Shown: positions 1 through 64,000 of the stretch, piece after piece | How the letters are laid out: the number at the start of each line of letters is the position of its first letter | Numbering within the stretch: position 1 is the stretch's first letter | Source of the DNA: Maribacter orientalis | GTDB taxonomy: Bacteria > Bacteroidota > Bacteroidia > Flavobacteriales > Flavobacteriaceae | Length of the DNA stretch: 64,000 nucleotides | NCBI RefSeq assembly: GCF_900109345.1 | Contig: NZ_FNZN01000002.1 | Location: 372,001 to 436,000, forward strand | Direction of reading: 5' to 3' | Program-made: the position numbers and the translations under genes | The notes under the pieces: generated by a model | Database searches by the model: none | What the model saw: the letters and a program-made list of their open reading frames with translations, nothing else | Told to the model about the DNA's origin: nothing

Positions 1-1031
1 CTACACCTGCTGTAACTGCGACTACTTACTTTAGAGTTAAAACTGCCGAAGACCCCATAAATGTCAACAACGACTTATGTAATGTTGTTTCTGATGTTTT
101 TGATATTATCGTATTACCTATTCCTGCTGCACCAACCAGCAGCGGAGATGTTACCGTTTGTGAGGGCGAAATAGGTATACTTTCTGTCTCTACACAAAAC
201 ACGTATACCGTTAATTGGTATGATGCCGATACAGGAGGTAATCTAATATTAGCAAATAATCAGAATCTTGAAACCACTAGTGCCGGTATGTATTATGCCG
301 AAACCAATTCTACTGAAATAGAATGTGCCTCTACAACAAGAACTCCCGTCACCCTTACAGTAAACCCGCTACCCGAAGTACCCGATGACACTTTTGCTTT
401 TTTGTGTGAAGACTCATTCATTACCCTTGATGCAGAAGTCGAAAATGTCACTTATTTATGGAATACGGGGGAAACAACTCGACTTATTGATGTTTCAGCT
501 CCTGGTGAATATTCCGTTGTTGTCACCAATATTAATGGGTGTTCGGATAGTCAAAGTTTCATTGTTGAGCAAATAGATTTGCCTAGAATTGAAAGTATAA
601 CTTCTGACGGACCGTCAATTATTGTTTCCACATCAAATGAGGGGAATTTTCAATATTCTTTAGATGGAAACATGTATCAAAATAGTCCTGTTTTTGAAGC
701 TGTAGAAGGTGGCTTTTATACTATTTACGTTCAAGATAATGCCAATTGCGGTGTAGTAACCCAAGATTTTTTCCACTTGGTAATCCCTAAATTTTTCACT
801 CCGAATGGAGATAGGGTAAACGACCTTTTTACACCCGACGGATTAGAAGTTTTTAGCACTATATCTTTTTCCATTTTTGACCGATACGGTAAGCTACTTA
901 AATTCGGAAACTCAAATTCGTCTTCTTGGGATGGTTTTTTTCAAGGAAACCAGATGCCTTCAGATGATTATTGGTTTGTAATTGAGGCAGACACCACACA
1001 ATTTAAAGGTCACTTTAGCCTTAAACGATAA
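1..1031 (+). CDS. Secreted adhesin-like protein, C-terminal part, with T9SS type B sorting domain (5' truncated)
   Basis: The reading frame is open from the window edge (frame starting at base 3), so the first in-window ATG at 288 is not the start. About 340 residues are visible. They look like repeated Ig/PKD-like beta-sandwich units ending in a gliding-motility-type C-terminal domain: FFTPNGDRVNDLF, an IFDRYGK motif and a final SWDG...DDYWFV...KGHFSLKR strand. That is the CHU_C type B signal by which the type 9 secretion system exports a protein across the outer membrane. The passenger is probably a large cell-surface or secreted protein; its function cannot be read from this fragment. It is followed by a 65-base gap and ftsX. 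Confidence 0.85.
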   Translation, partial: TPAVTATTYFRVKTAEDPINVNNDLCNVVSDVFDIIVLPIPAAPTSSGDVTVCEGEIGILSVSTQNTYTVNWYDADTGGNLILANNQNLETTSAGMYYAETNSTEIECASTTRTPVTLTVNPLPEVPDDTFAFLCEDSFITLDAEVENVTYLWNTGETTRLIDVSAPGEYSVVVTNINGCSDSQSFIVEQIDLPRIESITSDGPSIIVSTSNEGNFQYSLDGNMYQNSPVFEAVEGGFYTIYVQDNANCGVVTQDFFHLVIPKFFTPNGDRVNDLFTPDGLEVFSTISFSIFDRYGKLLKFGNSNSSSWDGFFQGNQMPSDDYWFVIEADTTQFKGHFSLKR

Positions 1032-1096
1032 CGGGATGAAATTTTAAGTCCCATTTAACTTTACTTTGCTATTTTTACTGCACTTTTAAGTGCTAT

Positions 1097-1975
1097 ATGG
1101 CTAACTCTTTTGAAAATTATCAGCGACGCAAACTCATCTCATCCTATTTTTCAGTGGTATTGAGTATTGCCTTGGTTTTATTCCTATTAGGAATTTTAGG
1201 TCTATTGGTGTTGAATACCAAAAAAATGGCTGATCGATCCAAAGAACAGATTACTATTTCTGTCTTTTTAAAGGATAACACCAAAGAAATCGAAATAGAA
1301 CAATTACAAAAGACACTCGCTATGTCTGAATATACCAAATCATCTATTTATGTTTCTAAAGAAGAAGCAGCCAAGCAACATAGCGAAGAAATAGGAGAAG
1401 ATTTTGTAGATTATTTAGGATATAATCCGCTTAAAAACTCTATTGACGTAAAATTGAATGCAGATTTCGTTACCGCGGAAAAGGTAGAAGAAATTGCGGC
1501 TACACTTTCAGAAAAAGGATTCGTTGATGAGGTAAGTTATGATAAAGTGTTAGTGAGCATGGTTGCTAAAAGTGTGGAAACCATTGGCTTTTGGATTTTA
1601 GTTGCCAGTGCCATATTCACTTTTATTGCCGTTTTATTGATTAACAGCTCTATTCGACTTTCAATATACTCCAAACGATTTATTATTAAAACCATGCAAA
1701 TGGTAGGAGCGACCAAAACCTTTATTAGAAAACCATTTATATTGCAAAATATAAAATTGGGAATGATCGGGGCAGCAATAGCATTATTAGCCATTAGTGG
1801 TGTGGTTTATTACGTAAATACTAATTTTCAAGATTTAGGGCTGTTTGATGAGCCTTATATTCTTGTAATCTTATTTGTAAGCGTTTTTCTATTGGGCATA
1901 CTTATTTCGTTCATTAGCACCTATTTTGCTACCCAACGCTTTCTAAATCTTAGAACCGACGAATTATATTATTAA
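1097..1975 (+). CDS. ftsX: Cell division protein FtsX (ABC permease-like)
   Basis: The 292-residue protein has the FtsX layout: a cytoplasmic N-terminus, one membrane segment (about residues 18-40), an extracytoplasmic domain (about 45-155) beginning with the ITISVFLKD strand, then three more membrane segments with the MQMVGAT motif typical of FtsX/MacB permeases near residue 200. FtsX with the ATPase FtsE relays a signal from the divisome to peptidoglycan hydrolases. No ftsE lies beside it; in this phylum the two are commonly unlinked (general knowledge). It begins a same-strand run (ftsX, DUF3098, uppP, truB) with gaps of 0-9 bases, so co-transcription is likely. Confidence 0.93.
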   Translation: MANSFENYQRRKLISSYFSVVLSIALVLFLLGILGLLVLNTKKMADRSKEQITISVFLKDNTKEIEIEQLQKTLAMSEYTKSSIYVSKEEAAKQHSEEIGEDFVDYLGYNPLKNSIDVKLNADFVTAEKVEEIAATLSEKGFVDEVSYDKVLVSMVAKSVETIGFWILVASAIFTFIAVLLINSSIRLSIYSKRFIIKTMQMVGATKTFIRKPFILQNIKLGMIGAAIALLAISGVVYYVNTNFQDLGLFDEPYILVILFVSVFLLGILISFISTYFATQRFLNLRTDELYY

Positions 1976-1984
1976 ATTTGCGCC

Positions 1985-2245
1985 ATGAGTAAAAACAATA
2001 AAGCAGAACAGCAAACCAAGCAAGAGTTTATTTTTCAGAAGAAGAATTATACGTTCATGTTCATAGGACTTGCCTTTATCGCCTTAGGTTTTATATTAAT
2101 GAGCGGGGGTGGTAGTGACGATCCTAATGTTTTTAACCCCGAAATTTACAACTTTAGAAGAATTCGATTAGCACCTACCTTGGTACTAATAGGGCTAGGA
2201 ATTGAAATCTATGCCATTTTATTAAACCCACACTCAAAAAAATAA
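1985..2245 (+). CDS. DUF3098 family small membrane protein
   Basis: An 86-residue protein with a polar N-terminus rich in Lys/Gln and two predicted membrane segments (about residues 22-42 and 62-80) separated by a loop with GGGSDDPNVFNPEIYNFRR. This size, topology and the NPEIYnFRRi motif match the DUF3098 family, which is found in Bacteroidota between ftsX and uppP. It starts 9 bases after ftsX and ends 6 bases before uppP. Its function is unknown; the conserved position suggests a link to division or envelope synthesis (inference). Confidence 0.85.
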   Translation: MSKNNKAEQQTKQEFIFQKKNYTFMFIGLAFIALGFILMSGGGSDDPNVFNPEIYNFRRIRLAPTLVLIGLGIEIYAILLNPHSKK

Positions 2246-2251
2246 GTTCAT

Positions 2252-3046
2252 TTGAATATACTTGAAGCAATAGTGCTTGCCATAATTGAGGGCATTACTG
2301 AATATTTACCGGTGTCATCAACTGGCCACATGATCATCACTTCCTCGTTTTTCGGAATTGCACAGGAAGATTTCACCAAACTTTTCACAATCGTTATTCA
2401 ATTGGGTACTATATTATCTGTAGTAGTCCTTTATTTCAAACGCTTTTTTCAAAGCATCGATTTTTACTTAAAATTATTGGTAGCCTTTATTCCTGCAGTA
2501 ATTTTGGGATTATTGCTAAGTGATTTTATTGACTCCCTACTTGAGAATCCTATTACCGTAGCGGTGTCTCTCGTAATTGGTGGTTTTATTCTTTTAAAAG
2601 TTGACGATTGGTTTACTTATGGTGAAGAAGATGAGGTGAAATTAGTTTCTTACAGTACAGCATTAAAAATTGGATTTTTTCAATGTTTAGCCATGATTCC
2701 TGGTGTCTCTAGAAGTGGTGCAAGTATTGTTGGCGGTATGTCGCAAAAACTATCCAGAACAGCGGCAGCGGAATTTTCGTTTTTCTTAGCGGTACCTACC
2801 ATGTTGGGTGCAACTATAAAAAAGAGCTACGATTACTATACAGATGGTTTCACGTTAACTGATGACCAAGTAAACTTACTTATCATAGGTAATGTTGTTG
2901 GATTTTTAGTAGCACTATTAGCTATCAAGACCTTTATAGGCTACCTAAGCAAACATGGATTTAAGATGTTCGGTTATTACAGAATTATTATTGGTTTTAT
3001 TATTCTTGTAATACACTTTTTTATACAACCCCTAACTGTTATTTAA
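2252..3046 (+). CDS. uppP: Undecaprenyl-diphosphatase UppP (BacA)
   Basis: This integral membrane phosphatase recycles undecaprenyl pyrophosphate to the monophosphate carrier used for peptidoglycan and other envelope polymers. The 264 residues carry both family signatures: [14 protein letters not shown] near the N-terminus and PGVSRSGAS around residue 151, with about seven to eight hydrophobic segments. The start is a TTG at 2252; it gives the expected N-terminus [14 protein letters not shown] and no upstream ATG would. The stop codon at 3046 abuts the GTG of truB directly, so the two are surely translated from one message. Confidence 0.96.
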
Positions 3047-3751
3047 GTGACCAAAGAAGATTTTTTAAATGGTCAGTTATTATTGATCGACAAACCCTTG
3101 GGATGGTCATCATTTCAAGCAGTCAATAAATTAAAATGGGCGATTAGAAAGAAGTTCAGTTTAAAGAAATTTAAAATTGGCCATGCAGGAACTCTAGATC
3201 CATTAGCAACTGGTTTGTTAGTGATTTGTACAGGTAAATTCACAAAGAAAATTACAGAATATCAAGGTCAAGAGAAAGAATACACAGGTGTATTTACTTT
3301 AGGCGCTACCACGCCCTCGTACGACCTAGAAACAGAAATCAACGAAACATTTTCAACTGATCACATCACTCCAGATTTAATTCAAACAACCACTGCTCAA
3401 TTTATTGGTGAAATAGAACAAGCACCTCCTGTGTTTTCAGCCATAAAAAAAGATGGAAAGCGATTATATGAATTCGCACGCGAAGGTAAGGCTGTCGATA
3501 TCCCGAAAAGAAAAGTTTCAGTAAGTACTTTTGAAATTACTGAAATCGACAACTTAAATGTTCACTTTAGAATTGCTTGTAGCAAGGGTACGTATATACG
3601 TTCTATTGCCAATGATTTTGGGGAAGCCCTTAATTCTGGAGCACATTTAACATCGCTAAGAAGAACCAAAATAGGTGATTTTAACGTAGATATAGCTGAA
3701 GACCCTTTGGTCTTTGCAGATACTTTATTAGGGCCTCAAGTAAACGAGTAA
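3047..3751 (+). CDS. truB: tRNA pseudouridine(55) synthase TruB
   Basis: TruB converts U55 in the T-loop of tRNAs to pseudouridine. The 234-residue product shows LLIDKPLGWSSF and GHAGTLDPLATGLL, in which Asp51 is the catalytic nucleophile, then the KEYTG and CSKGTYIRS blocks of the family. It begins with GTG at 3047, immediately after the uppP stop codon. Its length fits bacterial TruB forms without a C-terminal PUA domain. It is the last member of the ftsX-uppP-truB run. Confidence 0.96.
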   Translation: MTKEDFLNGQLLLIDKPLGWSSFQAVNKLKWAIRKKFSLKKFKIGHAGTLDPLATGLLVICTGKFTKKITEYQGQEKEYTGVFTLGATTPSYDLETEINETFSTDHITPDLIQTTTAQFIGEIEQAPPVFSAIKKDGKRLYEFAREGKAVDIPKRKVSVSTFEITEIDNLNVHFRIACSKGTYIRSIANDFGEALNSGAHLTSLRRTKIGDFNVDIAEDPLVFADTLLGPQVNE

Positions 3752-3816
3752 ACAAATAAAAGTTTACGTTATATCGATTCCCTAAAATATTTTAGTATTA
3801 TTAAGGTTATATAACC

Positions 3817-4545
3817 ATGAATCTGAATCGACAACAATTATCATTATTAATCACCTTCTTTAGCATGTCTATAGTGGTGTTGATACTTTATGGTATTCAG
3901 TTGGGCGGCGAAGAAGTGACCGAAGATGATTATGTGGTTGAAATGGTAATGGATACTGAAATTTTGGAAGAAATTTTAGAGGAAGAAAACGCCAAAGAAG
4001 ACCAAGCAAACGCTGACCCTATTAAAAGTCATTTAGCATTCAACGAAACTGCAAAACCTAGTTATGGTAATCCTGAACCTTTACAAACTTTAGAAGAGTT
4101 GATGGAGGAACGCAGTGAAATGAGCGATGCAGATCCATCGGAAAATGCGATTTCTGACACTGGGTATGCTGAAAGAGTCAAAGCATTGGCAAAAAAGAGA
4201 GAAGAAAAGAAACAACTTTTAGGAGAAAAAGAAGCTCAAAAGAAAGAGTTCACTAACAATCTTGCTGCTAGAAGAACTTCAGTATCCTATTCTTTGGTAG
4301 ATAGAAATAATTACAAATTACCACCTCCGATTTACACTTGTATTGAAGGCGGAAAAGTCGTCATTAATATTGAAGTGAATGCTTTAGGATATGTTACAGA
4401 AGCTGATTTCAATGAAAAAAGCTCTGGCACTTCTAATGGATGTCTTGTTGAAAACGCCATTGCCTATGCACTTAAAGCAAGATTCAATTCTTCCGAGAAA
4501 GAATCTCAAAAAGGCACTATTACTTACCTATTTCAAGGGAAGTAA
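3817..4545 (+). CDS. Membrane-anchored protein with TonB-like C-terminal domain
   Basis: The 242-residue protein has a short cytoplasmic N-terminus, one membrane helix (about residues 10-29), an acidic and then charged coiled-coil linker (about 60-150) and a C-terminal domain of about 75 residues starting near GGKVVINIEVNALGYVTEADF. That beta-alpha-beta pattern resembles the TonB C-terminal fold, although the linker is Glu/Lys-rich rather than Pro-rich. It could energise an outer membrane receptor or be a TonB-like structural protein. The last 18 bases overlap the convergent thioredoxin-like gene. Confidence 0.6.
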   Translation: MNLNRQQLSLLITFFSMSIVVLILYGIQLGGEEVTEDDYVVEMVMDTEILEEILEEENAKEDQANADPIKSHLAFNETAKPSYGNPEPLQTLEELMEERSEMSDADPSENAISDTGYAERVKALAKKREEKKQLLGEKEAQKKEFTNNLAARRTSVSYSLVDRNNYKLPPPIYTCIEGGKVVINIEVNALGYVTEADFNEKSSGTSNGCLVENAIAYALKARFNSSEKESQKGTITYLFQGK

Positions 4546-5127
4546 GCGCAATATATCTTGCAACACACTTTGCCCTTTATCTTTATTATAAAACACCTGT
4601 AAGTCTTGCTTAAATTCTGGAGTTAATGCACCATGCTTATCTTTAAATGACTCAACCATTTGTGTGGCATTAATAGATCTAGGACCCCATGTTGCAACTA
4701 CAGATTCTTCTTCATTAATTGCAATAAGTTTAGGTATAGACATAGACCCGTTTGTAAGAAATTGATTCATAACTTCTAAATTCTCATCACGAAGAATTAG
4801 AGACAATGAGATATTAGGATTTAATTCTGTTATTTTATGCATAACCGGTAATGCCGGAGCTGCATCGCCACACCAACTTTCAGTTAGCACCACCCAATCA
4901 ATATTTTGTTTTATCGATTTTATTTTAGCAACGGCCTCTTCGCTAAACTTTAAGGTTTTGTCCCACCTTCGCATACGGCTATTATTTAACTGGGTATACT
5001 GTGCTAACACTTCTGTTTGTACTGGGCCTGTTGATTCTCCCTTTTCTGACAAATCAGAGACCAATTTTCTATATTCTAGATAGGTATAACTATTTTCTAA
5101 ACTTTGCTCAATCACTTTATCCATCAA
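4528..5127 (-). CDS. Thioredoxin-like protein with a single-cysteine active site
   Basis: The 199-residue soluble protein has an N-terminal helical region of about 75 residues and then a thioredoxin fold. The position of the CxxC redox motif reads WVVLTESWCGDAAP, so only the first cysteine is kept (C-G-D-A). A cis-Pro loop is visible in MSIPKLI. This arrangement is common in the Thioredoxin_9-like family of Bacteroidota and argues against a simple disulfide reductase. There is no signal peptide. It lies downstream of the yitT gene on the same strand, 61 bases away, and its 3' end overlaps the convergent TonB-like gene by 18 bases. Confidence 0.75.
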   Translation of the reverse strand: MMDKVIEQSLENSYTYLEYRKLVSDLSEKGESTGPVQTEVLAQYTQLNNSRMRRWDKTLKFSEEAVAKIKSIKQNIDWVVLTESWCGDAAPALPVMHKITELNPNISLSLILRDENLEVMNQFLTNGSMSIPKLIAINEEESVVATWGPRSINATQMVESFKDKHGALTPEFKQDLQVFYNKDKGQSVLQDILRLLPLK

Positions 5128-5188
5128 TATTACTATTACTGGTTATTCATACTAAACGATGCCATTAGTAGTGCTAAAATTAGATTAC

Positions 5189-6067
5189 TTACAAAGTGCG
5201 TTTCTTAATCATGCCACCACGCGTATCGTTAATTTTACCCATTACTACGAAAGCCTTTGGGTCTATTTTATTGATTTCAATATTAAGACGACGAATTTCT
5301 AGACGAGTTATCACTGTATATATCACATCATATTCTCTATGTGAACCCTGTTTACCATACCCGCCTTTAGCTTTATATATGGTTAATCCACGACCTAGTT
5401 TGTCGATAATCATACGCCTTATTTCTTCGCTAGAGTCTGATATGATGGTTACCCCTGTATATTCTTCAATACCTTCAATAACAAAATCTAAGGTTTTGGA
5501 TGCAGATAAATAAGTCAGCATAGAATACAAAGCTGTTTCTAAAGACAACATATATGCCGCTGCTGAAAAAACTAAAATATTCACTAATATTATGATATCG
5601 CCAATGGTAGTCCCCAATTTACGACTTAGATAAATTGCCAAAACTTCAGTTCCATCAAGCACACTACCTCCTCTAACCGACAATCCTATTCCTGCACCAA
5701 GAAAGAAACCACCAAATACAGAAACCAAAAGTTTGTCTTGGGTTACCTCAGGAAATTTCACAAATGCCAGAACCAAGGCGAGACCTAAAATCGCCAAACC
5801 AGTTTTCAAAGCAAATATTTTTCCTATCACCCTATACCCTAAAAACACAAAAGGAATATTCACTAAGATTATTAATATGTACAAAGGTATATCTGCAGTT
5901 TCGGCTATCAACAGAGAAATACCAGTAGCACCACCATCAATAAAGCTATTAGGAAATAAAAAACTTTCTAAACCAAAAGCAGCGGCAAAAATACCTGTTA
6001 CAATAAAAAAAGTATCCTTAGCGAGTAACCTATAGTCTACTTGCTCAATTACCTTATGTGGTCGCAT
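5189..6067 (-). CDS. YitT family membrane protein
   Basis: The 292-residue protein has a hydrophobic N-terminal half with about five to six membrane segments, including the LFPNSFIDGGATGISLL motif and GGSVLDGTEVLAI, followed by a cytoplasmic C-terminal domain (about residues 205-290) with GYGKQGSHREYDVIYTV and KAFVVMG. This is the YitT membrane domain plus DUF2179 architecture. The family is widespread but its transported substrate is not established. It lies just downstream of the tolC-like gene (20-base gap) but has no obvious functional tie to that exporter. Confidence 0.88.
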   Translation of the reverse strand: MRPHKVIEQVDYRLLAKDTFFIVTGIFAAAFGLESFLFPNSFIDGGATGISLLIAETADIPLYILIILVNIPFVFLGYRVIGKIFALKTGLAILGLALVLAFVKFPEVTQDKLLVSVFGGFFLGAGIGLSVRGGSVLDGTEVLAIYLSRKLGTTIGDIIILVNILVFSAAAYMLSLETALYSMLTYLSASKTLDFVIEGIEEYTGVTIISDSSEEIRRMIIDKLGRGLTIYKAKGGYGKQGSHREYDVIYTVITRLEIRRLNIEINKIDPKAFVVMGKINDTRGGMIKKRTL

Positions 6068-6087
6068 ACATTATTTCCTTGTACTAT

Positions 6088-7491
6088 TTATAAATTTTCT
6101 GGATTGACGGCCAAACTATTGAACAGCTTCGCCTTAGCGGTAAAATATTTGTTCTCTACTTGGTTCTGCTTTAAAACGGCATCTATTAGTTTACTTTCCC
6201 TAGAATTAATTAAAAAAAGCGAACTTTCCCCGAAGCTAAATTTTCTCTCCTCAGCAGCCAATAAAGCAGCATAACTAGAAACAATATCATCAATCAGTAT
6301 ATTTTGATTTTCGAAAGAGTCAAGTTCATTATAAATGGCTATTATTTTATTCTGAATCTGAACCTCAGCATTATCTAGCTCGAATTCTGCATCTCTCAAT
6401 TTCAATTTCGCCAATTTTAAATCTCCTCGTTCCTTTCGAAGAAACAGTGGCAGTTCAAAATTCAGTCCGCCCTTATAGTTCTGGGATTCAAACGAATCAA
6501 AACCATCTGGAGAATCAGTGATGAAATTATACTCTACGTCTATTCTTGGTAGCAATTTATTGGTCTTTAATCGTTTGTCTACAACCAAGCCATCTATCTT
6601 ATATCCTAAAGATTTTAACTTAGGATGATTCTCAAGAGAAAAACTATCTAACGGTTTACCTAAAATCTCTAATGATTGATCAATTTCAGCATCTAAGGAT
6701 AGGTCTGGCACCACATAGGGTTGCAATTCCATTGGAATATTGTCGCCCATCCATAGATAGTTGGAAAGATCTAACCGAGCATTCTGCAAGGTTACTTTAG
6801 CCTGCTCCATTTCTAATGCTCTATTCTGTACCGCTATCTTCGCTTCTACCGTATCAATAGCAGCAACTTCACCTGCCGCAGCACTACGGCCAACACCCTT
6901 AAGCCTTACTTTCGCATTTTTCAAAAAATCATTGAAAACCTGACTATTGCGATACGCTTGTAGCCAATTAAAGTAGGCTAAAGAAGCATCGAACAATATC
7001 TGATTTACCAATAGATCCCTATCGGCCTTAGATTGTTCCCTGAAAAATTTAGCTTTTTTTACGGTGGCCATTCGCTCATTCATCCAAGAACCACGACCTA
7101 GTGAAAGTGACACACCAGCACTATACAGCCCGTCATCAGGCACATTACGCTCAGCATTTACATATTCACCCGAGTATTGCTCAAAATTTCCTTTAAATTC
7201 AATACCATACCATGTTGGTATTTTAAAAGTTGTGTTGAGTAAATCGTAATATTCTGTTCCCTTAAATTCTTTGGTGGAATAATCGACTGCAACTTTTGGG
7301 TCAAAACCACCTCTTGCCCTCATAAGGTTTGCTTGACCTACACTCAAAACCATCTCAGCTTGTTTGGCTATAGGATGATACTTTTTCACATACCCCAAAT
7401 ACTCCCGAAAATTCAATTGAATAGAATCGGTGTTTTGAGCACTGGTTAATAAACCAACAGAAAAACAAAACAGAAAAATAGTTTTTCGCAT
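6088..7491 (-). CDS. TolC family outer membrane efflux protein
   Basis: The 467-residue precursor has a signal peptide (MRKTIFLFCFSVGLLTSAQ) and the long amphipathic helices of TolC-type trimeric channels, with the internal duplication suggested by two similar helical halves and a LARAR-like pattern in AQAEMVLSVGQANLMRARGGFDPKV. It should form the outer membrane exit duct of the exporter encoded upstream. Its start lies 3 bases after the stop of the HlyD-like gene, and hlyD in turn overlaps the ABC gene, so tetR-ABC-hlyD-tolC form one operon on the minus strand. Confidence 0.88.
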   Translation of the reverse strand: MRKTIFLFCFSVGLLTSAQNTDSIQLNFREYLGYVKKYHPIAKQAEMVLSVGQANLMRARGGFDPKVAVDYSTKEFKGTEYYDLLNTTFKIPTWYGIEFKGNFEQYSGEYVNAERNVPDDGLYSAGVSLSLGRGSWMNERMATVKKAKFFREQSKADRDLLVNQILFDASLAYFNWLQAYRNSQVFNDFLKNAKVRLKGVGRSAAAGEVAAIDTVEAKIAVQNRALEMEQAKVTLQNARLDLSNYLWMGDNIPMELQPYVVPDLSLDAEIDQSLEILGKPLDSFSLENHPKLKSLGYKIDGLVVDKRLKTNKLLPRIDVEYNFITDSPDGFDSFESQNYKGGLNFELPLFLRKERGDLKLAKLKLRDAEFELDNAEVQIQNKIIAIYNELDSFENQNILIDDIVSSYAALLAAEERKFSFGESSLFLINSRESKLIDAVLKQNQVENKYFTAKAKLFNSLAVNPENL

Positions 7492-7493
7492 CT

Positions 7494-8846
7494 TTATTGC
7501 TTTACAGGTTTACCTTGAGCACCTTCTGGTTGGTAATAATTAGGGGGAAAGCCATTTAACTGCCTCCATAACTCGTACCAAATTGGCACATCTTCCAATA
7601 ACGCAATGGTATTGGCGCCAGAGCCTACACGCAGCGCACTGGGCCACGGCTGGTCTTTTTGATCTGGTGATAATAAAACTCTATACTTTCCATTCGGATT
7701 TATAAACGTTTCAATCGCCACAACCTCACCTGCATAAGTACCATAAGAAACATTTGGCCAACCACTAAATATGATTGCTGGCCAACCATCGAATTGAATT
7801 CTTACTTTTTCACCCAAATGTATTAGCGGTAAATCAATCGGACTCACAAAAGTCTCAACTGCCATGTCATAATCTGCTGGCATAATTCCTACTAATGGCG
7901 TGCCTTCTTTAAAAGTTTCACCAATACCTGCGGTAATTACCTTATTGATATATCCATTTTGAGGTGCTCTAATATAGTGTAGCTCATTACGCATTTGGTA
8001 ATTGGTATAGTCATTTTCTAATTTACTTACTTGTGCTTCTGAGTCATACTGATTTGACATTGCCGTAAACTTATCGCTTTGGGCTTTTGAGATTTTATCT
8101 GTGTAAGATGCTTGAACACGATTAATTTCTACTTCAGCATTAATAATCTCATTTTTGGCCGCTAGCAATTTATTTTCTTGCGATAGTAATTTAGCCTGCG
8201 TTTCTTGAAGCTTTAACCTTTTCTCTTCTACATCAGTCACCGCTTTAAGCCCTTCACTTTCCAATTGTGCGGTTCGCTCATATTGGCGCTCTGCAATTTT
8301 AATATTCGTTTTTGCCGCTTCAAAGTCAATACTATCACTCTGAGCTTTCAACTTTGATTGTAATAATTTGTTTTTGGCCTGCTCAAGTTTTAACCTTTTT
8401 TCCTTAAAAAGTGCTGCAACCTGATTATCTAATGACTTCACCTTTTCCCCATAAGACACTACTGATGAACTTTTTGACTTCAATTGTTCACCGGTACGCT
8501 CTACCAAATTAGGGTCAAAATACTCTGACTTAATTTCTGATATAAACAGAATAGTATCACCCTTTTTAACATAATCGCCTTCTCTAACGAACCATTGCTC
8601 TATTCTGCCAGGTATTTGAGATTGAATCGTTTGTGGTCGTTGCCCTGGAGTTAAAGTAGTCAAGAACCCTCTAGAATTGATAGTTTGAGTCCAAGGTAGA
8701 AACAGAACAATGACACCTACCACTGCGAAAGCGAATAAAAAGCGATTAAAATGTTTGTAATGCCTTTTGTGGTCAACTTTTTGAACGGATTTAAAACGCT
8801 CTAAAGAAACTTTTTCATTCAGTTTTTTATGAGATATATTAAGCAT
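7494..8846 (-). CDS. HlyD family membrane fusion (periplasmic adaptor) protein
   Basis: The 450-residue protein has a cytoplasmic N-terminus of about 35 residues, one membrane helix (about 36-53), a lipoyl-type beta strand (GRIEQWFVREGDYVKKGDTI, about 90-110), a long coiled-coil hairpin (about 115-290) and the second lipoyl half (YIRAPQNGYINKV), followed by a beta-barrel domain. This is the adaptor that joins an inner membrane transporter to TolC. The start overlaps the end of the ABC transporter gene by 8 bases. The C-terminus has an unusual NGFPPNYYQPEGAQG tail. Confidence 0.9.
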   Translation of the reverse strand: MLNISHKKLNEKVSLERFKSVQKVDHKRHYKHFNRFLFAFAVVGVIVLFLPWTQTINSRGFLTTLTPGQRPQTIQSQIPGRIEQWFVREGDYVKKGDTILFISEIKSEYFDPNLVERTGEQLKSKSSSVVSYGEKVKSLDNQVAALFKEKRLKLEQAKNKLLQSKLKAQSDSIDFEAAKTNIKIAERQYERTAQLESEGLKAVTDVEEKRLKLQETQAKLLSQENKLLAAKNEIINAEVEINRVQASYTDKISKAQSDKFTAMSNQYDSEAQVSKLENDYTNYQMRNELHYIRAPQNGYINKVITAGIGETFKEGTPLVGIMPADYDMAVETFVSPIDLPLIHLGEKVRIQFDGWPAIIFSGWPNVSYGTYAGEVVAIETFINPNGKYRVLLSPDQKDQPWPSALRVGSGANTIALLEDVPIWYELWRQLNGFPPNYYQPEGAQGKPVKQ

Positions 8847-10521
8847 CTTTCCCCTTTATTTCGTTTACAATTCTTCCTTTATCCATCGTAATGATTCTCG
8901 AACACTTTTTAATCCATTTATCACTTTCACTCACAACCAAAAGGGCCCACCCGTTAGATGAATCACTTAAGAAATTTAAAATTCTGTCAGCTTCTTCAGT
9001 ATTAAATTGATCTAATGGATCCTTTAAAATAAGTAGTTTAGGCTTTCTTACAATACTTCTTGCCAATACAATTTTCTTAGAAATGGTATAAGGTATTTGT
9101 TTCCCCTCAGGATAAAGAACCGTATTCAATCCATCTGGTTGTTTTTTAACAAACTCAGTAAGCCCTACTTTATCAAGCGCCCAATATACCTGCTCATTTG
9201 TGGTGTTCTTATCCCCAAAAGTTATGTTGTCTAAAATTGTGCCTTCAAAAGGTGATTCTTCGGGCAAAGACTGACCTAAATGAGAACGGTAATAGTTTAA
9301 ATTCATCCCTTTTAACGAAACCCCATTCACATAAACTCCACCACTGTCTGGCTCCAAAATTCCTGCAATGATTCTTAATAAGGTGTTTTTGCCAGAACCA
9401 CTCTTTCCTCTTAATAAAATGGTGCAATTTGGCGTAATCGTCAAATCAAGATTTGAAATAATTAGTCTTTTCGGTTGCGGAACACTATAAGAAACATCAC
9501 TTAACTCAATTGTAAAAGGTTGGTTTTCAATGAATGGTTTTTCTCCTTCTTGTGGCTCTAATTCCTTATCGACCACTTGACCCATTTTCTCTAATGATGT
9601 CAATAAATCATAAAAAGTCTCTAAACCTAGAATTAATTTTTCTACAGAATTTATGACCAATAGAATGATAATTTCTGCCGCCACAAACTGCCCGATATTC
9701 ATCTCTTGATTCAAAACCAATAACCCACCTATCAACAAAAGTCCGCCAGTAACTAAGACTTTAAAGCCGATCATTTGAATAAACTGAAGTACTAAAACAT
9801 TAAAATGACTTTCTCTGGCATTTAAGTATTCAACGACCAACGCATCATTTTTATCTAATGCATGAGATGTTTTCCCGGAAAGCTTAAAACTAACTATTGA
9901 TCGTGCCACCTCCTGTATCCAATGCGCTACTTTGTATTTGCTTTTAGATTCATCTAAGCTCGTATCTAAACCTCTTTGCGCTGTAAACTTGAATACCACA
10001 TATATCAATAAGAGTAAGAGAATACCGTATACGATGAAAAAAGGATGGTAAAATGACAGCAACAATAACCCGAATACAATTTGCAATAAAGCAGCAGGAA
10101 AATCTATCAAAACCTTTGATAATGATTTTTGTATAGTCAACGTATCAAAAAATCTATTTGCCAATTCTGGCGGATAATAGTTATGAAGTTCACTCATCTT
10201 AATTTTAGGGAACCTGTACGCAAATTCAAATGAAGATCTGGTAAATATCTTTTGCTGAACATTTTCGATAATCCTAATCTGCATTAACTGAAGTATCCCC
10301 ACAAAGGCAACCCCTATCGTTACAAGTATTACAAGAACAATCCAAGAAGTACTTATTTGAGCACCTTGCATTAAATTTATAATTGCTTGTATACCTAACG
10401 GAAGCGACAGGTTTACAACGCCCGCAAAAATGGCGTAATAAAAAACTTGAAAAACGTCTCTTTTATCAAGCTTCAGTAACCCTATGAAACGTTGCCATGA
10501 TGTTAATATATTTTTAGCCAT
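8839..10521 (-). CDS. ABC exporter-like protein with a degenerate nucleotide-binding domain
   Basis: The 560-residue protein has a type 1 exporter membrane domain with about six helices (residues 20-310) and a C-terminal ATPase-like domain (about 335-555). There is no N-terminal peptidase domain. The ATPase motifs are altered: Walker A reads GKSGSGKNT, with Asn379 where Ser/Thr is expected; the Q-loop region is SLPEESP; the LSGGQ signature is replaced by YTISKK; Walker B reads LLILKDP, so the Asp/Glu pair is Lys500-Asp501; the switch His region is VVSESD. The overall fold is clearly kept, so this looks like a divergent or non-hydrolysing subfamily rather than a pseudogene. It lies between a TetR gene (8-base overlap) and hlyD/tolC; the substrate is unknown. 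Confidence 0.88.
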   Translation of the reverse strand: MAKNILTSWQRFIGLLKLDKRDVFQVFYYAIFAGVVNLSLPLGIQAIINLMQGAQISTSWIVLVILVTIGVAFVGILQLMQIRIIENVQQKIFTRSSFEFAYRFPKIKMSELHNYYPPELANRFFDTLTIQKSLSKVLIDFPAALLQIVFGLLLLSFYHPFFIVYGILLLLLIYVVFKFTAQRGLDTSLDESKSKYKVAHWIQEVARSIVSFKLSGKTSHALDKNDALVVEYLNARESHFNVLVLQFIQMIGFKVLVTGGLLLIGGLLVLNQEMNIGQFVAAEIIILLVINSVEKLILGLETFYDLLTSLEKMGQVVDKELEPQEGEKPFIENQPFTIELSDVSYSVPQPKRLIISNLDLTITPNCTILLRGKSGSGKNTLLRIIAGILEPDSGGVYVNGVSLKGMNLNYYRSHLGQSLPEESPFEGTILDNITFGDKNTTNEQVYWALDKVGLTEFVKKQPDGLNTVLYPEGKQIPYTISKKIVLARSIVRKPKLLILKDPLDQFNTEEADRILNFLSDSSNGWALLVVSESDKWIKKCSRIITMDKGRIVNEIKGKDA

Positions 10522-11200
10522 TAAAATTCTGATTTAAAGTATTAAACACAAGATCGGTTAAATATTCCGTTGGTGTCACCTTATCATTACAATCTGTAAT
10601 GGAGATGAAATGATCCTTTAAAAAATGCTGATGTAGAGCACCTTCTAAAATAGTACTTGCCAAACTGGAAGGATATTTATAATCTGAATTTACTTCTATT
10701 ATCATATCACGCAGTCTACCTACCATTCTTTTATAAATAACAAAATACCCTTCTTTGTTTTCAGCATCCACCTCTTTGGTCAAATAGGATTTCGAGTATT
10801 CGTTTATAACAATTTTATTCAATAAAATTTCATTAATGTGCGAGAAAGCTGAATCTTCTTTAACTTCTCGGGTAATAATCTGCACAGCTTTCAGTAATTT
10901 TTCTTTCGGCTGAGCGATACTGTTTGTTGCAAAAACCAAATAATATTCCATCCAACCCCAATACCAAGAGGTTAAGTACAACAGTAGTTTGTGTTTATTT
11001 TCAAAATAACGGTAGATAGAACTTTCATTCGAACCAATTTCATTGCCTAGCTTCTTGAAAGTGAAATTTTCCCAACCCATTTCATTAATCATCAAAATAC
11101 TGACTCTCACAATATTCTTACCCAATTCAGAAGAAACAGGATCTTTAACAAATAGCTTGTCGTTGATTTTAATAGTTACACCCTGTAATAATCTATCCAT
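10514..11200 (-). CDS. TetR/AcrR family transcriptional regulator
   Basis: The 228-residue protein has a TetR-type helix-turn-helix at about residues 30-75 (ILMINEMGWENFTFKKLGNE...SSIYRYFENKHKLLLYL), preceded by an N-terminal extension of about 25 residues, and a helical ligand/dimer domain. It is the first gene of the tetR-ABC-hlyD-tolC operon; its stop overlaps the ABC start by 8 bases. It probably represses its own operon through an inverted repeat just upstream (see 11241-11259). The inducer cannot be read from the sequence. Confidence 0.88.
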   Translation of the reverse strand: MDRLLQGVTIKINDKLFVKDPVSSELGKNIVRVSILMINEMGWENFTFKKLGNEIGSNESSIYRYFENKHKLLLYLTSWYWGWMEYYLVFATNSIAQPKEKLLKAVQIITREVKEDSAFSHINEILLNKIVINEYSKSYLTKEVDAENKEGYFVIYKRMVGRLRDMIIEVNSDYKYPSSLASTILEGALHQHFLKDHFISITDCNDKVTPTEYLTDLVFNTLNQNFNG

Positions 11201-11240
11201 GTTTAAATAAATTTAAATCCATTACAAATATAATAGCATT

Positions 11241-11259
11241 ACTATTAACTAATAATAGT
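11241..11259. promoter_or_regulatory. Inverted repeat upstream of tetR, candidate operator
   Basis: ACTATTA-N5-TAATAGT is a perfect 7-bp inverted repeat located 41 bases upstream of the tetR start. Its size and position suit a TetR dimer operator autoregulating the exporter operon. The surroundings are very AT-rich, so chance palindromes are more likely here than elsewhere. Confidence 0.45.
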
Positions 11260-11427
11260 TTAACATTATTTAACGAAAGTATTGCTTTCTTATTTTAGAT
11301 TTTTTGCTATTTTAGATCTAATCAGAAAAATATCTGATGCTTATATTTCTGTATTTGATAAAAAACACATTAATGAAATATATGTTTCAAATGATGAAAA
11401 CAACGTTTAACCCTTAAATGAAGTATT

Positions 11428-11790
11428 ATGAAGTATACAATTGTACTGCTTGCTTTTTTAATGTTCTCATATAGCAGTTTTAGCCAAAACGAGGTCAGTG
11501 ATTTGAAACCAGGCGATGTATTAATTATAAGTAAAGATTCAAACACTCCATTTCAATATCTCTATTTTCCAAAGCCCAATTTTATAATTAAACGCGGTTC
11601 CATTGCCAATTACAAAGGCCTAAATGGAATGCGTGTACAAATTGAAGCAATATCAGACGAATCTGTTGCTAGACTGATTCCTTTAAATGGTAAAAAATTT
11701 TTTAATATATTTTCTTACGTGAATGCCGACTTAAAAAGCGCGTTGAACAATAAGGAGCTTAAGCAATTAAACTCTGGTCAAAAATCTTGA
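11428..11790 (+). CDS. Small secreted protein of unknown function
   Basis: The 120-residue protein has a clear signal peptide (about residues 1-19, cut after SFS/Q) and a mature part of about 100 residues with a predicted beta-rich core (GDVLIISKDSNTPFQYLYFP, then a GLNGMRVQIEAI strand). I do not recognise a family. It is transcribed divergently from tetR across a 227-base AT-rich intergenic region and has its own terminator at 11818-11862, so it is probably monocistronic. Confidence 0.7.
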   Translation: MKYTIVLLAFLMFSYSSFSQNEVSDLKPGDVLIISKDSNTPFQYLYFPKPNFIIKRGSIANYKGLNGMRVQIEAISDESVARLIPLNGKKFFNIFSYVNADLKSALNNKELKQLNSGQKS

Positions 11791-11817
11791 CGTAATAAAT
11801 CAATAAAAATTGATGAA

Positions 11818-11862
11818 AATCCTAAATGGCACTTTTTATTACAGACCAGTTAGGATTTTTTT
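11818..11862 (+). terminator. Rho-independent terminator after the small secreted protein
   Basis: AATCCTAA and TTAGGATT form an 8-bp stem with a loop of about 23 bases, followed directly by a run of Ts. The long loop makes it weaker than the others in this window. Confidence 0.6.
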
Positions 11863-11929
11863 TGCTAATTAATCAACACTGAAATAACATTAACGGATAC
11901 AACTAAAATTGTATCAAAATATTTAAGAT

Positions 11930-12247
11930 ATGATATTAGGATATATTACTGTGAAAAATAAAAAGCAAGCCAAGGAGATAGCAAAATTACTTTTGGCCCA
12001 AGATCTAATTTATAGTGCAAGTATTTCAACCAAAAAAGTATTTGGCAAAAATTTAAATACGGGTGAAATAGGCTATGAAAAACAAACAATCGTAGAAGGG
12101 AAGACGAAAGCTTTATTATTTAGTACTATTAATCAAATTCTTAGAGTCAATTATCCTGAAAATATGCCAATGCTTTATGCTGTACCAATTATTTATATGG
12201 ATGCAGAACAGACCCAAACGTTACGTGATCAAACGGCCAAAGTATAG
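11930..12247 (+). CDS. CutA1-like divalent ion tolerance family protein
   Basis: The 105-residue protein matches the CutA/PII-like ferredoxin fold: an N-terminal strand ILGYITVKNKKQAKEIAKLLLAQ, a middle ASISTKKVF strand, a KALLFSTINQIL helix and the NYPENMPMLYAVPIIYMD end that corresponds to the HPYE.P.I...PI of CutA. It is a divergent member. CutA proteins are soluble trimers once linked to copper tolerance; their true role is unclear. Here it lies convergent with the lysR pseudogene and near an SbtA-type transporter, whose partners in other bacteria include PII-fold proteins, so a link to bicarbonate transport is conceivable but unproven. Confidence 0.65.
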   Translation: MILGYITVKNKKQAKEIAKLLLAQDLIYSASISTKKVFGKNLNTGEIGYEKQTIVEGKTKALLFSTINQILRVNYPENMPMLYAVPIIYMDAEQTQTLRDQTAKV

Positions 12248-12253
12248 AAATGA

Positions 12254-13161
12254 TCAGTAAGCATCTATCCAATTATCATTTATCATTTGTTCTTTTTCTG
12301 ATCTTAAATATTCTAAAAAAAGCCTTAGCAGTAGGTGATAATTTTTAGACTTCAACCATATTAAATTCCATTTGGTAATAATTGGCCGTCCTTTAACTGG
12401 TATAATTTGAGTGTCATTGTTCATGAGCTCATTTTTCAATCCCATAATAGGCATTATCGAAAATCCTAAACCAGCAATAACCGCCTGCTTTACCGCTTCA
12501 TAAGAAGTAAGCTCTATTTTTTTTTCGAACGTCAAACTTATTCTTAATTATAAATTGCTCCATTGCAACTCTTGTTGCAGATCCCATTTCTCTATAAATT
12601 AATGGTAATTGTTCAAAAAGCTTCTTTTCGCTAAGATTGGCTTTATTCAAACCACGTTTACCTGCAATTAAATAGAGTTTATTCTGCATCAGCTCAACAC
12701 GTTCAAAATTTAATTTTTTAGGCACCACGGAGACCATTGCAAAATCAACTTTGTTCAACTCCAAACTTTCAATTACCTGAACCTTATTGGTAACGTCTAT
12801 AATTAAGTCGACACCTTTATTTTGACCTATAAAATTAGATAACATATACGGCATTGCATATTTAGTGGTAGTTACTTTTGAGAATTTTAATTTACCGACC
12901 AACTCACCTTTAAAAACAAGGGTCTTATAGTTTATCTCATCTACCTCATTTAATATTTTTTCAGCAGCTAACGCAATTTCTTTTCAGAAATCTGTCACAT
13001 AAAGTTTTCTACCAACCACCTCGGTAAGCGGAATGGAAAATTGGTCTTGAGAGTTCTTTAACTGTATTGAAATAGCTGGCTGTATTAAATGTAGCTCCTC
13101 AGAAGCTTTCGTAATACTTTGGTTTTCAAATATATTTAATTGATGATAAAATATAATTCAT
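12254..13161 (-). pseudogene. LysR family regulator, multiply disrupted
   Basis: Reading the minus strand from ATG at 13161 gives a LysR/CbbR-type regulator interrupted several times. After MNYIL an extra T (near 13146) shifts the frame; the next frame then reads HQLNIF, ENQSITKASEELHLIQPA and TEVVGRKLYVTDF. A TGA at 12984-12986 replaces the expected Gly codon (GGA to TGA) before KEIALAAEKIL. The effector domain continues from 12902 to a run of nine As (12517-12525), where one extra A shifts the frame again; the last 93 residues (SYEAVKQAVIAGLGFSIMP) follow in another frame. About 4 residues may also be missing after HQLNIF. With this many lesions it is a decaying gene and not two small genes. 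It is divergent from the small gene preceding sbtA. Confidence 0.88.
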
Positions 13162-13258
13162 TAATTATTTTTATGCTTAACATAATTAATATAAATAAAA
13201 ATTTATGAATTAAAAATATAAGATTTGTATCAGATTTAAAAATAATAAAAAATATTTT

Positions 13259-13573
13259 ATGAAATCAGCAGTAAAAAATCCAGTTCAAAAAATTAGAACA
13301 AAACAAAAGATTCAACTTATTGATGGAGAATTTACCGTCTCAGAAGCCAATGATGTAATTCAATCATTAATTAATGAAAAAATAAATTTTCACAAACTAC
13401 AACGCTTAGCCATGTGTGAAGGTTTTTCTGGAGCAAACACCAAATTTCCTGATAGTAGAATTACAGAATTAGAAAATGATAAATTGGCAGCAAAACAGTT
13501 TTTTAAACAAGCGAAGTCTAAAGGGGTTACTATTAAAATAAATGGTGTTTTAGAAATTTCAATTAACGAATAA
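13259..13573 (+). CDS. Small conserved-looking protein upstream of sbtA, function unknown
   Basis: The 104-residue, Lys-rich soluble protein is predicted mostly helical (TVSEANDVIQSLINEKINFHKLQRL) with a C-terminal strand (GVTIKINGVLEISI). I do not recognise a named family. It lies 81 bases before the sbtA-like gene on the same strand and divergent from the broken lysR gene, so it is probably part of the module that regulator once controlled. The upstream 100 bases are almost pure A/T, consistent with a promoter region, but no clear -7 box was found. Confidence 0.65.
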   Translation: MKSAVKNPVQKIRTKQKIQLIDGEFTVSEANDVIQSLINEKINFHKLQRLAMCEGFSGANTKFPDSRITELENDKLAAKQFFKQAKSKGVTIKINGVLEISINE

Positions 13574-13654
13574 AACTTGCGTCTCTAATATTTAAAATTA
13601 AGTGAGTTATTAAAACAACCTAATTCTTTATTCTCCTTTATAAGTACCAATTTT

Positions 13655-14617
13655 ATGGATTTAAACTTATTGTTAGATAACCTGACCAACCCTGCGCTGC
13701 TCTTTTTCTTTCTAGGTGTAATAGCAGTTCAATTAAAGAGTGACTTAGAAATACCTCCAAATTCATCAAAATTCATTTCTCTGTATTTGATGTTCTCCAT
13801 TGGGTTTAAAGGTGGATTAGAACTTTCTCACAGCCATTTGGATATAGAAATATTATGGTCTCTATTATTCGGGGTCTTTCTAGCCCTCTTTGTACCCATC
13901 TATACTTATTTTGCACTAAGAACAAAATTTAGTGTTGCCAATTCTGGCGCAATAGCGGCTTCATACGGCTCTGTTAGCGCAGTAACATTTGTAACTGCCG
14001 TTTCATTCTTAGAAATGGAGCAAATAGAATTTGGCGGACATATGGTTGCAGTTATGGCACTAATGGAAGCTCCCTCAATAATCATTGGTGTATTACTCAT
14101 GTCATATTTTCAAAAAAATAAGGAAAATAAAATTTCATTACCAAGTGTTTTTAAACATTCTCTCACTAACGGTAGTGTACTATTAATCATAGGAAGCTTA
14201 GTTATTGGGTTCTTGGCAAGCGATCAACACGCAAGAGGCATTGAGCCATTTACAACAGACATTTTTAAAGGATTCTTAGCTGTTTTTTTATTGGACATGG
14301 GAATTACAAGCGGCAAAAAATTGGCTGATTTCCTTAAAAAAGGCTGGTTTGCATTCTTATTCGCAATAATCATCCCTTTAATAAATGGTAGTGTAGTAGC
14401 TATAATAAGCTCTGTATTTACCGAAAGTATCGGTAACCGATTTTTGTTTGCTATACTAGCCGCTAGCGCATCTTATATAGCGGTGCCGGCCGCCATGAGA
14501 TTGGCCGCTCCCAAAGCGAATCCTAGTTTGTATTTACCAATGGCTCTCGCAATCACTTTTCCCTTTAATATTACCATAGGCATGCCCTTATATTTATATA
14601 TTGTTAATTTATTTTAA
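13655..14617 (+). CDS. SbtA-type sodium-dependent bicarbonate transporter family protein
   Basis: The 320-residue membrane protein has about ten hydrophobic segments arranged as two repeats and the family features LKSDLEIPPNSSKFISLYLMFSIGFKGG near the start, GAIAASYGSVSAVTFVTA in the middle and AASASYIAVPAAMRLAAPKANPSLYL near the end. This matches the DUF897/SbtA superfamily; cyanobacterial SbtA imports bicarbonate with sodium. In a heterotrophic flavobacterium it would feed carboxylation reactions (inference). Its neighbours are the small protein at 13259 and the decayed LysR gene. Confidence 0.82.
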   Translation: MDLNLLLDNLTNPALLFFFLGVIAVQLKSDLEIPPNSSKFISLYLMFSIGFKGGLELSHSHLDIEILWSLLFGVFLALFVPIYTYFALRTKFSVANSGAIAASYGSVSAVTFVTAVSFLEMEQIEFGGHMVAVMALMEAPSIIIGVLLMSYFQKNKENKISLPSVFKHSLTNGSVLLIIGSLVIGFLASDQHARGIEPFTTDIFKGFLAVFLLDMGITSGKKLADFLKKGWFAFLFAIIIPLINGSVVAIISSVFTESIGNRFLFAILAASASYIAVPAAMRLAAPKANPSLYLPMALAITFPFNITIGMPLYLYIVNLF

Positions 14618-14652
14618 TTTGACAGCACAGCAATATATAGTACTTTTAAATC

Positions 14653-15216
14653 ATGGGAAAACATCGCTGTGGTTGGTGCAAAGGTGATTCGCTTTACGAA
14701 GCATATCATGACGAAGAATGGGGAGTTCCCGTTAAAAATGATGATTTATTATTTGAATTTTTGGTTTTAGAAACATTTCAAGCAGGATTAAGTTGGATTA
14801 CCATTTTAAAACGACGTGAGAATTTCAGAAAAGCATTTGATAATTTCGATTACCAAAAAATTGCCAAATACCAAGAACCTAAAATTTTAAAACTATTACA
14901 AAACGAAGGTATCATTAGAAATAAATTAAAAGTTCGTGCTACCGTAAGTAATGCTCAAGCATACATTGATGTTCAAAAAGAATTTGGAACGTTTAGTGAA
15001 TACTTATGGCAATTCGTTAAAGGTGTATCGGTGAAAAACAAAGTTCTCAACTACAAAGAAGCTCCTGCGAATACCCCAACTTCTGATGCAATAAGCAAAG
15101 ACTTGAAAAAGCGTGGTTTTAAATTTGTTGGAAGTACAATTATATATGCGTTTATGCAGGCCACGGGATTAGTTAATGACCATGAGATAGAATGCTTTAG
15201 ATACCACGAGGTATAA
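14653..15216 (+). CDS. tag: DNA-3-methyladenine glycosylase I
   Basis: Tag removes 3-methyladenine from alkylated DNA in base excision repair. The 187-residue protein carries the family blocks RCGWCKGDSLYEAYHDEEWGVP, FQAGLSWITILKRRENFRKAFDNFD and, near the end, VNDHEIECFR. Zinc ligands expected for the family (an N-terminal Cys and His, and a C-terminal His and Cys) are present. It follows sbtA by 35 bases, but a functional link is not apparent. Confidence 0.95.
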   Translation: MGKHRCGWCKGDSLYEAYHDEEWGVPVKNDDLLFEFLVLETFQAGLSWITILKRRENFRKAFDNFDYQKIAKYQEPKILKLLQNEGIIRNKLKVRATVSNAQAYIDVQKEFGTFSEYLWQFVKGVSVKNKVLNYKEAPANTPTSDAISKDLKKRGFKFVGSTIIYAFMQATGLVNDHEIECFRYHEV

Positions 15217-15239
15217 TCATCAATTTAAACCTACTACAA

Positions 15240-15827
15240 TTGAAAAAAATATATGTTAATCTTATTTTGGTTTCAGTTTTTGCATGCGGTCATTTGAGCT
15301 TTGCACAATCTACTTATGAACGAGAATTTCGCATTTTAAAATCTCAATTTCCTTCAGCCGCTCATGCTCTTATAGTCGATAATATTATAGGTGCTAAACG
15401 TTTAAAATTCTATCAAGAAACCGATAGTAAAAAAGTAAGTTTTAGAGCCAAACTTAAGAAAGATAAGCTGTGGTATAGTATAGAATTCGACAAGGAAGGC
15501 TCTTTAGAAAAAATTGAAATATTAATTAATTCCACAGATATCCCGAACGACACGTATTCAAATATTGAACAATATTTGAACAATAATTTCTCTAAATATC
15601 GAATTAGAAATCTTCAACAGCAATATTATTCAAATGATAATACTATAGAAGAAATATTTAAAAATGCTTTTCAAAATTTAATTCTACCTTCAATCCTTTA
15701 TGAAATTGATGTGGTAGGAAAAAAAGAAAAAAGGAATTTAGACTATGAAATTCAATTTGATGCAGATGGTAATTTTAAAAAAATGAGAAGCGCGCTTCCT
15801 TCAAATTATGACCATGTTCTTTATTAG
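15240..15827 (+). CDS. Secreted protein of unknown function
   Basis: The 195-residue protein starts with TTG at 15240; that start is favoured because it directly gives a signal peptide (MKKIYVNLILVSVFACGHLSFAQ, about 23 residues). The mature part has repeated strand-helix units such as KLWYSIEFDKEGSLEKIEI and LDYEIQFDADGNFKKM, which resemble PepSY/BLIP-like repeats in which a charged strand is followed by D.dG.l. I cannot name a family. It is 23 bases after tag. Confidence 0.65.
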   Translation: MKKIYVNLILVSVFACGHLSFAQSTYEREFRILKSQFPSAAHALIVDNIIGAKRLKFYQETDSKKVSFRAKLKKDKLWYSIEFDKEGSLEKIEILINSTDIPNDTYSNIEQYLNNNFSKYRIRNLQQQYYSNDNTIEEIFKNAFQNLILPSILYEIDVVGKKEKRNLDYEIQFDADGNFKKMRSALPSNYDHVLY

Positions 15828-15843
15828 TTGAAAAACAGATAAC

Positions 15844-16497
15844 TCACTTTAAAAGTTTTAAAAATTCTTTTCGAGATATTTCTTGTGCTCCTAAACTTTC
15901 TAAATGATCTGTGTGTAATTGGCAATCAATAATTTTATATCCCTGTTCTTGTAATTCTTGTGCCAGTTTTATGAAGACGAATTTAGAAGCGTTTGATGTT
16001 AAACTAAACATACTTTCTCCACAAAATACATGACCTAAATCTACTCCATAGAGCCCACCCACCAACTTATCTCCTTCCCAGGCTTCATATGATTTAGCTA
16101 TGCCTTTTTCATGCAATTGTAGATATGCCTTTTTCATTTGCTCTGTTATCCATGTGCCATCTTGACCAGGTCTATCTACTGAAGAACAATATTCTAACAC
16201 CTCTTTGAAACACGTATTTTTGGTTAACCTGAATCGATTATCTCGAAGCACTTTTCCCATGCTTTTAGATATTTTAATCTGCCTTGGATAAAGAACCATT
16301 CTCGGATCAGGACTCCACCATAATATTATGGAATCTTCATTGAACCAAGGGAAAATACCCTGATGATACGCTAATAACAATCGCTCTGGAGAAAGGTCAC
16401 CACCAACCGCTAAAAGACCATCTGAATTTGCAGTATCCACTGGTGGAAACCCTAATTCATCGGTTAAAAAAAACAATCTGTGTTGAGACTTTTCCAT
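15844..16497 (-). CDS. aat: Leucyl/phenylalanyl-tRNA--protein transferase
   Basis: Aat adds Leu or Phe to N-terminal Arg/Lys of proteins, marking them for ClpAP/ClpS degradation. Family blocks are FPPVDTANSDGLLAVGGDLSPERLLLAY, GIFPWF, ILWWSPDPRMVL, GTWITEQMKKAY and VDLGHVFCGESMFS. The open frame extends to an ATG at 16557, but the ATG at 16497 is preferred: it gives 217 residues, the usual length, and the upstream 20 codons overlap a strong terminator hairpin of the preceding gene (16532-16566). Confidence 0.94.
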   Translation of the reverse strand: MEKSQHRLFFLTDELGFPPVDTANSDGLLAVGGDLSPERLLLAYHQGIFPWFNEDSIILWWSPDPRMVLYPRQIKISKSMGKVLRDNRFRLTKNTCFKEVLEYCSSVDRPGQDGTWITEQMKKAYLQLHEKGIAKSYEAWEGDKLVGGLYGVDLGHVFCGESMFSLTSNASKFVFIKLAQELQEQGYKIIDCQLHTDHLESLGAQEISRKEFLKLLK

Positions 16498-16531
16498 TTT
16501 TTTCAAATTAAACAAAAGTTCATAAAAACAA

Positions 16532-16566
16532 AAAACTTGTTTAACCATTAAAGTCAAACAAGTTTT
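16532..16566 (-). terminator. Terminator of the DUF3127 gene
   Basis: AAAACTTGTTT (16532-16542) pairs with AAACAAGTTTT (16556-16566), an 11-bp stem with a 13-base loop. On the minus strand it runs into TTTTTTGTTTTT. It lies between the DUF3127 gene and aat and helps fix the aat start. Confidence 0.7.
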
Positions 16567-16608
16567 AAATTATAAAGACAATACGTCTATCTATGATTAT
16601 CTAGCCCT

Positions 16609-16983
16609 TTAAAATGGTAAATCGTCATGGTCTTCTTCGTTTAAATCATCTGCTGGCTCAAATGCTTCCATAGGTGGTACCGGTGGCATACCTGCTGGTT
16701 GTGCTTGAGATGAACCTTCTATTCGCCATCCTTGAATAGAGTTAAAGTATTTTACCTCTCCTTGAGGGTTGGTCCATTCACGGCCTCTTAGATTAATGCT
16801 GACTTTTACATCTTGCCCAACCTTATAAGAATTTAATAAATCGCACTTATCCTGAACAAACTCTACCATAATATGTTGTGGATATTGTTCATCTGTAGTT
16901 ACTACCAATTCTCTTTTTCTAAACCCATTAGAACCAAAGGTTTGGGTTTCACCGATCAATTTTACTTTACCTTCTATTTCCAT
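16609..16983 (-). CDS. DUF3127 OB-fold protein with an SSB-like acidic C-terminal tail
   Basis: The 124-residue protein has an N-terminal OB-fold-like domain (about residues 1-90: GKVKLIGETQTFGSNGFRKRELVVTTDEQYP, then VKVSINLRGREW) characteristic of DUF3127, a Pro/Ala-rich linker (about 92-108) and an acidic end DDLNEEDHDDLPF. That tip is the same DDLPF that ends the Ssb protein at 46503 in this window. In SSB the tip recruits repair and replication proteins, so this protein may bind DNA and share those partners (inference). The family is Bacteroidota-typical and uncharacterised. Confidence 0.85.
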   Translation of the reverse strand: MEIEGKVKLIGETQTFGSNGFRKRELVVTTDEQYPQHIMVEFVQDKCDLLNSYKVGQDVKVSINLRGREWTNPQGEVKYFNSIQGWRIEGSSQAQPAGMPPVPPMEAFEPADDLNEEDHDDLPF

Positions 16984-17109
16984 CTTGAACTCTTTTTACA
17001 ATAAAGTTCAAAAATAGGTAAAATGAAGCGGGAATAAAACAACCTGTGCAGATAACAACACAACAATTATTTACATTTTAGGTTATCTTTAGTATTAGAC
17101 AACTTTTGG

Positions 17110-18258
17110 ATGAACTTTATCCCTAAAAACAAGATTTCCAACATTTTTCTATTGATAGGCTCCTTTGCTGTTGTGAGCCTTATCTTATGGAATACCAATA
17201 GTTTTTTTAAACAATTTAAAGAAGAGGAACGTTTAAAAATGGAGATTTGGGCAACCGCACAATCCGAATTTTTACAATCGTCTGAGACCGTAGACTTAGG
17301 TAGCCTTCATTTAAAGGTATTTCAAAACAACACCTCTACCCCAATGATCCTTATTAATAAGGATGAAACCATTAGGGTCAATAATTTTCCGCCGAACAAA
17401 GCTAAAGATTCCATTTACATACAAAATCAGCTAAAAAAGTTTAAGAACGAGAACACTCCTATTTCCATAGACCAACAAGGGGAACACTTGGCAACACTAT
17501 ACTACGGCAATTCAGAGGTACTGAATAAATTGAAGTTTTATCCTATTGCCTTATTACTTATTATTTTTCTGTTCGCAGCGGTTATTTACTTTCTGTTCAA
17601 AACCAATAAGGCAGCCGAGCAGAATAAATTATGGGCAGGTATGGCCAAGGAAACCGCTCATCAAATAGGAACTCCACTATCTTCGCTTTTAGGTTGGAAC
17701 GAATTATTAAAGACCGAATCAATAAACCCAAGCATCACTAAAGAGATTGAAAAAGACATTGATAGGTTGCAAACAATTACCGAACGATTTTCAAAAATTG
17801 GATCGTTGCCTAAACTTGTAGAAAGTGATATTGTTAAAGAAACGCAAGACGCCTTCGACTATCTAAAAAGAAGAAGTTCTAAGCTCATTCATTTTTCATT
17901 TAGTTCAAAAGTGAATCAATTACCTGTTTTACTAAATAGCTCTTTGTATAATTGGACCATTGAAAATTTAGTCAAAAACGGAATCGATGCTATGCGCGGC
18001 AAGGGCAGTATCGCTATAGAAATTGTACCCGACGGTAAATATGTGAATATCTTAATTGCAGATACGGGACATGGTATTTCTAAGAGCAACTATAATAGTA
18101 TCTTTACACCTGGTTTCACTTCTAAAAAAAGGGGCTGGGGCCTAGGGCTTTCTTTGGTTAAACGTATTGTTGAAGAATATCATGATGGCAAAATAAAAGT
18201 GCTATCATCTGGCAAAGAAGGTACTATTATGCAAATTTCTCTAAAAGTGTCCCACTGA
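17110..18258 (+). CDS. Sensor histidine kinase
   Basis: The 382-residue membrane kinase has a membrane helix at about 12-30, an extracytoplasmic region of about 110 residues, a second helix at about 143-162, a dimerisation/phosphorylation domain with the H-box ETAHQIGTPLSSLLGW near residue 185 and an ATPase domain with the N-box (ENLVKNGIDAM), G1 (DTGHGI) and G2 (GWGLGLSLVKRI). The H-box of the HQIGTPLSSL type is common in flavobacterial kinases. No response regulator is adjacent, so its partner is elsewhere. The next gene begins 2 bases after its stop. Confidence 0.93.
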   Translation: MNFIPKNKISNIFLLIGSFAVVSLILWNTNSFFKQFKEEERLKMEIWATAQSEFLQSSETVDLGSLHLKVFQNNTSTPMILINKDETIRVNNFPPNKAKDSIYIQNQLKKFKNENTPISIDQQGEHLATLYYGNSEVLNKLKFYPIALLLIIFLFAAVIYFLFKTNKAAEQNKLWAGMAKETAHQIGTPLSSLLGWNELLKTESINPSITKEIEKDIDRLQTITERFSKIGSLPKLVESDIVKETQDAFDYLKRRSSKLIHFSFSSKVNQLPVLLNSSLYNWTIENLVKNGIDAMRGKGSIAIEIVPDGKYVNILIADTGHGISKSNYNSIFTPGFTSKKRGWGLGLSLVKRIVEEYHDGKIKVLSSGKEGTIMQISLKVSH

Positions 18259-18260
18259 TT

Positions 18261-18617
18261 ATGGCTAAGGAAAAACTAGTAGTTATTAAAGAAACCGGAT
18301 TAAACAATAACTGTCCTGAGTGTTTTAACCAAGACTTAAAACTAACCTTCTATCAAAAACATTCTTATGGCAGTTTTTTTCACAAAACCACTGCTGTATT
18401 AAGTAACAAACTGGTATGTAATACTTGCCATTCCACAATCTATCCTGTTAGCTGGACCGAAGACATTGAACGCATGTTCAACTATTATCAAAAAACGACT
18501 ATTCCCGAAAAAAAATCCTCTAAACCAACCTTACTTTTTTACGCATTATTATTGGCTTTAATAGCAATAGTTGCGGGTGCTGTTTATTTATTAATTTCTG
18601 GGGCTATTCAATTTTAG
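18261..18617 (+). CDS. Small zinc-ribbon membrane protein, function unknown
   Basis: The 118-residue protein has two Cys pairs, CPECF (about residue 18) and CNTCH (about residue 53), which form a zinc-ribbon-like pattern, then a polar stretch and a C-terminal membrane helix (about 92-113). It starts 2 bases after the histidine kinase stop, so it is translationally coupled and may assist that sensor (inference). I do not recognise a named family. Its last 14 bases overlap the convergent HIT-protein gene. Confidence 0.7.
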   Translation: MAKEKLVVIKETGLNNNCPECFNQDLKLTFYQKHSYGSFFHKTTAVLSNKLVCNTCHSTIYPVSWTEDIERMFNYYQKTTIPEKKSSKPTLLFYALLLALIAIVAGAVYLLISGAIQF

Positions 18618-18996
18618 CACGTATTGCTTTTGCAAGGCTAGTTAGCTCTTTATCTGTTAATTTCACCTTATGTTGAAAAGTGGCATCTTTCATTTCATTT
18701 AATGGTATTAAATGAACATGCACATGAGGCACTTCTAAACCTATTACACTCATACCAATACGTTTACAATCGACTGTTTTTTCGAGAGCCTTTGCAACTT
18801 TTCTCGAAAAAGACATTAATCCTAAATAGGCATCCTCATCAAGGTCAAATAACTTGTTTTCTTCCTTTTTTGGGATACAAAGGGTATGACCTTTTGCATT
18901 CGGGTTAATATCTAAAAAAGCCAAATAGTTTTCATTTTCGGCAACCTTATAACAAGGTATTTCTCCAGTAATAATTTTGGTAAAAATAGTCGGCAT
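18604..18996 (-). CDS. HIT family nucleotide-binding hydrolase
   Basis: The 130-residue protein is a full-length histidine triad protein: N-terminal TIFTKIITGEIPCYKVAENENYLAFLDINPNAKGHTL and the triad PHVHVHLIPLNE near residue 97. These enzymes hydrolyse purine nucleoside phosphoramidates or dinucleoside polyphosphates; the substrate here is unknown. The gene follows greA on the same strand beyond the greA terminator, and genome pairing of greA with a HIT gene is frequent in flavobacteria as far as I recall. Confidence 0.93.
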   Translation of the reverse strand: MPTIFTKIITGEIPCYKVAENENYLAFLDINPNAKGHTLCIPKKEENKLFDLDEDAYLGLMSFSRKVAKALEKTVDCKRIGMSVIGLEVPHVHVHLIPLNEMKDATFQHKVKLTDKELTSLAKAIRAKIE

Positions 18997-19013
18997 AATT
19001 TAAATTTTTGTGG

Positions 19014-19050
19014 AAATAAAAAATCCTACCCTTTTTAAATGGGTAGGATT
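19014..19050 (-). terminator. greA terminator
   Basis: AATCCTACCC (19022-19031) and GGGTAGGATT (19041-19050) make a perfect 10-bp stem with a 9-base loop. On the minus strand the stem is followed by a T-rich run (ATTTTTTATTT), as expected for termination of greA, 22 bases after its stop codon. Confidence 0.88.
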
Positions 19051-19071
19051 AAATATAGTTATTTTAAAAAT

Positions 19072-19548
19072 CTAACCTCTTGTAATTTCAAGAATTTCGA
19101 ATTTCAATGCACCATTTGGCACAGTAATTTCAGCAGTGTCTCCTACTTTTTTACCTAGCAGACCTTTACCTATTGGCGAATTCACAGAAATTTTACCCGC
19201 TTTTAAATCCGCTTCGCTTTCTGCGACCAATTTATAGGTCATCTCCATGCCGTTATTTTGATTTTTCAACTTCACGCTAGAGAGCACCAATACTTTAGAT
19301 GTATCTAATTGTGACTCATCAATTAAACGAGCATTAGCTACAGTATTTTCTAATCTAGCAATCTTCATTTCAAGAAGACCCTGCGCTTCTTTTGCAGCGT
19401 CATATTCAGCATTTTCTGAAAGATCACCTTTATCTCTCGCTTCGGCAATTGCCTGAGAAGCCTTAGGCCGCTCAACATCTCTTAAGTGATTTAGTTCTGC
19501 TTTAAGTTTTTTTAAACCCTCGGCAGTATAGTATGATACGTTACTCAT
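19072..19548 (-). CDS. greA: Transcription elongation factor GreA
   Basis: GreA rescues backtracked RNA polymerase by stimulating transcript cleavage. The 158-residue protein has the coiled-coil N-terminal domain with ARDKGDLSENAEYDAAKEAQG, including the acidic tip, and the FKBP-like C-terminal domain (SPIGKGLLGKKVGDTAEITVPNG). A TAnnTTTG box and a hairpin leader lie upstream (19573-19631) and a strong terminator downstream, so it forms its own transcription unit. Confidence 0.97.
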   Translation of the reverse strand: MSNVSYYTAEGLKKLKAELNHLRDVERPKASQAIAEARDKGDLSENAEYDAAKEAQGLLEMKIARLENTVANARLIDESQLDTSKVLVLSSVKLKNQNNGMEMTYKLVAESEADLKAGKISVNSPIGKGLLGKKVGDTAEITVPNGALKFEILEITRG

Positions 19549-19572
19549 AACATCCTCGTTTTATAAATAGAC

Positions 19573-19619
19573 AAATCCTCTGCAATTGCCATTTAGTCTG
19601 GCTTTTTAAGAGAGGATTT
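19573..19619 (-). promoter_or_regulatory. Hairpin leader at the 5' end of greA mRNA
   Basis: AAATCCTC (19573-19580) pairs with GAGGATTT (19612-19619), and inside it GCCA (19588-19591) pairs with TGGC (19599-19602). The outer stem lies where transcription should start from the -7 box at 19624-19631, so the mRNA would begin with this structure. It may stabilise the message or regulate greA. Confidence 0.5.
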
Positions 19620-19623
19620 AACA

Positions 19624-19631
19624 CAAATATA
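19624..19631 (-). promoter_or_regulatory. Candidate -7 box of the greA promoter (TATATTTG)
   Basis: TATATTTG on the minus strand fits the Bacteroidota -7 consensus TAnnTTTG exactly. A TTG lies 23 bases further upstream, slightly more than the usual spacing of about 19. Confidence 0.6.
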
Positions 19632-19680
19632 CATAATTTTTACGCACATTTGTCCAAGTTTTTCAAAACAAAATTATAGC

Positions 19681-20118
19681 ATGATTCGTTATTTAAGCAT
19701 CCTAATGTTACTGATAATCACTGCTTGCAGCAATGATGGCACCAATAGAAATCCATATTTACAGGAGATAAGTTTTCGTTTCGAAGCTAATTTAAATTTA
19801 CCTTCTTATAGCCCTCTAACGAATACGGGTAGTGCAGTATTTATACAAAGTGCCACAGCTGGCACAAAAGGGGTATTTGTTATTAATGCCGGCTTTGATC
19901 AATTTAGAGCTTTTGAGGCAAGTTGCCCTAATCACGCTCCAAACGATTGTTCTACTATGACCCTAAATGGTCAAGTGGCAACCTGTTCTTGCGAAGATTA
20001 TGAATATAGCCTTTTTACCGGTCAGCTCTTAAATAGACCTGAGGATGGCAACCGCTATTATGACATGCTGGAATATAGAACCAGTTTTGGCGGTAACATA
20101 GTTGTAATATCGAATTAA
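19681..20118 (+). CDS. Lipoprotein with a Rieske-like fold but altered ligands
   Basis: The 145-residue protein has a lipoprotein signal (LIITAC, Cys16). Its core resembles a Rieske domain: ASCPNHAP in place of the CxH box and CSCEDYEYSLFTGQLL in place of CPxHG..FD..tG. One His is present in the first box, but the second box lacks His (Glu/Asp instead), so a normal 2Fe-2S cluster is unlikely. Similar lipoproteins occur in flavobacteria. It ends 3 bases before the convergent gene at 20122. Confidence 0.6.
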   Translation: MIRYLSILMLLIITACSNDGTNRNPYLQEISFRFEANLNLPSYSPLTNTGSAVFIQSATAGTKGVFVINAGFDQFRAFEASCPNHAPNDCSTMTLNGQVATCSCEDYEYSLFTGQLLNRPEDGNRYYDMLEYRTSFGGNIVVISN

Positions 20119-20121
20119 CGT

Positions 20122-20787
20122 TTATTCCTCTAATCTATATCTATCCATTATTTCTTTGAAAATCTCACCTGTACTCGGTGGCGTATAAGAAATTGCATTG
20201 GCACCAGCCTCAATGGCCATCATTATAGTTTCATCGGTTTTACCACCCGTAGCAATAATGGCTACATCTGCATCTAAATCTCTTATTTTCTTTATGATAT
20301 CTGCTGTTTTTCCTGCTCCAGAAACATTAAAAATATCTACTCCGGCGTGCAGTCTACCTTTAATATCATCTTTTTCGGATACTACCGTTATAGTAACCGG
20401 AATATCAATTTTCTCTTTTAACAGACAAATAAGGCTATTTGGGGTTGGCTTGTTTAATACCACCCCCAAAGCTCCTTGAAATTCTGCATGAATGGCTAAC
20501 TCTAAAGACCTAGCTCCTGTTGTTATTCCACCACCTACTCCGCAGAAAATAGGTTTATCGGCAGCTAAAATCAATGCATTTGAAATAACTGGCTGAGGTG
20601 TAAAAGGATAAACGGCAATTATAGCATTGGCATTTGTATTTCTAATTATTGCAACATCGGTACTAAACAGGAACGATTTAATTGATTGTCCAAAAACCCG
20701 TATTCCAGAACACTGCGAAATAACCTCTGGAACTGTAACAATATTGTTTCTCAATCTACTACCAAATACAGGAATATTACGCTCCAT
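20122..20787 (-). CDS. TIM-barrel-like conserved protein (often labelled hydrolase)
   Basis: The 221-residue soluble protein has alternating strands and helices with Gly-rich loops CGVGGGITTGARSL, NVSGAGKTADII and IATGGKTDETI, which suggest a phosphate-binding TIM barrel. A family of this size in Firmicutes and Bacteroidota carries the name hydrolase without a proven reaction. It has no signal peptide. It is 105 bases downstream of the TonB receptor stop, on the same strand, and could be co-transcribed with that riboswitch-controlled gene, though no thiamine-related motif is evident. Confidence 0.55.
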   Translation of the reverse strand: MERNIPVFGSRLRNNIVTVPEVISQCSGIRVFGQSIKSFLFSTDVAIIRNTNANAIIAVYPFTPQPVISNALILAADKPIFCGVGGGITTGARSLELAIHAEFQGALGVVLNKPTPNSLICLLKEKIDIPVTITVVSEKDDIKGRLHAGVDIFNVSGAGKTADIIKKIRDLDADVAIIATGGKTDETIMMAIEAGANAISYTPPSTGEIFKEIMDRYRLEE

Positions 20788-20892
20788 AACCCCAGAATTT
20801 AAGTAACTAAAATTAGAATATTCTTCCTTACATCGTATCTAATAAACAAATATTTAAGATAAAATAGCTATACTTTAAGTTGACTTTATATA

Positions 20893-23055
20893 TTAAAAAT
20901 TAAGCGTTGCTCCAATTAGAAAGTTTGTCCCAGCTTGTGGATAATACCCCTGTACTTCAAAAGTATTTCCAGGTGTTGACCATGAATCTAAATACGTATA
21001 TCCGTTAGAAACATATTTTTCGTTTAACATATTATTCACCAACCCAGAAATTACGATAGACTTCAAAATTTTGTCCATTTTAATCTCATAAGTGACATTA
21101 AAATCTGTTGTAAAATAAGAATCTAACTTCGATGCTTCGGTATCTGTATTACTAAGATATTGCTCACCTACATATTTTGAGAAAAGAGATAAATTCAAAG
21201 CTTCATATGGTGTATAGTTCAGAATATTACCCGCAACTAAAGATGGTGAAAATGCAATGGTTGTATTCCCCAAATCTTGCAACACATCATCTCTAACAAT
21301 AAAAAAGTCAACATTTTTATTAGTGCTTAAAGCAACGTTAGGTCGAATACTAAACTTGTCACTAAATCGAATGTTTGCGTCAATTTCAAGTCCTAATCTA
21401 TAACTATCTCCTATATTTTCTCTTAATGGTGCACCTACATCATTTAGTTCTCCTGTAAGAACCAATTGATCCTTATAGCTCATATAATACATGTTAGTAT
21501 TAAACTGAACATCGGTCGATACATACCGCCACCCTAATTCAAAATCGTTCAACTTTTCTGGTTTCGGATTTCCGCTTTCATAATCATTTCTATTCGGCTC
21601 TCTGTTCGCTACCGCGTAAGACAAATAAAAATTGTTGTTCGCATTCAAGTCAAACGTAACCCCAGCTTTCGGATTAAAAAAATTGAAGGTATCATCTACA
21701 ATACCTGTATCTTCACCATTCGCTTTATAACCGACAGTTCTATATTGTAAATCTCCATATACCGACCACTGATCATTCAAATGATAATTTGCTTTAGTAT
21801 ATACATTAAAGTCTGTTTTAGATGAACTGTCATCGTAATAACGGTCTTGATAACTACTGTTACTTGCATATCTTGCCCAAATTACTTCACCAAAATGGTC
21901 GCCTTCATACTTGTTAAAACCACCTCCCATAATTAAATCTAACTTTTCTTTCCTGTAATTTGCAGAAAAAACAGTTCCATAAAAGTCATTATCTAACCAA
22001 CGCCTTCTTATTACGTCTGTAGTATTCACTTCTTCCCCATCAACAATTATGGGCTCAAAACCATAGGTAGAAAAATCATCCGCTTCTTTATATTGTTCAA
22101 AAAAACCCCTACCTCTGGTATAGTGTAAGGCAATATTGGTGCTCCAGAAATCTGAAATCTTTTCATTCCATAATAACTGGGCATGATCTTGCTTATAATT
22201 ATCTACCTCATTGTCATAAAACTGGGTATTACCATCTATATCTGTATAAATACCTGAAGGATTAAATGTTCTGTCATCAGTCAAAGTTTGAGAATCAACA
22301 CCATACCATGCTTGGTATGTAATTTCATGACCGCCGAATAGTAATGCCTTTATTAAAGTATTGTCATCTTTATATGCTCCTTGTAAAAAGTAAGAATCCA
22401 AATCTGACTCCGCCCTATCAATATAACCGTCCGAATTAATTTTTGATAATCTCCCAGAAAACTCTACTTGATCATTTAATAGGCCAGTACTGAACTTTAA
22501 ATTATTTCTCAGTGTATTAAAACTACCAATCGAAGTTGATATTTGACCATAAGCATCTTCAGAAAAACCATCGGTCAATACATTTAAGCTGGCTCCAAAA
22601 GCACCTGCCCCGTTGGTTGATGTACCGACCCCTCGCTGTAATTGTAAACTTTCAGTTGAAGAGGCAAAATCTGGCATATTAACCCAGAATGTTCCTTGCG
22701 ATTCTGCATCGTTATAGGGTATGCCGTTTATGGTAACATTTACCCGCGAAGCATCACTACCTCTAACTCTTATACCTGTATACCCTATACCTGCACCTGC
22801 ATCTGTGGTCGTTACTACAGATGGTAAAAAATTCATTAAGACAGGAATATCTTGACCCAAGTTTCTTGGTTTAATATCCTCTTTGGTAAGATTAGAAAAT
22901 GTAACCGGAGACTCTTTGGTTACCCTAATTGCCGAGACGAACACTTCGTCTAGTACTACTTTTTGACCCTCTAAAGAATCGGTTTCCTGGTCTTGGGCAC
23001 AGACACCCATACTCAGCGCAAAAAACGCCGCAATTGTGAAAATAGATAGTTTCAT
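20893..23055 (-). CDS. TonB-dependent outer membrane receptor, probably for thiamine
   Basis: The 720-residue receptor has a signal peptide (about 1-20), a plug domain (about 45-155) with the motifs GIRVRGSDASRVNVTINGIP and LQRGVGTSTNGAGAFGASLNV, and a beta-barrel ending in Phe (LIGATLNF). No N-terminal carboxypeptidase-like domain is present, so it is the siderophore/vitamin receptor type and not a SusC. The leader carries a TPP riboswitch (23201-23287). In Bacteroidota, TPP-regulated TonB receptors have been predicted to import thiamine or its precursors, and that is the best assignment here. Confidence 0.9.
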   Translation of the reverse strand: MKLSIFTIAAFFALSMGVCAQDQETDSLEGQKVVLDEVFVSAIRVTKESPVTFSNLTKEDIKPRNLGQDIPVLMNFLPSVVTTTDAGAGIGYTGIRVRGSDASRVNVTINGIPYNDAESQGTFWVNMPDFASSTESLQLQRGVGTSTNGAGAFGASLNVLTDGFSEDAYGQISTSIGSFNTLRNNLKFSTGLLNDQVEFSGRLSKINSDGYIDRAESDLDSYFLQGAYKDDNTLIKALLFGGHEITYQAWYGVDSQTLTDDRTFNPSGIYTDIDGNTQFYDNEVDNYKQDHAQLLWNEKISDFWSTNIALHYTRGRGFFEQYKEADDFSTYGFEPIIVDGEEVNTTDVIRRRWLDNDFYGTVFSANYRKEKLDLIMGGGFNKYEGDHFGEVIWARYASNSSYQDRYYDDSSSKTDFNVYTKANYHLNDQWSVYGDLQYRTVGYKANGEDTGIVDDTFNFFNPKAGVTFDLNANNNFYLSYAVANREPNRNDYESGNPKPEKLNDFELGWRYVSTDVQFNTNMYYMSYKDQLVLTGELNDVGAPLRENIGDSYRLGLEIDANIRFSDKFSIRPNVALSTNKNVDFFIVRDDVLQDLGNTTIAFSPSLVAGNILNYTPYEALNLSLFSKYVGEQYLSNTDTEASKLDSYFTTDFNVTYEIKMDKILKSIVISGLVNNMLNEKYVSNGYTYLDSWSTPGNTFEVQGYYPQAGTNFLIGATLNF

Positions 23056-23172
23056 TCGTAAAATAATTACGAATAAAAGGGGCTATTATTCTAAGTTAAA
23101 ATTGATTTTTGAGCAACTAAGCTCGGTTTCCAAAAGATTTCATATGAATAAAAAAACCATACTACGTCTTAC

Positions 23173-23199
23173 TTCAAAAATTTAAATTAAATTTTTGAA
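23173..23199. other. Near-perfect palindrome between the TPP aptamer and the receptor gene
   Basis: Two 13-base arms (TTCAAAAATTTAA and its complement) are separated by one base, 2 bases downstream of the aptamer in the direction of transcription. It is all weak pairs plus one G/C, but long, and could belong to the expression platform or be a terminator/antiterminator arm. Confidence 0.5.
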
Positions 23200-23200
23200 T

Positions 23201-23287
23201 TGTCCCTTGGCAGCATTACCCGCCCAGGTTCTTTGGGTATAATCTCAGCTTTATTCTAAATATGTTTAGATTTCGGCACCCCTTTGA
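23201..23287 (-). promoter_or_regulatory. TPP (thiamine pyrophosphate) riboswitch aptamer
   Basis: Read on the minus strand, the leader contains AAAGGGGTGCC, a stem TCTAAA/TTTAGA (P3), GCTGAGATTATACCC, GAACCTG and GGTAATGC..CCAAGGGA in the order and spacing of the THI-box consensus. It ends about 145 bases before the TonB receptor start. The P1 stem looks weak as I read it, but the conserved core is intact. High TPP should lower receptor expression. No other thi gene is next to it. Confidence 0.92.
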
Positions 23288-23294
23288 GATGCAG

Positions 23295-23302
23295 CAAATG
23301 TA
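23295..23302 (-). promoter_or_regulatory. Candidate -7 box upstream of the TPP riboswitch (TACATTTG)
   Basis: TACATTTG on the minus strand fits TAnnTTTG. Transcription would start about 7 bases further, just before the aptamer, which is the expected geometry. No TTG was found at the -33 position. Confidence 0.6.
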
Positions 23303-23423
23303 ATGCAGTTATTTAAACTGTCATAAGGAATTTCATAAAAATAACAGCTTGTTTAATTAACAACATTTTAGAACTTACTCTCAAGGTTTTATCGTATTTA
23401 TACTAAGCGCATTACTAGATTAT

Positions 23424-25871
23424 ATGGATTCTAAAAAAAATAAATTCACTCTTAAAATTACCATAAGCTATTTGCTTTTGGTCATATTAGGTGTCATAGC
23501 ATCGTACTATATATATACCGAACTTCAAGAATACTTAGCTACAGAAAAGACTACAGAAAAAGACAATAAACTACTTAAAACCAACTCGTTTCTAGCGCAA
23601 CTTTACGAAGCGGAAAGCCTTTCTAAATTGGCTATACAAACAAAAAGTAAGGTCAATTTTACCGCTTACGAGAACAAAATAGATTCTATTTACACCAATA
23701 TTGAAGAACTAAAAACCCTTACCGATAGTGATTACCAAGCCGGACTCTTAGACAGTCTTAGCGCTTTGCTGAACAAGAAGGTCACCAATATTAACGCACT
23801 ACGCTCCATAAGACTTAAAGATCAAACGGGAACAGCCATAAACTCTGCATTAAAAGAGTTTGATAAACTTGAAGAATCCTTAGGCATCATTAAACCAGAA
23901 GGATTGGCTCCAAATCTTGATGAACTATCGCCAAAAGCGCAAAGTGCCATTAAAAAGGTAGCAGATTATTTAAATGCAAATGTACTCGATGAAAATAATC
24001 CGCTACAAAAAGCACAAACTATGGACAGTGTAGTTCAAGTTTCTAAAAATCTATTGAAAGATGTACAACAAGAAAACACCCTGAACGAAAATTCATTAGC
24101 TGTTCGTGAAACGAATATCAACAAAACCGATCTTGAACTTTCACAGCAATTACGTACCATACTTTCTTCTTTTGAGCAAGAGATCATCATGAATAGCTTA
24201 GCAAATTCTATTAAAAAGGAAAACTTATTAAAAAGAAGTATCCGTTTAGCGGTAATTGCAGCCCTTCTCGGCTTTTTGGTAGTAGCGTTTTTTACATTTA
24301 TTCTTAACCGTGATTTTTGGAAAGCGAACCAGTTTAAAGAAAATCTTGAAAAAGAAAAGGCATATTCAGAATCGCTACTAAAAAGTAGAGAACAATTAAT
24401 AGCAACTGTTAGTCACGATTTACGAACGCCGTTAAATACCATTAGTGGATATGCCAATATCATTGAAGAATCTGATAACCTTGAAAATAACAAAGAGCAC
24501 ATTTCCCATATTAAATCTGCAACCACGTACGTAAATAATCTAGTAAATGATTTACTTGATTTTTCCCAGCTAGAGGCTGGTAAAATGATTGCCAAGAAAT
24601 CTACTTTTAGGCTAGATAAGTTGATACAGGAAAGCTCAAAAAATATTGCATCACAATACAAAAATAAAGAAATTAAGCTAATCTTAAATTTGGACGAATC
24701 ATTGAAGACCTCTATAGTTTCTGATGCTTTTCGTTTACGCCAGATTATTTCTAATTTATTAGGAAATGCCTACAAATTCACCGATAAAGGCACTATAACT
24801 TTGACTGGAAAGGTGATTGAAAAGAATATGTTTAACCATCTTATATTTCAAATAAGCGACACAGGTATTGGCATCTCAAAAGAGAAGCAGGAATTAATTT
24901 TTAAGGAATTCACTCAAGCTGAAAACGATACCGACAAAAAATATGGAGGTTATGGCTTAGGATTAACAATAACTAAGAAGCTTACCGAATTACTAGGTGG
25001 TACCATCTTTTTAGATAGTGAAATTGATAAAGGAAGTTCATTTATACTTGAAATACCCGTAGAATTTGGAGTAGAATCTGACCCATTACCCAAAGAAAAG
25101 GTAATTTCAAAAAATCTGAAAATGTTGGTTTTTGACGATGACACTTCGTTTCTAAAATTGATAGGTGAAATGTTGAAATCTGAAGATATAGAGACACTAC
25201 TTTTTTCTGATTTCAATTCCTATAAAACAGAAGAGAAGTTTAAATATGATGTAGTATTAACCGATATTGAAATGCCAACTGTAACGGGTTATGAGATTGT
25301 TTCAAAATTAAAATCAGGAGTATATCTTAATTATACAAATCAACCTATTTTGGCTATGACCGGTAGAAGAGATTTACCTCTTGAACATTTTACACATGAA
25401 GGTTTTGACGAGCTTATTCTTAAACCATTTTCAAAAACAGCCTTGCTCCAAAAACTTAATGAAATAAGTAATCGTACAACGAAAACGGAAGTTATTGAGA
25501 CGATTTATTCGAATAAAAAAAATGAAGATTCGTATAGCTTAGAGACTATAAAAATGTTCTTAGGAGAAGATAAAAGGGCAATTAATGAAGTACTATATTC
25601 TTTTAAAATGGACACAATAGAAAATAGAAACCATCTTAAATATGCCATATCTAATTTTGACATTTCTAAATTGAACCAAATAGCACACAAAATGCTTCCT
25701 ATGTTCAGACAACTTCAAGTTCTAAATGCTATTCCAATTTTGGAGAATTTTGAAGTCTTGAAAACAGGTGAAAAAACCTTAGAGGAATTGAAAGAGGAAA
25801 GCACAGAGGTACTGCAAAAAATCGAGGCTCTTATGCAAGAAATTACTACAAATCTAAATCATAATAGTTGA
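23424..25871 (+). CDS. Hybrid sensor histidine kinase with receiver and HPt domains
   Basis: The 815-residue protein has membrane helices at about 12-32 and 283-303 enclosing a helical periplasmic sensor, a HisKA domain with His331 (VSHDLRTPLNTISGY), an ATPase domain (NLLGNAYKFTDKG, DTGIGI, GYGLGLTITKKL), a receiver domain with phospho-acceptor Asp614 (LTDIEMP) and a C-terminal HPt domain with His755 (IAHKMLPMF). It is therefore a complete phosphorelay in one chain. Its end overlaps by 26 bases the end of the convergent sigma-54 activator gene at 25846, its likely phosphate acceptor. Confidence 0.95.
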   Translation: MDSKKNKFTLKITISYLLLVILGVIASYYIYTELQEYLATEKTTEKDNKLLKTNSFLAQLYEAESLSKLAIQTKSKVNFTAYENKIDSIYTNIEELKTLTDSDYQAGLLDSLSALLNKKVTNINALRSIRLKDQTGTAINSALKEFDKLEESLGIIKPEGLAPNLDELSPKAQSAIKKVADYLNANVLDENNPLQKAQTMDSVVQVSKNLLKDVQQENTLNENSLAVRETNINKTDLELSQQLRTILSSFEQEIIMNSLANSIKKENLLKRSIRLAVIAALLGFLVVAFFTFILNRDFWKANQFKENLEKEKAYSESLLKSREQLIATVSHDLRTPLNTISGYANIIEESDNLENNKEHISHIKSATTYVNNLVNDLLDFSQLEAGKMIAKKSTFRLDKLIQESSKNIASQYKNKEIKLILNLDESLKTSIVSDAFRLRQIISNLLGNAYKFTDKGTITLTGKVIEKNMFNHLIFQISDTGIGISKEKQELIFKEFTQAENDTDKKYGGYGLGLTITKKLTELLGGTIFLDSEIDKGSSFILEIPVEFGVESDPLPKEKVISKNLKMLVFDDDTSFLKLIGEMLKSEDIETLLFSDFNSYKTEEKFKYDVVLTDIEMPTVTGYEIVSKLKSGVYLNYTNQPILAMTGRRDLPLEHFTHEGFDELILKPFSKTALLQKLNEISNRTTKTEVIETIYSNKKNEDSYSLETIKMFLGEDKRAINEVLYSFKMDTIENRNHLKYAISNFDISKLNQIAHKMLPMFRQLQVLNAIPILENFEVLKTGEKTLEELKEESTEVLQKIEALMQEITTNLNHNS

Positions 25872-27201
25872 TTCGATTATACAGTGTTTTTCTCGTAATC
25901 TGAAGTAATTTAGCTGCCTTAGACTTATTATAATTTGTGCGCTTTAAAGCATTAACAATCTGCTCTTTCTCAAAATCAGCTTTTGAAAGATTTCCGAAAT
26001 CAGTTCGCCTTTCTGCCGGACTTAACAATTCAACAGGTAATACCTTCTGTTCTATTTTATCTGCAGTGGTCAATAAAACTGCTCGCTGTATTATATTTTG
26101 AAGCTCACGAATATTTCCTGGCCAGTGGTACGCATAGAACAAATCCCATACCTCGTCAGAGAAATCTGTAATTTGCTTACCTAACTTCTCATTGAACTTA
26201 TTTAAAAAATGATTAGCTAGAGTTTCTAAATCACCTTCTCGATTTTTTAAAGATGGTATCTGTAACGAAAACTCGTTCAGCCTATGATATAAATCTTCTC
26301 TAAATGCACCTTTCTCAACCGCAACTTTTAAATCTTCATTGGTCGCAGATAAAATTCTAACATCGACATTGATTTCAGTATTACTCCCAATTCTTTTAAT
26401 CTTTCTTTCCTGTAGTGCCCTTAATAGTTGCATTTGATTTTCGTAAGACAAATTTCCCACCTCATCTAAAAACAATGTTCCGTAATTTGCTGCTTCAAAG
26501 CTACCTGCCTTATCTGCAATGGCTCCCGTAAAACTTCCTTTTATGTGACCAAAAAACTCACTCGTCGCCAGCTCTTTTGGTATTGCGCCACAATCTAACG
26601 CTACAAAAGGTTTTTCTTTTCTTGTACTATTTTCGTGTATTTGTTTTGCAGTTACTTCTTTTCCCGTTCCGCTTTCCCCAATAATCAATACCGACATATC
26701 TGTTGGAGCAACAAGGGCAATATATTCTTCCAGTTTTTGAGTAGCATCACTCGTTAAAATCAACTCACCAATCTTGGCTTCATTATTCAGAATTACTTTA
26801 GAAACAGCCTCCTCTTTTGCTGGTGGAATTACTTCAATACGGGAAATAGGTTTAGCGTTTAAAGCCCCTTCAATAACCAATAGCATTTGATCGGGAGTGA
26901 AGGGCTTAGATATATAATCATAGGCCCCCATTTTCATGGCTTTGACGGCTGTGGAAACCTCTGCATAACCCGTCATTACAATAATTGGAATTTTTCCATT
27001 GAAATCAGACACTAATTTTATACCGTCATAATCTGGTAAGCGAAGGTCAGTAATAATCAAGTTGAAATTGTTCTCTTTCAATTGCTTTTCACCATCTAAA
27101 CCTGAATGACTTAAAACAACATCAAAATCATTTCTTGTCAAAAACTTTTGAAGCATTTGAGCAAATGAGGTATCGTCTTCAATTATCAAAATTTTGGTCA
27201 T
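25846..27201 (-). CDS. Sigma-54-dependent response regulator (AtoC/NtrC type)
   Basis: The protein has a receiver domain (TKILIIEDD, phospho-acceptor in IITDLRLPDYDG), a sigma-54 AAA+ domain with Walker A GESGTGKE, a GSFTGA loop (GAFTGA variant) and Walker B TLFLDEVG, and a Fis-type helix-turn-helix at the end (KSKAAKLLQITRKTLYNRI). The start at 27201 (MTKILIIEDD) is preferred over an in-frame ATG at 27219, because the receiver fold starts directly there. It should activate RNA polymerase-sigma-54 promoters after phosphorylation by the adjacent hybrid kinase; a near-match promoter precedes the small gene at 27378. Confidence 0.95.
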   Translation of the reverse strand: MTKILIIEDDTSFAQMLQKFLTRNDFDVVLSHSGLDGEKQLKENNFNLIITDLRLPDYDGIKLVSDFNGKIPIIVMTGYAEVSTAVKAMKMGAYDYISKPFTPDQMLLVIEGALNAKPISRIEVIPPAKEEAVSKVILNNEAKIGELILTSDATQKLEEYIALVAPTDMSVLIIGESGTGKEVTAKQIHENSTRKEKPFVALDCGAIPKELATSEFFGHIKGSFTGAIADKAGSFEAANYGTLFLDEVGNLSYENQMQLLRALQERKIKRIGSNTEINVDVRILSATNEDLKVAVEKGAFREDLYHRLNEFSLQIPSLKNREGDLETLANHFLNKFNEKLGKQITDFSDEVWDLFYAYHWPGNIRELQNIIQRAVLLTTADKIEQKVLPVELLSPAERRTDFGNLSKADFEKEQIVNALKRTNYNKSKAAKLLQITRKTLYNRINYYDLDL

Positions 27202-27377
27202 AGCGAAAGTGGCATTCAAAGTATCTACGTAAAAATACCATAAGGCGACTATTAGTATTTAAAAATTATCATAAAGCTTACACCAATATCTTCACTTACT
27301 TTATAAAAATAGGAAAGGGTAGCATATAGCTACCCTTTCCTGACCAAACCAACTTGAACAAACAAGTATTATTATAA

Positions 27378-27695
27378 TTACATATCTAACCAATTACCGT
27401 CTTCATCGGCATAAACGGTACCTTGGGTACCATCATCAAGAGAAAGCACTAACTTGTATTGCTTCTCTTCATTTGCGTATGCTTTATCTAAAGTCGCCAT
27501 TGGGAAATTCTTAGATATCGCATCAGTGACAGCTTGTGGAATCTCTGAAACCGAAATTTCTGTAAATTCACCGGCAATTACCACAATATCACTGACTTGG
27601 TTATGACGTACACCATTCTGAGAAAGTAATGCATCTTGCGCACTAACTGCGAAACCTCCTATTGTTAATGCTCCAAATAAAAATAATGTCTTCAT
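27378..27695 (-). CDS. Small secreted PepSY-like protein (paralogue 1 of 3)
   Basis: The 105-residue protein has a signal peptide (about 1-19, cut before QDA) and one PepSY-like unit: PQAVTDAISKNFPMATLDKAYANEE, then YKLVLSLDDGTQGTVYADEDGNW. Two close paralogues lie at 28293 and 28752. Such domains are thought to bind or inhibit proteins in the envelope, but no substrate is known here. It is 180 bases upstream of the sigma-54 activator gene on the same strand, and a sigma-54-like promoter stands 46 bases before its start (27741-27756). Confidence 0.82.
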   Translation of the reverse strand: MKTLFLFGALTIGGFAVSAQDALLSQNGVRHNQVSDIVVIAGEFTEISVSEIPQAVTDAISKNFPMATLDKAYANEEKQYKLVLSLDDGTQGTVYADEDGNWLDM

Positions 27696-27740
27696 CTTTT
27701 TATATTTTAAGTTAATAAATCATTCTAATACTATTAACAG

Positions 27741-27756
27741 TGTAAAAAGAGTGCCA
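27741..27756 (-). promoter_or_regulatory. Sigma-54-like promoter of the PepSY-like gene
   Basis: The minus strand reads TGGCAC-TCTTT-TTACA. The -24 element is perfect and the spacing right; the -12 element has TTAC for the consensus TTGC. The adjoining sigma-54 activator makes it plausible. Confidence 0.55.
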
Positions 27757-27910
27757 CAAATTATATTTAATACAAAATACTATATATCAATTACTTATAT
27801 AACCATCACCCTTCTCATGAATGGGTAATCTTGTCTATTTTGTGTACTACTGTATATTTATTACACAGTATAACCCAATATTTTAAAGAACTTTAAGTAA
27901 AGTCTTAAAT

Positions 27911-27937
27911 AAAAAAAGGAGCTGCAACCGCAGCTCC
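27911..27937 (-). terminator. Strong terminator with no annotated gene in front of it
   Basis: GGAGCTGC (27918-27925) and GCAGCTCC (27930-27937) form an 8-bp GC-rich stem with a 4-base loop. On the minus strand it runs into TTTTTTTATTT. It must end a transcript coming from the 27938-28246 interval, where only tiny ORFs are visible. Confidence 0.85.
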
Positions 27938-27963
27938 CTCCAACCACCTATCAAACTTCTGTC

Positions 27964-28065
27964 TTAAAATCGTAAATTAACATCTCTATTTGTTTTAAAA
28001 ATCAAATAAAGTAATGCCAATTTGGGGGCTATTTCAAAACAATTTCTTCTTGGTGGCACCTTCAT
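27964..28065 (-). CDS. Tiny ORF, 33 codons, function unknown
   Basis: ATG at 28065 opens 33 codons (starting MKVPPRRNCFEIAPKLALLY, ending NRDVNLRF) with a basic N-terminus and a short hydrophobic centre. The evidence that it is real is indirect: it fills the space between a second tiny ORF and a strong terminator (27911-27937) that otherwise has no gene. It could equally be part of an untranslated small RNA. Confidence 0.3.
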   Translation of the reverse strand: MKVPPRRNCFEIAPKLALLYLIFKTNRDVNLRF

Positions 28066-28107
28066 AGTTAACGGTTAGTGTTTACGCGAAAGTGATATTT
28101 TGAATTT

Positions 28108-28194
28108 TTAATTTTCCCAACATATTTTTGAAATCATAGCTATTGCTAAAACTAAAATTGTTGTTGTAATCGAAATAAAAACTATAGTGACCAT
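28108..28194 (-). CDS. Tiny ORF encoding a 28-residue hydrophobic peptide
   Basis: ATG at 28194 opens 28 codons encoding one almost uninterrupted membrane helix (VTIVFISITTTILVLAIAMI) with a short charged tail. It precedes the ORF at 27964 and the terminator at 27911 on the same strand. Single-helix peptides of this kind can regulate membrane proteins or act as toxins, but nothing here proves expression. Confidence 0.35.
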   Translation of the reverse strand: MVTIVFISITTTILVLAIAMISKICWEN

Positions 28195-28244
28195 TGTTTC
28201 ATATATTAAGACACCACTTATTTTGGTTGGTCACATTTTTAAAT

Positions 28245-28271
28245 AAAAAAAACTGCATTTTGCAGTTTTTT
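28245..28271 (-). terminator. Terminator of PepSY-like paralogue 2
   Basis: AAAAAACTGCA (28247-28257) and TGCAGTTTTTT (28261-28271) form an 11-bp stem with a 3-base loop, 22 bases beyond the stop codon of the gene at 28293, followed by T-rich sequence on the minus strand. The symmetry makes it effective in both directions. Confidence 0.85.
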
Positions 28272-28292
28272 TAAACGCTAAGAGAGAAACTC

Positions 28293-28598
28293 TTATTTTT
28301 TATTGATCCAATTACCATGTTGGTCAATGTACACAGTTCTTCTAGTCCCACTTTTTAGAACCATAACCAATTTAAATTCTCCTTTATCATTCTTATATGC
28401 AGCTCCAAGTTTAGATGTCGGATATTGTTTTAATATCTCCTCTATAACCGGAGGCGTTAATTGATTGGATTTTATTTTTACAAATTCATCAACCGAATTC
28501 ATTACTACTTCTGATACTACTGTATTTGAAACATTCATAGCCGATGCGTTAAGCGTCATCCCCAAAGCTAATAAAACAAGTATTGCGTAATTTTTCAT
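28293..28598 (-). CDS. Small secreted PepSY-like protein (paralogue 2 of 3)
   Basis: Starting at the ATG at 28598 the protein is 101 residues: a signal peptide (MKNYAILVLLALGMTLNASA) and a PepSY-like unit (PPVIEEILKQYPTSKLGAAYKN, YIDQHGNWINKK). An in-frame ATG at 28640 would add 14 basic residues before the signal peptide and is less likely. It aligns along its length with the genes at 27378 and 28752. A 15-bp hairpin lies in its upstream region (28650-28682). Its end has Arg/Lys where the other paralogues are acidic. Confidence 0.8.
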   Translation of the reverse strand: MKNYAILVLLALGMTLNASAMNVSNTVVSEVVMNSVDEFVKIKSNQLTPPVIEEILKQYPTSKLGAAYKNDKGEFKLVMVLKSGTRRTVYIDQHGNWINKK

Positions 28599-28649
28599 TC
28601 TAACTATTTTAGTCGTTATTACATCTTTAATCTTAATCATTTACGGAGT

Positions 28650-28682
28650 AAATCAGTAAATGGATTATCCATTTACTGATTT
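28650..28682. repeat. 15-bp perfect inverted repeat upstream of PepSY-like paralogue 2
   Basis: AAATCAGTAAATGGA (28650-28664) and its exact complement (28668-28682) are separated by 3 bases. It sits between the terminator of paralogue 3 and the start of paralogue 2. It could be a protein-binding site, a leader hairpin or a second terminator. Confidence 0.7.
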
Positions 28683-28697
28683 TTCAAATTTTACCTA

Positions 28698-28720
28698 TAA
28701 AAAAAGCTGCCGAAGCAGCT
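28698..28720 (-). terminator. Terminator of PepSY-like paralogue 3
   Basis: AGCTGC (28705-28710) and GCAGCT (28715-28720) enclose a TTCG-type tetraloop (minus strand) and run into seven Ts on the minus strand, 32 bases after the stop codon of the gene at 28752. Confidence 0.9.
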
Positions 28721-28751
28721 CTTTATAAATAACTAAATTGAATAGGGGGTA

Positions 28752-29054
28752 TTACATTTCTATCCAGTTTCCATTGGCATCAGCATAAAGTTCTGTCGAA
28801 GTACCATCTTCCATTGAAACCTCTAACTTATACTTGTTTTCATCATCAACGTATGCTTTATTTAATATCGCCCCAGCATAATCCGCTTCTAATGCTTCTA
28901 TAATTGGTGTAGGTACATCCGAAGTAGCTACTTCAGTATAATCTTGTAAAAATATATCTTCCATAATACCATCATGAAATATAATTGGGGTAGCAGCAGT
29001 TCCCATTGTTAAACTACCTAACGCTAAAGCTGTTGCAAAAACTAATTTTTTCAT
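28752..29054 (-). CDS. Small secreted PepSY-like protein (paralogue 3 of 3)
   Basis: Starting at the ATG at 29054 the protein is 100 residues: a signal peptide (MKKLVFATALALGSLTMGTA) and one PepSY-like unit with PTPIIEALEADYAGAILNKAYVDDE and YADANGNWIEM. An ATG at 29084 would place ten extra residues in front of the signal peptide and is less likely. The repeated (K)AY...YKL....DG....YAD..GNW pattern unites all three paralogues. Each has its own terminator, so they are transcribed separately. A TTGGCAT motif at 29104-29110 recalls a -24 element but lacks a -12 match. Confidence 0.8.
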   Translation of the reverse strand: MKKLVFATALALGSLTMGTAATPIIFHDGIMEDIFLQDYTEVATSDVPTPIIEALEADYAGAILNKAYVDDENKYKLEVSMEDGTSTELYADANGNWIEM

Positions 29055-29203
29055 CTTTATAATTTTTAAATTAAACAATCTCATAAACTGTATTAGAAAA
29101 ATTATGCCAAGACATCTTACGACTCAAAAATTACATTAAAACACTGTAATTCAGCAATCTGAAACAATATTCGCCACCAAAAGAATTGGGTAAAACTGTG
29201 CGC

Positions 29204-29238
29204 AAATAAAAAAAGCGTGTAAAAACTACACACTTTTT
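29204..29238 (-). terminator. Terminator of the DUF4301/PnuC operon
   Basis: AAAAAGCGTGTA and TACACACTTTTT pair over 12 positions with one mismatch and a 5-base loop, running into T-rich sequence on the minus strand 22 bases after the DUF4301 stop codon. Confidence 0.8.
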
Positions 29239-29259
29239 AGACTATATTATGTTGGAAAC

Positions 29260-30798
29260 TTATGCCTGATGCGATTCTTTTAAAAGATCAACCACACTTT
29301 TTACCGGATTAAAAGTTACCAAAGGCACCTCTACAAAGATTGTATTCCAAAATGCCATAGCTCCGTTCCACAGACCTGGTAGTTCTAGTGCCTTTAATTC
29401 TTTACCATCTTTTGTTTTACTGGTGATAAAACCTTGCTTATCATCTACAAATTTTAATAGGTCAAATTTTTCACCTTTATAATTACGAACACCACATACC
29501 AAATCAACTGGATTAAAATGAGTTGAATTCTTCATAATATTTGCCTGTTGCTCATTTTCCATATCTATTTGAGCAGATTCTATTATCTGTAAAGAAACCT
29601 CACCTTTTGCATTTGTAATCCAAAATGGCCCACCTCCTGGCTCACCTTCATTCTTAACCATTCCACAAATACGAATTGGTCTATTAATTTTACTTTTTAA
29701 TATGTTCAGCTTATCCGATTTTGATTTGGAATCAAAATCATTAGAAAATCTCACGTTAAGACGCTCCATTAAAAAGGTCTTAATTTCTGTAATTTTATTG
29801 TCAGAAACCTCATCTTTGTCCAATTCAGCGGCATATGAAAATGCTTTTTCCTGTACTTTGAGAAGAACGCCAGCCAATACTTTTTTACTATCTGCAACTG
29901 CCTTAGCATCTTCCATTACAGCTACATTATCAATATTTTTTATAAAAATGACATCAGCATCTTGGTCATTCAAATTTTGAATTAATGCACCGTGTCCACC
30001 TGGTCTAAATAATACAGTCCCATCTTCATTTCTAAATGGGTTGTTATTCATATCAACTGCCAATGTATCGGTTGATGATTTTTGAAATGAGTAATCTACC
30101 TCATATTTTATACCTGTAACTTCTGAAACTCTAGGTCCTGATTCTGCAAATTCTTTTTTGAACATTTCTTCGTGCTGCTCTGAAACAGTAAAATGAAGTT
30201 TTGCTTTTCCTTTCGAACCCGCATATAATGCGCCTTCTTTTAAATGCTCTTCGAAAGGCGTTGCCGCTACATCTCCATAATTGTGAAATGGCAGTAAGCC
30301 CTTTGGATAAAAACCATAATTAAGTGCATTATCATTCAATAATTCTGAAACAAAATGAAAGACTTTTTCACCTTGCGAAGCAAAGTTTTTAGGTAACCTA
30401 GCCATTACTTTTTTATAAAACGGCAAACGCTCTAAGCCTTCTGAAAAAATTCTAATGTCTTTATCATTGGTTCTTTTCAAATAAGCATCAAGTGTTTCCT
30501 TCTTTGGATTATAAACATCTAAAAAATTAAAAAGGGCCTTGAACATACGGGAAGCGGCACCAGAGGCAGGTACAAATTTTAAAATATCCAAATCTTTTGA
30601 TTTAGAATCGTAAAAAGTTATAAGCTCTTTTTCTTCCGAACTAGTAAATTTGAGAATTCCATTACCTATTACGGCAGCATTCTTAAGTTGCACAAATGGA
30701 ATACCTTCTTTAAAAGTATTGATATGACTCTGCATACTTTCTTTAGAAATTCCTTTTTCCTTTAATTGTTTTTCGTCCCTTTCTGTAAGTTCTATCAT
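29260..30798 (-). CDS. DUF4301 family protein
   Basis: The 512-residue soluble protein fits the Bacteroidota family DUF4301 in length and in motifs: FVPASGAASRMFKALF near residue 80, a Gly/Pro-rich PGGHGALIQNLNDQDADVIFIKNIDNV in the middle, and RICGMVKNEGEPGGGPFW. The PASGAASRMFK and GGHGALI motifs recall nucleotide-sugar pyrophosphorylases (an N-terminal nucleotide-binding loop), so it may be a nucleotidyltransferase-like enzyme; this is inference. Its start overlaps the end of the NadR-like kinase by 4 bases. Confidence 0.85.
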   Translation of the reverse strand: MIELTERDEKQLKEKGISKESMQSHINTFKEGIPFVQLKNAAVIGNGILKFTSSEEKELITFYDSKSKDLDILKFVPASGAASRMFKALFNFLDVYNPKKETLDAYLKRTNDKDIRIFSEGLERLPFYKKVMARLPKNFASQGEKVFHFVSELLNDNALNYGFYPKGLLPFHNYGDVAATPFEEHLKEGALYAGSKGKAKLHFTVSEQHEEMFKKEFAESGPRVSEVTGIKYEVDYSFQKSSTDTLAVDMNNNPFRNEDGTVLFRPGGHGALIQNLNDQDADVIFIKNIDNVAVMEDAKAVADSKKVLAGVLLKVQEKAFSYAAELDKDEVSDNKITEIKTFLMERLNVRFSNDFDSKSKSDKLNILKSKINRPIRICGMVKNEGEPGGGPFWITNAKGEVSLQIIESAQIDMENEQQANIMKNSTHFNPVDLVCGVRNYKGEKFDLLKFVDDKQGFITSKTKDGKELKALELPGLWNGAMAFWNTIFVEVPLVTFNPVKSVVDLLKESHQA

Positions 30799-31358
30799 TT
30801 ATCTAATAACTGATCTATATGGTTAATGGCTTTATCTAAACGTTGCTTTTTGTTCCCCTTCAAGATAATAAAATTTTTGCCGTATTTTTCTAGGGTACGC
30901 TTAAAATAGTTGAACATTTCTTCCCTTTCATTTGGCTTATCTCTTAAATCATCCTCTTCCCAAGGTATATCTATATAGGTCAAGAGGTAAAGATCATAAG
31001 AATTCTGCAGGGCATATTTTTCTAAAATAGGGTCGCAATCACCAATATAGTAAGCTTCGGAATATACTTTAGTTTCTAATAAATCAGTATCGCAAACAAG
31101 AATTTTTGTTGCTTTTTTGGTAAGCTTATTCTCGAGTCGCATTTGACCCTCAGCTATAGGCAATAAATCATGTGGCTCACAGGTTTTTCGTTCATTATTC
31201 CATTTTTCTTGCAAATAGTCTCTAGCATATTCTGGTACCCAAACAGTATTATAATGTCGTGCTAGTTGTTCTGATAAGGTAGTTTTACCGGTAGATTCTG
31301 GCCCAAAAAGAACCACTTTTACGATATCTGAAGGTTCCTGCTTATATTTTTCTTCCAT
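30795..31358 (-). CDS. NadR-like nucleoside kinase (AAA_28 type)
   Basis: The 187-residue P-loop protein has Walker A GPESTGKTTLSEQLA at about residue 18, EYARDYL, the VCDTDLL Walker B-like motif and DIPWEEDDLRDKPNERE. These are the marks of the ribosylnicotinamide kinase domain of NadR. It lacks the NMN adenylyltransferase domain of full NadR. Its start overlaps the PnuC gene by 40 bases, so the transporter probably hands its substrate to this kinase, trapping it by phosphorylation. The neighbouring thiamine-binding gene raises the option that the substrate is thiamine. Confidence 0.82.
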   Translation of the reverse strand: MEEKYKQEPSDIVKVVLFGPESTGKTTLSEQLARHYNTVWVPEYARDYLQEKWNNERKTCEPHDLLPIAEGQMRLENKLTKKATKILVCDTDLLETKVYSEAYYIGDCDPILEKYALQNSYDLYLLTYIDIPWEEDDLRDKPNEREEMFNYFKRTLEKYGKNFIILKGNKKQRLDKAINHIDQLLDK

Positions 31359-31951
31359 GCATTATAACCATATATGGCCAATATTGTAAAAATTAAATAT
31401 TGAAAACTCGTAAATGTAAATCCTTTATAAAAATAAAGTGGCACCGAAATAATATCGCCAAGTATCCAATATATCCAATTTTCAACTTTCCGTTTAGCCA
31501 TTAACCACATACCCACAAAAAATATAGCAGTTGTTATGGTATCAACATAAGCCGTCCAGCTGTTCCATTTATCAAAAACTTGATATACAATAAATACAAA
31601 AATGACAGTTCCAATAAAAATAAATATCGATGTTCTATTTTCCTTTTTAGTAACTGTGGTAATGGGGGTGAAATGTTCAGCGTCTACTTTTCTTGTCCAT
31701 ATATACCAACCATATATACTCATAATAAAATAATAAACATTAATTAGCATATCGCCAATTAAACCCCACTTTAAAAGTAAGTAAACGAAAATTGAAGTAC
31801 TTATCAATCCTGTTGGGTACACCCAAATATTATTTTGCTTGGAAAACCAAACAGATAAAAGTCCGAAAATCACTGCAACGATTTCAAGAACAATATCTAA
31901 GGTATCATACTCATTATATTGTCCAAAGAAATAATCAAAAATGGGGCTCAT
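31319..31951 (-). CDS. PnuC family vitamin transporter (nicotinamide riboside or thiamine)
   Basis: The 210-residue membrane protein has about seven hydrophobic segments and the PnuC hallmarks WVYPTGLISTSIFVYLLLKWGLIGDMLINVYY with YGWYIWTRK, then WIYWILGDIISVPLYFYKG. PnuC proteins passively carry nicotinamide riboside; the PnuT branch carries thiamine. The sequence alone does not tell me which. Downstream overlap with a NadR-like kinase favours nicotinamide riboside; the 17-base upstream overlap with a thiamine-binding protein gene favours thiamine. Confidence 0.88.
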   Translation of the reverse strand: MSPIFDYFFGQYNEYDTLDIVLEIVAVIFGLLSVWFSKQNNIWVYPTGLISTSIFVYLLLKWGLIGDMLINVYYFIMSIYGWYIWTRKVDAEHFTPITTVTKKENRTSIFIFIGTVIFVFIVYQVFDKWNSWTAYVDTITTAIFFVGMWLMAKRKVENWIYWILGDIISVPLYFYKGFTFTSFQYLIFTILAIYGYNAWKKNISRNLQIS

Positions 31952-32195
31952 AGGCGCTTCTATCAGATTTAACTATTTTCATAAACAACAACCCTCTATC
32001 CATTAATTCGAACGCTGTCTTGATTTCAGTAGTCAAGACTTTCATAACCTTATCGTAAGAACCAAAAACTTGAGTACTTAGCGGATTCTCAAGAATGGTT
32101 AACCCTGATTCGCGTAATTTTTTAATAAAATCTATAATGTGTTGCTCGAAATCATCTTGCAAAGGTGAAAAGGTTAATTCTACTGATATTTCCAT
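31935..32195 (-). CDS. Thiamine-binding protein family (MTH1187/YkoF-like)
   Basis: The 86-residue protein is a single ferredoxin-like domain: SVELTFSPLQDDFEQHIIDFIKKLRESG, LTILENPLSTQVFG, then VMKVLTTEIKTAFEL. This matches the small DUF77 proteins now called thiamine-binding. Members can bind thiamine or related molecules in multimers. Its end overlaps the PnuC gene by 17 bases, so the two are translated together, which is an important clue to the transported vitamin. Confidence 0.78.
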   Translation of the reverse strand: MEISVELTFSPLQDDFEQHIIDFIKKLRESGLTILENPLSTQVFGSYDKVMKVLTTEIKTAFELMDRGLLFMKIVKSDRSAYEPHF

Positions 32196-32225
32196 TAATA
32201 GTTATTTACTGATATTAATTATACC

Positions 32226-32861
32226 CTAATTATCTCTTGTTGAATACACACAGGTAAAATCTTCAAATTCTAGAAACCGTACCTTATAATTAGACATATT
32301 TCCATTGAAAATTATTTGCGCTGTTGTATTTTTAGTATCAAACCTGAAATCTTGAACATCTATATGATGTAAAAAGCTCAACCCTCTGTGTCCATAAATT
32401 TTATATAGAGATTCTTTAGCTCCCCACACAATGGTCAACTTTCTAACAATGGCAGCAGTATTTGCCAAGGTTTTATATTCTTCAAAGGGAGTAAATTTAT
32501 GCGCTATTCTAAGAATTTTATCACGTTGCATTTCAATGTCGATACCTACATGCTCAGTGGTACTGATAATTATTCCTGTAAAATTATGTGAGTGAGTTAT
32601 AGAAATAAAATTACCATCGCGTAAATGGGGTTTCCCATTCTCATCATAAACCAAATCAGAATCTACATATCCATACCCAGCCAACAAATGCCTTATACTT
32701 AAGAATGCCTTTCGATGAAGTTCAGACTTCATACCATTGAAACGATTTTGGCAATGCGGCGTCAATTCTATCCTTTCCCACAACTTCTCTTCGGTCTCTT
32801 CAACCTTCCAAATTGCTAAGGAAGTTTCGTCATTTACTGTTATAGTTTTGTAAAGCGGCAT
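32226..32861 (-). CDS. 4'-phosphopantetheinyl transferase superfamily protein
   Basis: The 211-residue Sfp-type enzyme would transfer phosphopantetheine from CoA to a carrier protein. It shows the metal-binding GIDIEMQRDKI motif (about residue 110) and WGAKESLYKIYG (about residue 150), the two signatures of the family. No carrier protein or polyketide/peptide synthase is nearby; in this phylum it may simply serve fatty acid ACP or a pigment pathway elsewhere. It leads the run into the thiamine-binding gene (30-base gap). Confidence 0.9.
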   Translation of the reverse strand: MPLYKTITVNDETSLAIWKVEETEEKLWERIELTPHCQNRFNGMKSELHRKAFLSIRHLLAGYGYVDSDLVYDENGKPHLRDGNFISITHSHNFTGIIISTTEHVGIDIEMQRDKILRIAHKFTPFEEYKTLANTAAIVRKLTIVWGAKESLYKIYGHRGLSFLHHIDVQDFRFDTKNTTAQIIFNGNMSNYKVRFLEFEDFTCVYSTRDN

Positions 32862-32881
32862 GAGATTCTTAGTGTTATTCC

Positions 32882-32952
32882 TACATTTGCACGAAATAAA
32901 TCTAGGTTTGCACGAAATAAATTTAGGTTTGCACGAAATAGGTCTAATTTCG
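32882..32952 (+). repeat. 21-bp tandem repeats stacking three -7 promoter boxes before ahcY
   Basis: The unit TTTGCACGAAATAAAT plus CTAGG occurs at 32886, 32907 and 32928 (third copy diverged at its end). As a result TACATTTG (32882-32889), TAGGTTTG (32903-32910) and TAGGTTTG (32924-32931) recur every 21 bases, with a decayed fourth copy TAATTTCG (32945). All fit or nearly fit TAnnTTTG and precede ahcY by 56-105 bases. Any -33 TTG lies only 13 bases upstream in the unit, so which box is used is unclear. Confidence 0.75.
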
Positions 32953-32986
32953 CACCATTAAACGAAAGTATAAAATTTTTAAAGAT

Positions 32987-34303
32987 ATGAGCACGAAAAC
33001 TATTGCGTATGTGCCTTATAAGGTTAAGGATATTTCCCTTGCTGGTTGGGGAAGAAAAGAAATCGAATTAGCAGAAGCTGAAATGCCAGGTCTAATGGCG
33101 TTAAGGGAAGAATATAAAAATGAGCAACCTTTACAAGGTGCTCGTATTGCTGGTTGCCTTCACATGACTATACAAACAGCTGTTTTAATTGAAACATTAA
33201 CAGCCTTAGGTGCAGATGTAACTTGGAGTTCATGTAATATATTTTCTACTCAAGATCAAGCTGCCGCAGCAATTGCAGATACTGGAGTTTCAGTTTATGC
33301 CTGGAAAGGTATGAATGAAGAAGAATTTGATTGGTGTATAGAACAAACTTTATTTTTTGGTGAGGATAGAAAGCCATTGAATATGATTTTAGATGATGGT
33401 GGCGATTTAACCAATATGGTATTAGATAAATATCCAGAAATGGCAAAAGGCATCAAAGGACTTTCTGAAGAAACCACGACAGGAGTTCATCGTTTATACG
33501 AACGTGTTAAGAAAGGAACATTACCAATGCCTGCCATTAATGTTAACGATTCGGTAACGAAATCGAAATTTGACAATAAATATGGCTGTCGCGAGAGTGC
33601 TGTGGATGCTATTCGTAGAGCCACTGACACAATGTTAGCTGGTAAACGTGTAGTCGTAGCCGGATATGGTGATGTAGGAAAAGGTACGGCTGCTTCTTTT
33701 AAAGGCGCAGGTTCTATTATAACTGTTACCGAAATTGACCCAATTTGTGCATTGCAAGCTTGCATGGACGGTTTCGAAGTAAAGAAACTAGAAACTGTTA
33801 TAGGAAATGCTGACATAGTGATTACCACTACTGGAAATAAAGATATTATTAGAGCTGAACATTTTGAAGCCCTAAAGGACAAAGCCATTGTTTGTAATAT
33901 TGGTCATTTTGATAATGAAATCGATATGGCTTGGTTAAATAAAAACCATGGCCACACCAAGGATGAGATTAAACCTCAAGTTGATAAATATACAATTAAT
34001 GGTAAGGACCTTATTATTTTGGCAGAAGGAAGATTAGTGAATTTAGGCTGTGCTACCGGTCATCCAAGTTTTGTGATGAGTAACTCTTTCACGAATCAAA
34101 CCTTAGCGCAGATTGAGCTTTGGAAGAATAGCGATAACTATGATAATGATGTATATATGCTGCCAAAGCATTTAGATGAAAAAGTTGCAAAACTTCACTT
34201 ATCTCGTTTAGGTGCCGAACTCACCGAATTGAAGAAATACCAAGCCGATTATATAGGCGTTACGGTTGAAGGACCATATAAACCAGAGTACTACAGATAT
34301 TAA
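32987..34303 (+). CDS. ahcY: Adenosylhomocysteinase
   Basis: AhcY hydrolyses S-adenosylhomocysteine to adenosine and homocysteine, relieving product inhibition of methyltransferases. The 438-residue protein shows the substrate domain ([28 protein letters not shown]), [13 protein letters not shown], the NAD-binding [13 protein letters not shown] and the C-terminal LDEKVA...KYQADYIGV...PEYYRY signature. No SAH riboswitch was recognised upstream; instead there are the 21-bp repeats. A strong bidirectional terminator follows. Confidence 0.98.
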
Positions 34304-34320
34304 AATATCGGTTATAAATT

Positions 34321-34354
34321 AAAAAGGTCCTGATTTTCATCAGGACCTTTTTTT
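34321..34354. terminator. Bidirectional terminator between ahcY and the DUF3332 gene
   Basis: AAAGGTCCTGAT (34323-34334) pairs with ATCAGGACCTTT (34339-34350) around a 4-base loop, flanked by A and T runs on both sides. It separates convergent genes. Confidence 0.92.
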
Positions 34355-34371
34355 GTTTAAAATTCTTTGTT

Positions 34372-34956
34372 TTAGTTGTTTACAGCCAACATACCTTCTA
34401 AATAATAGCAATCTGTTTGCTCCTTTATTTGAGCTAAACCTTCTTCCTTAGAACTCAAAGCATTTATCTTAACCTCTGTACCATTTGGCATGTAAACGAT
34501 ATAAAATCCTTCTTCAAAAGATGAAAGTTTTATAATCTCACCATTAGGTCTTACCGCATTCCAGGACTTTTCACTTGGCTTATATACTAAATCAATTTTC
34601 TTTCCTTTTTTAGGTCCTTCAATAACCGTTACCTGCATTCTGTTTTTAGTAGCGGTCATTTCAAAAGTGTTCCCGTCTCTTTCTACCATCTGAATTTCTT
34701 GCTCACCTTCTTTCATAGCAATAGGATTTGACCCACTCCAAAATTCGATTACGTTAAAGATTATAGTATCTCCTAAAAAGAAAAGACCATATACCGGTAT
34801 AATATTTAAACCCCAAAAAACTAGGTTATTAACGAACTTACTATCCGATAACCCTTGATTCCAGTCTTTTAAATTATTAAAAGCACTAAAAGAACCCAAA
34901 CAACTAGAGAATAATAAAGTACTAGCCATTGCAACACAAACGATTGATTTTTTCAT
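34372..34956 (-). CDS. DUF3332 family lipoprotein
   Basis: The 194-residue protein has a lipoprotein signal peptide (ASTLLFSSCLG, Cys19), then FNNLKDWNQGLSDSKFVNNLVFWGLNIIPVYGLFFLGDTIIFNVIEFW, which carries one or two hydrophobic segments, and a C-terminal beta-rich half. This is the DUF3332 pattern seen in many Bacteroidota. Function unknown. It is a single gene with a 231-base upstream region that is AT-rich and shows no further feature I can support. Confidence 0.82.
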   Translation of the reverse strand: MKKSIVCVAMASTLLFSSCLGSFSAFNNLKDWNQGLSDSKFVNNLVFWGLNIIPVYGLFFLGDTIIFNVIEFWSGSNPIAMKEGEQEIQMVERDGNTFEMTATKNRMQVTVIEGPKKGKKIDLVYKPSEKSWNAVRPNGEIIKLSSFEEGFYIVYMPNGTEVKINALSSKEEGLAQIKEQTDCYYLEGMLAVNN

Positions 34957-35187
34957 GATTTAGATTATTTTAAATTAGATTTCAAAGTATATAAAATTCC
35001 TACAGAAACCTATGCTGATTTAATAAAATTATTGACTTCATACCAATTTTCATTAAATACAAGGCTTTAGGCTATTCGCTTTTTATATCCTAAATTTTAA
35101 GTTGAACAGAAATATTGAATAATTTCTTTATTGTTTTCATTTTCTCTTTAAAATCGTTTTGACGAACTTCGTTAAAAATTAATTTAT

Positions 35188-35709
35188 ATGATACTATTTG
35201 TTGATATGGATGAAGTTATTGCTGACACCTATGGTGCTCATATAGAACTTTATAATGCGGAATTCAATGGTGAATTAACTACTGAACTATGCTCTGGATC
35301 AGAAGTATGGCGAATGGTACCTGAAGCACATCAAGATAGCGTTAGAAAACACGCCACAAGAAGGGGTTTTTTTAGAAATCTCAAAATTATACCTGGTAGT
35401 CAAGATGTTTTAGAACAACTTTCAAGAAAACATGAGGTTTATATAGCTTCAGCAGCCATGCAATTCCCAAATTCTCTAGAAGAAAAAAGCGAATGGCTAG
35501 ATGAACATTTTCCCTTTATACCATGGCAAAACCGAATTCTTTGCGGACACAAACATGTTTTAAAGGGTGATATATTAATTGATGACCGAAATTATAACTT
35601 GGAAAATTTCGATGGTCGTGGCTTACAATTTACCTCACCACATAATGTAAATACACAAGGTTTTGAACGTGTAAATACTTGGTTTGAAATAGGAGAGAAA
35701 CTTTTGTAA
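35188..35709 (+). CDS. 5'(3')-deoxyribonucleotidase-like HAD hydrolase
   Basis: The 173-residue protein begins with the HAD motif I FVDMDEVIAD (nucleophile Asp6, acid Asp8), shows motif II in YIASAAM and the GDILIDDRNYNL motif IV near residue 130. Size and motifs match 5'(3')-deoxyribonucleotidases, which dephosphorylate dNMPs and help to balance nucleotide pools. It is monocistronic and followed by a strong terminator. Confidence 0.88.
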   Translation: MILFVDMDEVIADTYGAHIELYNAEFNGELTTELCSGSEVWRMVPEAHQDSVRKHATRRGFFRNLKIIPGSQDVLEQLSRKHEVYIASAAMQFPNSLEEKSEWLDEHFPFIPWQNRILCGHKHVLKGDILIDDRNYNLENFDGRGLQFTSPHNVNTQGFERVNTWFEIGEKLL

Positions 35710-35744
35710 AAATTGATTTTTTTAATACCTCCAAATTATAAAAC

Positions 35745-35778
35745 AAAAAAGCCTCTTCGTAAATGAAGAGGCTTTTTT
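35745..35778. terminator. Bidirectional terminator between the nucleotidase and rpmA
   Basis: AAAAAAGCCTCTTC (35745-35758) and GAAGAGGCTTTTTT (35765-35778) form a 14-bp stem with a 6-base loop between convergent genes. Confidence 0.95.
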
Positions 35779-35797
35779 AAATAATTTACTATTTAGA

Positions 35798-36058
35798 TTA
35801 AGCTTCGAAAGGCTCAATGGAAACAAAAGATTTTCCACCTGCTTTTTTCGTAAACTTCACTAAACCATCTACACGTGCGTGCAATGTATGATCTTTTCCT
35901 GCGTAAACATTTTCACCAGGATTGTGTCTTGTTCCTCTCTGTCTAACTAAAATGTTACCAGCGATCGCAGCCTGACCACCAAAAATCTTAACACCTAATC
36001 GTTTTGATTCTGATTCTCTACCGTTTTTCGAACTACCTACACCTTTCTTATGTGCCAT
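35798..36058 (-). CDS. rpmA: 50S ribosomal protein L27
   Basis: The 86-residue protein starts [28 protein letters not shown] and contains [26 protein letters not shown], the standard L27 sequence. The N-terminus reaches the peptidyl transferase centre. No N-terminal cleavable extension is present. It follows rplU by 40 bases in the usual L21-L27 operon. Confidence 0.98.
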
Positions 36059-36098
36059 TGTCTAAGGTTTTAAATATTATACTTTAATGATATAAGCC

Positions 36099-36764
36099 TT
36101 ATTTAGCTACACCACCATCTAATTCATCTTGCCATTTCTGTAACTCGTCCCATTTACCATCAGCAGCTAATTGTGCTTGCTTTGGCCAAGTATCTGTTAC
36201 ATGGTTTCCACGTACATCAGCAATAATTTCAGAAATTTTTACTGAATCGGTTTTTGCTAACTCTGCAAAAGTAGAAATACCTGCAGCATTTAAAGTTTCG
36301 GCGATTTTTGGTCCGATACCTTCAACCTTCTTCAAATCGTCACCTTTACCTGTGGCTTTTTTAGCTTTTGGCTTAGCAGCAACTGGAGCGGCTTTAGCTT
36401 CTTCTTTTTTAGCTTTTGGTTCAGCTTTCTTAGTTTCCGCTTTTTTAGCTCCATTTGAAATGATAGATTCGATTACAATCTCGGTTAAAGATTGACGATG
36501 TCCATTTTTCTTTCTGTAACCCTTACGTCTTTTCTTATGAAAAACGATTACTTTGTCACCTCTAAGGTGTTTAACGACTTTAGCCTCTACTGCGGCTCCG
36601 TCTATAGCCGGGGCGCCAATAGTAACGTTCGATCCATCAGACAAAAGAAGAACATTGTCAAAAGTGACTTTCTTACCTTCTTCTACCTGTAAACGGTGAA
36701 CGTACACTTTCTGGTCTTTTGCAACTTTAAATTGCTGCCCTGCCATCTCTACAATTGCGTACAT
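36099..36764 (-). CDS. rplU: 50S ribosomal protein L21 with a C-terminal helix-hairpin-helix extension
   Basis: Residues 1-103 are a normal L21 (MYAIVEMAGQQFKVAKDQKV, VIVFHKKRRKGYRKKNGHRQ). A Lys/Ala-rich linker (about 105-145) then leads into about 75 extra residues with KKVEGIGPKIAETLNAAGISTF, a helix-hairpin-helix motif, and a Trp-rich end (DELQKWQDELDG). Typical L21 has about 103 residues, so this is more than double. The extension may bind rRNA or DNA. Extended L21 forms exist in this phylum. A textbook promoter stands 50 bases upstream. Confidence 0.96.
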   Translation of the reverse strand: MYAIVEMAGQQFKVAKDQKVYVHRLQVEEGKKVTFDNVLLLSDGSNVTIGAPAIDGAAVEAKVVKHLRGDKVIVFHKKRRKGYRKKNGHRQSLTEIVIESIISNGAKKAETKKAEPKAKKEEAKAAPVAAKPKAKKATGKGDDLKKVEGIGPKIAETLNAAGISTFAELAKTDSVKISEIIADVRGNHVTDTWPKQAQLAADGKWDELQKWQDELDGGVAK

Positions 36765-36814
36765 ATTGTTAAATGTAAAAATTAAACCTGATGGATTTTT
36801 TCCATAGGCGGGTG

Positions 36815-36844
36815 CAAATATAATTCTTAATCATGAATTTACAA
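36815..36844 (-). promoter_or_regulatory. Bacteroidota-type promoter of rplU-rpmA
   Basis: On the minus strand TTG (36844-36842) is followed after exactly 19 bases by TATATTTG (36822-36815), the consensus arrangement TTG-N19-TAnnTTTG. It is the clearest promoter in the window. Confidence 0.85.
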
Positions 36845-36858
36845 GCGTTTTTTTAATT

Positions 36859-37314
36859 TTAATTCCGCTTATTTTTTGTCGTATTTGAACTCTTAAAAAG
36901 TTGCATAAATGATAGGGTCAACACTAAACTTGTTGTAAAACCCATAGTTGCCACAACTAAAAACACAATGGCCTCAAAACTACGATACGTATTTGCCCAG
37001 CGTGTTGAAAGTTCTTCTAGAAAGCCTGGCTGAAGCTCTGTTGAATAAATCGCGAAAAATATAGTAAATATTAATGTCGCAACCCCTCCTGTAATAAGAC
37101 CGGCCATAAAACCAGTTGCATAAGTAAAAGCGCCACCTTTTTTCAATTTAAAATACTTGATGGCTTCAAAAATTGCAAATCCAGTAATGATAGCGTTAAA
37201 AAGACTGTAGAAAACATTCACGTGTAATCCCAGTAGTGATAATATTAAAAAGTAAGCAATTAAACACCCGCTAGCGGCAACTCCAAATCGAATAGGTAAG
37301 GCATAGTTCTTCAT
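36859..37314 (-). CDS. DUF4199 family membrane protein
   Basis: The 151-residue protein has four hydrophobic segments and the family motifs IRFGVAASGCLIAYF, LKKGGAFTYATGFMAGLITGGVATL and a short polar C-terminus. DUF4199 proteins are common in Bacteroidota and uncharacterised. It is transcribed alone, upstream of rplU on the same strand, and divergent from the M16 peptidase pair. Confidence 0.88.
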   Translation of the reverse strand: MKNYALPIRFGVAASGCLIAYFLILSLLGLHVNVFYSLFNAIITGFAIFEAIKYFKLKKGGAFTYATGFMAGLITGGVATLIFTIFFAIYSTELQPGFLEELSTRWANTYRSFEAIVFLVVATMGFTTSLVLTLSFMQLFKSSNTTKNKRN

Positions 37315-37501
37315 CTTTATGGCTATTTTTGTTTAGACATTTAAGGTAATGAATAAACAACAATAACTTTGATAAAAATTGTTAAAGAATACATATCTTG
37401 AGGATTGTTCCTACAAAATAGTATTTTGACGTAACATTACAATAAAAACACCTACTAATGGTACGGAACATTAAAACAAAGCTTAATTAAACACTAATTA
37501 A

Positions 37502-38824
37502 ATGAGAAACAAACTTATACTGGTCGCGGCCATACTATTTAATGGAATTTTAGCCTTCGCACAAGAGGTTGATTTTGAAGAGTATGACTTAAATAATGGC
37601 CTTCATGTGATTTTACATCAAGATAATACAGCACCTATTATCTCAATTTCTGTGCTTTATCACGTAGGTTCTAAAGATGAAGACCCAGAGCGTACTGGTT
37701 TCGCTCATTTTTTCGAACATCTACTTTTTGAGGGTACGGAAAACATAGAAAAAGGAGAATGGGATCAAATCGTATCATCAAACGGTGGTTCTGGTAATGC
37801 CACTACAGATGAAGACAGAACCTATTATTATGAGGTTTTCCCATCAAACAATTTACAATTAGGCCTTTGGTTAGAATCAGAAAGAATGTTACATCCTGTC
37901 ATTAACCAAAAGGGAGTCGATACTCAAAATGAGGTTGTAAAGGAGGAAAAAAGGCTACGTGTAGACAATTCACCTTATGGCAAGTTTATTGAAAACATTA
38001 AGAAGAATCTCTTTAAAAATCATCCTTACAAGGAAACCGTAATTGGCAAAATGGATCATTTAGATGCCGCTACCCTAGAAGAATTCATAGCTTTTCAAAA
38101 AAAATTCTATGTTCCCATTAATGCCGTATTGGTGGTTGCAGGCGATTTTAAAAAAGAGAATGCGAGAAAACTGATTTCTGATTATTTCAGCACCATACCT
38201 AAAGGTCAAAAAATTTCTAGAAACTTCCCTAAAGAGCAACCTATTCTAGAACAAATAAATGCAAAAGCGTTCGATCCAAATATTCAAATTCCGGCCACAA
38301 TGATTGCTTATAGAACTCCGGGGCTTAAAAACAGGGATAGCCAAGTACTAGATATGATATCTACATATTTAAGTGACGGACCTTCATCTAAACTTTATAA
38401 AAAAATTGTTGACGAACAAAAGCAAGCCTTACAAGTAGGTGCTTTCCCCGCTACACAAGAAGATTATGGTATGTATATTGTTTTCGCTTTACCTGTAGGC
38501 GAAACAAGCCTAGAAGAGCTTAATACAGAAATGGAGGAAGAGATCGAGAAATTAAGAGTTGATCTTATATCTGAAAATGATTATCAAAAACTACAGAATA
38601 AATTTGAAAATCAATTTGTAAACAGTAATTCTAGCGTTGAAGGTATCGCAAATTCTTTAGCTGAATACTATATGCTTTATGGTGATACTTCTTTAATAAA
38701 TAAAGAAATAGAAGTTTACAGATCTATTACCAGGGAGGAAATAAAAGAAGTAGCTAAAAAGTATTTAAATCCTAATCAAAGATTGGTATTAGAATACCTA
38801 CCTGAACAAAATACTGCAAACTAA
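37502..38824 (+). CDS. M16 family zinc peptidase (active partner)
   Basis: The 440-residue precursor has a signal peptide (about 1-20, ending AFAQ) and the inverted zinc motif HFFEHLLFEG with His69, Glu72 and His73 as HxxEH. The length fits the two-domain half of a processing-peptidase-like dimer. It probably acts in the periplasm. The next gene starts 6 bases on and encodes the second half without the zinc site, so the two likely form a heterodimer. Confidence 0.93.
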   Translation: MRNKLILVAAILFNGILAFAQEVDFEEYDLNNGLHVILHQDNTAPIISISVLYHVGSKDEDPERTGFAHFFEHLLFEGTENIEKGEWDQIVSSNGGSGNATTDEDRTYYYEVFPSNNLQLGLWLESERMLHPVINQKGVDTQNEVVKEEKRLRVDNSPYGKFIENIKKNLFKNHPYKETVIGKMDHLDAATLEEFIAFQKKFYVPINAVLVVAGDFKKENARKLISDYFSTIPKGQKISRNFPKEQPILEQINAKAFDPNIQIPATMIAYRTPGLKNRDSQVLDMISTYLSDGPSSKLYKKIVDEQKQALQVGAFPATQEDYGMYIVFALPVGETSLEELNTEMEEEIEKLRVDLISENDYQKLQNKFENQFVNSNSSVEGIANSLAEYYMLYGDTSLINKEIEVYRSITREEIKEVAKKYLNPNQRLVLEYLPEQNTAN

Positions 38825-38830
38825 AAAATT

Positions 38831-40906
38831 ATGAAAACTACCTATATATTATTATTATTTTCTCTATTCTGCTTCTTCACGGTACAAGCTCAAGTAGACC
38901 GTACAATTATGCCAACACCAGGCCCGGCACCAGAAATTAATCTAGGCGAACCCGAAACTTTCAATCTCAATAATGGCTTAAAAGTGTTAGTGGTTGAAAA
39001 CCATAAATTACCCAGAGTATCCATTCAATTGTCAATAGATAATCCACCTATTTTAGAAGGTGATAAAGCCGGCGTTGCCAGTTTAACAGGAAGCTTGTTG
39101 GGCAAAGGTTCAAAAAACATTGCTAAAGATGAATTCAATGAAGAAATTGATTTTTTAGGTGCTCGACTTAGCTTTAATTCACAAGGTGCTTATGCTCAAT
39201 CTCTTTCTAAATATTTTCCTAGGATGATGGAACTTATGGCCGATGCTGCAATTTATCCAAACTTTACCCAAGAAGAATTTGACAAGGAAAAAGATATACT
39301 TCTTGCAGGACTTAAAGCTGAAGAAAAGGTAGTTTCTGCTATATCAGGTAGAGTACAACGCGCACTAGCCTATGGGAAAAACCACCCATATGGGGAATTC
39401 GCTACTGAGAAAACTGTAAATAATGTTACCCTTGCTGATGTAGAGGAATTTTACAGGGATTATTTTGTCCCTGCAAATGCCTATCTAATTGTAATTGGAG
39501 ACGTAACCTTAGATGAAGTCAAGACATTGACAGACACCTTTTTCACCTCATGGACGAAGGCCGTACCGCCAAGTTTCAGCTATTCGGAACCTAAAAACGT
39601 ACCGAACACACAGATAAATTTAGTTGACATGCCCAATGCTGTGCAATCTGAAATTACCGTACAAAACCTCGTTAACCTGAAAATGAAAGACGATGATTTT
39701 ATTGCGGCATTATTAGCAAATCAAATTCTAGGAGGCGGTTCTGATAGTCGGCTAAACCTAAATCTTAGAGAAGATAAAGGGTATACCTACGGAGCATATA
39801 CTTCATTAGGAAATGACAAATACGCTCCTTCAAGATTTACAGCTTCAGCAGAGGTAAGAAACATGGTTACCGACAGTTCAATAGTAGAAATATTAAAAGA
39901 ACTTGAGCATATTAATACGCAACCGGTCACTGAAAAAGAGCTTAAAACCACTAAAGCATTATATGCCGGAAGTTTTATAATGGCTTTAGAAAACCCACAG
40001 ACCATTGCAAGGTATGCTTTGAATGTAGAAAAGGAAGATTTACCAAAAGACTTTTATAAATCATTTTTAGAAAAACTAGAGAACGTTAGTAAAGCGGATG
40101 TAGAACTAGCTGCCAAAAAGTATTTCAATGTTAACAATGCACGCGTTGTAGTAGTAGGAAAAGGAAGTGAAATTTTATCGAGTCTTGAAAATATTGATTT
40201 TCATGGTAAAAAATTACCTGTTTTGTCTTATTCTAAAACAGCCGATAGAATCGAAACTCCTGATTATAAAGCATCCGCACCTGAAGGCATTACAGTCAAA
40301 ACAGTTATTGAAAAATACATTAAATCAATCGGAGGCAAAGCCAAATTGGAAGCCGCTAAATCTTACGCCATGACAGCTGCTGCCGAAATGCAAGGAATGA
40401 AGCTTGAGCTAGAAATGAAGAAAACTACCAATAATCAATTTATGCAAGATGTAAAAATGATGGGGAATTCGATGAGCAAGCAAGTTCTTAATGGTGATGG
40501 TGGCTATATGGTAGCACAAGGCCAACGTAAAGATTTCTCAGAGGAGGAAGTCATGAAAATTAAAGAGGAGTCAGCACTTTTTCCTGAACTAAACTATGCG
40601 ACACTTGAAGGAATATCATTAGAAGGCATGGAAATGGTTGGCGACAAAAATGCATACAAACTAAAGGTAAACGACAATAAATTGGCCTTTTACGATATAG
40701 AAACCGGACTAAAACTGCAGGAGGTTAATACAACCGAAATGCAAGGACAGCAAATGACAAGCACTTCTAACTTTGAAAATTACCAAGAAGTAGACGGAAT
40801 ATTATTCCCATTTAAATTAATTCAAACAGTGGGACCCCAAAATTTTGAGTTCATAGTTTCTGAAATTAAAATTAATGATGGTGTTTCCGATGTTGATTTT
40901 GAATAA
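38831..40906 (+). CDS. M16 family peptidase-like subunit lacking the zinc motif, with an extra C-terminal domain
   Basis: The 691-residue precursor has a signal peptide (ending VQAQ). Residues about 35-470 are M16-like, but the HxxEH region reads AGVASLTGSLLGKG, so no zinc site remains; GGGSDSRLNLNLREDKGYTYGA is the substrate-binding R/Y motif of the C-terminal M16 half, which is kept. About 200 further residues (470-691) form an additional beta-rich domain with KYIKSIGGKAKLEAAKSY, resembling LolA-like or outer membrane lipoprotein-sorting folds. Non-catalytic M16 partners beside active ones are well known. Confidence 0.9.
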   Translation: MKTTYILLLFSLFCFFTVQAQVDRTIMPTPGPAPEINLGEPETFNLNNGLKVLVVENHKLPRVSIQLSIDNPPILEGDKAGVASLTGSLLGKGSKNIAKDEFNEEIDFLGARLSFNSQGAYAQSLSKYFPRMMELMADAAIYPNFTQEEFDKEKDILLAGLKAEEKVVSAISGRVQRALAYGKNHPYGEFATEKTVNNVTLADVEEFYRDYFVPANAYLIVIGDVTLDEVKTLTDTFFTSWTKAVPPSFSYSEPKNVPNTQINLVDMPNAVQSEITVQNLVNLKMKDDDFIAALLANQILGGGSDSRLNLNLREDKGYTYGAYTSLGNDKYAPSRFTASAEVRNMVTDSSIVEILKELEHINTQPVTEKELKTTKALYAGSFIMALENPQTIARYALNVEKEDLPKDFYKSFLEKLENVSKADVELAAKKYFNVNNARVVVVGKGSEILSSLENIDFHGKKLPVLSYSKTADRIETPDYKASAPEGITVKTVIEKYIKSIGGKAKLEAAKSYAMTAAAEMQGMKLELEMKKTTNNQFMQDVKMMGNSMSKQVLNGDGGYMVAQGQRKDFSEEEVMKIKEESALFPELNYATLEGISLEGMEMVGDKNAYKLKVNDNKLAFYDIETGLKLQEVNTTEMQGQQMTSTSNFENYQEVDGILFPFKLIQTVGPQNFEFIVSEIKINDGVSDVDFE

Positions 40907-40927
40907 CAATTGAATTATTAAGTATAG

Positions 40928-40956
40928 AAAAACCCGCTAAATAGCGGGTTTTTTGT
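40928..40956. terminator. Bidirectional terminator after the M16 pair
   Basis: AAAAACCCGC and GCGGGTTTTT form a 10-bp stem around TAAATA, with further Ts on the plus strand. It separates convergent genes. Confidence 0.92.
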
Positions 40957-40977
40957 TTCTCTTTAAAGGCTAAATCC

Positions 40978-41721
40978 CTATCCTATCTTTCTTATTCTCG
41001 CTTCGCCAAAAATTAATCCTTTATCTACAGCTGGGTTGCCTGAATAATTTACATTGGTTTCACCATAGCATGTAACCTTTAATCTGTCCACAACATTCAC
41101 CCTAAAATTGCTTTCACCGTAGGCAGTGATTTTAGTTTCGTCAGCAACCATACCTTCGGTATTTACTTCACTTTCTCCATATGCTCTAAACACTTGACGT
41201 GATACCGTGCCATCACCAATTTCCAAATAACTGCTACCATATATTGCAACGGTCATTTCATCTATAGAAACCGAGTCAAAATAAACTTTGGCTTCACCAT
41301 ACAAGGACATTTTAAAATCATCGGCAGTAAATAGGTTTTTACATCTTACTATCTCTTCGCCTCTTATAGATAAATTCTCAAGCTTTCTATAGGTTACGGT
41401 AACTGATGCCATGGTACCCTTATATAATGGCTTACTGCCTCGCCATTGATTACTAGATATACGCTCAGATTTTGTTACCATTTTAGCACCATCTAAGTAC
41501 AATCGTAAGGTTCTACCCTCTACTTCTACGTTTATTTTATCTAATGAAACTTTTGCATTATCGATTACAACGCTTTCTTCATCACCTTCAACAAGGTTTA
41601 CTTCAATATGCGGACTTACAATTAACTTATCAAATGATTTAACGGTATATGTTTTTTCTTGAGCTTGAATTCCGCCTATAATGAATACCAAGGTTAAAGC
41701 AGTAAAAATTAATTTTTTCAT
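40978..41721 (-). CDS. GIN domain (DUF2807) secreted protein
   Basis: The 247-residue precursor has a signal peptide (about 1-20, ending GIQAQ) and a right-handed beta-helix-like body of short repeats such as YGEAKVYFDS, YGSSYLEIG, YGESEVNTEG, YGESNFRVN and YGETNVNYSG. These glycine-serine-rich turns are typical of the head/GIN domain family of Bacteroidota, thought to be envelope or surface proteins of unknown role. Confidence 0.88.
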   Translation of the reverse strand: MKKLIFTALTLVFIIGGIQAQEKTYTVKSFDKLIVSPHIEVNLVEGDEESVVIDNAKVSLDKINVEVEGRTLRLYLDGAKMVTKSERISSNQWRGSKPLYKGTMASVTVTYRKLENLSIRGEEIVRCKNLFTADDFKMSLYGEAKVYFDSVSIDEMTVAIYGSSYLEIGDGTVSRQVFRAYGESEVNTEGMVADETKITAYGESNFRVNVVDRLKVTCYGETNVNYSGNPAVDKGLIFGEARIRKIG

Positions 41722-41809
41722 GAGTTCTAGTTTTTAATCTAATTACTTCTGTTAAAAGACAATACTATATTTTATTTGTTACAGTTGTTTTTGATTTAAC
41801 CCGCACTAA

Positions 41810-42685
41810 TTATTGTTTTTTGCGATTTACAAGCCATACACCAAACAAAATAATCAGTCCGCCTAATAACTGAACCATTGAAATTCGTTCACCATCTAAA
41901 AAGCCCCATAATACCGCTACAAGAGGTATTAAGTATGTTACGGACGCTGCAAAAACCGGACTAGAAAGCTTGATAAGCTTATTAAATAATATGTTCGCCA
42001 ATGCGGTACCCAATAATGCCAATGCCAACAGATACCAAACTGCTTGCTGCATAGCAGCACTATCTACAAAATGACTGAAAACCCCTGAATATATAAGCAA
42101 AATTAAAGCCGGAAAAAAAGCTACTCCAAAACTTGCAGTCGTTACCGCCAATGGACTTAAATGTGATAAGTGTTTTTTAATGATGTTGATATTAAAGGCA
42201 TAGCCCAAAGCAGAAAAAATGATAAAAAACGAATACCAATAGTTTTGATTGACATTATTATCCATTCCTGCAGCGATAAGCACGACAGTTCCTAAAAGAC
42301 CGATAAACACACCTAGAATCTGCCTCACTTTTAATGCCAGTCCAAAAAGAGCAATTCCGACCAAAGTGGTGAACAATGGCGCAACAGAATTTAAAATCGA
42401 TGTAATGCCACTACTTATTTCCGTTTGCGCTAAAGCAAAGAAAAATGGAGGAAAAAATGAACTACACAGACCAGCAACAACCACCCATTTCCAATCGGCT
42501 TTTTCTAGAGTTTTCAATGACTTAAAGCCTATTAAAAAAAGTAAAAGGGAAGCAAATAAAATACGTAGCCCCCCAACTTGCATAGGTGTAAAGCCCAACA
42601 ATGATTTTTTAATCAGAATAAAAGATGAACCCCATATCATTGAAAGAACAATAAGGTAAACCCACTTTTGATCAATATTCTTCAA
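41810..42685 (-). CDS. EamA/DMT family transporter
   Basis: The 291-residue membrane protein has ten hydrophobic segments in two EamA repeats (first MIWGSSFILIKKSLLGFTPMQVGGLRI, second starting near residue 150), and a short basic C-terminus. The drug/metabolite transporter superfamily usually exports amino acids, nucleotides or other metabolites. The substrate is not readable from sequence, and no linked gene hints at it. Confidence 0.92.
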   Translation of the reverse strand: MKNIDQKWVYLIVLSMIWGSSFILIKKSLLGFTPMQVGGLRILFASLLLFLIGFKSLKTLEKADWKWVVVAGLCSSFFPPFFFALAQTEISSGITSILNSVAPLFTTLVGIALFGLALKVRQILGVFIGLLGTVVLIAAGMDNNVNQNYWYSFFIIFSALGYAFNINIIKKHLSHLSPLAVTTASFGVAFFPALILLIYSGVFSHFVDSAAMQQAVWYLLALALLGTALANILFNKLIKLSSPVFAASVTYLIPLVAVLWGFLDGERISMVQLLGGLIILFGVWLVNRKKQ

Positions 42686-42842
42686 CTCCTTAAATTTTAA
42701 GCAAAAGTGGCTTTTTTTCTAAGATAATGATTGGTCTAAGTTCTTATTTTAAAAATAGTTTACGGTATGCATTTTCGATATTTGCTATCTTTACAAAAGC
42801 ATCTTTTTATGTATTACTTTTTATTAACCATAAAATGTTAAA

Positions 42843-43199
42843 ATGAAAATCAACTATTTACTTCTAAACATTATTATGTTCTGTTTAACAGCAAATATTT
42901 TGGTAGCTCAAGACACTTCTAATACTGTTACCATAATTGAACCGACCTTATCTACAATGGTTACTATAGAAATTGATGGTATGGCCTGTCAAGAAGGCTG
43001 TGCAGATAAAATAGCTTCGAACCTAAATGAGACGCAAGGTGTTATCTCAGCAGAAGTTAGTTTTAAAGATAAAAAAGGAATTATTGTATTCGACCCAAAT
43101 CTAGTTTCTATTGAAGATTTGAAATCTAAAATAACAAGCACCAAAGTAAAGGATTACGTGTATACTATAAATTCAGTAACCATTAAAGAAAAAAATTAA
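42843..43199 (+). CDS. Secreted heavy-metal-associated (HMA) domain protein with a CxxxC site
   Basis: The 118-residue protein has a signal peptide (about 1-22) and an HMA fold (about residues 40-105): VTIEIDGMACQEGCADKIASNL, then GVISAEVSFKDKKGIIVFDPN. The metal site reads C-Q-E-G-C, with three residues between the cysteines instead of the usual two of GMxCxxC. It probably handles copper or a related soft metal in the periplasm. The next gene starts 1 base after its stop. Confidence 0.85.
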   Translation: MKINYLLLNIIMFCLTANILVAQDTSNTVTIIEPTLSTMVTIEIDGMACQEGCADKIASNLNETQGVISAEVSFKDKKGIIVFDPNLVSIEDLKSKITSTKVKDYVYTINSVTIKEKN

Positions 43200-43200
43200 A

Positions 43201-43623
43201 ATGAAAAAATTATTTACACTACTTACTATCGCCGGTCTACTAAGTGCAATCTCTTGCAAGGATTCTAAAAAAGTGGATGAACCTACACGAATGGAACAAG
43301 TTATGGACATTCATGATGAAGTAATGCCAAAAATGGGAACTTTAGGTAAACTAGTAGGGCAATTAAAACCTATGGCAGATTCACTTGGCGCAGAGTCTAT
43401 AGAAGCAAAAGCGATGAAAGATTTACAACAAGCAAATAAATCTATGATGGATTGGATGCAAGGTTTTGGTAATCGTTTTGACTCTGAAGAAATAATGAAC
43501 GGTAAAGAACTTTCTGAAGAAAAAGAGCAATGGCTAAAAGAAGAAGAAGAGAAAGTTAAAAAGGTGAAAGAGGATATCAACGCTAGCATTCAACGTGCTG
43601 AAGAAATTTTAAAAAAGCAATAA
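43201..43623 (+). CDS. Small helical lipoprotein
   Basis: The 140-residue protein has a lipoprotein signal (AGLLSAISCKD, Cys19) and a highly charged helical body with a likely coiled coil at the end (EKEQWLKEEEEKVKKVKED). It resembles Bacteroidota lipoproteins given the label viral A-type inclusion protein, a name without functional meaning. It is translationally coupled to the HMA-domain gene (1-base gap), so a role in metal handling is possible. Confidence 0.72.
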   Translation: MKKLFTLLTIAGLLSAISCKDSKKVDEPTRMEQVMDIHDEVMPKMGTLGKLVGQLKPMADSLGAESIEAKAMKDLQQANKSMMDWMQGFGNRFDSEEIMNGKELSEEKEQWLKEEEEKVKKVKEDINASIQRAEEILKKQ

Positions 43624-43647
43624 ACAATTCTAGGAGAACTTAGAGAA

Positions 43648-44595
43648 TTAAAAAGGAAGATTAGATAAATCGACATTTCCACCAGAAATAATAATCCCCA
43701 CATTTCTATTTTTTAGCGCCTCTGGGTTCTCTTTAGATTGTCTGATAACTGCTGCAACAGTTACTGCGCTAGATGGTTCAATGATAATTTTCATTCGTTC
43801 CCAAACAAGTTTCATTGCTGCAACAATTTCAACTTCATCAACCCTGATTATACCATTTACCAACTCCTTTATAATTGGGAAATTTATATCCCCTAATGTA
43901 GTTTTGAGCCCATCTGCAATGGTATTCACAGTTTCATTACCTTCAATTTTTCCACTCAATAAAGAACGATAAGCATCATCTGCCTCAAAAGGCTCTGCTC
44001 CATATACTTTACAACTATCCCCAAAATATTTTGCGGCTAAAGCCGAGCCTGCTATAAGTCCCCCACCACCAACAGGACAAAAAATAAAATCTAAATCAGG
44101 ATGTTCTTTTAACAACTCTAAAGCAGCAGTACCTTGGCCTAGTATTACATTCTCATCGTTAGAGGGATGAATAAACGTTGCTCCTGTTTTTAAAGCGATT
44201 TCATCAGCCAAAGCTTGCCTAGCTTTCACTGTAGGCTCGCACTCATAAATCTTGCCACCATACTCCTTTACACCTACTTTTTTTACTTCTGGCGCCGTAT
44301 TAGGCATTACTATATAAGCAGTTACACCTACACTTTGTGCTGCCAAAGACAATGCTTGGGCAAAATTACCAGATGAATGTGTTACCACTCCGTTTTTCTT
44401 CTGTTTCTCCGATAATTGCAAAATTGCATTGGTAGCACCTCGCATTTTATAAGCACCTGCCCTTTGAAAATTCTCACATTTAAAAAAGAGATTTGCATTT
44501 ATTTCCCTGTCTATTAATCTAGAAGTAAGCACTGCGGTATTATGAATAAATGGCCGAATTCGCTTATGACAGTTTAAAAGATTCTCTTTTGTCAT
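43648..44595 (-). CDS. Threonine/serine dehydratase family PLP enzyme
   Basis: The 315-residue protein (start at 44595, MTKENLLNCHKRIRPF; an ATG at 44607 adds four residues) is a fold-type II PLP enzyme. The PLP lysine lies in ENFQRAGAYKMRGATNAI, with SSGNFAQALS binding the substrate carboxylate and the glycine loop FCPVGGGGLIAG binding phosphate. There is no C-terminal ACT regulatory domain, which suggests a catabolic threonine dehydratase or serine racemase-like enzyme. It directly follows gldD but is probably only a neighbour. Confidence 0.93.
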   Translation of the reverse strand: MTKENLLNCHKRIRPFIHNTAVLTSRLIDREINANLFFKCENFQRAGAYKMRGATNAILQLSEKQKKNGVVTHSSGNFAQALSLAAQSVGVTAYIVMPNTAPEVKKVGVKEYGGKIYECEPTVKARQALADEIALKTGATFIHPSNDENVILGQGTAALELLKEHPDLDFIFCPVGGGGLIAGSALAAKYFGDSCKVYGAEPFEADDAYRSLLSGKIEGNETVNTIADGLKTTLGDINFPIIKELVNGIIRVDEVEIVAAMKLVWERMKIIIEPSSAVTVAAVIRQSKENPEALKNRNVGIIISGGNVDLSNLPF

Positions 44596-44607
44596 TATAG
44601 TATACAA

Positions 44608-45165
44608 TTAGTTTTTCCACCTAAGGGTTTCTATAATTCCCCTAATATCATTCTGAAGATATGATGCCGCCGGAAGTATGGAATCATAATTAGGTTTTGT
44701 ATAAAAATAAACCGAGCCCGTAAGAAAATGATTGATACTATCAGTCACAAAAAACTGTGACTGTGAAGCTGCATTGCCCTGAACTTCAAATAAAGCCCCG
44801 TATATTTTCTCATCAGGGTTTACATAAGGTTGCTCTACAATATTATCTGCTTTTACAGCATGCTCGTAACTTAGTCGTTTTGAATCGTTGATTAGTTGTT
44901 CCAAATTATTATCTACTTTCTTATAGCTAAGAAAAATAGCGCCCTTCATATCTGGATACGAAATGGTGTACGCCTTATCTCCATTCAACTTAGCCGCTGC
45001 CAGCTGATTATATTTAAAACTAAAATTTTCGGTTTCTAAATCTGCCAATTTTCCCTGCGGATACTCTAAGCGCATTTTAGCTTTTGGTTTAGGAATTGGC
45101 TCGTCTTGACAGCTCATGACAAAAAGAACCACACACAAAATACCAACTAACGATTTAAGCTTCAT
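44608..45165 (-). CDS. gldD: Gliding motility lipoprotein GldD
   Basis: The 185-residue lipoprotein (signal VLFVMSCQDE, Cys19) shows the GldD features: PKPKAKMRLEYPQG, SYPDMKGAIFLSYK and the SVYFYTKPNYDSILP region. GldD is essential for gliding and chitin use in Flavobacterium johnsoniae and belongs to the type 9 secretion/motility set. Its start overlaps the end of gldE by 11 bases, the usual arrangement. Confidence 0.95.
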   Translation of the reverse strand: MKLKSLVGILCVVLFVMSCQDEPIPKPKAKMRLEYPQGKLADLETENFSFKYNQLAAAKLNGDKAYTISYPDMKGAIFLSYKKVDNNLEQLINDSKRLSYEHAVKADNIVEQPYVNPDEKIYGALFEVQGNAASQSQFFVTDSINHFLTGSVYFYTKPNYDSILPAASYLQNDIRGIIETLRWKN

Positions 45166-46483
45166 GGGGAAGGGTTACTTTTATTTGTTTCAATCTTTTT
45201 TTATCCATACCCTCAACCATAAAAGTATAAGACTCAAATAATATCTTTTCACCTCGTTTTGGAAAACTACCTGCTTTCTCTAAAACAAATCCTGCAAGGG
45301 TTTCCGATTCTCCTTTGTTTTCTTCAAAGATATCGCTGTCCTCTAATTTTATGACACGGTAAAAATCTTTAAGTGGGGTTTTGCCTTCGAAAACGTAATT
45401 AAAATCATCCAATTTAGAAAAAATCAAATCCTCATCATCAAATTCATCGCTAATATCACCAACTATTTCCTCAATAATATCTTCTAATGTAACCAACCCT
45501 GAAGTACCACCATATTCATCGACCACAATTGCCAAATGATTTTTCTTTTCCTGAAACTCTGCCAACAAATCATCTAGCTTCTTATTCTCAGGAACAAAGT
45601 ACGGCTCACGTATCAACGTCATCCAATTAAACGTCTTTCTATCTAAATAGGGCAACAAATCCTTTACATACAACACCCCTTTTACAGTGTCTATATTTTC
45701 ACCAAATACGGGAATACGAGAATAGCCGTTTTTCTTTATTTCACCTATTACTTCTAGAAACTTCATTTGCTCATTAAGGGCAAAAATATCGATTCGAGGG
45801 CGCATCACCTGTTTCGTGTCCGTATTACCAAAGGTCACTATACCTTCTAGAATTTTCTTCTCTTCCTTAGTCGTATCGCCATGAGAAGTCAAATCTAGTG
45901 CTTGAGACAAATGGTCTATGCTTAAATTTGATTTCTGTTTACCTAGTTTGTTGTATAAAAACAATGTTCCTGAACGCATGGGTAAACTTAATGGCGAAAA
46001 AACAAAATCTAATACACGTAATGGAAATGCCATTAAATGCGAAAAACTCATTCTATTTCTATTCGCATAGACCTTAGGTAGAATTTCACCAAACATTAAA
46101 ATTAGAAATGTCGCTACAACTACTTCAAGCAAAAAGCGAACTGATACTAACCCAAATAATACTTGATTTACATTTTTAAAAAGTGTGTCACCAATTATAC
46201 TAAACAATAGAACAATACCAATATTAATGGCATTATTGGCAATTAATATGGTGGCCAGTAGTTTTTTTGGGCGCTCAAGCAACTTAATAAGAATTGCACT
46301 TTTTGCCGATTTTTCATCTTGCAACTCTTTAATTTCGGTTGGCGAAAGACCGAACATTGCCACTTCAGCACCAGAAACGAGTGCCGAGCAAGCGAGTAAT
46401 ACACATAGCACGATTATATTAATTGTAAACACCCCGTTTACAGCCAATAAAGTTACTAAAAACGAAAAGGGGTCTAAGTCCAA
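45155..46483 (-). CDS. gldE: Gliding motility-associated protein GldE (CNNM/CBS family)
   Basis: The 442-residue protein has three to four N-terminal membrane helices (a CNNM domain, about 10-185), two CBS domains (about 215-335; MRPRIDIFALNEQ, VDEYGGTSGLVTLEDIIEEIVGDI) and a C-terminal CorC_HlyC domain. It resembles magnesium/cobalt efflux proteins, and in F. johnsoniae it supports GldD function. The order mutY-ssb-gldE-gldD is conserved in this family. Confidence 0.94.
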   Translation of the reverse strand: MDLDPFSFLVTLLAVNGVFTINIIVLCVLLACSALVSGAEVAMFGLSPTEIKELQDEKSAKSAILIKLLERPKKLLATILIANNAINIGIVLLFSIIGDTLFKNVNQVLFGLVSVRFLLEVVVATFLILMFGEILPKVYANRNRMSFSHLMAFPLRVLDFVFSPLSLPMRSGTLFLYNKLGKQKSNLSIDHLSQALDLTSHGDTTKEEKKILEGIVTFGNTDTKQVMRPRIDIFALNEQMKFLEVIGEIKKNGYSRIPVFGENIDTVKGVLYVKDLLPYLDRKTFNWMTLIREPYFVPENKKLDDLLAEFQEKKNHLAIVVDEYGGTSGLVTLEDIIEEIVGDISDEFDDEDLIFSKLDDFNYVFEGKTPLKDFYRVIKLEDSDIFEENKGESETLAGFVLEKAGSFPKRGEKILFESYTFMVEGMDKKRLKQIKVTLPHEA

Positions 46484-46502
46484 TAGATTCTGTTATTTAT
46501 TA

Positions 46503-46964
46503 TTAAAAGGGAAGATCATCTTCAGCCTCTGGACTTAATGGTGCCGGGGACTTCGCTGGCTTACCGTTGTCATTGCTTGCTTTTGGAGAATTAGAAACTG
46601 TACTACTATCATTTCCCCCAGCCTCTTTCTTGGTGGTCAAAAAGGTAAATTCTGTTACATGTACTTCTGTACTATACCTTGTATTACCATCTTCACCTTG
46701 CCATTGACGATTTTTCAGCCTTCCTTCAACATATACTTTATCACCTTTACTCAAGTATTTTTCGCAAATTTCTGCAGCTTTGTTTCTAACGACAATATTA
46801 TGCCAGTCGGTATTTGTAACACGCTCACCAGTAGATTTATTGGTATATGTTTCATTTGTGGCAATAGGAAATCTACCAATACTGCCACCTCCTTCAAAAT
46901 AATGCATTTTCACCTCATCACCTAAATGTCCAATCAACATTACCTTATTTAATGTACCACTCAT
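46503..46964 (-). CDS. ssb: Single-stranded DNA-binding protein
   Basis: The 153-residue protein has an OB-fold (about 1-105; MSGTLNKVMLIGHLGDEVKMHYFEGGGSIGRF, TDWHNIVV, VYVEGRLKNRQWQ), a disordered linker and the acidic tip EAEDDLPF that recruits repair and replication partners. It binds and protects single-stranded DNA. It lies 19 bases upstream of gldE and 27 bases downstream of mutY. Confidence 0.97.
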   Translation of the reverse strand: MSGTLNKVMLIGHLGDEVKMHYFEGGGSIGRFPIATNETYTNKSTGERVTNTDWHNIVVRNKAAEICEKYLSKGDKVYVEGRLKNRQWQGEDGNTRYSTEVHVTEFTFLTTKKEAGGNDSSTVSNSPKASNDNGKPAKSPAPLSPEAEDDLPF

Positions 46965-46991
46965 AACTTAAAGATATAAAAATCAAAAGTA

Positions 46992-48041
46992 CTAAAATTT
47001 AAACGCTTTTATAAAATCTGCTATTAAAACAGGTACAGGAAATTCTTTAATTTTTTCAAAGGAAATTTGGTTTGGAATTTGAATCCCCGTATTTAATATC
47101 CAGAATTTAGTATGTAAATGCTGATGTGATAACTTATGAATAATGGCAACCTCATTAAATTCTATTAATTCAACTTCGCCAATACCATCCAATACTTCCT
47201 TATACCTATTATCTACATCTTCTATATCTAATATAGAATTAGATTCCAATAACGGAAACTCCCATAAATTCTGCCAAATACCCTTTCCTTTTCTCTGTTG
47301 AAGATTTGTAAATTGATTCCCATTGGCATCCTTATATATAGGTATAAGATAATTAAAGTACCGATTCCTCACCTTTGTCTTTTTCAGCTTAACTGGTAAT
47401 CGATCTACAATCCCCTTTTGCAGTGCTACACAACTTTCATTTAAAGGACAGTGTAAACAAAGTGGTTTCTTTGGTGAGCATTGAATAGCACCAAACTCCA
47501 TTATACCTTGATTATAATCTCTAATATCATTGATATCCATAACTTTTTCAGCCAATGACTTAAAATACTTCACGCCTTCAGTACTATTAATTGGGATATC
47601 AACTCCATAATACCTAGACAGAACTCTGTATACATTACCATCTACTACTGCTTGGGGCTCATTATAACATATAGAAGATATGGCACTTGCCGTATAATCA
47701 CCCACGCCTTTCAACTTTAATAGCTCTTTATAGGTATTTGGGAAATTACCATTATATTGGTTAACAACTATTTTTGACGTAGCATGTAAATTTCTAGCTC
47801 TAGAATAATAGCCTAAACCTTGCCAAAGTTTTAAAACTTCTTCTTCACTAGCATTAGCCATATGATGTACCGTTGGGAATTTCTCAACAAACCTTAAGTA
47901 ATATGGTGTACCTTGGGTAACACGAGTCTGTTGTAGAATGATTTCTGATAACCATATTTTGTATGGATTTATGGATTTGCGCCATGGCAATGAACGCTTA
48001 TTTTGATGATACCAATCTAAAATTTTACCCGAAAACGACAT
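46992..48041 (-). CDS. mutY: A/G-specific adenine glycosylase MutY
   Basis: MutY removes adenine mispaired with 8-oxoguanine. The 349-residue protein has the LPWRKSINPYKIWLSEIILQQTRV region, the helix-hairpin-helix LKGVGDYTASAI, the catalytic Asp in VVDGNVYRVLSRYYGV and the 4Fe-4S ligands C-x6-C-x2-C-x5-C (CSPKKPLCLHCPLNESC), then a NUDIX-like C-terminal domain reading the 8-oxoG strand. It heads the mutY-ssb-gldE-gldD run and is divergent from the HU gene. Confidence 0.96.
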   Translation of the reverse strand: MSFSGKILDWYHQNKRSLPWRKSINPYKIWLSEIILQQTRVTQGTPYYLRFVEKFPTVHHMANASEEEVLKLWQGLGYYSRARNLHATSKIVVNQYNGNFPNTYKELLKLKGVGDYTASAISSICYNEPQAVVDGNVYRVLSRYYGVDIPINSTEGVKYFKSLAEKVMDINDIRDYNQGIMEFGAIQCSPKKPLCLHCPLNESCVALQKGIVDRLPVKLKKTKVRNRYFNYLIPIYKDANGNQFTNLQQRKGKGIWQNLWEFPLLESNSILDIEDVDNRYKEVLDGIGEVELIEFNEVAIIHKLSHQHLHTKFWILNTGIQIPNQISFEKIKEFPVPVLIADFIKAFKF

Positions 48042-48122
48042 GCTCTTTAATGCTAAGTGATAAAAGTAGCAGTTTATACACTTAAAATTAACCCATTAGA
48101 AAGAAAGATTGAATTTAATTTA

Positions 48123-48130
48123 TATATTTG
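48123..48130 (+). promoter_or_regulatory. -7 box of the HU gene promoter (TATATTTG)
   Basis: TATATTTG fits the TAnnTTTG consensus and lies 39 bases before the HU start, giving a short leader. The -33 TTG is not at the ideal spacing. Confidence 0.65.
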
Positions 48131-48168
48131 CAACCCGAAAAAACATACAGAAAATCTAATATTGAAAG

Positions 48169-48459
48169 ATGACGAAAGCGGAAATTGTATCGAAAATCTC
48201 AGATAAGCTGGGAATTGAAAAAGGAGATGTACAAGCTACAGTTGAATCCTTTATGGAAGAGGTAAAAACATCATTGGAAAGTGGTGACAATGTTTACCTT
48301 AGAGGTTTTGGCAGTTTTATTATTAAAACTAGAGCCGAAAAGACCGGTAGAAATATTTCCAAAAATACAACCATTAAAATACCCGCTCACAACATTCCAG
48401 CATTTAAACCTGCAAAGGTTTTTGTAGAAGGAGTTAAGAGCAACGTACACGTAAAATAA
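48169..48459 (+). CDS. HU/IHF family DNA-binding protein
   Basis: The 96-residue protein is a complete HU fold: MTKAEIVSKISDKLGIEKGDVQ, the RGFGSFIIKTRAEKTGRNISKNT beta-arm with the proline-type tip in IKIPAHNIPAFKPAKVF. It organises the nucleoid as a dimer. It has a good -7 box upstream (48123) and is followed 23 bases on by a very basic small protein gene. Confidence 0.96.
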   Translation: MTKAEIVSKISDKLGIEKGDVQATVESFMEEVKTSLESGDNVYLRGFGSFIIKTRAEKTGRNISKNTTIKIPAHNIPAFKPAKVFVEGVKSNVHVK

Positions 48460-48481
48460 TTAATCTTAAAAAAAGAACTTT

Positions 48482-48571
48482 ATGCCAAGCGGTAAGAAAA
48501 GAAAAAGACATAAGGTAGCTACACACAAGCGCAAGAAGCGTAGAAGAGCTAACCGACACAAGAAAAAGTAG
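48482..48571 (+). CDS. 29-residue extremely basic protein (ribosome- or nucleic acid-associated)
   Basis: ATG at 48482 opens 29 codons beginning MPSGKKRKRHKVATHKRKKR and ending ANRHKKK; about two thirds of the residues are Lys, Arg or His. Its start follows an A-rich leader (AAAAAAAGAACTTT) typical of translated genes here, and it ends inside a terminator stem. Such a composition points to rRNA or DNA binding, perhaps a small ribosomal protein; I cannot confirm which. Genes of this type between HU and rng seem to be a flavobacterial feature from memory. Confidence 0.72.
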   Translation: MPSGKKRKRHKVATHKRKKRRRANRHKKK

Positions 48572-48594
48572 TTTTATAACTACTTTTTCTTTTT
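48562..48594 (+). terminator. Terminator overlapping the end of the basic small protein gene
   Basis: GAAAAAGTAGTT (48562-48573) and AACTACTTTTTC (48578-48589) form a 12-bp stem with a 4-base loop, followed by TTTTT. The stop codon TAG lies within the stem. Partial read-through into rng is possible because no clear rng promoter was seen. Confidence 0.82.
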
Positions 48595-48605
48595 ACGTTC
48601 ATTGA

Positions 48606-48703
48606 CATAGAGATCCATATATATTGGATTTCGGCAGATACGTTCGTATCTGTCTATGGTATTTGTTTAATCAGTTCGTTCCTTACAATTTGTTGGAACG
48701 ACT
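48606..48703 (+). promoter_or_regulatory. Highly structured 5' leader of rng
   Basis: CATAGA (48606-48611) can pair with TCTATG (48653-48658), enclosing two hairpins: ATCCA/TGGAT (48613-48629) and CAGATACG/CGTATCTG (48635-48652). A third hairpin CGTTCC/GGAACG follows (48677-48700), with AGT/ACT extending it. The set ends 14 bases before the GTG start. The layout suggests a three-way junction and may be an autoregulatory target, as the rne leader is in E. coli. Confidence 0.6.
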
Positions 48704-48717
48704 AAAAATATATTCAG

Positions 48718-50265
48718 GTGAATAGAGAATTAATCGTAAGATCTAGTTCCCAAGCCGTTGACTTTGCCTTATTAAAGGACGGAAAACTCACTGAACTGCA
48801 TAAAGAAGAAAGTAGTAATGATTTTTCTGTAGGTGATATTTTTCTCGCCAAAATCAGAAAACCGGTGACCGGTCTCAATGCTGCGTTTGTTAACGTTGGC
48901 TATGAAAAAGATGCATTTTTGCATTACCATGACCTTGGTCCTCAATTATCTTCTATGCTCAAGTTCATAAAACAAGTGAGTTCAGGAAAATTAAAGGATT
49001 ATTCCTTAAAAAACTTTCCGGTTGAAACCGATATTGATAAAAACGGTGTAATAACCGATGTCATAAAAGCAAACCAATCTTTATTGGTTCAAATTGTAAA
49101 AGAACCTATATCTACTAAAGGACCAAGAATTAGCTCTGAGCTATCAATTGCTGGACGTTTTTTGGTTATGGTTCCTTTCTCAGACCGTGTATCCGTTTCT
49201 CAAAAGATAGAGAGCAAGGAAGAGAAAGACAGGTTAAAAAGACTAGTTAGGAGTATTAAACCAAAAGGATTTGGTGTAATTATCAGAACAGTTGCAGAAG
49301 GGCAAAAAGTTGCGGAGCTGGACAAAGATCTAGAAAACTTGCTGAACAAATGGTCAGCAATGTGTAAAAAATTATATCGTGCTCAAACACCATCAAAAGT
49401 ATTTGTAGAACTCAATAGGGCATCATCTATTTTAAGAGATGTATTTAACGATAGCTATACAGGTATTCATGTAGATGACATCACCTTATATAATGAAGTT
49501 AAGGACTACGTGGCCGAAATTGCGCCAGACAAGGAGAGTATCGTCAAACACTACGACTCCAACGTACCTATTTTTGAAAAATTTGGGATAGAAAGACAAA
49601 TAAAAACGTCTTTTGGCCGTACCGCTACCATGAGCAAAGGAGCCTATTTAATTATAGAGCATACCGAAGCACTTCATGTGGTAGATGTTAATAGTGGCAA
49701 TAGATCCAATAAAGCCAAAAACCAAGAAGATACTGCACTAGAAGTAAATTTGTTAGCGGCATCAGAAATTGCAAGGCAATTACGCCTACGTGATATGGGA
49801 GGCATCATTGTAGTAGATTTTATCGACATGGTAAAACCACAACATAGAAAAAGGCTTTTTGAACATCTAAGGGATGAGATGAAAGACGATCGCGCCAAAC
49901 ACAAAATACTACCCCCAAGTAAATTTGGTTTGATTCAGATTACCCGACAAAGGGTACGCCCTGAAATGAATATTAAAACAACAGAAGAGGACCCTAATAA
50001 TGCAGGAAAAGAGGTCGAAGCACCTATTGTTTTAATAGACAAAATTACAGTGGATCTTGAAAAACTCCTTAAAGGGCCAGCAAAGGATAACAGTATAACA
50101 CTAAATATACATCCTTTTATAGCAGCCTATATCACTAAAGGATTTCCATCATTGAGAACAAAATGGTTCTTAGAATACAAAAGATGGGTCAAAATACAAC
50201 CACGTGATGCGTATACGTATCTTGAATACTGTTTTAAAAACAAAGACGGTAAAACAATATATTAA
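48718..50265 (+). CDS. rng: Ribonuclease G (RNase E/G family)
   Basis: RNase G processes 16S rRNA 5' ends and degrades mRNA. The 515-residue protein starts with GTG at 48718 (MNRELIVRSSSQAVDFALLKDG), has an S1 domain (about 38-130), the catalytic region with EALHVVDVNSGN and GGIIVVDFIDM (the two metal-binding Asp) and FGLIQITRQRVRP. It lacks the long C-terminal scaffold of RNase E. The leader is strongly structured and a strong terminator follows. Confidence 0.96.
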   Translation: MNRELIVRSSSQAVDFALLKDGKLTELHKEESSNDFSVGDIFLAKIRKPVTGLNAAFVNVGYEKDAFLHYHDLGPQLSSMLKFIKQVSSGKLKDYSLKNFPVETDIDKNGVITDVIKANQSLLVQIVKEPISTKGPRISSELSIAGRFLVMVPFSDRVSVSQKIESKEEKDRLKRLVRSIKPKGFGVIIRTVAEGQKVAELDKDLENLLNKWSAMCKKLYRAQTPSKVFVELNRASSILRDVFNDSYTGIHVDDITLYNEVKDYVAEIAPDKESIVKHYDSNVPIFEKFGIERQIKTSFGRTATMSKGAYLIIEHTEALHVVDVNSGNRSNKAKNQEDTALEVNLLAASEIARQLRLRDMGGIIVVDFIDMVKPQHRKRLFEHLRDEMKDDRAKHKILPPSKFGLIQITRQRVRPEMNIKTTEEDPNNAGKEVEAPIVLIDKITVDLEKLLKGPAKDNSITLNIHPFIAAYITKGFPSLRTKWFLEYKRWVKIQPRDAYTYLEYCFKNKDGKTIY

Positions 50266-50270
50266 GTAAA

Positions 50271-50303
50271 AAAAGCGACTTCCTAACGGAGTCGCTTTTT
50301 TTT
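50271..50303. terminator. Bidirectional terminator after rng
   Basis: AAAAAAGCGACT and AGTCGCTTTTTT form a 12-bp stem around a 9-base loop between the convergent rng and lipoprotein genes. Confidence 0.93.
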
Positions 50304-50334
50304 GTTTTAGGTTATTGGGGATTTTTTTGAATTG

Positions 50335-51975
50335 TTAATCAAAAAATGTATCTGAATCGAACATAAAATCATTATACTTGTCATTAGATATAAATTTTGC
50401 TTCAAACAAAGGGCTTACTTGAAATAGAATTTTATTCTCTCTTATAATTTGATTTAAATAACTATCATAATCTTCTATATTTTCATACCTCTCTACTCTA
50501 AACCATTTAACATTTAGATTCGAAGAATTATAAAATTTTCCAAAACTCCAATTTTTAATTTCTTGAGGCACTTCAGGAAGTGTAATCATTGATGTTTCAT
50601 TACTATCAAAATTAATGTTCCAAGAATAATAGCTCTTTCTTCCTTCTACAGTAGGGATTTCATCAGACGAATTTCCAGAAGAAATTAATAATTTACCTAC
50701 GTTATGACCACTTCCATTGACTGTTAAATTTATTTGCCTATCAATAATTTGAAAATCTAAATCCCAATTTGGTATATTATATTTTTCAAGAGGTATCCCA
50801 ATTCTATTTGTTATATAATCCTCTAAATGTAAGAAATGTGAATATTTATAAAATGAAGTATTTAATACATAATCTTCTATAGGCTGAATATACATATCAG
50901 GAGATTGCGTCGTGTTATGACCACTACGCCAAATTTCATGATAATCATTATTATTAAATTCATTTTCATTTTGGTATCCTTTTATTTGAAGATTTCGAGT
51001 ATGCCCATTCTCTAATCCATCAGAATAAGTTACATCTACAAAACCTTCAAACTGGTCTTCAGTAGATAATTCGTTAGCATTTAATTCTTGATTGTTTGTT
51101 AAAGTATCATCGTTAATCCACATATGACTTACTTGCCTAGTATTTCGATTATAAGCGTTGATATAATAATTATCTATAGTATTATCCTGGTTTAAATATT
51201 CATATTTGATAAAAGAAAAAGAAAAATCCAAAAAATCGTAACCTGTGGAATACCCTGGGTTAATTGACCCTGATATTATTACATCCTCCGAAAAACCTAT
51301 AGTTTTTAATTCATATAGTTTAAAATACTCTCTTCTTCGTGGAGATTTTGGTCTAAATTCATTAAAACCTGACCTGGTTACATCCATTATAGAGTACAAA
51401 TTTGCATATTCTATATCTACGAATTCGTTTCTTGAGGCAATAGTGAACATATAAGGTGTTTCTAAATCTATATCTACTTCAGTAGATAAAACAAACGATA
51501 TTGGAGTAGAATCAATCCTTCTTGTAGCTAACAATGAACCATCATATGCCGATGCAAAAATCATAAAATCATTATTTCCTTTGCGAAAAAAGTAGTTATC
51601 TAATTCAACATCTAATAACTTTCTATGAATTGTAATTGGATAATCTTTTGAAATAACACCACCAGATTTTTCGATTATTTCAATCTTAATATTTGCTGAT
51701 CCAGTTGGGTATAGTTCCGGATTAAAATTGAAGTTGACACTAGAATTATTCTCTAAGTTTAAAAGTATTTCATCATCAAAATAAACTACTATAGATTCTA
51801 TTGCCCCACTATTATTTTCAATAGTGATATTGACATCCGTTGGCTCATATATAATAGGATTATTTATTAACATGTTGCTTGTAATATCCTTTAGCTCTAT
51901 CTCATTAACTATTATATCTTCTTCGCAAGCAGTTAACATCGAAAAAACTAATACTACTAACAACAATTTTCTCAT
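50335..51975 (-). CDS. Large lipoprotein of unknown function
   Basis: The 546-residue protein has a lipoprotein signal (VFSMLTACEED, Cys17). The N-terminal part (about 30-115) looks like an Ig-like or cadherin-like strand domain (ITIENNSGAIESIVVYFDDEIL); the remaining 430 residues are beta-rich and Asn/Tyr/Asp-rich, with no family I can name. Its codon use and very high Asn content differ somewhat from its neighbours, and it sits alone between rng and recX, so it could be an accessory gene. Confidence 0.72.
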   Translation of the reverse strand: MRKLLLVVLVFSMLTACEEDIIVNEIELKDITSNMLINNPIIYEPTDVNITIENNSGAIESIVVYFDDEILLNLENNSSVNFNFNPELYPTGSANIKIEIIEKSGGVISKDYPITIHRKLLDVELDNYFFRKGNNDFMIFASAYDGSLLATRRIDSTPISFVLSTEVDIDLETPYMFTIASRNEFVDIEYANLYSIMDVTRSGFNEFRPKSPRRREYFKLYELKTIGFSEDVIISGSINPGYSTGYDFLDFSFSFIKYEYLNQDNTIDNYYINAYNRNTRQVSHMWINDDTLTNNQELNANELSTEDQFEGFVDVTYSDGLENGHTRNLQIKGYQNENEFNNNDYHEIWRSGHNTTQSPDMYIQPIEDYVLNTSFYKYSHFLHLEDYITNRIGIPLEKYNIPNWDLDFQIIDRQINLTVNGSGHNVGKLLISSGNSSDEIPTVEGRKSYYSWNINFDSNETSMITLPEVPQEIKNWSFGKFYNSSNLNVKWFRVERYENIEDYDSYLNQIIRENKILFQVSPLFEAKFISNDKYNDFMFDSDTFFD

Positions 51976-52102
51976 CTTTAATATTTTACTTAAAATGTAT
52001 TAACAAAACTCATAATTATTCAAAATATTACAAAATTTCTACTTTTAGATAAGTTATGGTAAATTTACCTAACATTTCTTCTCAATTATAATCAATAAAC
52101 TT

Positions 52103-52582
52103 TTGACAACTCCAAAAACTAAAGGCTACACCATTCAAGAAGCCACAAAAAAAATAGAGAGTTATTGCGCCTATCAAGATCGTTGCCATAAAGAGGTTAA
52201 TAGCAAACTGAAAGAAATGGGTATGATTCCGCTAGCTATTGACACCATTATAGCTCAGCTTATTGAAGATAGGTTTTTAAACGAAGAACGTTTTGCCAAG
52301 AGTTTTGCAAGAGGAAAATTCAATATTAAAAAGTGGGGAAAGAATAGAATTGTCAACGAATTAAAATTTAGAAATATTTCTAAATACAACATAACTACTG
52401 CTTTAAAAGAAATAGACCCTCAAGATTATTTAAACACATTAGATATTTTAGCTATAAAAAGATTAAGGCAAATATCTGAGTCTAATATTCAAAAAAGGAG
52501 AAAAAAACTTGCTGATTATCTATTGTATAGAGGATGGGAGAGTCACTTAGTATATGAGAAATTACAAGAACTCATAAAATAA
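52103..52582 (+). CDS. recX: Regulatory protein RecX
   Basis: RecX modulates RecA filaments. The 159-residue helical protein starts with TTG at 52103 and shows the three-helix repeats typical of RecX: ATKKIESYCAYQDRCHKEVNSKL, IAQLIEDRFLNEERFAKSFARGKFNIKKWGKNRIVNELKFR and a third repeat ending LLYRGWESHLVYEKL. No recA lies nearby. It is convergent with the cupin-like gene, 4 bases apart. Confidence 0.93.
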   Translation: MTTPKTKGYTIQEATKKIESYCAYQDRCHKEVNSKLKEMGMIPLAIDTIIAQLIEDRFLNEERFAKSFARGKFNIKKWGKNRIVNELKFRNISKYNITTALKEIDPQDYLNTLDILAIKRLRQISESNIQKRRKKLADYLLYRGWESHLVYEKLQELIK

Positions 52583-52586
52583 AAAT

Positions 52587-53459
52587 TTATTTTTCGACCA
52601 AAGTTTCAAGGCTTTTATTCGTTCTGGAAATGGCCTTTTTATTCTTCCAATCTATCCAGTCTTGCCCTTTAAGTTTTCTCATCAATACATCGTAATACCG
52701 CATTATCAGAATATTATAAGAAGCTTTCGCTAAATTTTTCGGATTACGAGCCATAGCTCGAAGACTCATAGAAAACCCAGGAGAATTATACTTCATATAA
52801 TGCCAATAACCTTCTGGCATATACAACACTTCGCCATGTGATAAGGTAGTTTTATAACCAGAAGCTCTTTCTAAAATAGGCCACTTTTCGTAATCTGGGT
52901 TTGAAAAATCAATACTTTCATGAGTAATTAATGAATGTGGAACTTTATAGAGATTTTTTGTTTCCGATTGCGGAAAGAGCACAACCTCCTTTTCGCCATC
53001 AAAATGAAAGTGAAATATATTGGCCAAATCAATATCGTAATGCATAAAAGTGTACGAATCCTTTCCACCAAAAAACAACATGGGCAATCCTTTCAAAAGC
53101 TTTAAACCAAAATCAGGAAAGGTGTAATCTTTTTGTAATACAGGCACCTCTTTCAAGATATTCCAAAGAAAAATTCGATATTTAGTAGGCTCATTTTTTA
53201 ACAAATCCACATAATCTGCCATCTTCATCTTGGCATGTGGCTCATTAAAACCATCTTTATGCTGCACAGGTCTATTATCGTACAAAGGCACAATTTTATC
53301 ACCTGCAATCTTTTTCATATAATCAAGATTCCACTTATCAAAAGCAGGCCAATCTTCAATAGCCCTTTCCAAAACAACTGGTTTTTGGGGCTTAAAGTAG
53401 TGCTCAATAAAATCGTCCTTAGTAATATAACTTACTCTAGGGATATCTGCTAAATTCAA
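52587..53459 (-). CDS. Cupin-like (JmjC-type) domain protein
   Basis: The 290-residue protein begins with TTG at 53459 (MNLADIPRVSYITKDDF). It has the FIEHYFKPQKPVVLERAI start of the cupin_8 family, the iron motif in FMHYDIDLANIFHFHFDGEK (HxD) and a distal His in MPEGYWHYMKY, which fit a Fe(II)/2-oxoglutarate dioxygenase. Substrate unknown; relatives hydroxylate proteins such as ribosomal proteins. It lies 77 bases downstream of bioB, on the same strand. Confidence 0.88.
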   Translation of the reverse strand: MNLADIPRVSYITKDDFIEHYFKPQKPVVLERAIEDWPAFDKWNLDYMKKIAGDKIVPLYDNRPVQHKDGFNEPHAKMKMADYVDLLKNEPTKYRIFLWNILKEVPVLQKDYTFPDFGLKLLKGLPMLFFGGKDSYTFMHYDIDLANIFHFHFDGEKEVVLFPQSETKNLYKVPHSLITHESIDFSNPDYEKWPILERASGYKTTLSHGEVLYMPEGYWHYMKYNSPGFSMSLRAMARNPKNLAKASYNILIMRYYDVLMRKLKGQDWIDWKNKKAISRTNKSLETLVEK

Positions 53460-53536
53460 TTAAACTTGGTTTTTTAGGGAAACCAAAGGTAATTAACCCT
53501 AAGAATATAATTTCTTAAAAATGTATTAATGTGGAC

Positions 53537-54631
53537 CTATTTGATAATTTTAGCTTTTTGCTTCGCAGTTTCATTACGTTCAATGGAATGACCTGGTCTA
53601 GACCATTTTGGCTTCTCACCCATTGCCTGTAATTGCGAATCTGTTGCTTCCACTGTTTTCGGCTGAGATACTTTTGTAAATGGTTTTTGCGGATTTAAGC
53701 CTAACATTTTAAACATTGCCATGTCTTCATTGACATCAGGGTTTGGTGTAGTCAATAATTTATCACCTGCAAAAATTGAATTGGCACCAGCGAAGAAACA
53801 CATAGCCTGACCTTCTCTACTCATTTCTGTACGTCCTGCAGATAAACGTACTTGGGTTTCTGGCATTACAATTCTTGTGGTAGCTACCATACGTATCATA
53901 TCCCATATAGAAACTGGTTCGATATCCTCCATTGGTGTGCCTTCAACTGCCACTAGCGCATTAATAGGAACTGATTCAGGTTGTGGATTCAAAGAGGTTA
54001 AAGCAACTAACATGCCTGCTCTATCTTCTAAAGCCTCACCCATACCAATAATACCACCGCTACAGACCGTTACATTACTTTTACGAACGTTCTTTATTGT
54101 ATCTAAACGATCCTCGAATGCACGTGTAGAAATTACGTCCTTATAATAATCTTCAGACGTATCTAGATTATGGTTGTAAGCGTATAAACCAGCTTCTGCC
54201 AATCGCTTTGCCTGATTTTCGGTAATCATGCCCAACGTGCAACATACCTCCATATCTAATTTATTAATAGTTCTAACCATTTCTAAAACTTGGTCGAACT
54301 CAGGGCCATCTTTTACATTTCTCCAAGCGGCACCCATACAAACTCTTGAGCTTCCAGAGGCTTTCGCTCGTAAGGCTTGAGCCTTAACTTGAGAAACTGC
54401 CATTAGATCGTTTCCTTCAATATCTGTATGATAACGAGCTGCTTGAGGGCAATACCCACAATCTTCAGGACAACCCCCTGTTTTAATAGAAAGCAAAGTA
54501 GAAACCTGAACCGTATTTGGGTCATGGTTTTTTCTATGCACCGTTGCAGCTTCATAAAGAAGCTCCATTAAAGGCTTATTATATATTTCTAGAATTTCCT
54601 CTTTTGACCAATTGTGTCTTGCTTCGCTCAT
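53537..54631 (-). CDS. bioB: Biotin synthase
   Basis: BioB inserts sulfur into dethiobiotin. The 364-residue radical SAM protein has GGCPEDCGYCPQAARY (the CxxxCxxC cluster ligands), MEVCCTLGMI, YAYNHNLDTS and RLSAGR, in the standard order. The C-terminus is extended by about 45 residues of polar sequence compared with typical BioB. It is the last gene of the minus-strand run ketosynthase-bioA, separated from the ketosynthase by 102 bases. Confidence 0.97.
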   Translation of the reverse strand: MSEARHNWSKEEILEIYNKPLMELLYEAATVHRKNHDPNTVQVSTLLSIKTGGCPEDCGYCPQAARYHTDIEGNDLMAVSQVKAQALRAKASGSSRVCMGAAWRNVKDGPEFDQVLEMVRTINKLDMEVCCTLGMITENQAKRLAEAGLYAYNHNLDTSEDYYKDVISTRAFEDRLDTIKNVRKSNVTVCSGGIIGMGEALEDRAGMLVALTSLNPQPESVPINALVAVEGTPMEDIEPVSIWDMIRMVATTRIVMPETQVRLSAGRTEMSREGQAMCFFAGANSIFAGDKLLTTPNPDVNEDMAMFKMLGLNPQKPFTKVSQPKTVEATDSQLQAMGEKPKWSRPGHSIERNETAKQKAKIIK

Positions 54632-54733
54632 ATAATCTTAGGTTGTTACCAGAGTTCAAAAATAACTGAATTAGAATAGAAAATATAATTGCTGGGTTTT
54701 AAAATGCTGTGAAAACCATAATTGTTAAACAAG

Positions 54734-55930
54734 CTATTCTTCCTTACATACTAAAATACTAACTGCATTACCACCAAAACCTACCGCATTTACCATTACA
54801 TATTTGATATTTCTTTCAACTGATTTTTGACTTAAAAATGGCACCGGTATGAATTCATTAAATTGAAGCATTAATACCGCCATCTCTAAGTTTAGCATGC
54901 CCGATGTTGCGAATGTGTGACCTAATTTCCATTTATTGTTTGTTAACGAAGGTATGTTGCTGCCAAAAACTTTTTGAATAGCATTATGTTCTGATAAATC
55001 ACCTTTTATAGTTCCTGGAGCATGCATTACAACTACATCAACCTCAGAAGGGTCTAAATCACCCAAAGCCATTTTCATCGATTTTTGAAAACAAAGGGCA
55101 TTTGTAGAAATAGATGTATTGTGTTTTAAAATTTCAGTTGCATAACCGACACCGTCAATTGTAGCCAAAGCATTTTTCACAATTCCCTTTTCTAAACACA
55201 CTACCGATGCGCCTTCACCAAGTATCATGCTGTTGTACTCCTTTTCTAAATTCAATGCTTGGCAAGGGTAGTTTTTGTTACGCTCAACTACCGAGTCAGA
55301 ATTCGACTCGGGCGCTTTTGCGTAAATCTTTAATGCCTTCATTTGGGCAATCGTAAAATCTGTCAAGGGTGCTTCACTTGCTCCGACCAAAAACTTATTG
55401 GCCATACCGCTATTGATCCAAGCAATACCATTTAGCAGAGCATGTAGACCCGTGGAACAAGTAATAGAATGGGAAATTTCAGGTCCTCTAGCTCCTAAAT
55501 CATGTGATACCCATGAAGAAATATTACCTAAGGTGGTGGTGGGCGAACTTAATGTTGATGCTAAACCTGTTTCTAAAAACTCTGTATGGTATTGTTCGAA
55601 TAATTTTGTAGCCCCTCTAGACGAACCTAAATTGATTCCGAATTCGGAATCGCTTTTCCAACCAGAATCTCTTACAGCTAATCTTGAAGCGACCATTGCA
55701 TATAAAACGCTTTCATCTAATTTCCTATACTTAGCATCAGATACTCGAAGTTTCTCAACTAGAACGCTACCCGATTTAGACAATGGTGAAACCCAAGACT
55801 TCTCGCCATTTTTCTGAATCAATGAAAAATAATGTTCATTATTTTGATAAGACTGCCAAGTTTCTTCTAATGTGCTACCTAAAGGTGAGAGCGATGCTAT
55901 AGCTGTTATGGATATTTTCTCTTTCAACAT
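54734..55930 (-). CDS. Beta-ketoacyl synthase-like protein in the biotin cluster
   Basis: The 398-residue protein is a FabF/FabB-type condensing enzyme with the nucleophile Cys158 (SITCSTGLHALLNG) and the two His in VVMHAPGTIKGD and KLGHTFATSGM; the usual HGTGT reads HAPGT. It lies between bioA and bioB, with 6 bases to bioA. Condensing enzymes are needed for pimeloyl-ACP chain building, and this one may have taken on a dedicated biotin role (inference). Generic FabF enzymes are about 410-420 residues. Confidence 0.85.
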   Translation of the reverse strand: MLKEKISITAIASLSPLGSTLEETWQSYQNNEHYFSLIQKNGEKSWVSPLSKSGSVLVEKLRVSDAKYRKLDESVLYAMVASRLAVRDSGWKSDSEFGINLGSSRGATKLFEQYHTEFLETGLASTLSSPTTTLGNISSWVSHDLGARGPEISHSITCSTGLHALLNGIAWINSGMANKFLVGASEAPLTDFTIAQMKALKIYAKAPESNSDSVVERNKNYPCQALNLEKEYNSMILGEGASVVCLEKGIVKNALATIDGVGYATEILKHNTSISTNALCFQKSMKMALGDLDPSEVDVVVMHAPGTIKGDLSEHNAIQKVFGSNIPSLTNNKWKLGHTFATSGMLNLEMAVLMLQFNEFIPVPFLSQKSVERNIKYVMVNAVGFGGNAVSILVCKEE

Positions 55931-55936
55931 CGTGAT

Positions 55937-57211
55937 CTAAATAGTTTCTAATGCCGCTGTAATGGTATCGTAAATTTTTTGAAGTTCGGAATTTGTAATT
56001 ACATAAGGCGGAAGCACGTAAATTGTATTACCGAGCGGTCTTAATAAAACCCCTCTTTCTACAAAGAAGTTATATAAGTCATCACGTAAATTACCATAAC
56101 GCTCCATTTGTATGTTTAAGTCTATGGCCAGTATAACTCCCATCACTCTTACATTACGAACTTTTTCATGCTTCTCTATTATTGCAGCAAAAGAGTTATG
56201 GGCGCTCTCAATATATTTTCTTCTTTCTACAATTTCAGGTGAATTTAAAAGTTCAATACCCGCTAAGGCAGCGGCACAACCAACAGGGTGTGCACTAAAT
56301 GTATGTGCATGAAAGAACCCTTTATGAACCTCGTCGCTTAAAAAGCGATTAAAAACTGCTTGTGAACAACTTGTAATACTTAAAGGAAACATACCTGCCG
56401 TGAGTGCTTTGCTTAAACAAATAATATCAGGTTTGTTTTCAAGATAATCTGAAGCAAAATTCTTTCCAGTTTTACCGAAACCGGTCATTATTTCATCGGC
56501 AATACTTAAGACATTATTTTCTTTACATAGGTTAATCAATTCATCAAGACCTTTGGCAGAATGAAATTTCATACCAGCTGCACCTTGCACTAAAGGCTCA
56601 AATATGAAGGCTGCGCTTTTGTTTTCTTGTAGAATTTGAGCAAGTCTTTCTTTTACTTCCTTAATATTATTCAGTTGTGGTGTAGGTATTCGCACAACCT
56701 TCAAAAGAAAATCTTCAAAAGGACCGTTGTAGGATGAAAGTCCTGATGCACTCATAGCACCAAAGGTATCGCCATGAAATCCATCTTCAAATGCTATAAG
56801 CGTATCTCTTAATTCACCATTGTTATGATAAAATTGCAATGCCATTTTTATTGCCGCTTCAATAGCAGTAGAACCATTATCATTGAAAAATATCTTTGCC
56901 TGATTTTCTGGCAAAATCTCCATCAATTTCTCAGATAATTCAATTGCCGGTTCGTGTGTTAGACCGCTGAACATCACAAAATCTAACTTGTTCATTTGCT
57001 TGGTCATTGCAGAAACAATATACTTGTTAGAATGACCATACATTACCGTGTACCAAGAAGCTATGCCATCAATATATTCTTTTCCGTCCTCGTCAAACAA
57101 TAACGCATCTTTCGCTCTAACAATAGCCAATTGCCGTTTATTGAACTTATGCTGCGTTAGAGGATGCCATAAATATTTTTTATCTCGAGTAGATAGATTT
57201 TCCACAGTCAT
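55937..57211 (-). CDS. bioA: Adenosylmethionine-8-amino-7-oxononanoate aminotransferase
   Basis: BioA transfers an amino group from SAM to KAPA to give DAPA. The 424-residue PLP enzyme has KKYLWHPLTQHKFN at the N-terminus, GLTHEPAIELSEKL, IADEIMTGFGKTG, the PLP Lys in CLSKALTAGMFPLS and HTFSAHPVGCAAALAG. It starts the minus-strand ketosynthase-bioB run; the opposite strand from 57275 carries a membrane glycosyltransferase. Confidence 0.95.
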   Translation of the reverse strand: MTVENLSTRDKKYLWHPLTQHKFNKRQLAIVRAKDALLFDEDGKEYIDGIASWYTVMYGHSNKYIVSAMTKQMNKLDFVMFSGLTHEPAIELSEKLMEILPENQAKIFFNDNGSTAIEAAIKMALQFYHNNGELRDTLIAFEDGFHGDTFGAMSASGLSSYNGPFEDFLLKVVRIPTPQLNNIKEVKERLAQILQENKSAAFIFEPLVQGAAGMKFHSAKGLDELINLCKENNVLSIADEIMTGFGKTGKNFASDYLENKPDIICLSKALTAGMFPLSITSCSQAVFNRFLSDEVHKGFFHAHTFSAHPVGCAAALAGIELLNSPEIVERRKYIESAHNSFAAIIEKHEKVRNVRVMGVILAIDLNIQMERYGNLRDDLYNFFVERGVLLRPLGNTIYVLPPYVITNSELQKIYDTITAALETI

Positions 57212-57274
57212 AGAATTTATAATTCGTCATTTTATCTATCTTGCAAAGATCGGGAAATAAACCGCAACAAAGAG

Positions 57275-58765
57275 ATGCCCTCAAAAAGAAACAAAAAAGC
57301 ATTTTTAAATTTTTCCGAGATAAAGAGTAGCTTGGTATTCCTCATCTTTTTCCTTATTACCTTTTTAATTCGTTTTCCCTTTTTCTTTCGAGATTATATT
57401 GACCGAGATGAAAGTACTTTTATTCTTCTAGGCCAATCGTGGGCAGATGGCTTTCTACCCTACACCCAATTATGGGATTTAAAACCACCCTTAACTTTTG
57501 CCTTTTTTGCCGCGATTATATCTGTTTTTGGCAAAAGCTTTATTGCCATACGATTGGCAGGCGTTTTTTTAGTGGTCATTACTGCTTACTTCACGTATAA
57601 AATTGCATTAACAGTGCTGTCTAAAAAAGCATCTATTATAGTGGGCTTGCTTTGCATTTTTCTATTAAGTCTTTTCGGCAGCCTGCAAGGGGTAATGTCA
57701 GAACATATTTGTATCGCATTTTTCGTCCCTGCAATCTACCTTTTACAAAGTAAAAAGACTATTCGTTATACTTTTCTAGCAGGATTGTTAATGGGAGTTA
57801 CCGTTATGGTGAAATTGAATATGGCTTTTCCTATATTCTTTATCGGCCTCTATCTTATCTACGAATCATTTTTCTCGAAAAAGTATATCAATGTACTTCA
57901 TGTACTATTATTCGGAGTGGGTGTTTTAGTCATTATTTTTGCTACAATACTACCCTACTATCTTTCTGACCAAACCTTTGTTTGGTGGGAATCTGTGGTT
58001 TTAGCTCCTTTAGAATACACTGAAGCTAGAAGGTATTCTATTTTTAAACTAGCCCCAATATTTGTCGTTACAGGTCTTTTTCTTTTTTACGCTTATAAAA
58101 GCCGTAATCTTAATTTTAGAAATAGGACAGTACAAATAGTATTGGTTGCTATTGCCGGTGTATTGGTGTCTTTTGTAAAAGGTGGAAGAATAAACGGGCA
58201 TTACCTAATACAATTACACCCCATGCTATTGATTTTGGTTGCAATAGTAGTTCAGAAACTAACCATAGACTACAAATCTAAGGTCCCAAAATATGTACTA
58301 TTTCTGATTTTATTAATACCTGCGGAAAGTTATTTAGAATATGTCAATATTCTTAAAAATAAATATGAACGCAATACCTTTTTTAATGGGGAGGGATTTT
58401 CTGTGCCTACTTTTATAAAAAACAATAACCTTGAGACTAAAAACATTTTGTTTTTTGAATATCATATTGGTTATTGGAATTTAGATACCCTACCTCCAAC
58501 GATTGCCTCAACCCACCCTAGTAACATTTGTAGAGATGAACTTTTTATTTTCTTTGAGAACCCAAGGAAAAACTCTTTAGATGAACTGAAATTTATTATG
58601 GAAGAATTACAACCAAAAACTGTGGTGATTCGAAAAGGCCGCCGAATTTTGGACAAAAAAGAAATAGAGGAAAATGAATATATTGACGCGTATTTAGCCA
58701 AACACTATACCAATTTCGCTACCATTGAAAATGCAGAAATTCTACAACGTTTAGAGCGACCTTAA
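57275..58765 (+). CDS. Glycosyltransferase family 39-like membrane protein
   Basis: The 496-residue protein has about ten to eleven membrane helices with the catalytic loop FFFRDYIDRDESTFILLGQSWADGFLPYTQLWDLKPPL near the N-terminus, in which DRDE(S) corresponds to the D-D/E motif of ArnT/PMT-type (GT-C) enzymes using lipid-linked sugars. It could glycosylate lipids or proteins in the envelope. It interrupts the biotin cluster on the opposite strand, and its end overlaps bioD by 15 bases. Confidence 0.85.
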   Translation: MPSKRNKKAFLNFSEIKSSLVFLIFFLITFLIRFPFFFRDYIDRDESTFILLGQSWADGFLPYTQLWDLKPPLTFAFFAAIISVFGKSFIAIRLAGVFLVVITAYFTYKIALTVLSKKASIIVGLLCIFLLSLFGSLQGVMSEHICIAFFVPAIYLLQSKKTIRYTFLAGLLMGVTVMVKLNMAFPIFFIGLYLIYESFFSKKYINVLHVLLFGVGVLVIIFATILPYYLSDQTFVWWESVVLAPLEYTEARRYSIFKLAPIFVVTGLFLFYAYKSRNLNFRNRTVQIVLVAIAGVLVSFVKGGRINGHYLIQLHPMLLILVAIVVQKLTIDYKSKVPKYVLFLILLIPAESYLEYVNILKNKYERNTFFNGEGFSVPTFIKNNNLETKNILFFEYHIGYWNLDTLPPTIASTHPSNICRDELFIFFENPRKNSLDELKFIMEELQPKTVVIRKGRRILDKKEIEENEYIDAYLAKHYTNFATIENAEILQRLERP

Positions 58766-59368
58766 TGCGCCTGCAAACTTATCGGCATATTTTTTAATGA
58801 CTTCTTTATCAAATTTTTCCTCTTCATCAATTCTACCCAAAAGAGTTACTCCGGTTTTTTGTAGAATAATATTTTCTGATTGTGGATTAGATTCTCCACT
58901 AAACAAAACAGAAACATCATACCCTTTGTGTTGCAACCAATATATCGTCAATAAAGAATGATTTATACTGCCTAAATAATTTCTTGACACCACAACAACT
59001 TTATAATCTGGCATTATTATATCGAACAAGGTGTCTTCCTCATTTAAGGGTACCAAAATTCCACCAGAACCTTCAATAATTAAATTGTTTTCTGTTTCAG
59101 GTTCATTGATATGAAATCTATCAATTCGAATACCATCGATTTCAGCAGCAGCATGCGGACTCATAGGAGATGTCAACTCATAACTGCATGGGTGAAATTT
59201 AGTTTTATCATTCGAGATCAAACTTTTAACCCTGTCTGTATCTGAATTATCTAAATCTCCTGCTTGTACAGGTTTCCAATAATCTGCCTGTAAGGCTTCA
59301 GTAAAAATGGCCGAAGCAATAGTTTTTCCTACTCCTGTTGAAATTCCGGTTACAAAAATCTTCTGCAT
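58751..59368 (-). CDS. bioD: Dethiobiotin synthetase
   Basis: BioD closes the ureido ring of dethiobiotin from DAPA and CO2 using ATP. The 205-residue protein has the P-loop FVTGISTGVGKTIASAIFTEAL, YWKPVQAGDLDNSDTDRV, the LIIEGSGGILVPLN motif and the VVVSRNYLGSINHSLLTI block. It is preceded 7 bases upstream by the DUF2007-type gene and follows bioF in the same run. Confidence 0.95.
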   Translation of the reverse strand: MQKIFVTGISTGVGKTIASAIFTEALQADYWKPVQAGDLDNSDTDRVKSLISNDKTKFHPCSYELTSPMSPHAAAEIDGIRIDRFHINEPETENNLIIEGSGGILVPLNEEDTLFDIIMPDYKVVVVSRNYLGSINHSLLTIYWLQHKGYDVSVLFSGESNPQSENIILQKTGVTLLGRIDEEEKFDKEVIKKYADKFAGALRSL

Positions 59369-59375
59369 TCTGTTC

Positions 59376-59759
59376 TTACTTTGCGTTAGTGATCATGCCA
59401 CAATTTAGGCACTTATATTTTCTTTTTTCAAAAAATGGGAAAAGTTTATAAAAAACTCCTTTCCTGTTATAATACGCTTCTGATTTTTGAGCTTTACAAT
59501 TTGGGCAAACAATAGGTTCACCATCATTATCAATAGCATAGGCCCTAATTTCATTATAAATAGCTACTGCCCTCTCTTTATCTTTAGAGTACACCTGTAA
59601 TTTAACCCCACCAATAGCATTACTGATTATAGGGTCTGAATTCAATGTATTTTCATCTCTAAGAAATACCGGTATCCCTTCAGACTCAAGTTTTCCTTTC
59701 ACTATCTGTACATCGGCAACATATTCAAAAGTGGCGAGTTGATAAAATTTATCTTCCAT
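59376..59759 (-). CDS. DUF2007-like protein with a zinc ribbon
   Basis: The 127-residue protein has an N-terminal DUF2007-type domain (about residues 1-70; QLATFEYVADVQIVKGKLESEGIPVFLRDE and VKLQVYSKDKERAVAIYNE), a fold related to signal-transduction or ligand-binding domains, then a C-terminal zinc ribbon with CPNCKAQ and CLNCGM. It lies between bioF and bioD with gaps of 7 bases on both sides, so it is co-expressed with biotin synthesis; a specific role there is unknown. Confidence 0.8.
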   Translation of the reverse strand: MEDKFYQLATFEYVADVQIVKGKLESEGIPVFLRDENTLNSDPIISNAIGGVKLQVYSKDKERAVAIYNEIRAYAIDNDGEPIVCPNCKAQKSEAYYNRKGVFYKLFPFFEKRKYKCLNCGMITNAK

Positions 59760-59766
59760 GTATTTT

Positions 59767-60924
59767 TTAAATAAAGCTAGATAACAATTTTATTAAAAGC
59801 CCTATTTCTTCTTTTGAATTAAAGCTGTGCAAACAAATTCTGAGTCTTTCTTGCCCTTCTGGCACTGTTGGTGCAAGAATCGCTTTTACATTAAAGCCTT
59901 TGTCAATGAGTTTTTTAGAAACTAGTTTTACTTTTTTTGAACCAGGAATTATACAGCCTTGTATAGCAGTATTACTAGGTATAAAAAGTTGATTTATCTT
60001 TTGAGAACTAATTTGCTTTTTGAAAAACTCAATGTTCTCTTTTAATTTGAGTTTTGGCTCCTCACCTAATTCTTTAAAAAATGTATGCGATGTAATTATG
60101 GTTGCTAGCGTATGTGGTGTTAATGCTGTAGTATAAATAAAAGGTTTAGCGAAATTCACCAAATAATCTTTCAAATCTTCAGAACCCAATATTGCTGCAC
60201 CGTGACAACCAAATCCTTTGCCAAAAGTAACCGTTCTGGCAAATACATCATTTTCAAGGCCTAGCGCTGGTATCAGACCTTCCCCGTTCTTCCCTAATAC
60301 CCCAACTGCATGAGCCTCATCTACTATTAAATTATAACCATTCGCTTTGGTGTACTCTGAAAATGCTTTTAAATCGGGTGTGTCTCCATCCATAGAAAAA
60401 ACACTTTCTGTAACTACATAAATTACTAGTTCATCATTCTCATTTCTAGCAGAATTTAAATCTACTTTTTCCTTTAAACTATGTAGATCATTATGTGAAA
60501 AGCTATAGGACTTCGCATTGCTCATGCGTATACCTTCTCGAATACTGGCATGTACGAACTCATCATAAAAAATTAAATCGCCACGTTGTGGTAAAGCGCT
60601 AAACAACCCCATATTAGCATCATAACCAGAGTTAAAGACAAGTGCAGAATTTACTTTATAAAATGTAGCCAATAATGGTTCTAGAATAGTGTATAATTTA
60701 TGATTACCTGACAATAACCTTGATCCACCTGATCCGTTTGAAGCAACACTTTCGTTTAATAATAACTGAAACGTTTTTGAAAACAAGGTTTCATTTGTTG
60801 CAAAACCTAAATAGTCATTTGATAAAAAATCTATTAAACCATTTATAGAGTTTAATTGCCGAAAAGTCTCTTCCTTTTTACGGTTTGCTAAATTATTAAG
60901 CAATTTTAGGGGTAGTTGGTTCAT
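59767..60924 (-). CDS. bioF: 8-amino-7-oxononanoate synthase (BioF) or close homologue
   Basis: BioF condenses pimeloyl-ACP/CoA with alanine to give KAPA, the first ring-forming step. The 385-residue PLP enzyme has IDFLSNDYLGFA, SNGSGGSRLLSGNHKLY, FYDEFVHASIREGIRMS, the VDEAHAVGVLGKNGEGL motif and the PLP Lys in TFGKGFGCHGAAILG. The biotin cluster makes bioF the best choice over related enzymes such as serine palmitoyltransferase. It is the first gene of the bioF-DUF2007-bioD run. Confidence 0.92.
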   Translation of the reverse strand: MNQLPLKLLNNLANRKKEETFRQLNSINGLIDFLSNDYLGFATNETLFSKTFQLLLNESVASNGSGGSRLLSGNHKLYTILEPLLATFYKVNSALVFNSGYDANMGLFSALPQRGDLIFYDEFVHASIREGIRMSNAKSYSFSHNDLHSLKEKVDLNSARNENDELVIYVVTESVFSMDGDTPDLKAFSEYTKANGYNLIVDEAHAVGVLGKNGEGLIPALGLENDVFARTVTFGKGFGCHGAAILGSEDLKDYLVNFAKPFIYTTALTPHTLATIITSHTFFKELGEEPKLKLKENIEFFKKQISSQKINQLFIPSNTAIQGCIIPGSKKVKLVSKKLIDKGFNVKAILAPTVPEGQERLRICLHSFNSKEEIGLLIKLLSSFI

Positions 60925-61229
60925 TTAACAAAAATAGCTTTTCTATGAAATCAAAGCTTCACAAAACATGAAAAAGGCTTTTAATACTAAAAATTTGAAG
61001 GGCTATATCTTAAAGTCTGCTAACAATAAGGCACAATATAGTCGCTGATCATAAATAATTGATTATTAATTATTTAAAAACTTGTTGAATTCATAAATGT
61101 AAATTAAAGTATTCTTAATTGAGCTGATTTAAAAAAGATAAATTCTAATTTTGTCGCCTTTTTTAAAGTGTTTTCCTACCGAATGTCGGTTAGTGACTAC
61201 AATAATTTAGAATAGTTATCCCAAATTTT
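60925..61229. other. Divergent intergenic region between bioF and the GAF-PAS gene
   Basis: About 305 AT-rich bases without a gene. I see one small inverted repeat, ACCGA-ATG-TCGGT (61179-61191), 39 bases before the GAF-PAS start, which could bind a regulator. No good TAnnTTTG promoter with a TTG at 19 bases was found on either strand. Confidence 0.4.
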
Positions 61230-62708
61230 ATGGCAAATTCTAGAATTGACAATAACAGAAGAATAAGGACCTTGGAATCTTATGAACTTATGGACACTTT
61301 ACCCGAAAGTGTTTATGACGAGATAACCAAATTAGCTGCAGCTATATGCAACACACCTATAGGTTTAATAACTTTAATCGACAACAAACGTCAGTATTTT
61401 AAGTCGTTTCATGGTATAGACTTGAATGAAATTCCATTGGAACATTCGTTCTGCCAATACATTATAAAAGATGATGTAGATGTATTGATTGTAGAGGATG
61501 CGAAAAAGGATGCTCGGTTTGCAGATAACCCTATGGTTCAAAACGCCCCCAACGTTTCTTTTTACGCCGGTGTTTCCTTAACAACACCTCTTGGTTTTAG
61601 ACTTGGTGCTCTATGTGTTATTGATGATCGACCAAAAAAGCTTAGTGAAATTCAAATTAACGGTTTACAAACCCTTGCTAAACAAGTCGTGCAATTGTTT
61701 GAATTCAGAAAAACCAAAAAAGAAATTGAAAAGAAAAACCTGGCATTAGAGAAAATTTTTGATACTTCCCTGGACATTATTTGTACACTGGATGAAGATG
61801 GTATTTTTAGGACAGTAAGTAAGGCAAGCGAAAAAATATGGGGATATTCTCCGGATGAATTGATTGGCAAGAATTATATTGATTTTGTTTATCATGAGGA
61901 TCGGTTTGCCACCTTAAAATCTGAGAAATTAGTAATTTCCGGAGAACAAGAAACCAATTTTGAGAATAAGTATGTTCATAAAAATGGTAGTTTAATACCA
62001 ATGTTATGGTCCTCAAAGAGTAGTACGGGAGATGGAATCGTTTATTGTGTGGCGAAGGATATTACCGAAAAGAAAAAGGCCCAACATTATTTAGAACAAA
62101 GTGAACGTCGTTTTAAAACTTTAGTACAGGAAGGAAGTGATCTTATTGGTATTTTAGATTTAGAAGCTAATTACAATTATGTAAGTCCCACTTCTTTAAA
62201 AGTGCTACAAATTGCTCCAGAGGAGTTTATTGGCACCAATGCTTTTGATTATATCCATCCAGAAGACCAAGAATCGGTTTTTAAGCAGTTTAAGGATGCT
62301 ATAGAAAAGTCGCAGGTCATTATAGAACCCTTCAGGTTTAAAAATAAGGAAGGTAATTGGAGATGGATAGAAACAATTGCCACCAATCAAATAAAAGAAC
62401 CTTCCATTAACGGTATTGTTACCAATTCAAGAGATGTAACAGATCGTGTATTATACCTTAAAGCAATAAAGAAACAGAATTCAAAACTTAAAGAAATTGC
62501 TTGGACCCAATCGCACATTGTTAGAGCACCTGTAGCGCGACTTATGGGGTTAATTGATTTAATAAGGAATGAAAAGAATATATTGGATTCTGAAGAAAAA
62601 GAACAAGTATTGAATTTTATATTTCAGTCGGCAGACGAAATAGACACAGTCATAAAACAAACGGTTCAGAAAACCGCAAATGCTATAGATCCAAAAGAAA
62701 TTAAATGA
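61230..62708 (+). CDS. GAF-PAS-PAS sensor protein with a His-phosphotransfer domain but no ATPase domain
   Basis: The 492-residue soluble protein has an N-terminal GAF domain (about 20-165; SFCQYIIKDDVDVLIVEDAKKDARF), PAS 1 (about 170-285; GIFRTVSKASEKIWGYSPDELIG), PAS 2 (about 290-410; SPTSLKVLQIAPEEFIG) and a short DHp-like helical pair with His429 (AWTQSHIVRAPVARLMGLIDLI). It ends about 65 residues later, so the histidine kinase ATPase domain is missing. It overlaps the next gene (single-domain regulator) by 4 bases (ATGA). Confidence 0.88.
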   Translation: MANSRIDNNRRIRTLESYELMDTLPESVYDEITKLAAAICNTPIGLITLIDNKRQYFKSFHGIDLNEIPLEHSFCQYIIKDDVDVLIVEDAKKDARFADNPMVQNAPNVSFYAGVSLTTPLGFRLGALCVIDDRPKKLSEIQINGLQTLAKQVVQLFEFRKTKKEIEKKNLALEKIFDTSLDIICTLDEDGIFRTVSKASEKIWGYSPDELIGKNYIDFVYHEDRFATLKSEKLVISGEQETNFENKYVHKNGSLIPMLWSSKSSTGDGIVYCVAKDITEKKKAQHYLEQSERRFKTLVQEGSDLIGILDLEANYNYVSPTSLKVLQIAPEEFIGTNAFDYIHPEDQESVFKQFKDAIEKSQVIIEPFRFKNKEGNWRWIETIATNQIKEPSINGIVTNSRDVTDRVLYLKAIKKQNSKLKEIAWTQSHIVRAPVARLMGLIDLIRNEKNILDSEEKEQVLNFIFQSADEIDTVIKQTVQKTANAIDPKEIK

Positions 62709-63103
62709 ATTACCAACTACTATTAATTGAAGACGATCCTATATTCACTTTTTTATTAGAAAAAGGAATTGAGGCCACAGCATTAGAAGGTGATATATGT
62801 AATTTTCTAAATGGCCTAACCGCTATCGAATATCTAAAGAGAGAATATTCAAAGGAAACCAATTATATTATTTTTCTAGATTTAAATATGCCTGTAATGG
62901 ATGGTTGGCAGTTTATGGAGCAATTTGAAAAATTTGCCGCCCCAGATAATTGTATGATTTTTGTTTTAACATCTTCTGCCTATCAACAAGATATAGATAA
63001 ATTATTGGAAAATCCTTTGGTAGAGGACGTTGTAACCAAACCTATTACAGACTATATTTTAAAAGAAATCAAAAAAACTGTTGTAGCAAAGTTTGAAAAT
63101 TAA
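62705..63103 (+). CDS. Single-domain response regulator
   Basis: The 132-residue protein is only a receiver domain: LLIEDDPIFTFLLEKGI, the phospho-acceptor Asp59 in FLDLNMPVMDGW, LTSSAY and the Lys in VTKPITD. There is no output domain. It starts inside the end of the GAF-PAS gene (ATGA overlap), so the pair surely works together, probably as one step of a multi-step phosphorelay. Confidence 0.95.
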   Translation: MNYQLLLIEDDPIFTFLLEKGIEATALEGDICNFLNGLTAIEYLKREYSKETNYIIFLDLNMPVMDGWQFMEQFEKFAAPDNCMIFVLTSSAYQQDIDKLLENPLVEDVVTKPITDYILKEIKKTVVAKFEN

Positions 63104-63195
63104 TACGCTACCGAACTCACATACTTAGTATTTTACAACAAAAAAAAGTTTAAAATACATGAATTAGCTTCATTATCTTAGCCAAAAATCATTGT

Positions 63196-64000
63196 ATGCG
63201 ATTCTTACTCCTAATTCTTCTATTTTGTTTTCAGTCAATTCAACTATCTGCACAGACCAACAATTATTCTATTTCTTTTGATAATGCAGTTCATCATGAG
63301 GCAGTAATTTCTGCCACTTTTAAGGATATATCTACTGACACCTTAACGTTAAGAATGAGCAGAACTTCACCTGGTCGTTATGCATTGCATGAGTTTGCTA
63401 AAAATGTTTATAATTTTACTGCGTTCGACAGTAAAGGAAATTCTTTGAAAATAACAAGAGAGAATCCATATGAATGGAAGGTTTCAGGTCATGATGGACA
63501 GGTAAATATAAAGTACACTTTATTTGCAAATAGAGGTGATGGCACCTATTCGCAGATTGATGAAACCCATGCTCATTTAAATATACCGGCAACCTTTATG
63601 TATGCTCCCACTTTAAATGAACGACCAATCGATGTCAATTTTTCAATAAGAGAAGATTTAGGATGGAAAGTTGCTACACAACTACCTCATGTAAAAGGTA
63701 ACACGTACAGTGCACCAAATCTTTATTATTTTATGGATAGCCCAACAGAATTGAGTAATCATAAAGTAAGAGAAATCAATATCGATGGACAAACGGTAAA
63801 GTTTGCACTACACGACCCAGGAACCGAAGATGAGGCAGACACCTATTTTGAAAAAGTTAAAAAAGTAGTAATCGCTGAAAAGGAAGTTTTCGGAGCACTT
63901 CCTAAATTTGATTATGGCTTATATACTTTTTTAGCTTGCTACATACCAAATGCCTCTGGTGATGGTATGGAGCATAGAAATTCTACTATATTAACTAGTA
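63196..64000 (+). CDS. M61 family peptidase, N-terminal part (truncated by the window)
   Basis: ATG at 63196 opens a frame that runs to the window edge (268 codons). A signal peptide (MRFLLLILLFCFQSIQLSAQ) is followed by the N-terminal beta domain of glycyl aminopeptidases (SRTSPGRYALHEFAKNVYNF) and the start of the catalytic domain (GDGMEHRNSTIL). The zinc motif HExxH would lie just beyond the edge. The enzyme is expected in the periplasm or outer membrane, cutting N-terminal Gly/Ala from peptides. Confidence 0.88.
   Translation, partial: MRFLLLILLFCFQSIQLSAQTNNYSISFDNAVHHEAVISATFKDISTDTLTLRMSRTSPGRYALHEFAKNVYNFTAFDSKGNSLKITRENPYEWKVSGHDGQVNIKYTLFANRGDGTYSQIDETHAHLNIPATFMYAPTLNERPIDVNFSIREDLGWKVATQLPHVKGNTYSAPNLYYFMDSPTELSNHKVREINIDGQTVKFALHDPGTEDEADTYFEKVKKVVIAEKEVFGALPKFDYGLYTFLACYIPNASGDGMEHRNSTILTS

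Follow-up and report, generated by a model that had tools for sequence, protein, structure and literature searches.

A NadR-like kinase, a PnuC carrier and a TPP riboswitch-controlled receptor in Maribacter orientalis: a predicted thiamine salvage locus

The locus in the Maribacter orientalis genome

The stretch of DNA analysed here, referred to as the window, comprises 64,000 nt from Maribacter orientalis (Flavobacteriaceae; NZ_FNZN01000002.1, positions 372,001 to 436,000). Four overlapping genes lie on its minus strand, arranged as the preliminary description had them. They encode ThiBP, an 86-aa protein of the thiamine-binding family PF01910 (31935..32195); a 210-aa PnuC-family carrier (31319..31951), predicted to be a PnuT-like thiamine carrier; KIN, a 187-aa NadR-like single-domain kinase (30795..31358), predicted to be a thiamine kinase; and a 512-aa DUF4301 protein (29260..30798). 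The overlaps are 17 bases (ThiBP/PnuC), 40 bases (PnuC/KIN) and 4 bases (KIN/DUF4301). A phosphopantetheinyl transferase (PPTase) gene (32226..32861, minus strand; Pfam ACPS, 46.3 bits), which is also a conserved neighbour in the named loci described below, stops 30 bases short of ThiBP on its upstream side; the five genes may therefore form a single transcript. The PPTase is probably co-transcribed with the ThiBP operon, and is not expected to have a role in the pathway.

On the same strand, beyond genes for a histidine kinase, a response regulator and three small secreted proteins, lies a gene for a 720-aa TonB-dependent receptor (20893..23055, minus strand; Pfam TonB barrel and plug), predicted to be a thiamine receptor, with a TPP riboswitch aptamer in its leader (23186..23290, minus strand). 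The aptamer scores 32 bits against Rfam RF00059 (E 0.0038), short of the gathering score of 54.3, and sub-cut-off Rfam scores of this kind are common for TPP riboswitches in the genus. Scored with a model derived from 20 Bacteroidota TPP riboswitches, the window copy being one of the 20, it reaches 73.3 bits, and the motifs GGGGTGC, CTGAGA, ACCC, ACCTG and AGGGA are all present and aligned with those of the 19 relatives. It is the sole TPP riboswitch found across the 4.16-Mb genome, and a search upstream of ThiBP in the window found none. The TPP-controlled TonB receptor that had been noted near the operon is thus confirmed, with the correction that the riboswitch, being downstream of the operon, can act on the receptor only, leaving the operon genes outside its control. 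That the operon itself has no riboswitch is an observation that counts against a role in thiamine metabolism. The receptor is 42-62% identical to the receptors that follow riboswitches in other genomes with KIN, and only about 27% identical to receptors linked to TPK (PF04263), the enzyme that converts thiamine directly to TPP.

The sequence score of ThiBP is marginal (Pfam Thiamine_BP, 26.4 bits; cut-off 24.9). Its profile matches MJ1052 and YkoF in the PDB and its predicted fold matches SP2199 (Z 12.7) and TM0486 (Z 12.5), which supports assignment of the predicted protein to the thiamine-binding family despite that score. It resembles YkoF and MTH1187 in fold and, weakly, in sequence; in contrast to these, it is an 86-aa form, and it shares 14-26% identity with the solved relatives at the top of the Foldseek ranking. 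YkoF-type proteins have been linked to the uptake of both HMP and thiamine.

Family relationships of the kinase and the carrier

The sole Pfam match of KIN is AAA_28 (149.5 bits), the family of the NadR kinase domain. An NCBIfam scan returned NadR models only and did not place KIN in the ThiK family; against the NadR model TIGR01526 it scores 113.7 bits (cut-off 341), and the match covers positions 164-319 of the 325 in the model, the kinase part only. The N-terminal adenylyltransferase domain of NadR is absent, and the catalytic domain of TPK is not matched. What KIN shares with NadR is the kinase fold, with its Walker A and B motifs, all of the NadR-kinase catalytic residues and conserved E43, R46, D90, D136, R139 and R173; the KIN-typical residues P20, D64, Q72 and E76 are only partly diagnostic with respect to NadR. 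In a kinase tree KIN emerges among the NadR kinases, with the window protein in a 62-row clade of KIN alone (92/85); one group of fused NadR proteins is nested next to a small number of other KIN rows, and KIN and NadR are not cleanly split. The retained catalytic residues and the incomplete separation in the tree both speak against a thiamine substrate.

The genes as annotated would serve nicotinamide riboside salvage, with PnuC importing the riboside, the kinase making NMN for NAD, and the receptor being an unrelated neighbour. The best named matches of the two proteins agree with this, TIGR01526 for KIN (below its cut-off) and TIGR01528 for the carrier (111.6 bits, over its cut-off), as does the retention of the catalytic residues, and the nucleotidyltransferase-like fold of DUF4301, a protein that some genomes have in fusion with KIN, is reminiscent of the two-step activity of NadR. 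The missing adenylyltransferase domain argues the other way, as does the fact that TIGR01528 also passes a PnuC homologue located beside TPK, so that its name is not diagnostic. Furthermore, five genomes (G036, G107, G130, G203 and G242) encode, in addition to KIN, a NadR-type kinase in a 331-360-aa frame at another locus, in four cases with a PnuC of its own beside it; for G036 the adenylyltransferase domain of this second kinase was confirmed. This coexistence makes it unlikely that KIN is merely a further nicotinamide riboside kinase. We also considered whether the second AAA_28 protein that most genomes have might be a true NadR and rejected this: the copy in M. orientalis (C8:166824) lies next to a RecQ-type helicase, no NadR model matches it, and its sampled relatives form a separate branch in the kinase tree. 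In a genome scan with a 6-row kinase alignment, a 17-row version being too diverse, the closest named genomes by the kinase are those of Maribacter species, which places the window in that genus or an adjacent one of the Flavobacteriaceae. A viral-contig scan found no relative of the kinase.

DUF4301 (Pfam, 730 bits; model pLDDT 91.9) has UDP-sugar pyrophosphorylases as its structural match. Fusions to KIN in several genomes led us to consider it as the second enzyme of an NAD-like pathway, and an obligate partnership is ruled out by its independent distribution: it is missing from many genomes with KIN, and is present in genomes that have TPK and no KIN. Since each occurs without the other, DUF4301 is probably incidental to the thiamine pathway.

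The carrier, the only PnuC in its genome, is a clear member of its Pfam family (NMN_transporter, 185.6 bits; cut-off 27.3). In the PnuC tree it belongs to a 46-row clade (100/99) in which 38 rows are linked to KIN, three lie right behind a TPP riboswitch and five are orphans. The preliminary description had asked whether this PnuC groups with carriers of nicotinamide riboside, and as far as this tree can show it does not: none of the 10 rows so labelled, nine of them NadR-linked PnuC proteins and the tenth 4QTN, the one solved transporter of nicotinamide riboside, falls in the clade. We also note that 4QTN, at the end of a very long branch, lacks a firm position, and that the tree has a single TPK-linked homologue as its thiamine-type reference, from L306, which is weakly placed. 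A second PnuC, accompanied by THI5-like or oxygenase genes close to a TPP riboswitch, is encoded in some relatives, from which it appears that PnuC homologues in this genus may serve several vitamers.

Conserved neighbourhood of the kinase gene

About 80 named loci, nearly all from Flavobacteriaceae, repeat the gene order of the window with similar overlaps, a recurrence that is not due to chance. The typical arrangement starts with a divergent SAHH gene and continues with PPTase, ThiBP, PnuC, KIN and DUF4301; the riboswitch and receptor come next on the same strand, at 0.05 to 8.5 kb from KIN. In 71 of the 80 loci a TPP riboswitch was found downstream of KIN; seven of the other nine end early in the record, while L162 and L213 have a full 10 kb flank. 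The riboswitch is close behind DUF4301 in, for example, Algibacter, Tamlana, Winogradskyella and Eudoraea. In other families of the order and class the riboswitch and receptor can follow the end of KIN directly, at distances of 12 bases (L090, L102), 24-25 bases (L098, L097), 33 bases (L103) and 60-67 bases (L280, L267), and in three of these loci (L097, L098 and L103) ThiBP and KIN are paired with no PnuC between them, PnuC being encoded elsewhere in the genome. Counting also L132, L127, L268, L270, L277, L282 and L138, the link between KIN, riboswitch and receptor extends to ten families. The KIN-linked genomes from other families have only one or two TPP riboswitches each, and this scarcity, together with the differing arrangements, makes chance or a single inherited gene order a poor explanation.

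As a control, the loci of ten NadR-type kinases (L085, L288-L295 and L298) were searched over the flanking stretch covered, and none has a TPP riboswitch. The repeated association of KIN with thiamine-related elements, set against its absence from NadR-type loci, is difficult to reconcile with nicotinamide riboside salvage, as is the lack of DUF4301 in many genomes with KIN.

The preliminary description proposed, as a check, to look for genomes with receptor, ThiBP, PnuC and kinase in one TPP-regulated operon. Many genomes do have all four together with the riboswitch, but the riboswitch always lies between KIN and the receptor and never ahead of the whole operon. In Bacteroidales, TPK comes next after the TPP riboswitch-receptor unit, with a PnuC homologue as well in L306, from which it can be seen that KIN occupies the place that TPK has elsewhere.

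Thiamine pathway genes and a predicted salvage route

Family searches of the M. orientalis genome found no ThiC and no TPK domain, and a ThiL well over its cut-off (312 bits; cut-off 184), which leaves a thiamine kinase as the missing step; the case for KIN as that kinase is the stronger for it. The genome also encodes a ThiE-like protein that scores 113 bits, under the cut-off of 145, so that precursor salvage is possible for this species. This sub-cut-off protein is a further observation that does not favour a thiamine kinase.

The same pattern is seen more widely. In a set of 60 genomes, 30 lack any match to ThiC, ThiE or TPK, and KIN is present in 27 of these; two of the other three genomes are incomplete (64% and 83%) and one is 0.3 Mb in size. 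A ThiL that scores over its cut-off is encoded by 24 of the 27. Judging from gene content, such genomes could supply ThiL with its substrate only through phosphorylation of thiamine, barring import of thiamine phosphate or another kinase. Across the set, KIN occurs in 51 genomes and in none of the three that have TPK (Fisher P 0.0025). Among 198 genomes of the phylum, 43 were counted as having KIN after nine NadR-type matches had been excluded by fused domain, score or tree, and TPK is present in 7 of these 43 as against 89 of the 155 others (P 2e-6, kinship ignored). All seven genomes with both enzymes come from a single genus (g22, probably Flavobacterium), in which KIN and DUF4301 share a single frame of 733-800 aa; two further members of the genus have TPK and no KIN. 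When g22 is left out, TPK is found in 0 of 36 genomes with KIN and in 87 of 153 others (P 7e-12, kinship ignored). The co-occurrence of KIN and TPK in the Flavobacterium-like genus counts against a thiamine role, as does G045, which has neither KIN nor TPK and keeps PnuC and a ThiE.

If the operon served nicotinamide riboside salvage, many of these genomes would be left with no enzyme for thiamine phosphorylation, and we regard that reading as unlikely. The substitution of KIN for TPK, in distribution as in neighbourhood, might instead indicate that KIN is a pyrophosphokinase that makes TPP directly from thiamine, replacing TPK fully and rendering ThiL unnecessary for salvage. However, ThiL would then be useless in the genomes that retain it alongside KIN and have no ThiC, ThiE or TPK, and the fold family of KIN consists of kinases that form monophosphates; direct synthesis of TPP is thus very unlikely. 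It is also conceivable that what the system takes up and phosphorylates is a precursor or degradation product of thiamine (HMP or a thiazole, for instance) and not thiamine itself. The association of YkoF-type proteins with HMP as well as thiamine, and the second PnuC near THI5-like or oxygenase genes in relatives, are compatible with this, but many genomes with KIN have no ThiE and so cannot join precursors to thiamine phosphate, and we consider such a role most improbable.

Taken together, gene content, conserved linkage and enzyme distribution lead us to predict, with a probability of roughly 0.78, that the operon is a thiamine salvage locus in which PnuC is a PnuT-like carrier, KIN is a thiamine kinase and ThiL completes the synthesis of TPP. 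The proposal that the operon carries thiamine across the inner membrane and traps it with a NadR-like kinase is in this sense upheld as a genomic prediction, with predicted substrates. The receptor, whose synthesis would be switched off at high TPP, would bring thiamine into the periplasm. ThiBP may play an accessory role by binding thiamine or a vitamer. PnuC would let thiamine equilibrate over the inner membrane by facilitated diffusion, the mode that Jaehme et al. reportedly described for PnuT in 2018. KIN would then convert thiamine to thiamine monophosphate, trapping it inside the cell, and ThiL, whose gene lies elsewhere, would convert the monophosphate to TPP, which would in turn shut off the receptor. 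That KIN and the carrier lie outside riboswitch control fits an enzyme that is always needed. It is probable, if slightly less so than the assignment of the locus, that KIN represents a hitherto unrecognised thiamine-kinase family that arose from nicotinamide riboside kinases and, with ThiL, takes over from TPK in most Flavobacteriaceae and several related families.

The predicted system combines features of several known ones. As in the NadR and PnuC pair, a kinase is matched with a PnuC-family carrier in a transport-and-trap unit; unlike that pair, the carrier is from a different clade, and the kinase is linked to a TPP riboswitch, receptor and ThiBP. The predicted chemistry is that of E. 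coli ThiK and ThiL (thiamine to TMP, then TMP to TPP), although ThiK belongs to another protein family, which is aminoglycoside-phosphotransferase-like. A close parallel is in Bacteroides, where OMthi, pnuT and tnr3 are established as TPP-regulated, bearing out the earlier statement that PnuT is known from this phylum, and where deletion work in Bacteroides thetaiotaomicron supports the receptor and carrier roles (PMC5613172). Both have a TPP riboswitch, a TonB receptor, a PnuC-family inner membrane carrier and a phosphorylating enzyme; they differ in that the enzyme of B. thetaiotaomicron is TPK, whereas that of the window is a NadR-like kinase predicted to work with ThiL, and in that pnuT-tnr3 is riboswitch-regulated, whereas the window riboswitch precedes the receptor only.

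The transporter half of the system is therefore already known in kind, and the kinase looks to be the new part: a literature search aimed at the kinase, covering few subscription papers, yielded no description of a NadR-like thiamine kinase, and an earlier prediction is possible. A marine study already treats omr1 and pnuC of Bacteroidetes as genes for B1 uptake (PMC12442306), and a metagenome study noted Flavobacteriales that have ThiL and omr1 and no synthesis genes, with the phosphorylating enzyme unnamed (PMC12236431). Many marine Flavobacteriia need external vitamin B1, and KIN is a candidate for that unnamed phosphorylation step. If the prediction is correct, many annotations of NAD salvage in the phylum would in fact denote vitamin B1 salvage, KIN would be a better marker of B1 dependence than PnuC alone, and a nicotinamide riboside kinase would have been repurposed for a second vitamin.

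PnuC clades and naming

The PnuC homologue of one compared locus (L306, 3099-3707) carries the label 'nicotinamide riboside transporter' from the NCBIfam model TIGR01528, and it adjoins both a thiamine pyrophosphokinase (TPK) gene and a receptor gene with a TPP riboswitch. Because the model gives its name to a TPK-adjacent homologue, that name is uninformative on substrate.

Among close relatives, the same place in the operon is held by a PnuC from either of two distinct clades. The PnuC proteins encoded at L152 (9408), L163 (9402) and L094 (5409) share about 46-48% identity with that of the window, and in these relatives with divergent PnuC the kinase is 81-85% identical to the NadR-like kinase of the window. 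This pattern suggests that one PnuC took the place of another within the operon.

DUF4301 and the small proteins beside the operon

The DUF4301 protein of the window (29260-30798, minus strand) is predicted to have a UDP-sugar-pyrophosphorylase-like fold. In several genomes it and the NadR-like kinase form one fused protein (L111, 6164-8263; L152 and L217, both 10001-12100; L296, 5769-7889; L297, 6536-8716).

Between the operon and the receptor gene, the minus strand of the window encodes three mutually similar, apparently secreted proteins of 105-115 aa (27378-27695, 28293-28640 and 28752-29084), next to paired genes for a histidine kinase and a response regulator. A Pfam scan of one of the three gave no match.

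Other loci with TPP riboswitches

In L300 (1362-6049), and similarly in L303-L305 and L307-L311, a TPP riboswitch, a receptor gene and a TPK gene are followed by a sodium/solute-symporter-like gene, with no PnuC there. The product, about 460-470 aa and identified as a symporter only in L300 among these loci, is a candidate inner-membrane thiamine carrier. In a related family, two tandem TPP riboswitches precede the receptor gene (L277, 6683-6875; L270, 8555-8730, the second copy partial).

Second PnuC copies also lie near TPP riboswitches. In three relatives (L095, 5344-7089; L088, 5295-7045; L093, 5401-7148) the riboswitch is immediately followed by a second PnuC, which overlaps a gene for an acyl-CoA-dehydrogenase/flavin-monooxygenase-like protein. 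Two Maribacter relatives (L094, 9057-13823; L099, 13408-18116) have, consecutively, a TPP riboswitch, a receptor, a 2OG-Fe(II)-oxygenase-like protein, a second PnuC and an NMT1/THI5-like protein, a row that possibly serves salvage of an oxidised vitamer of thiamine or pyrimidine type.
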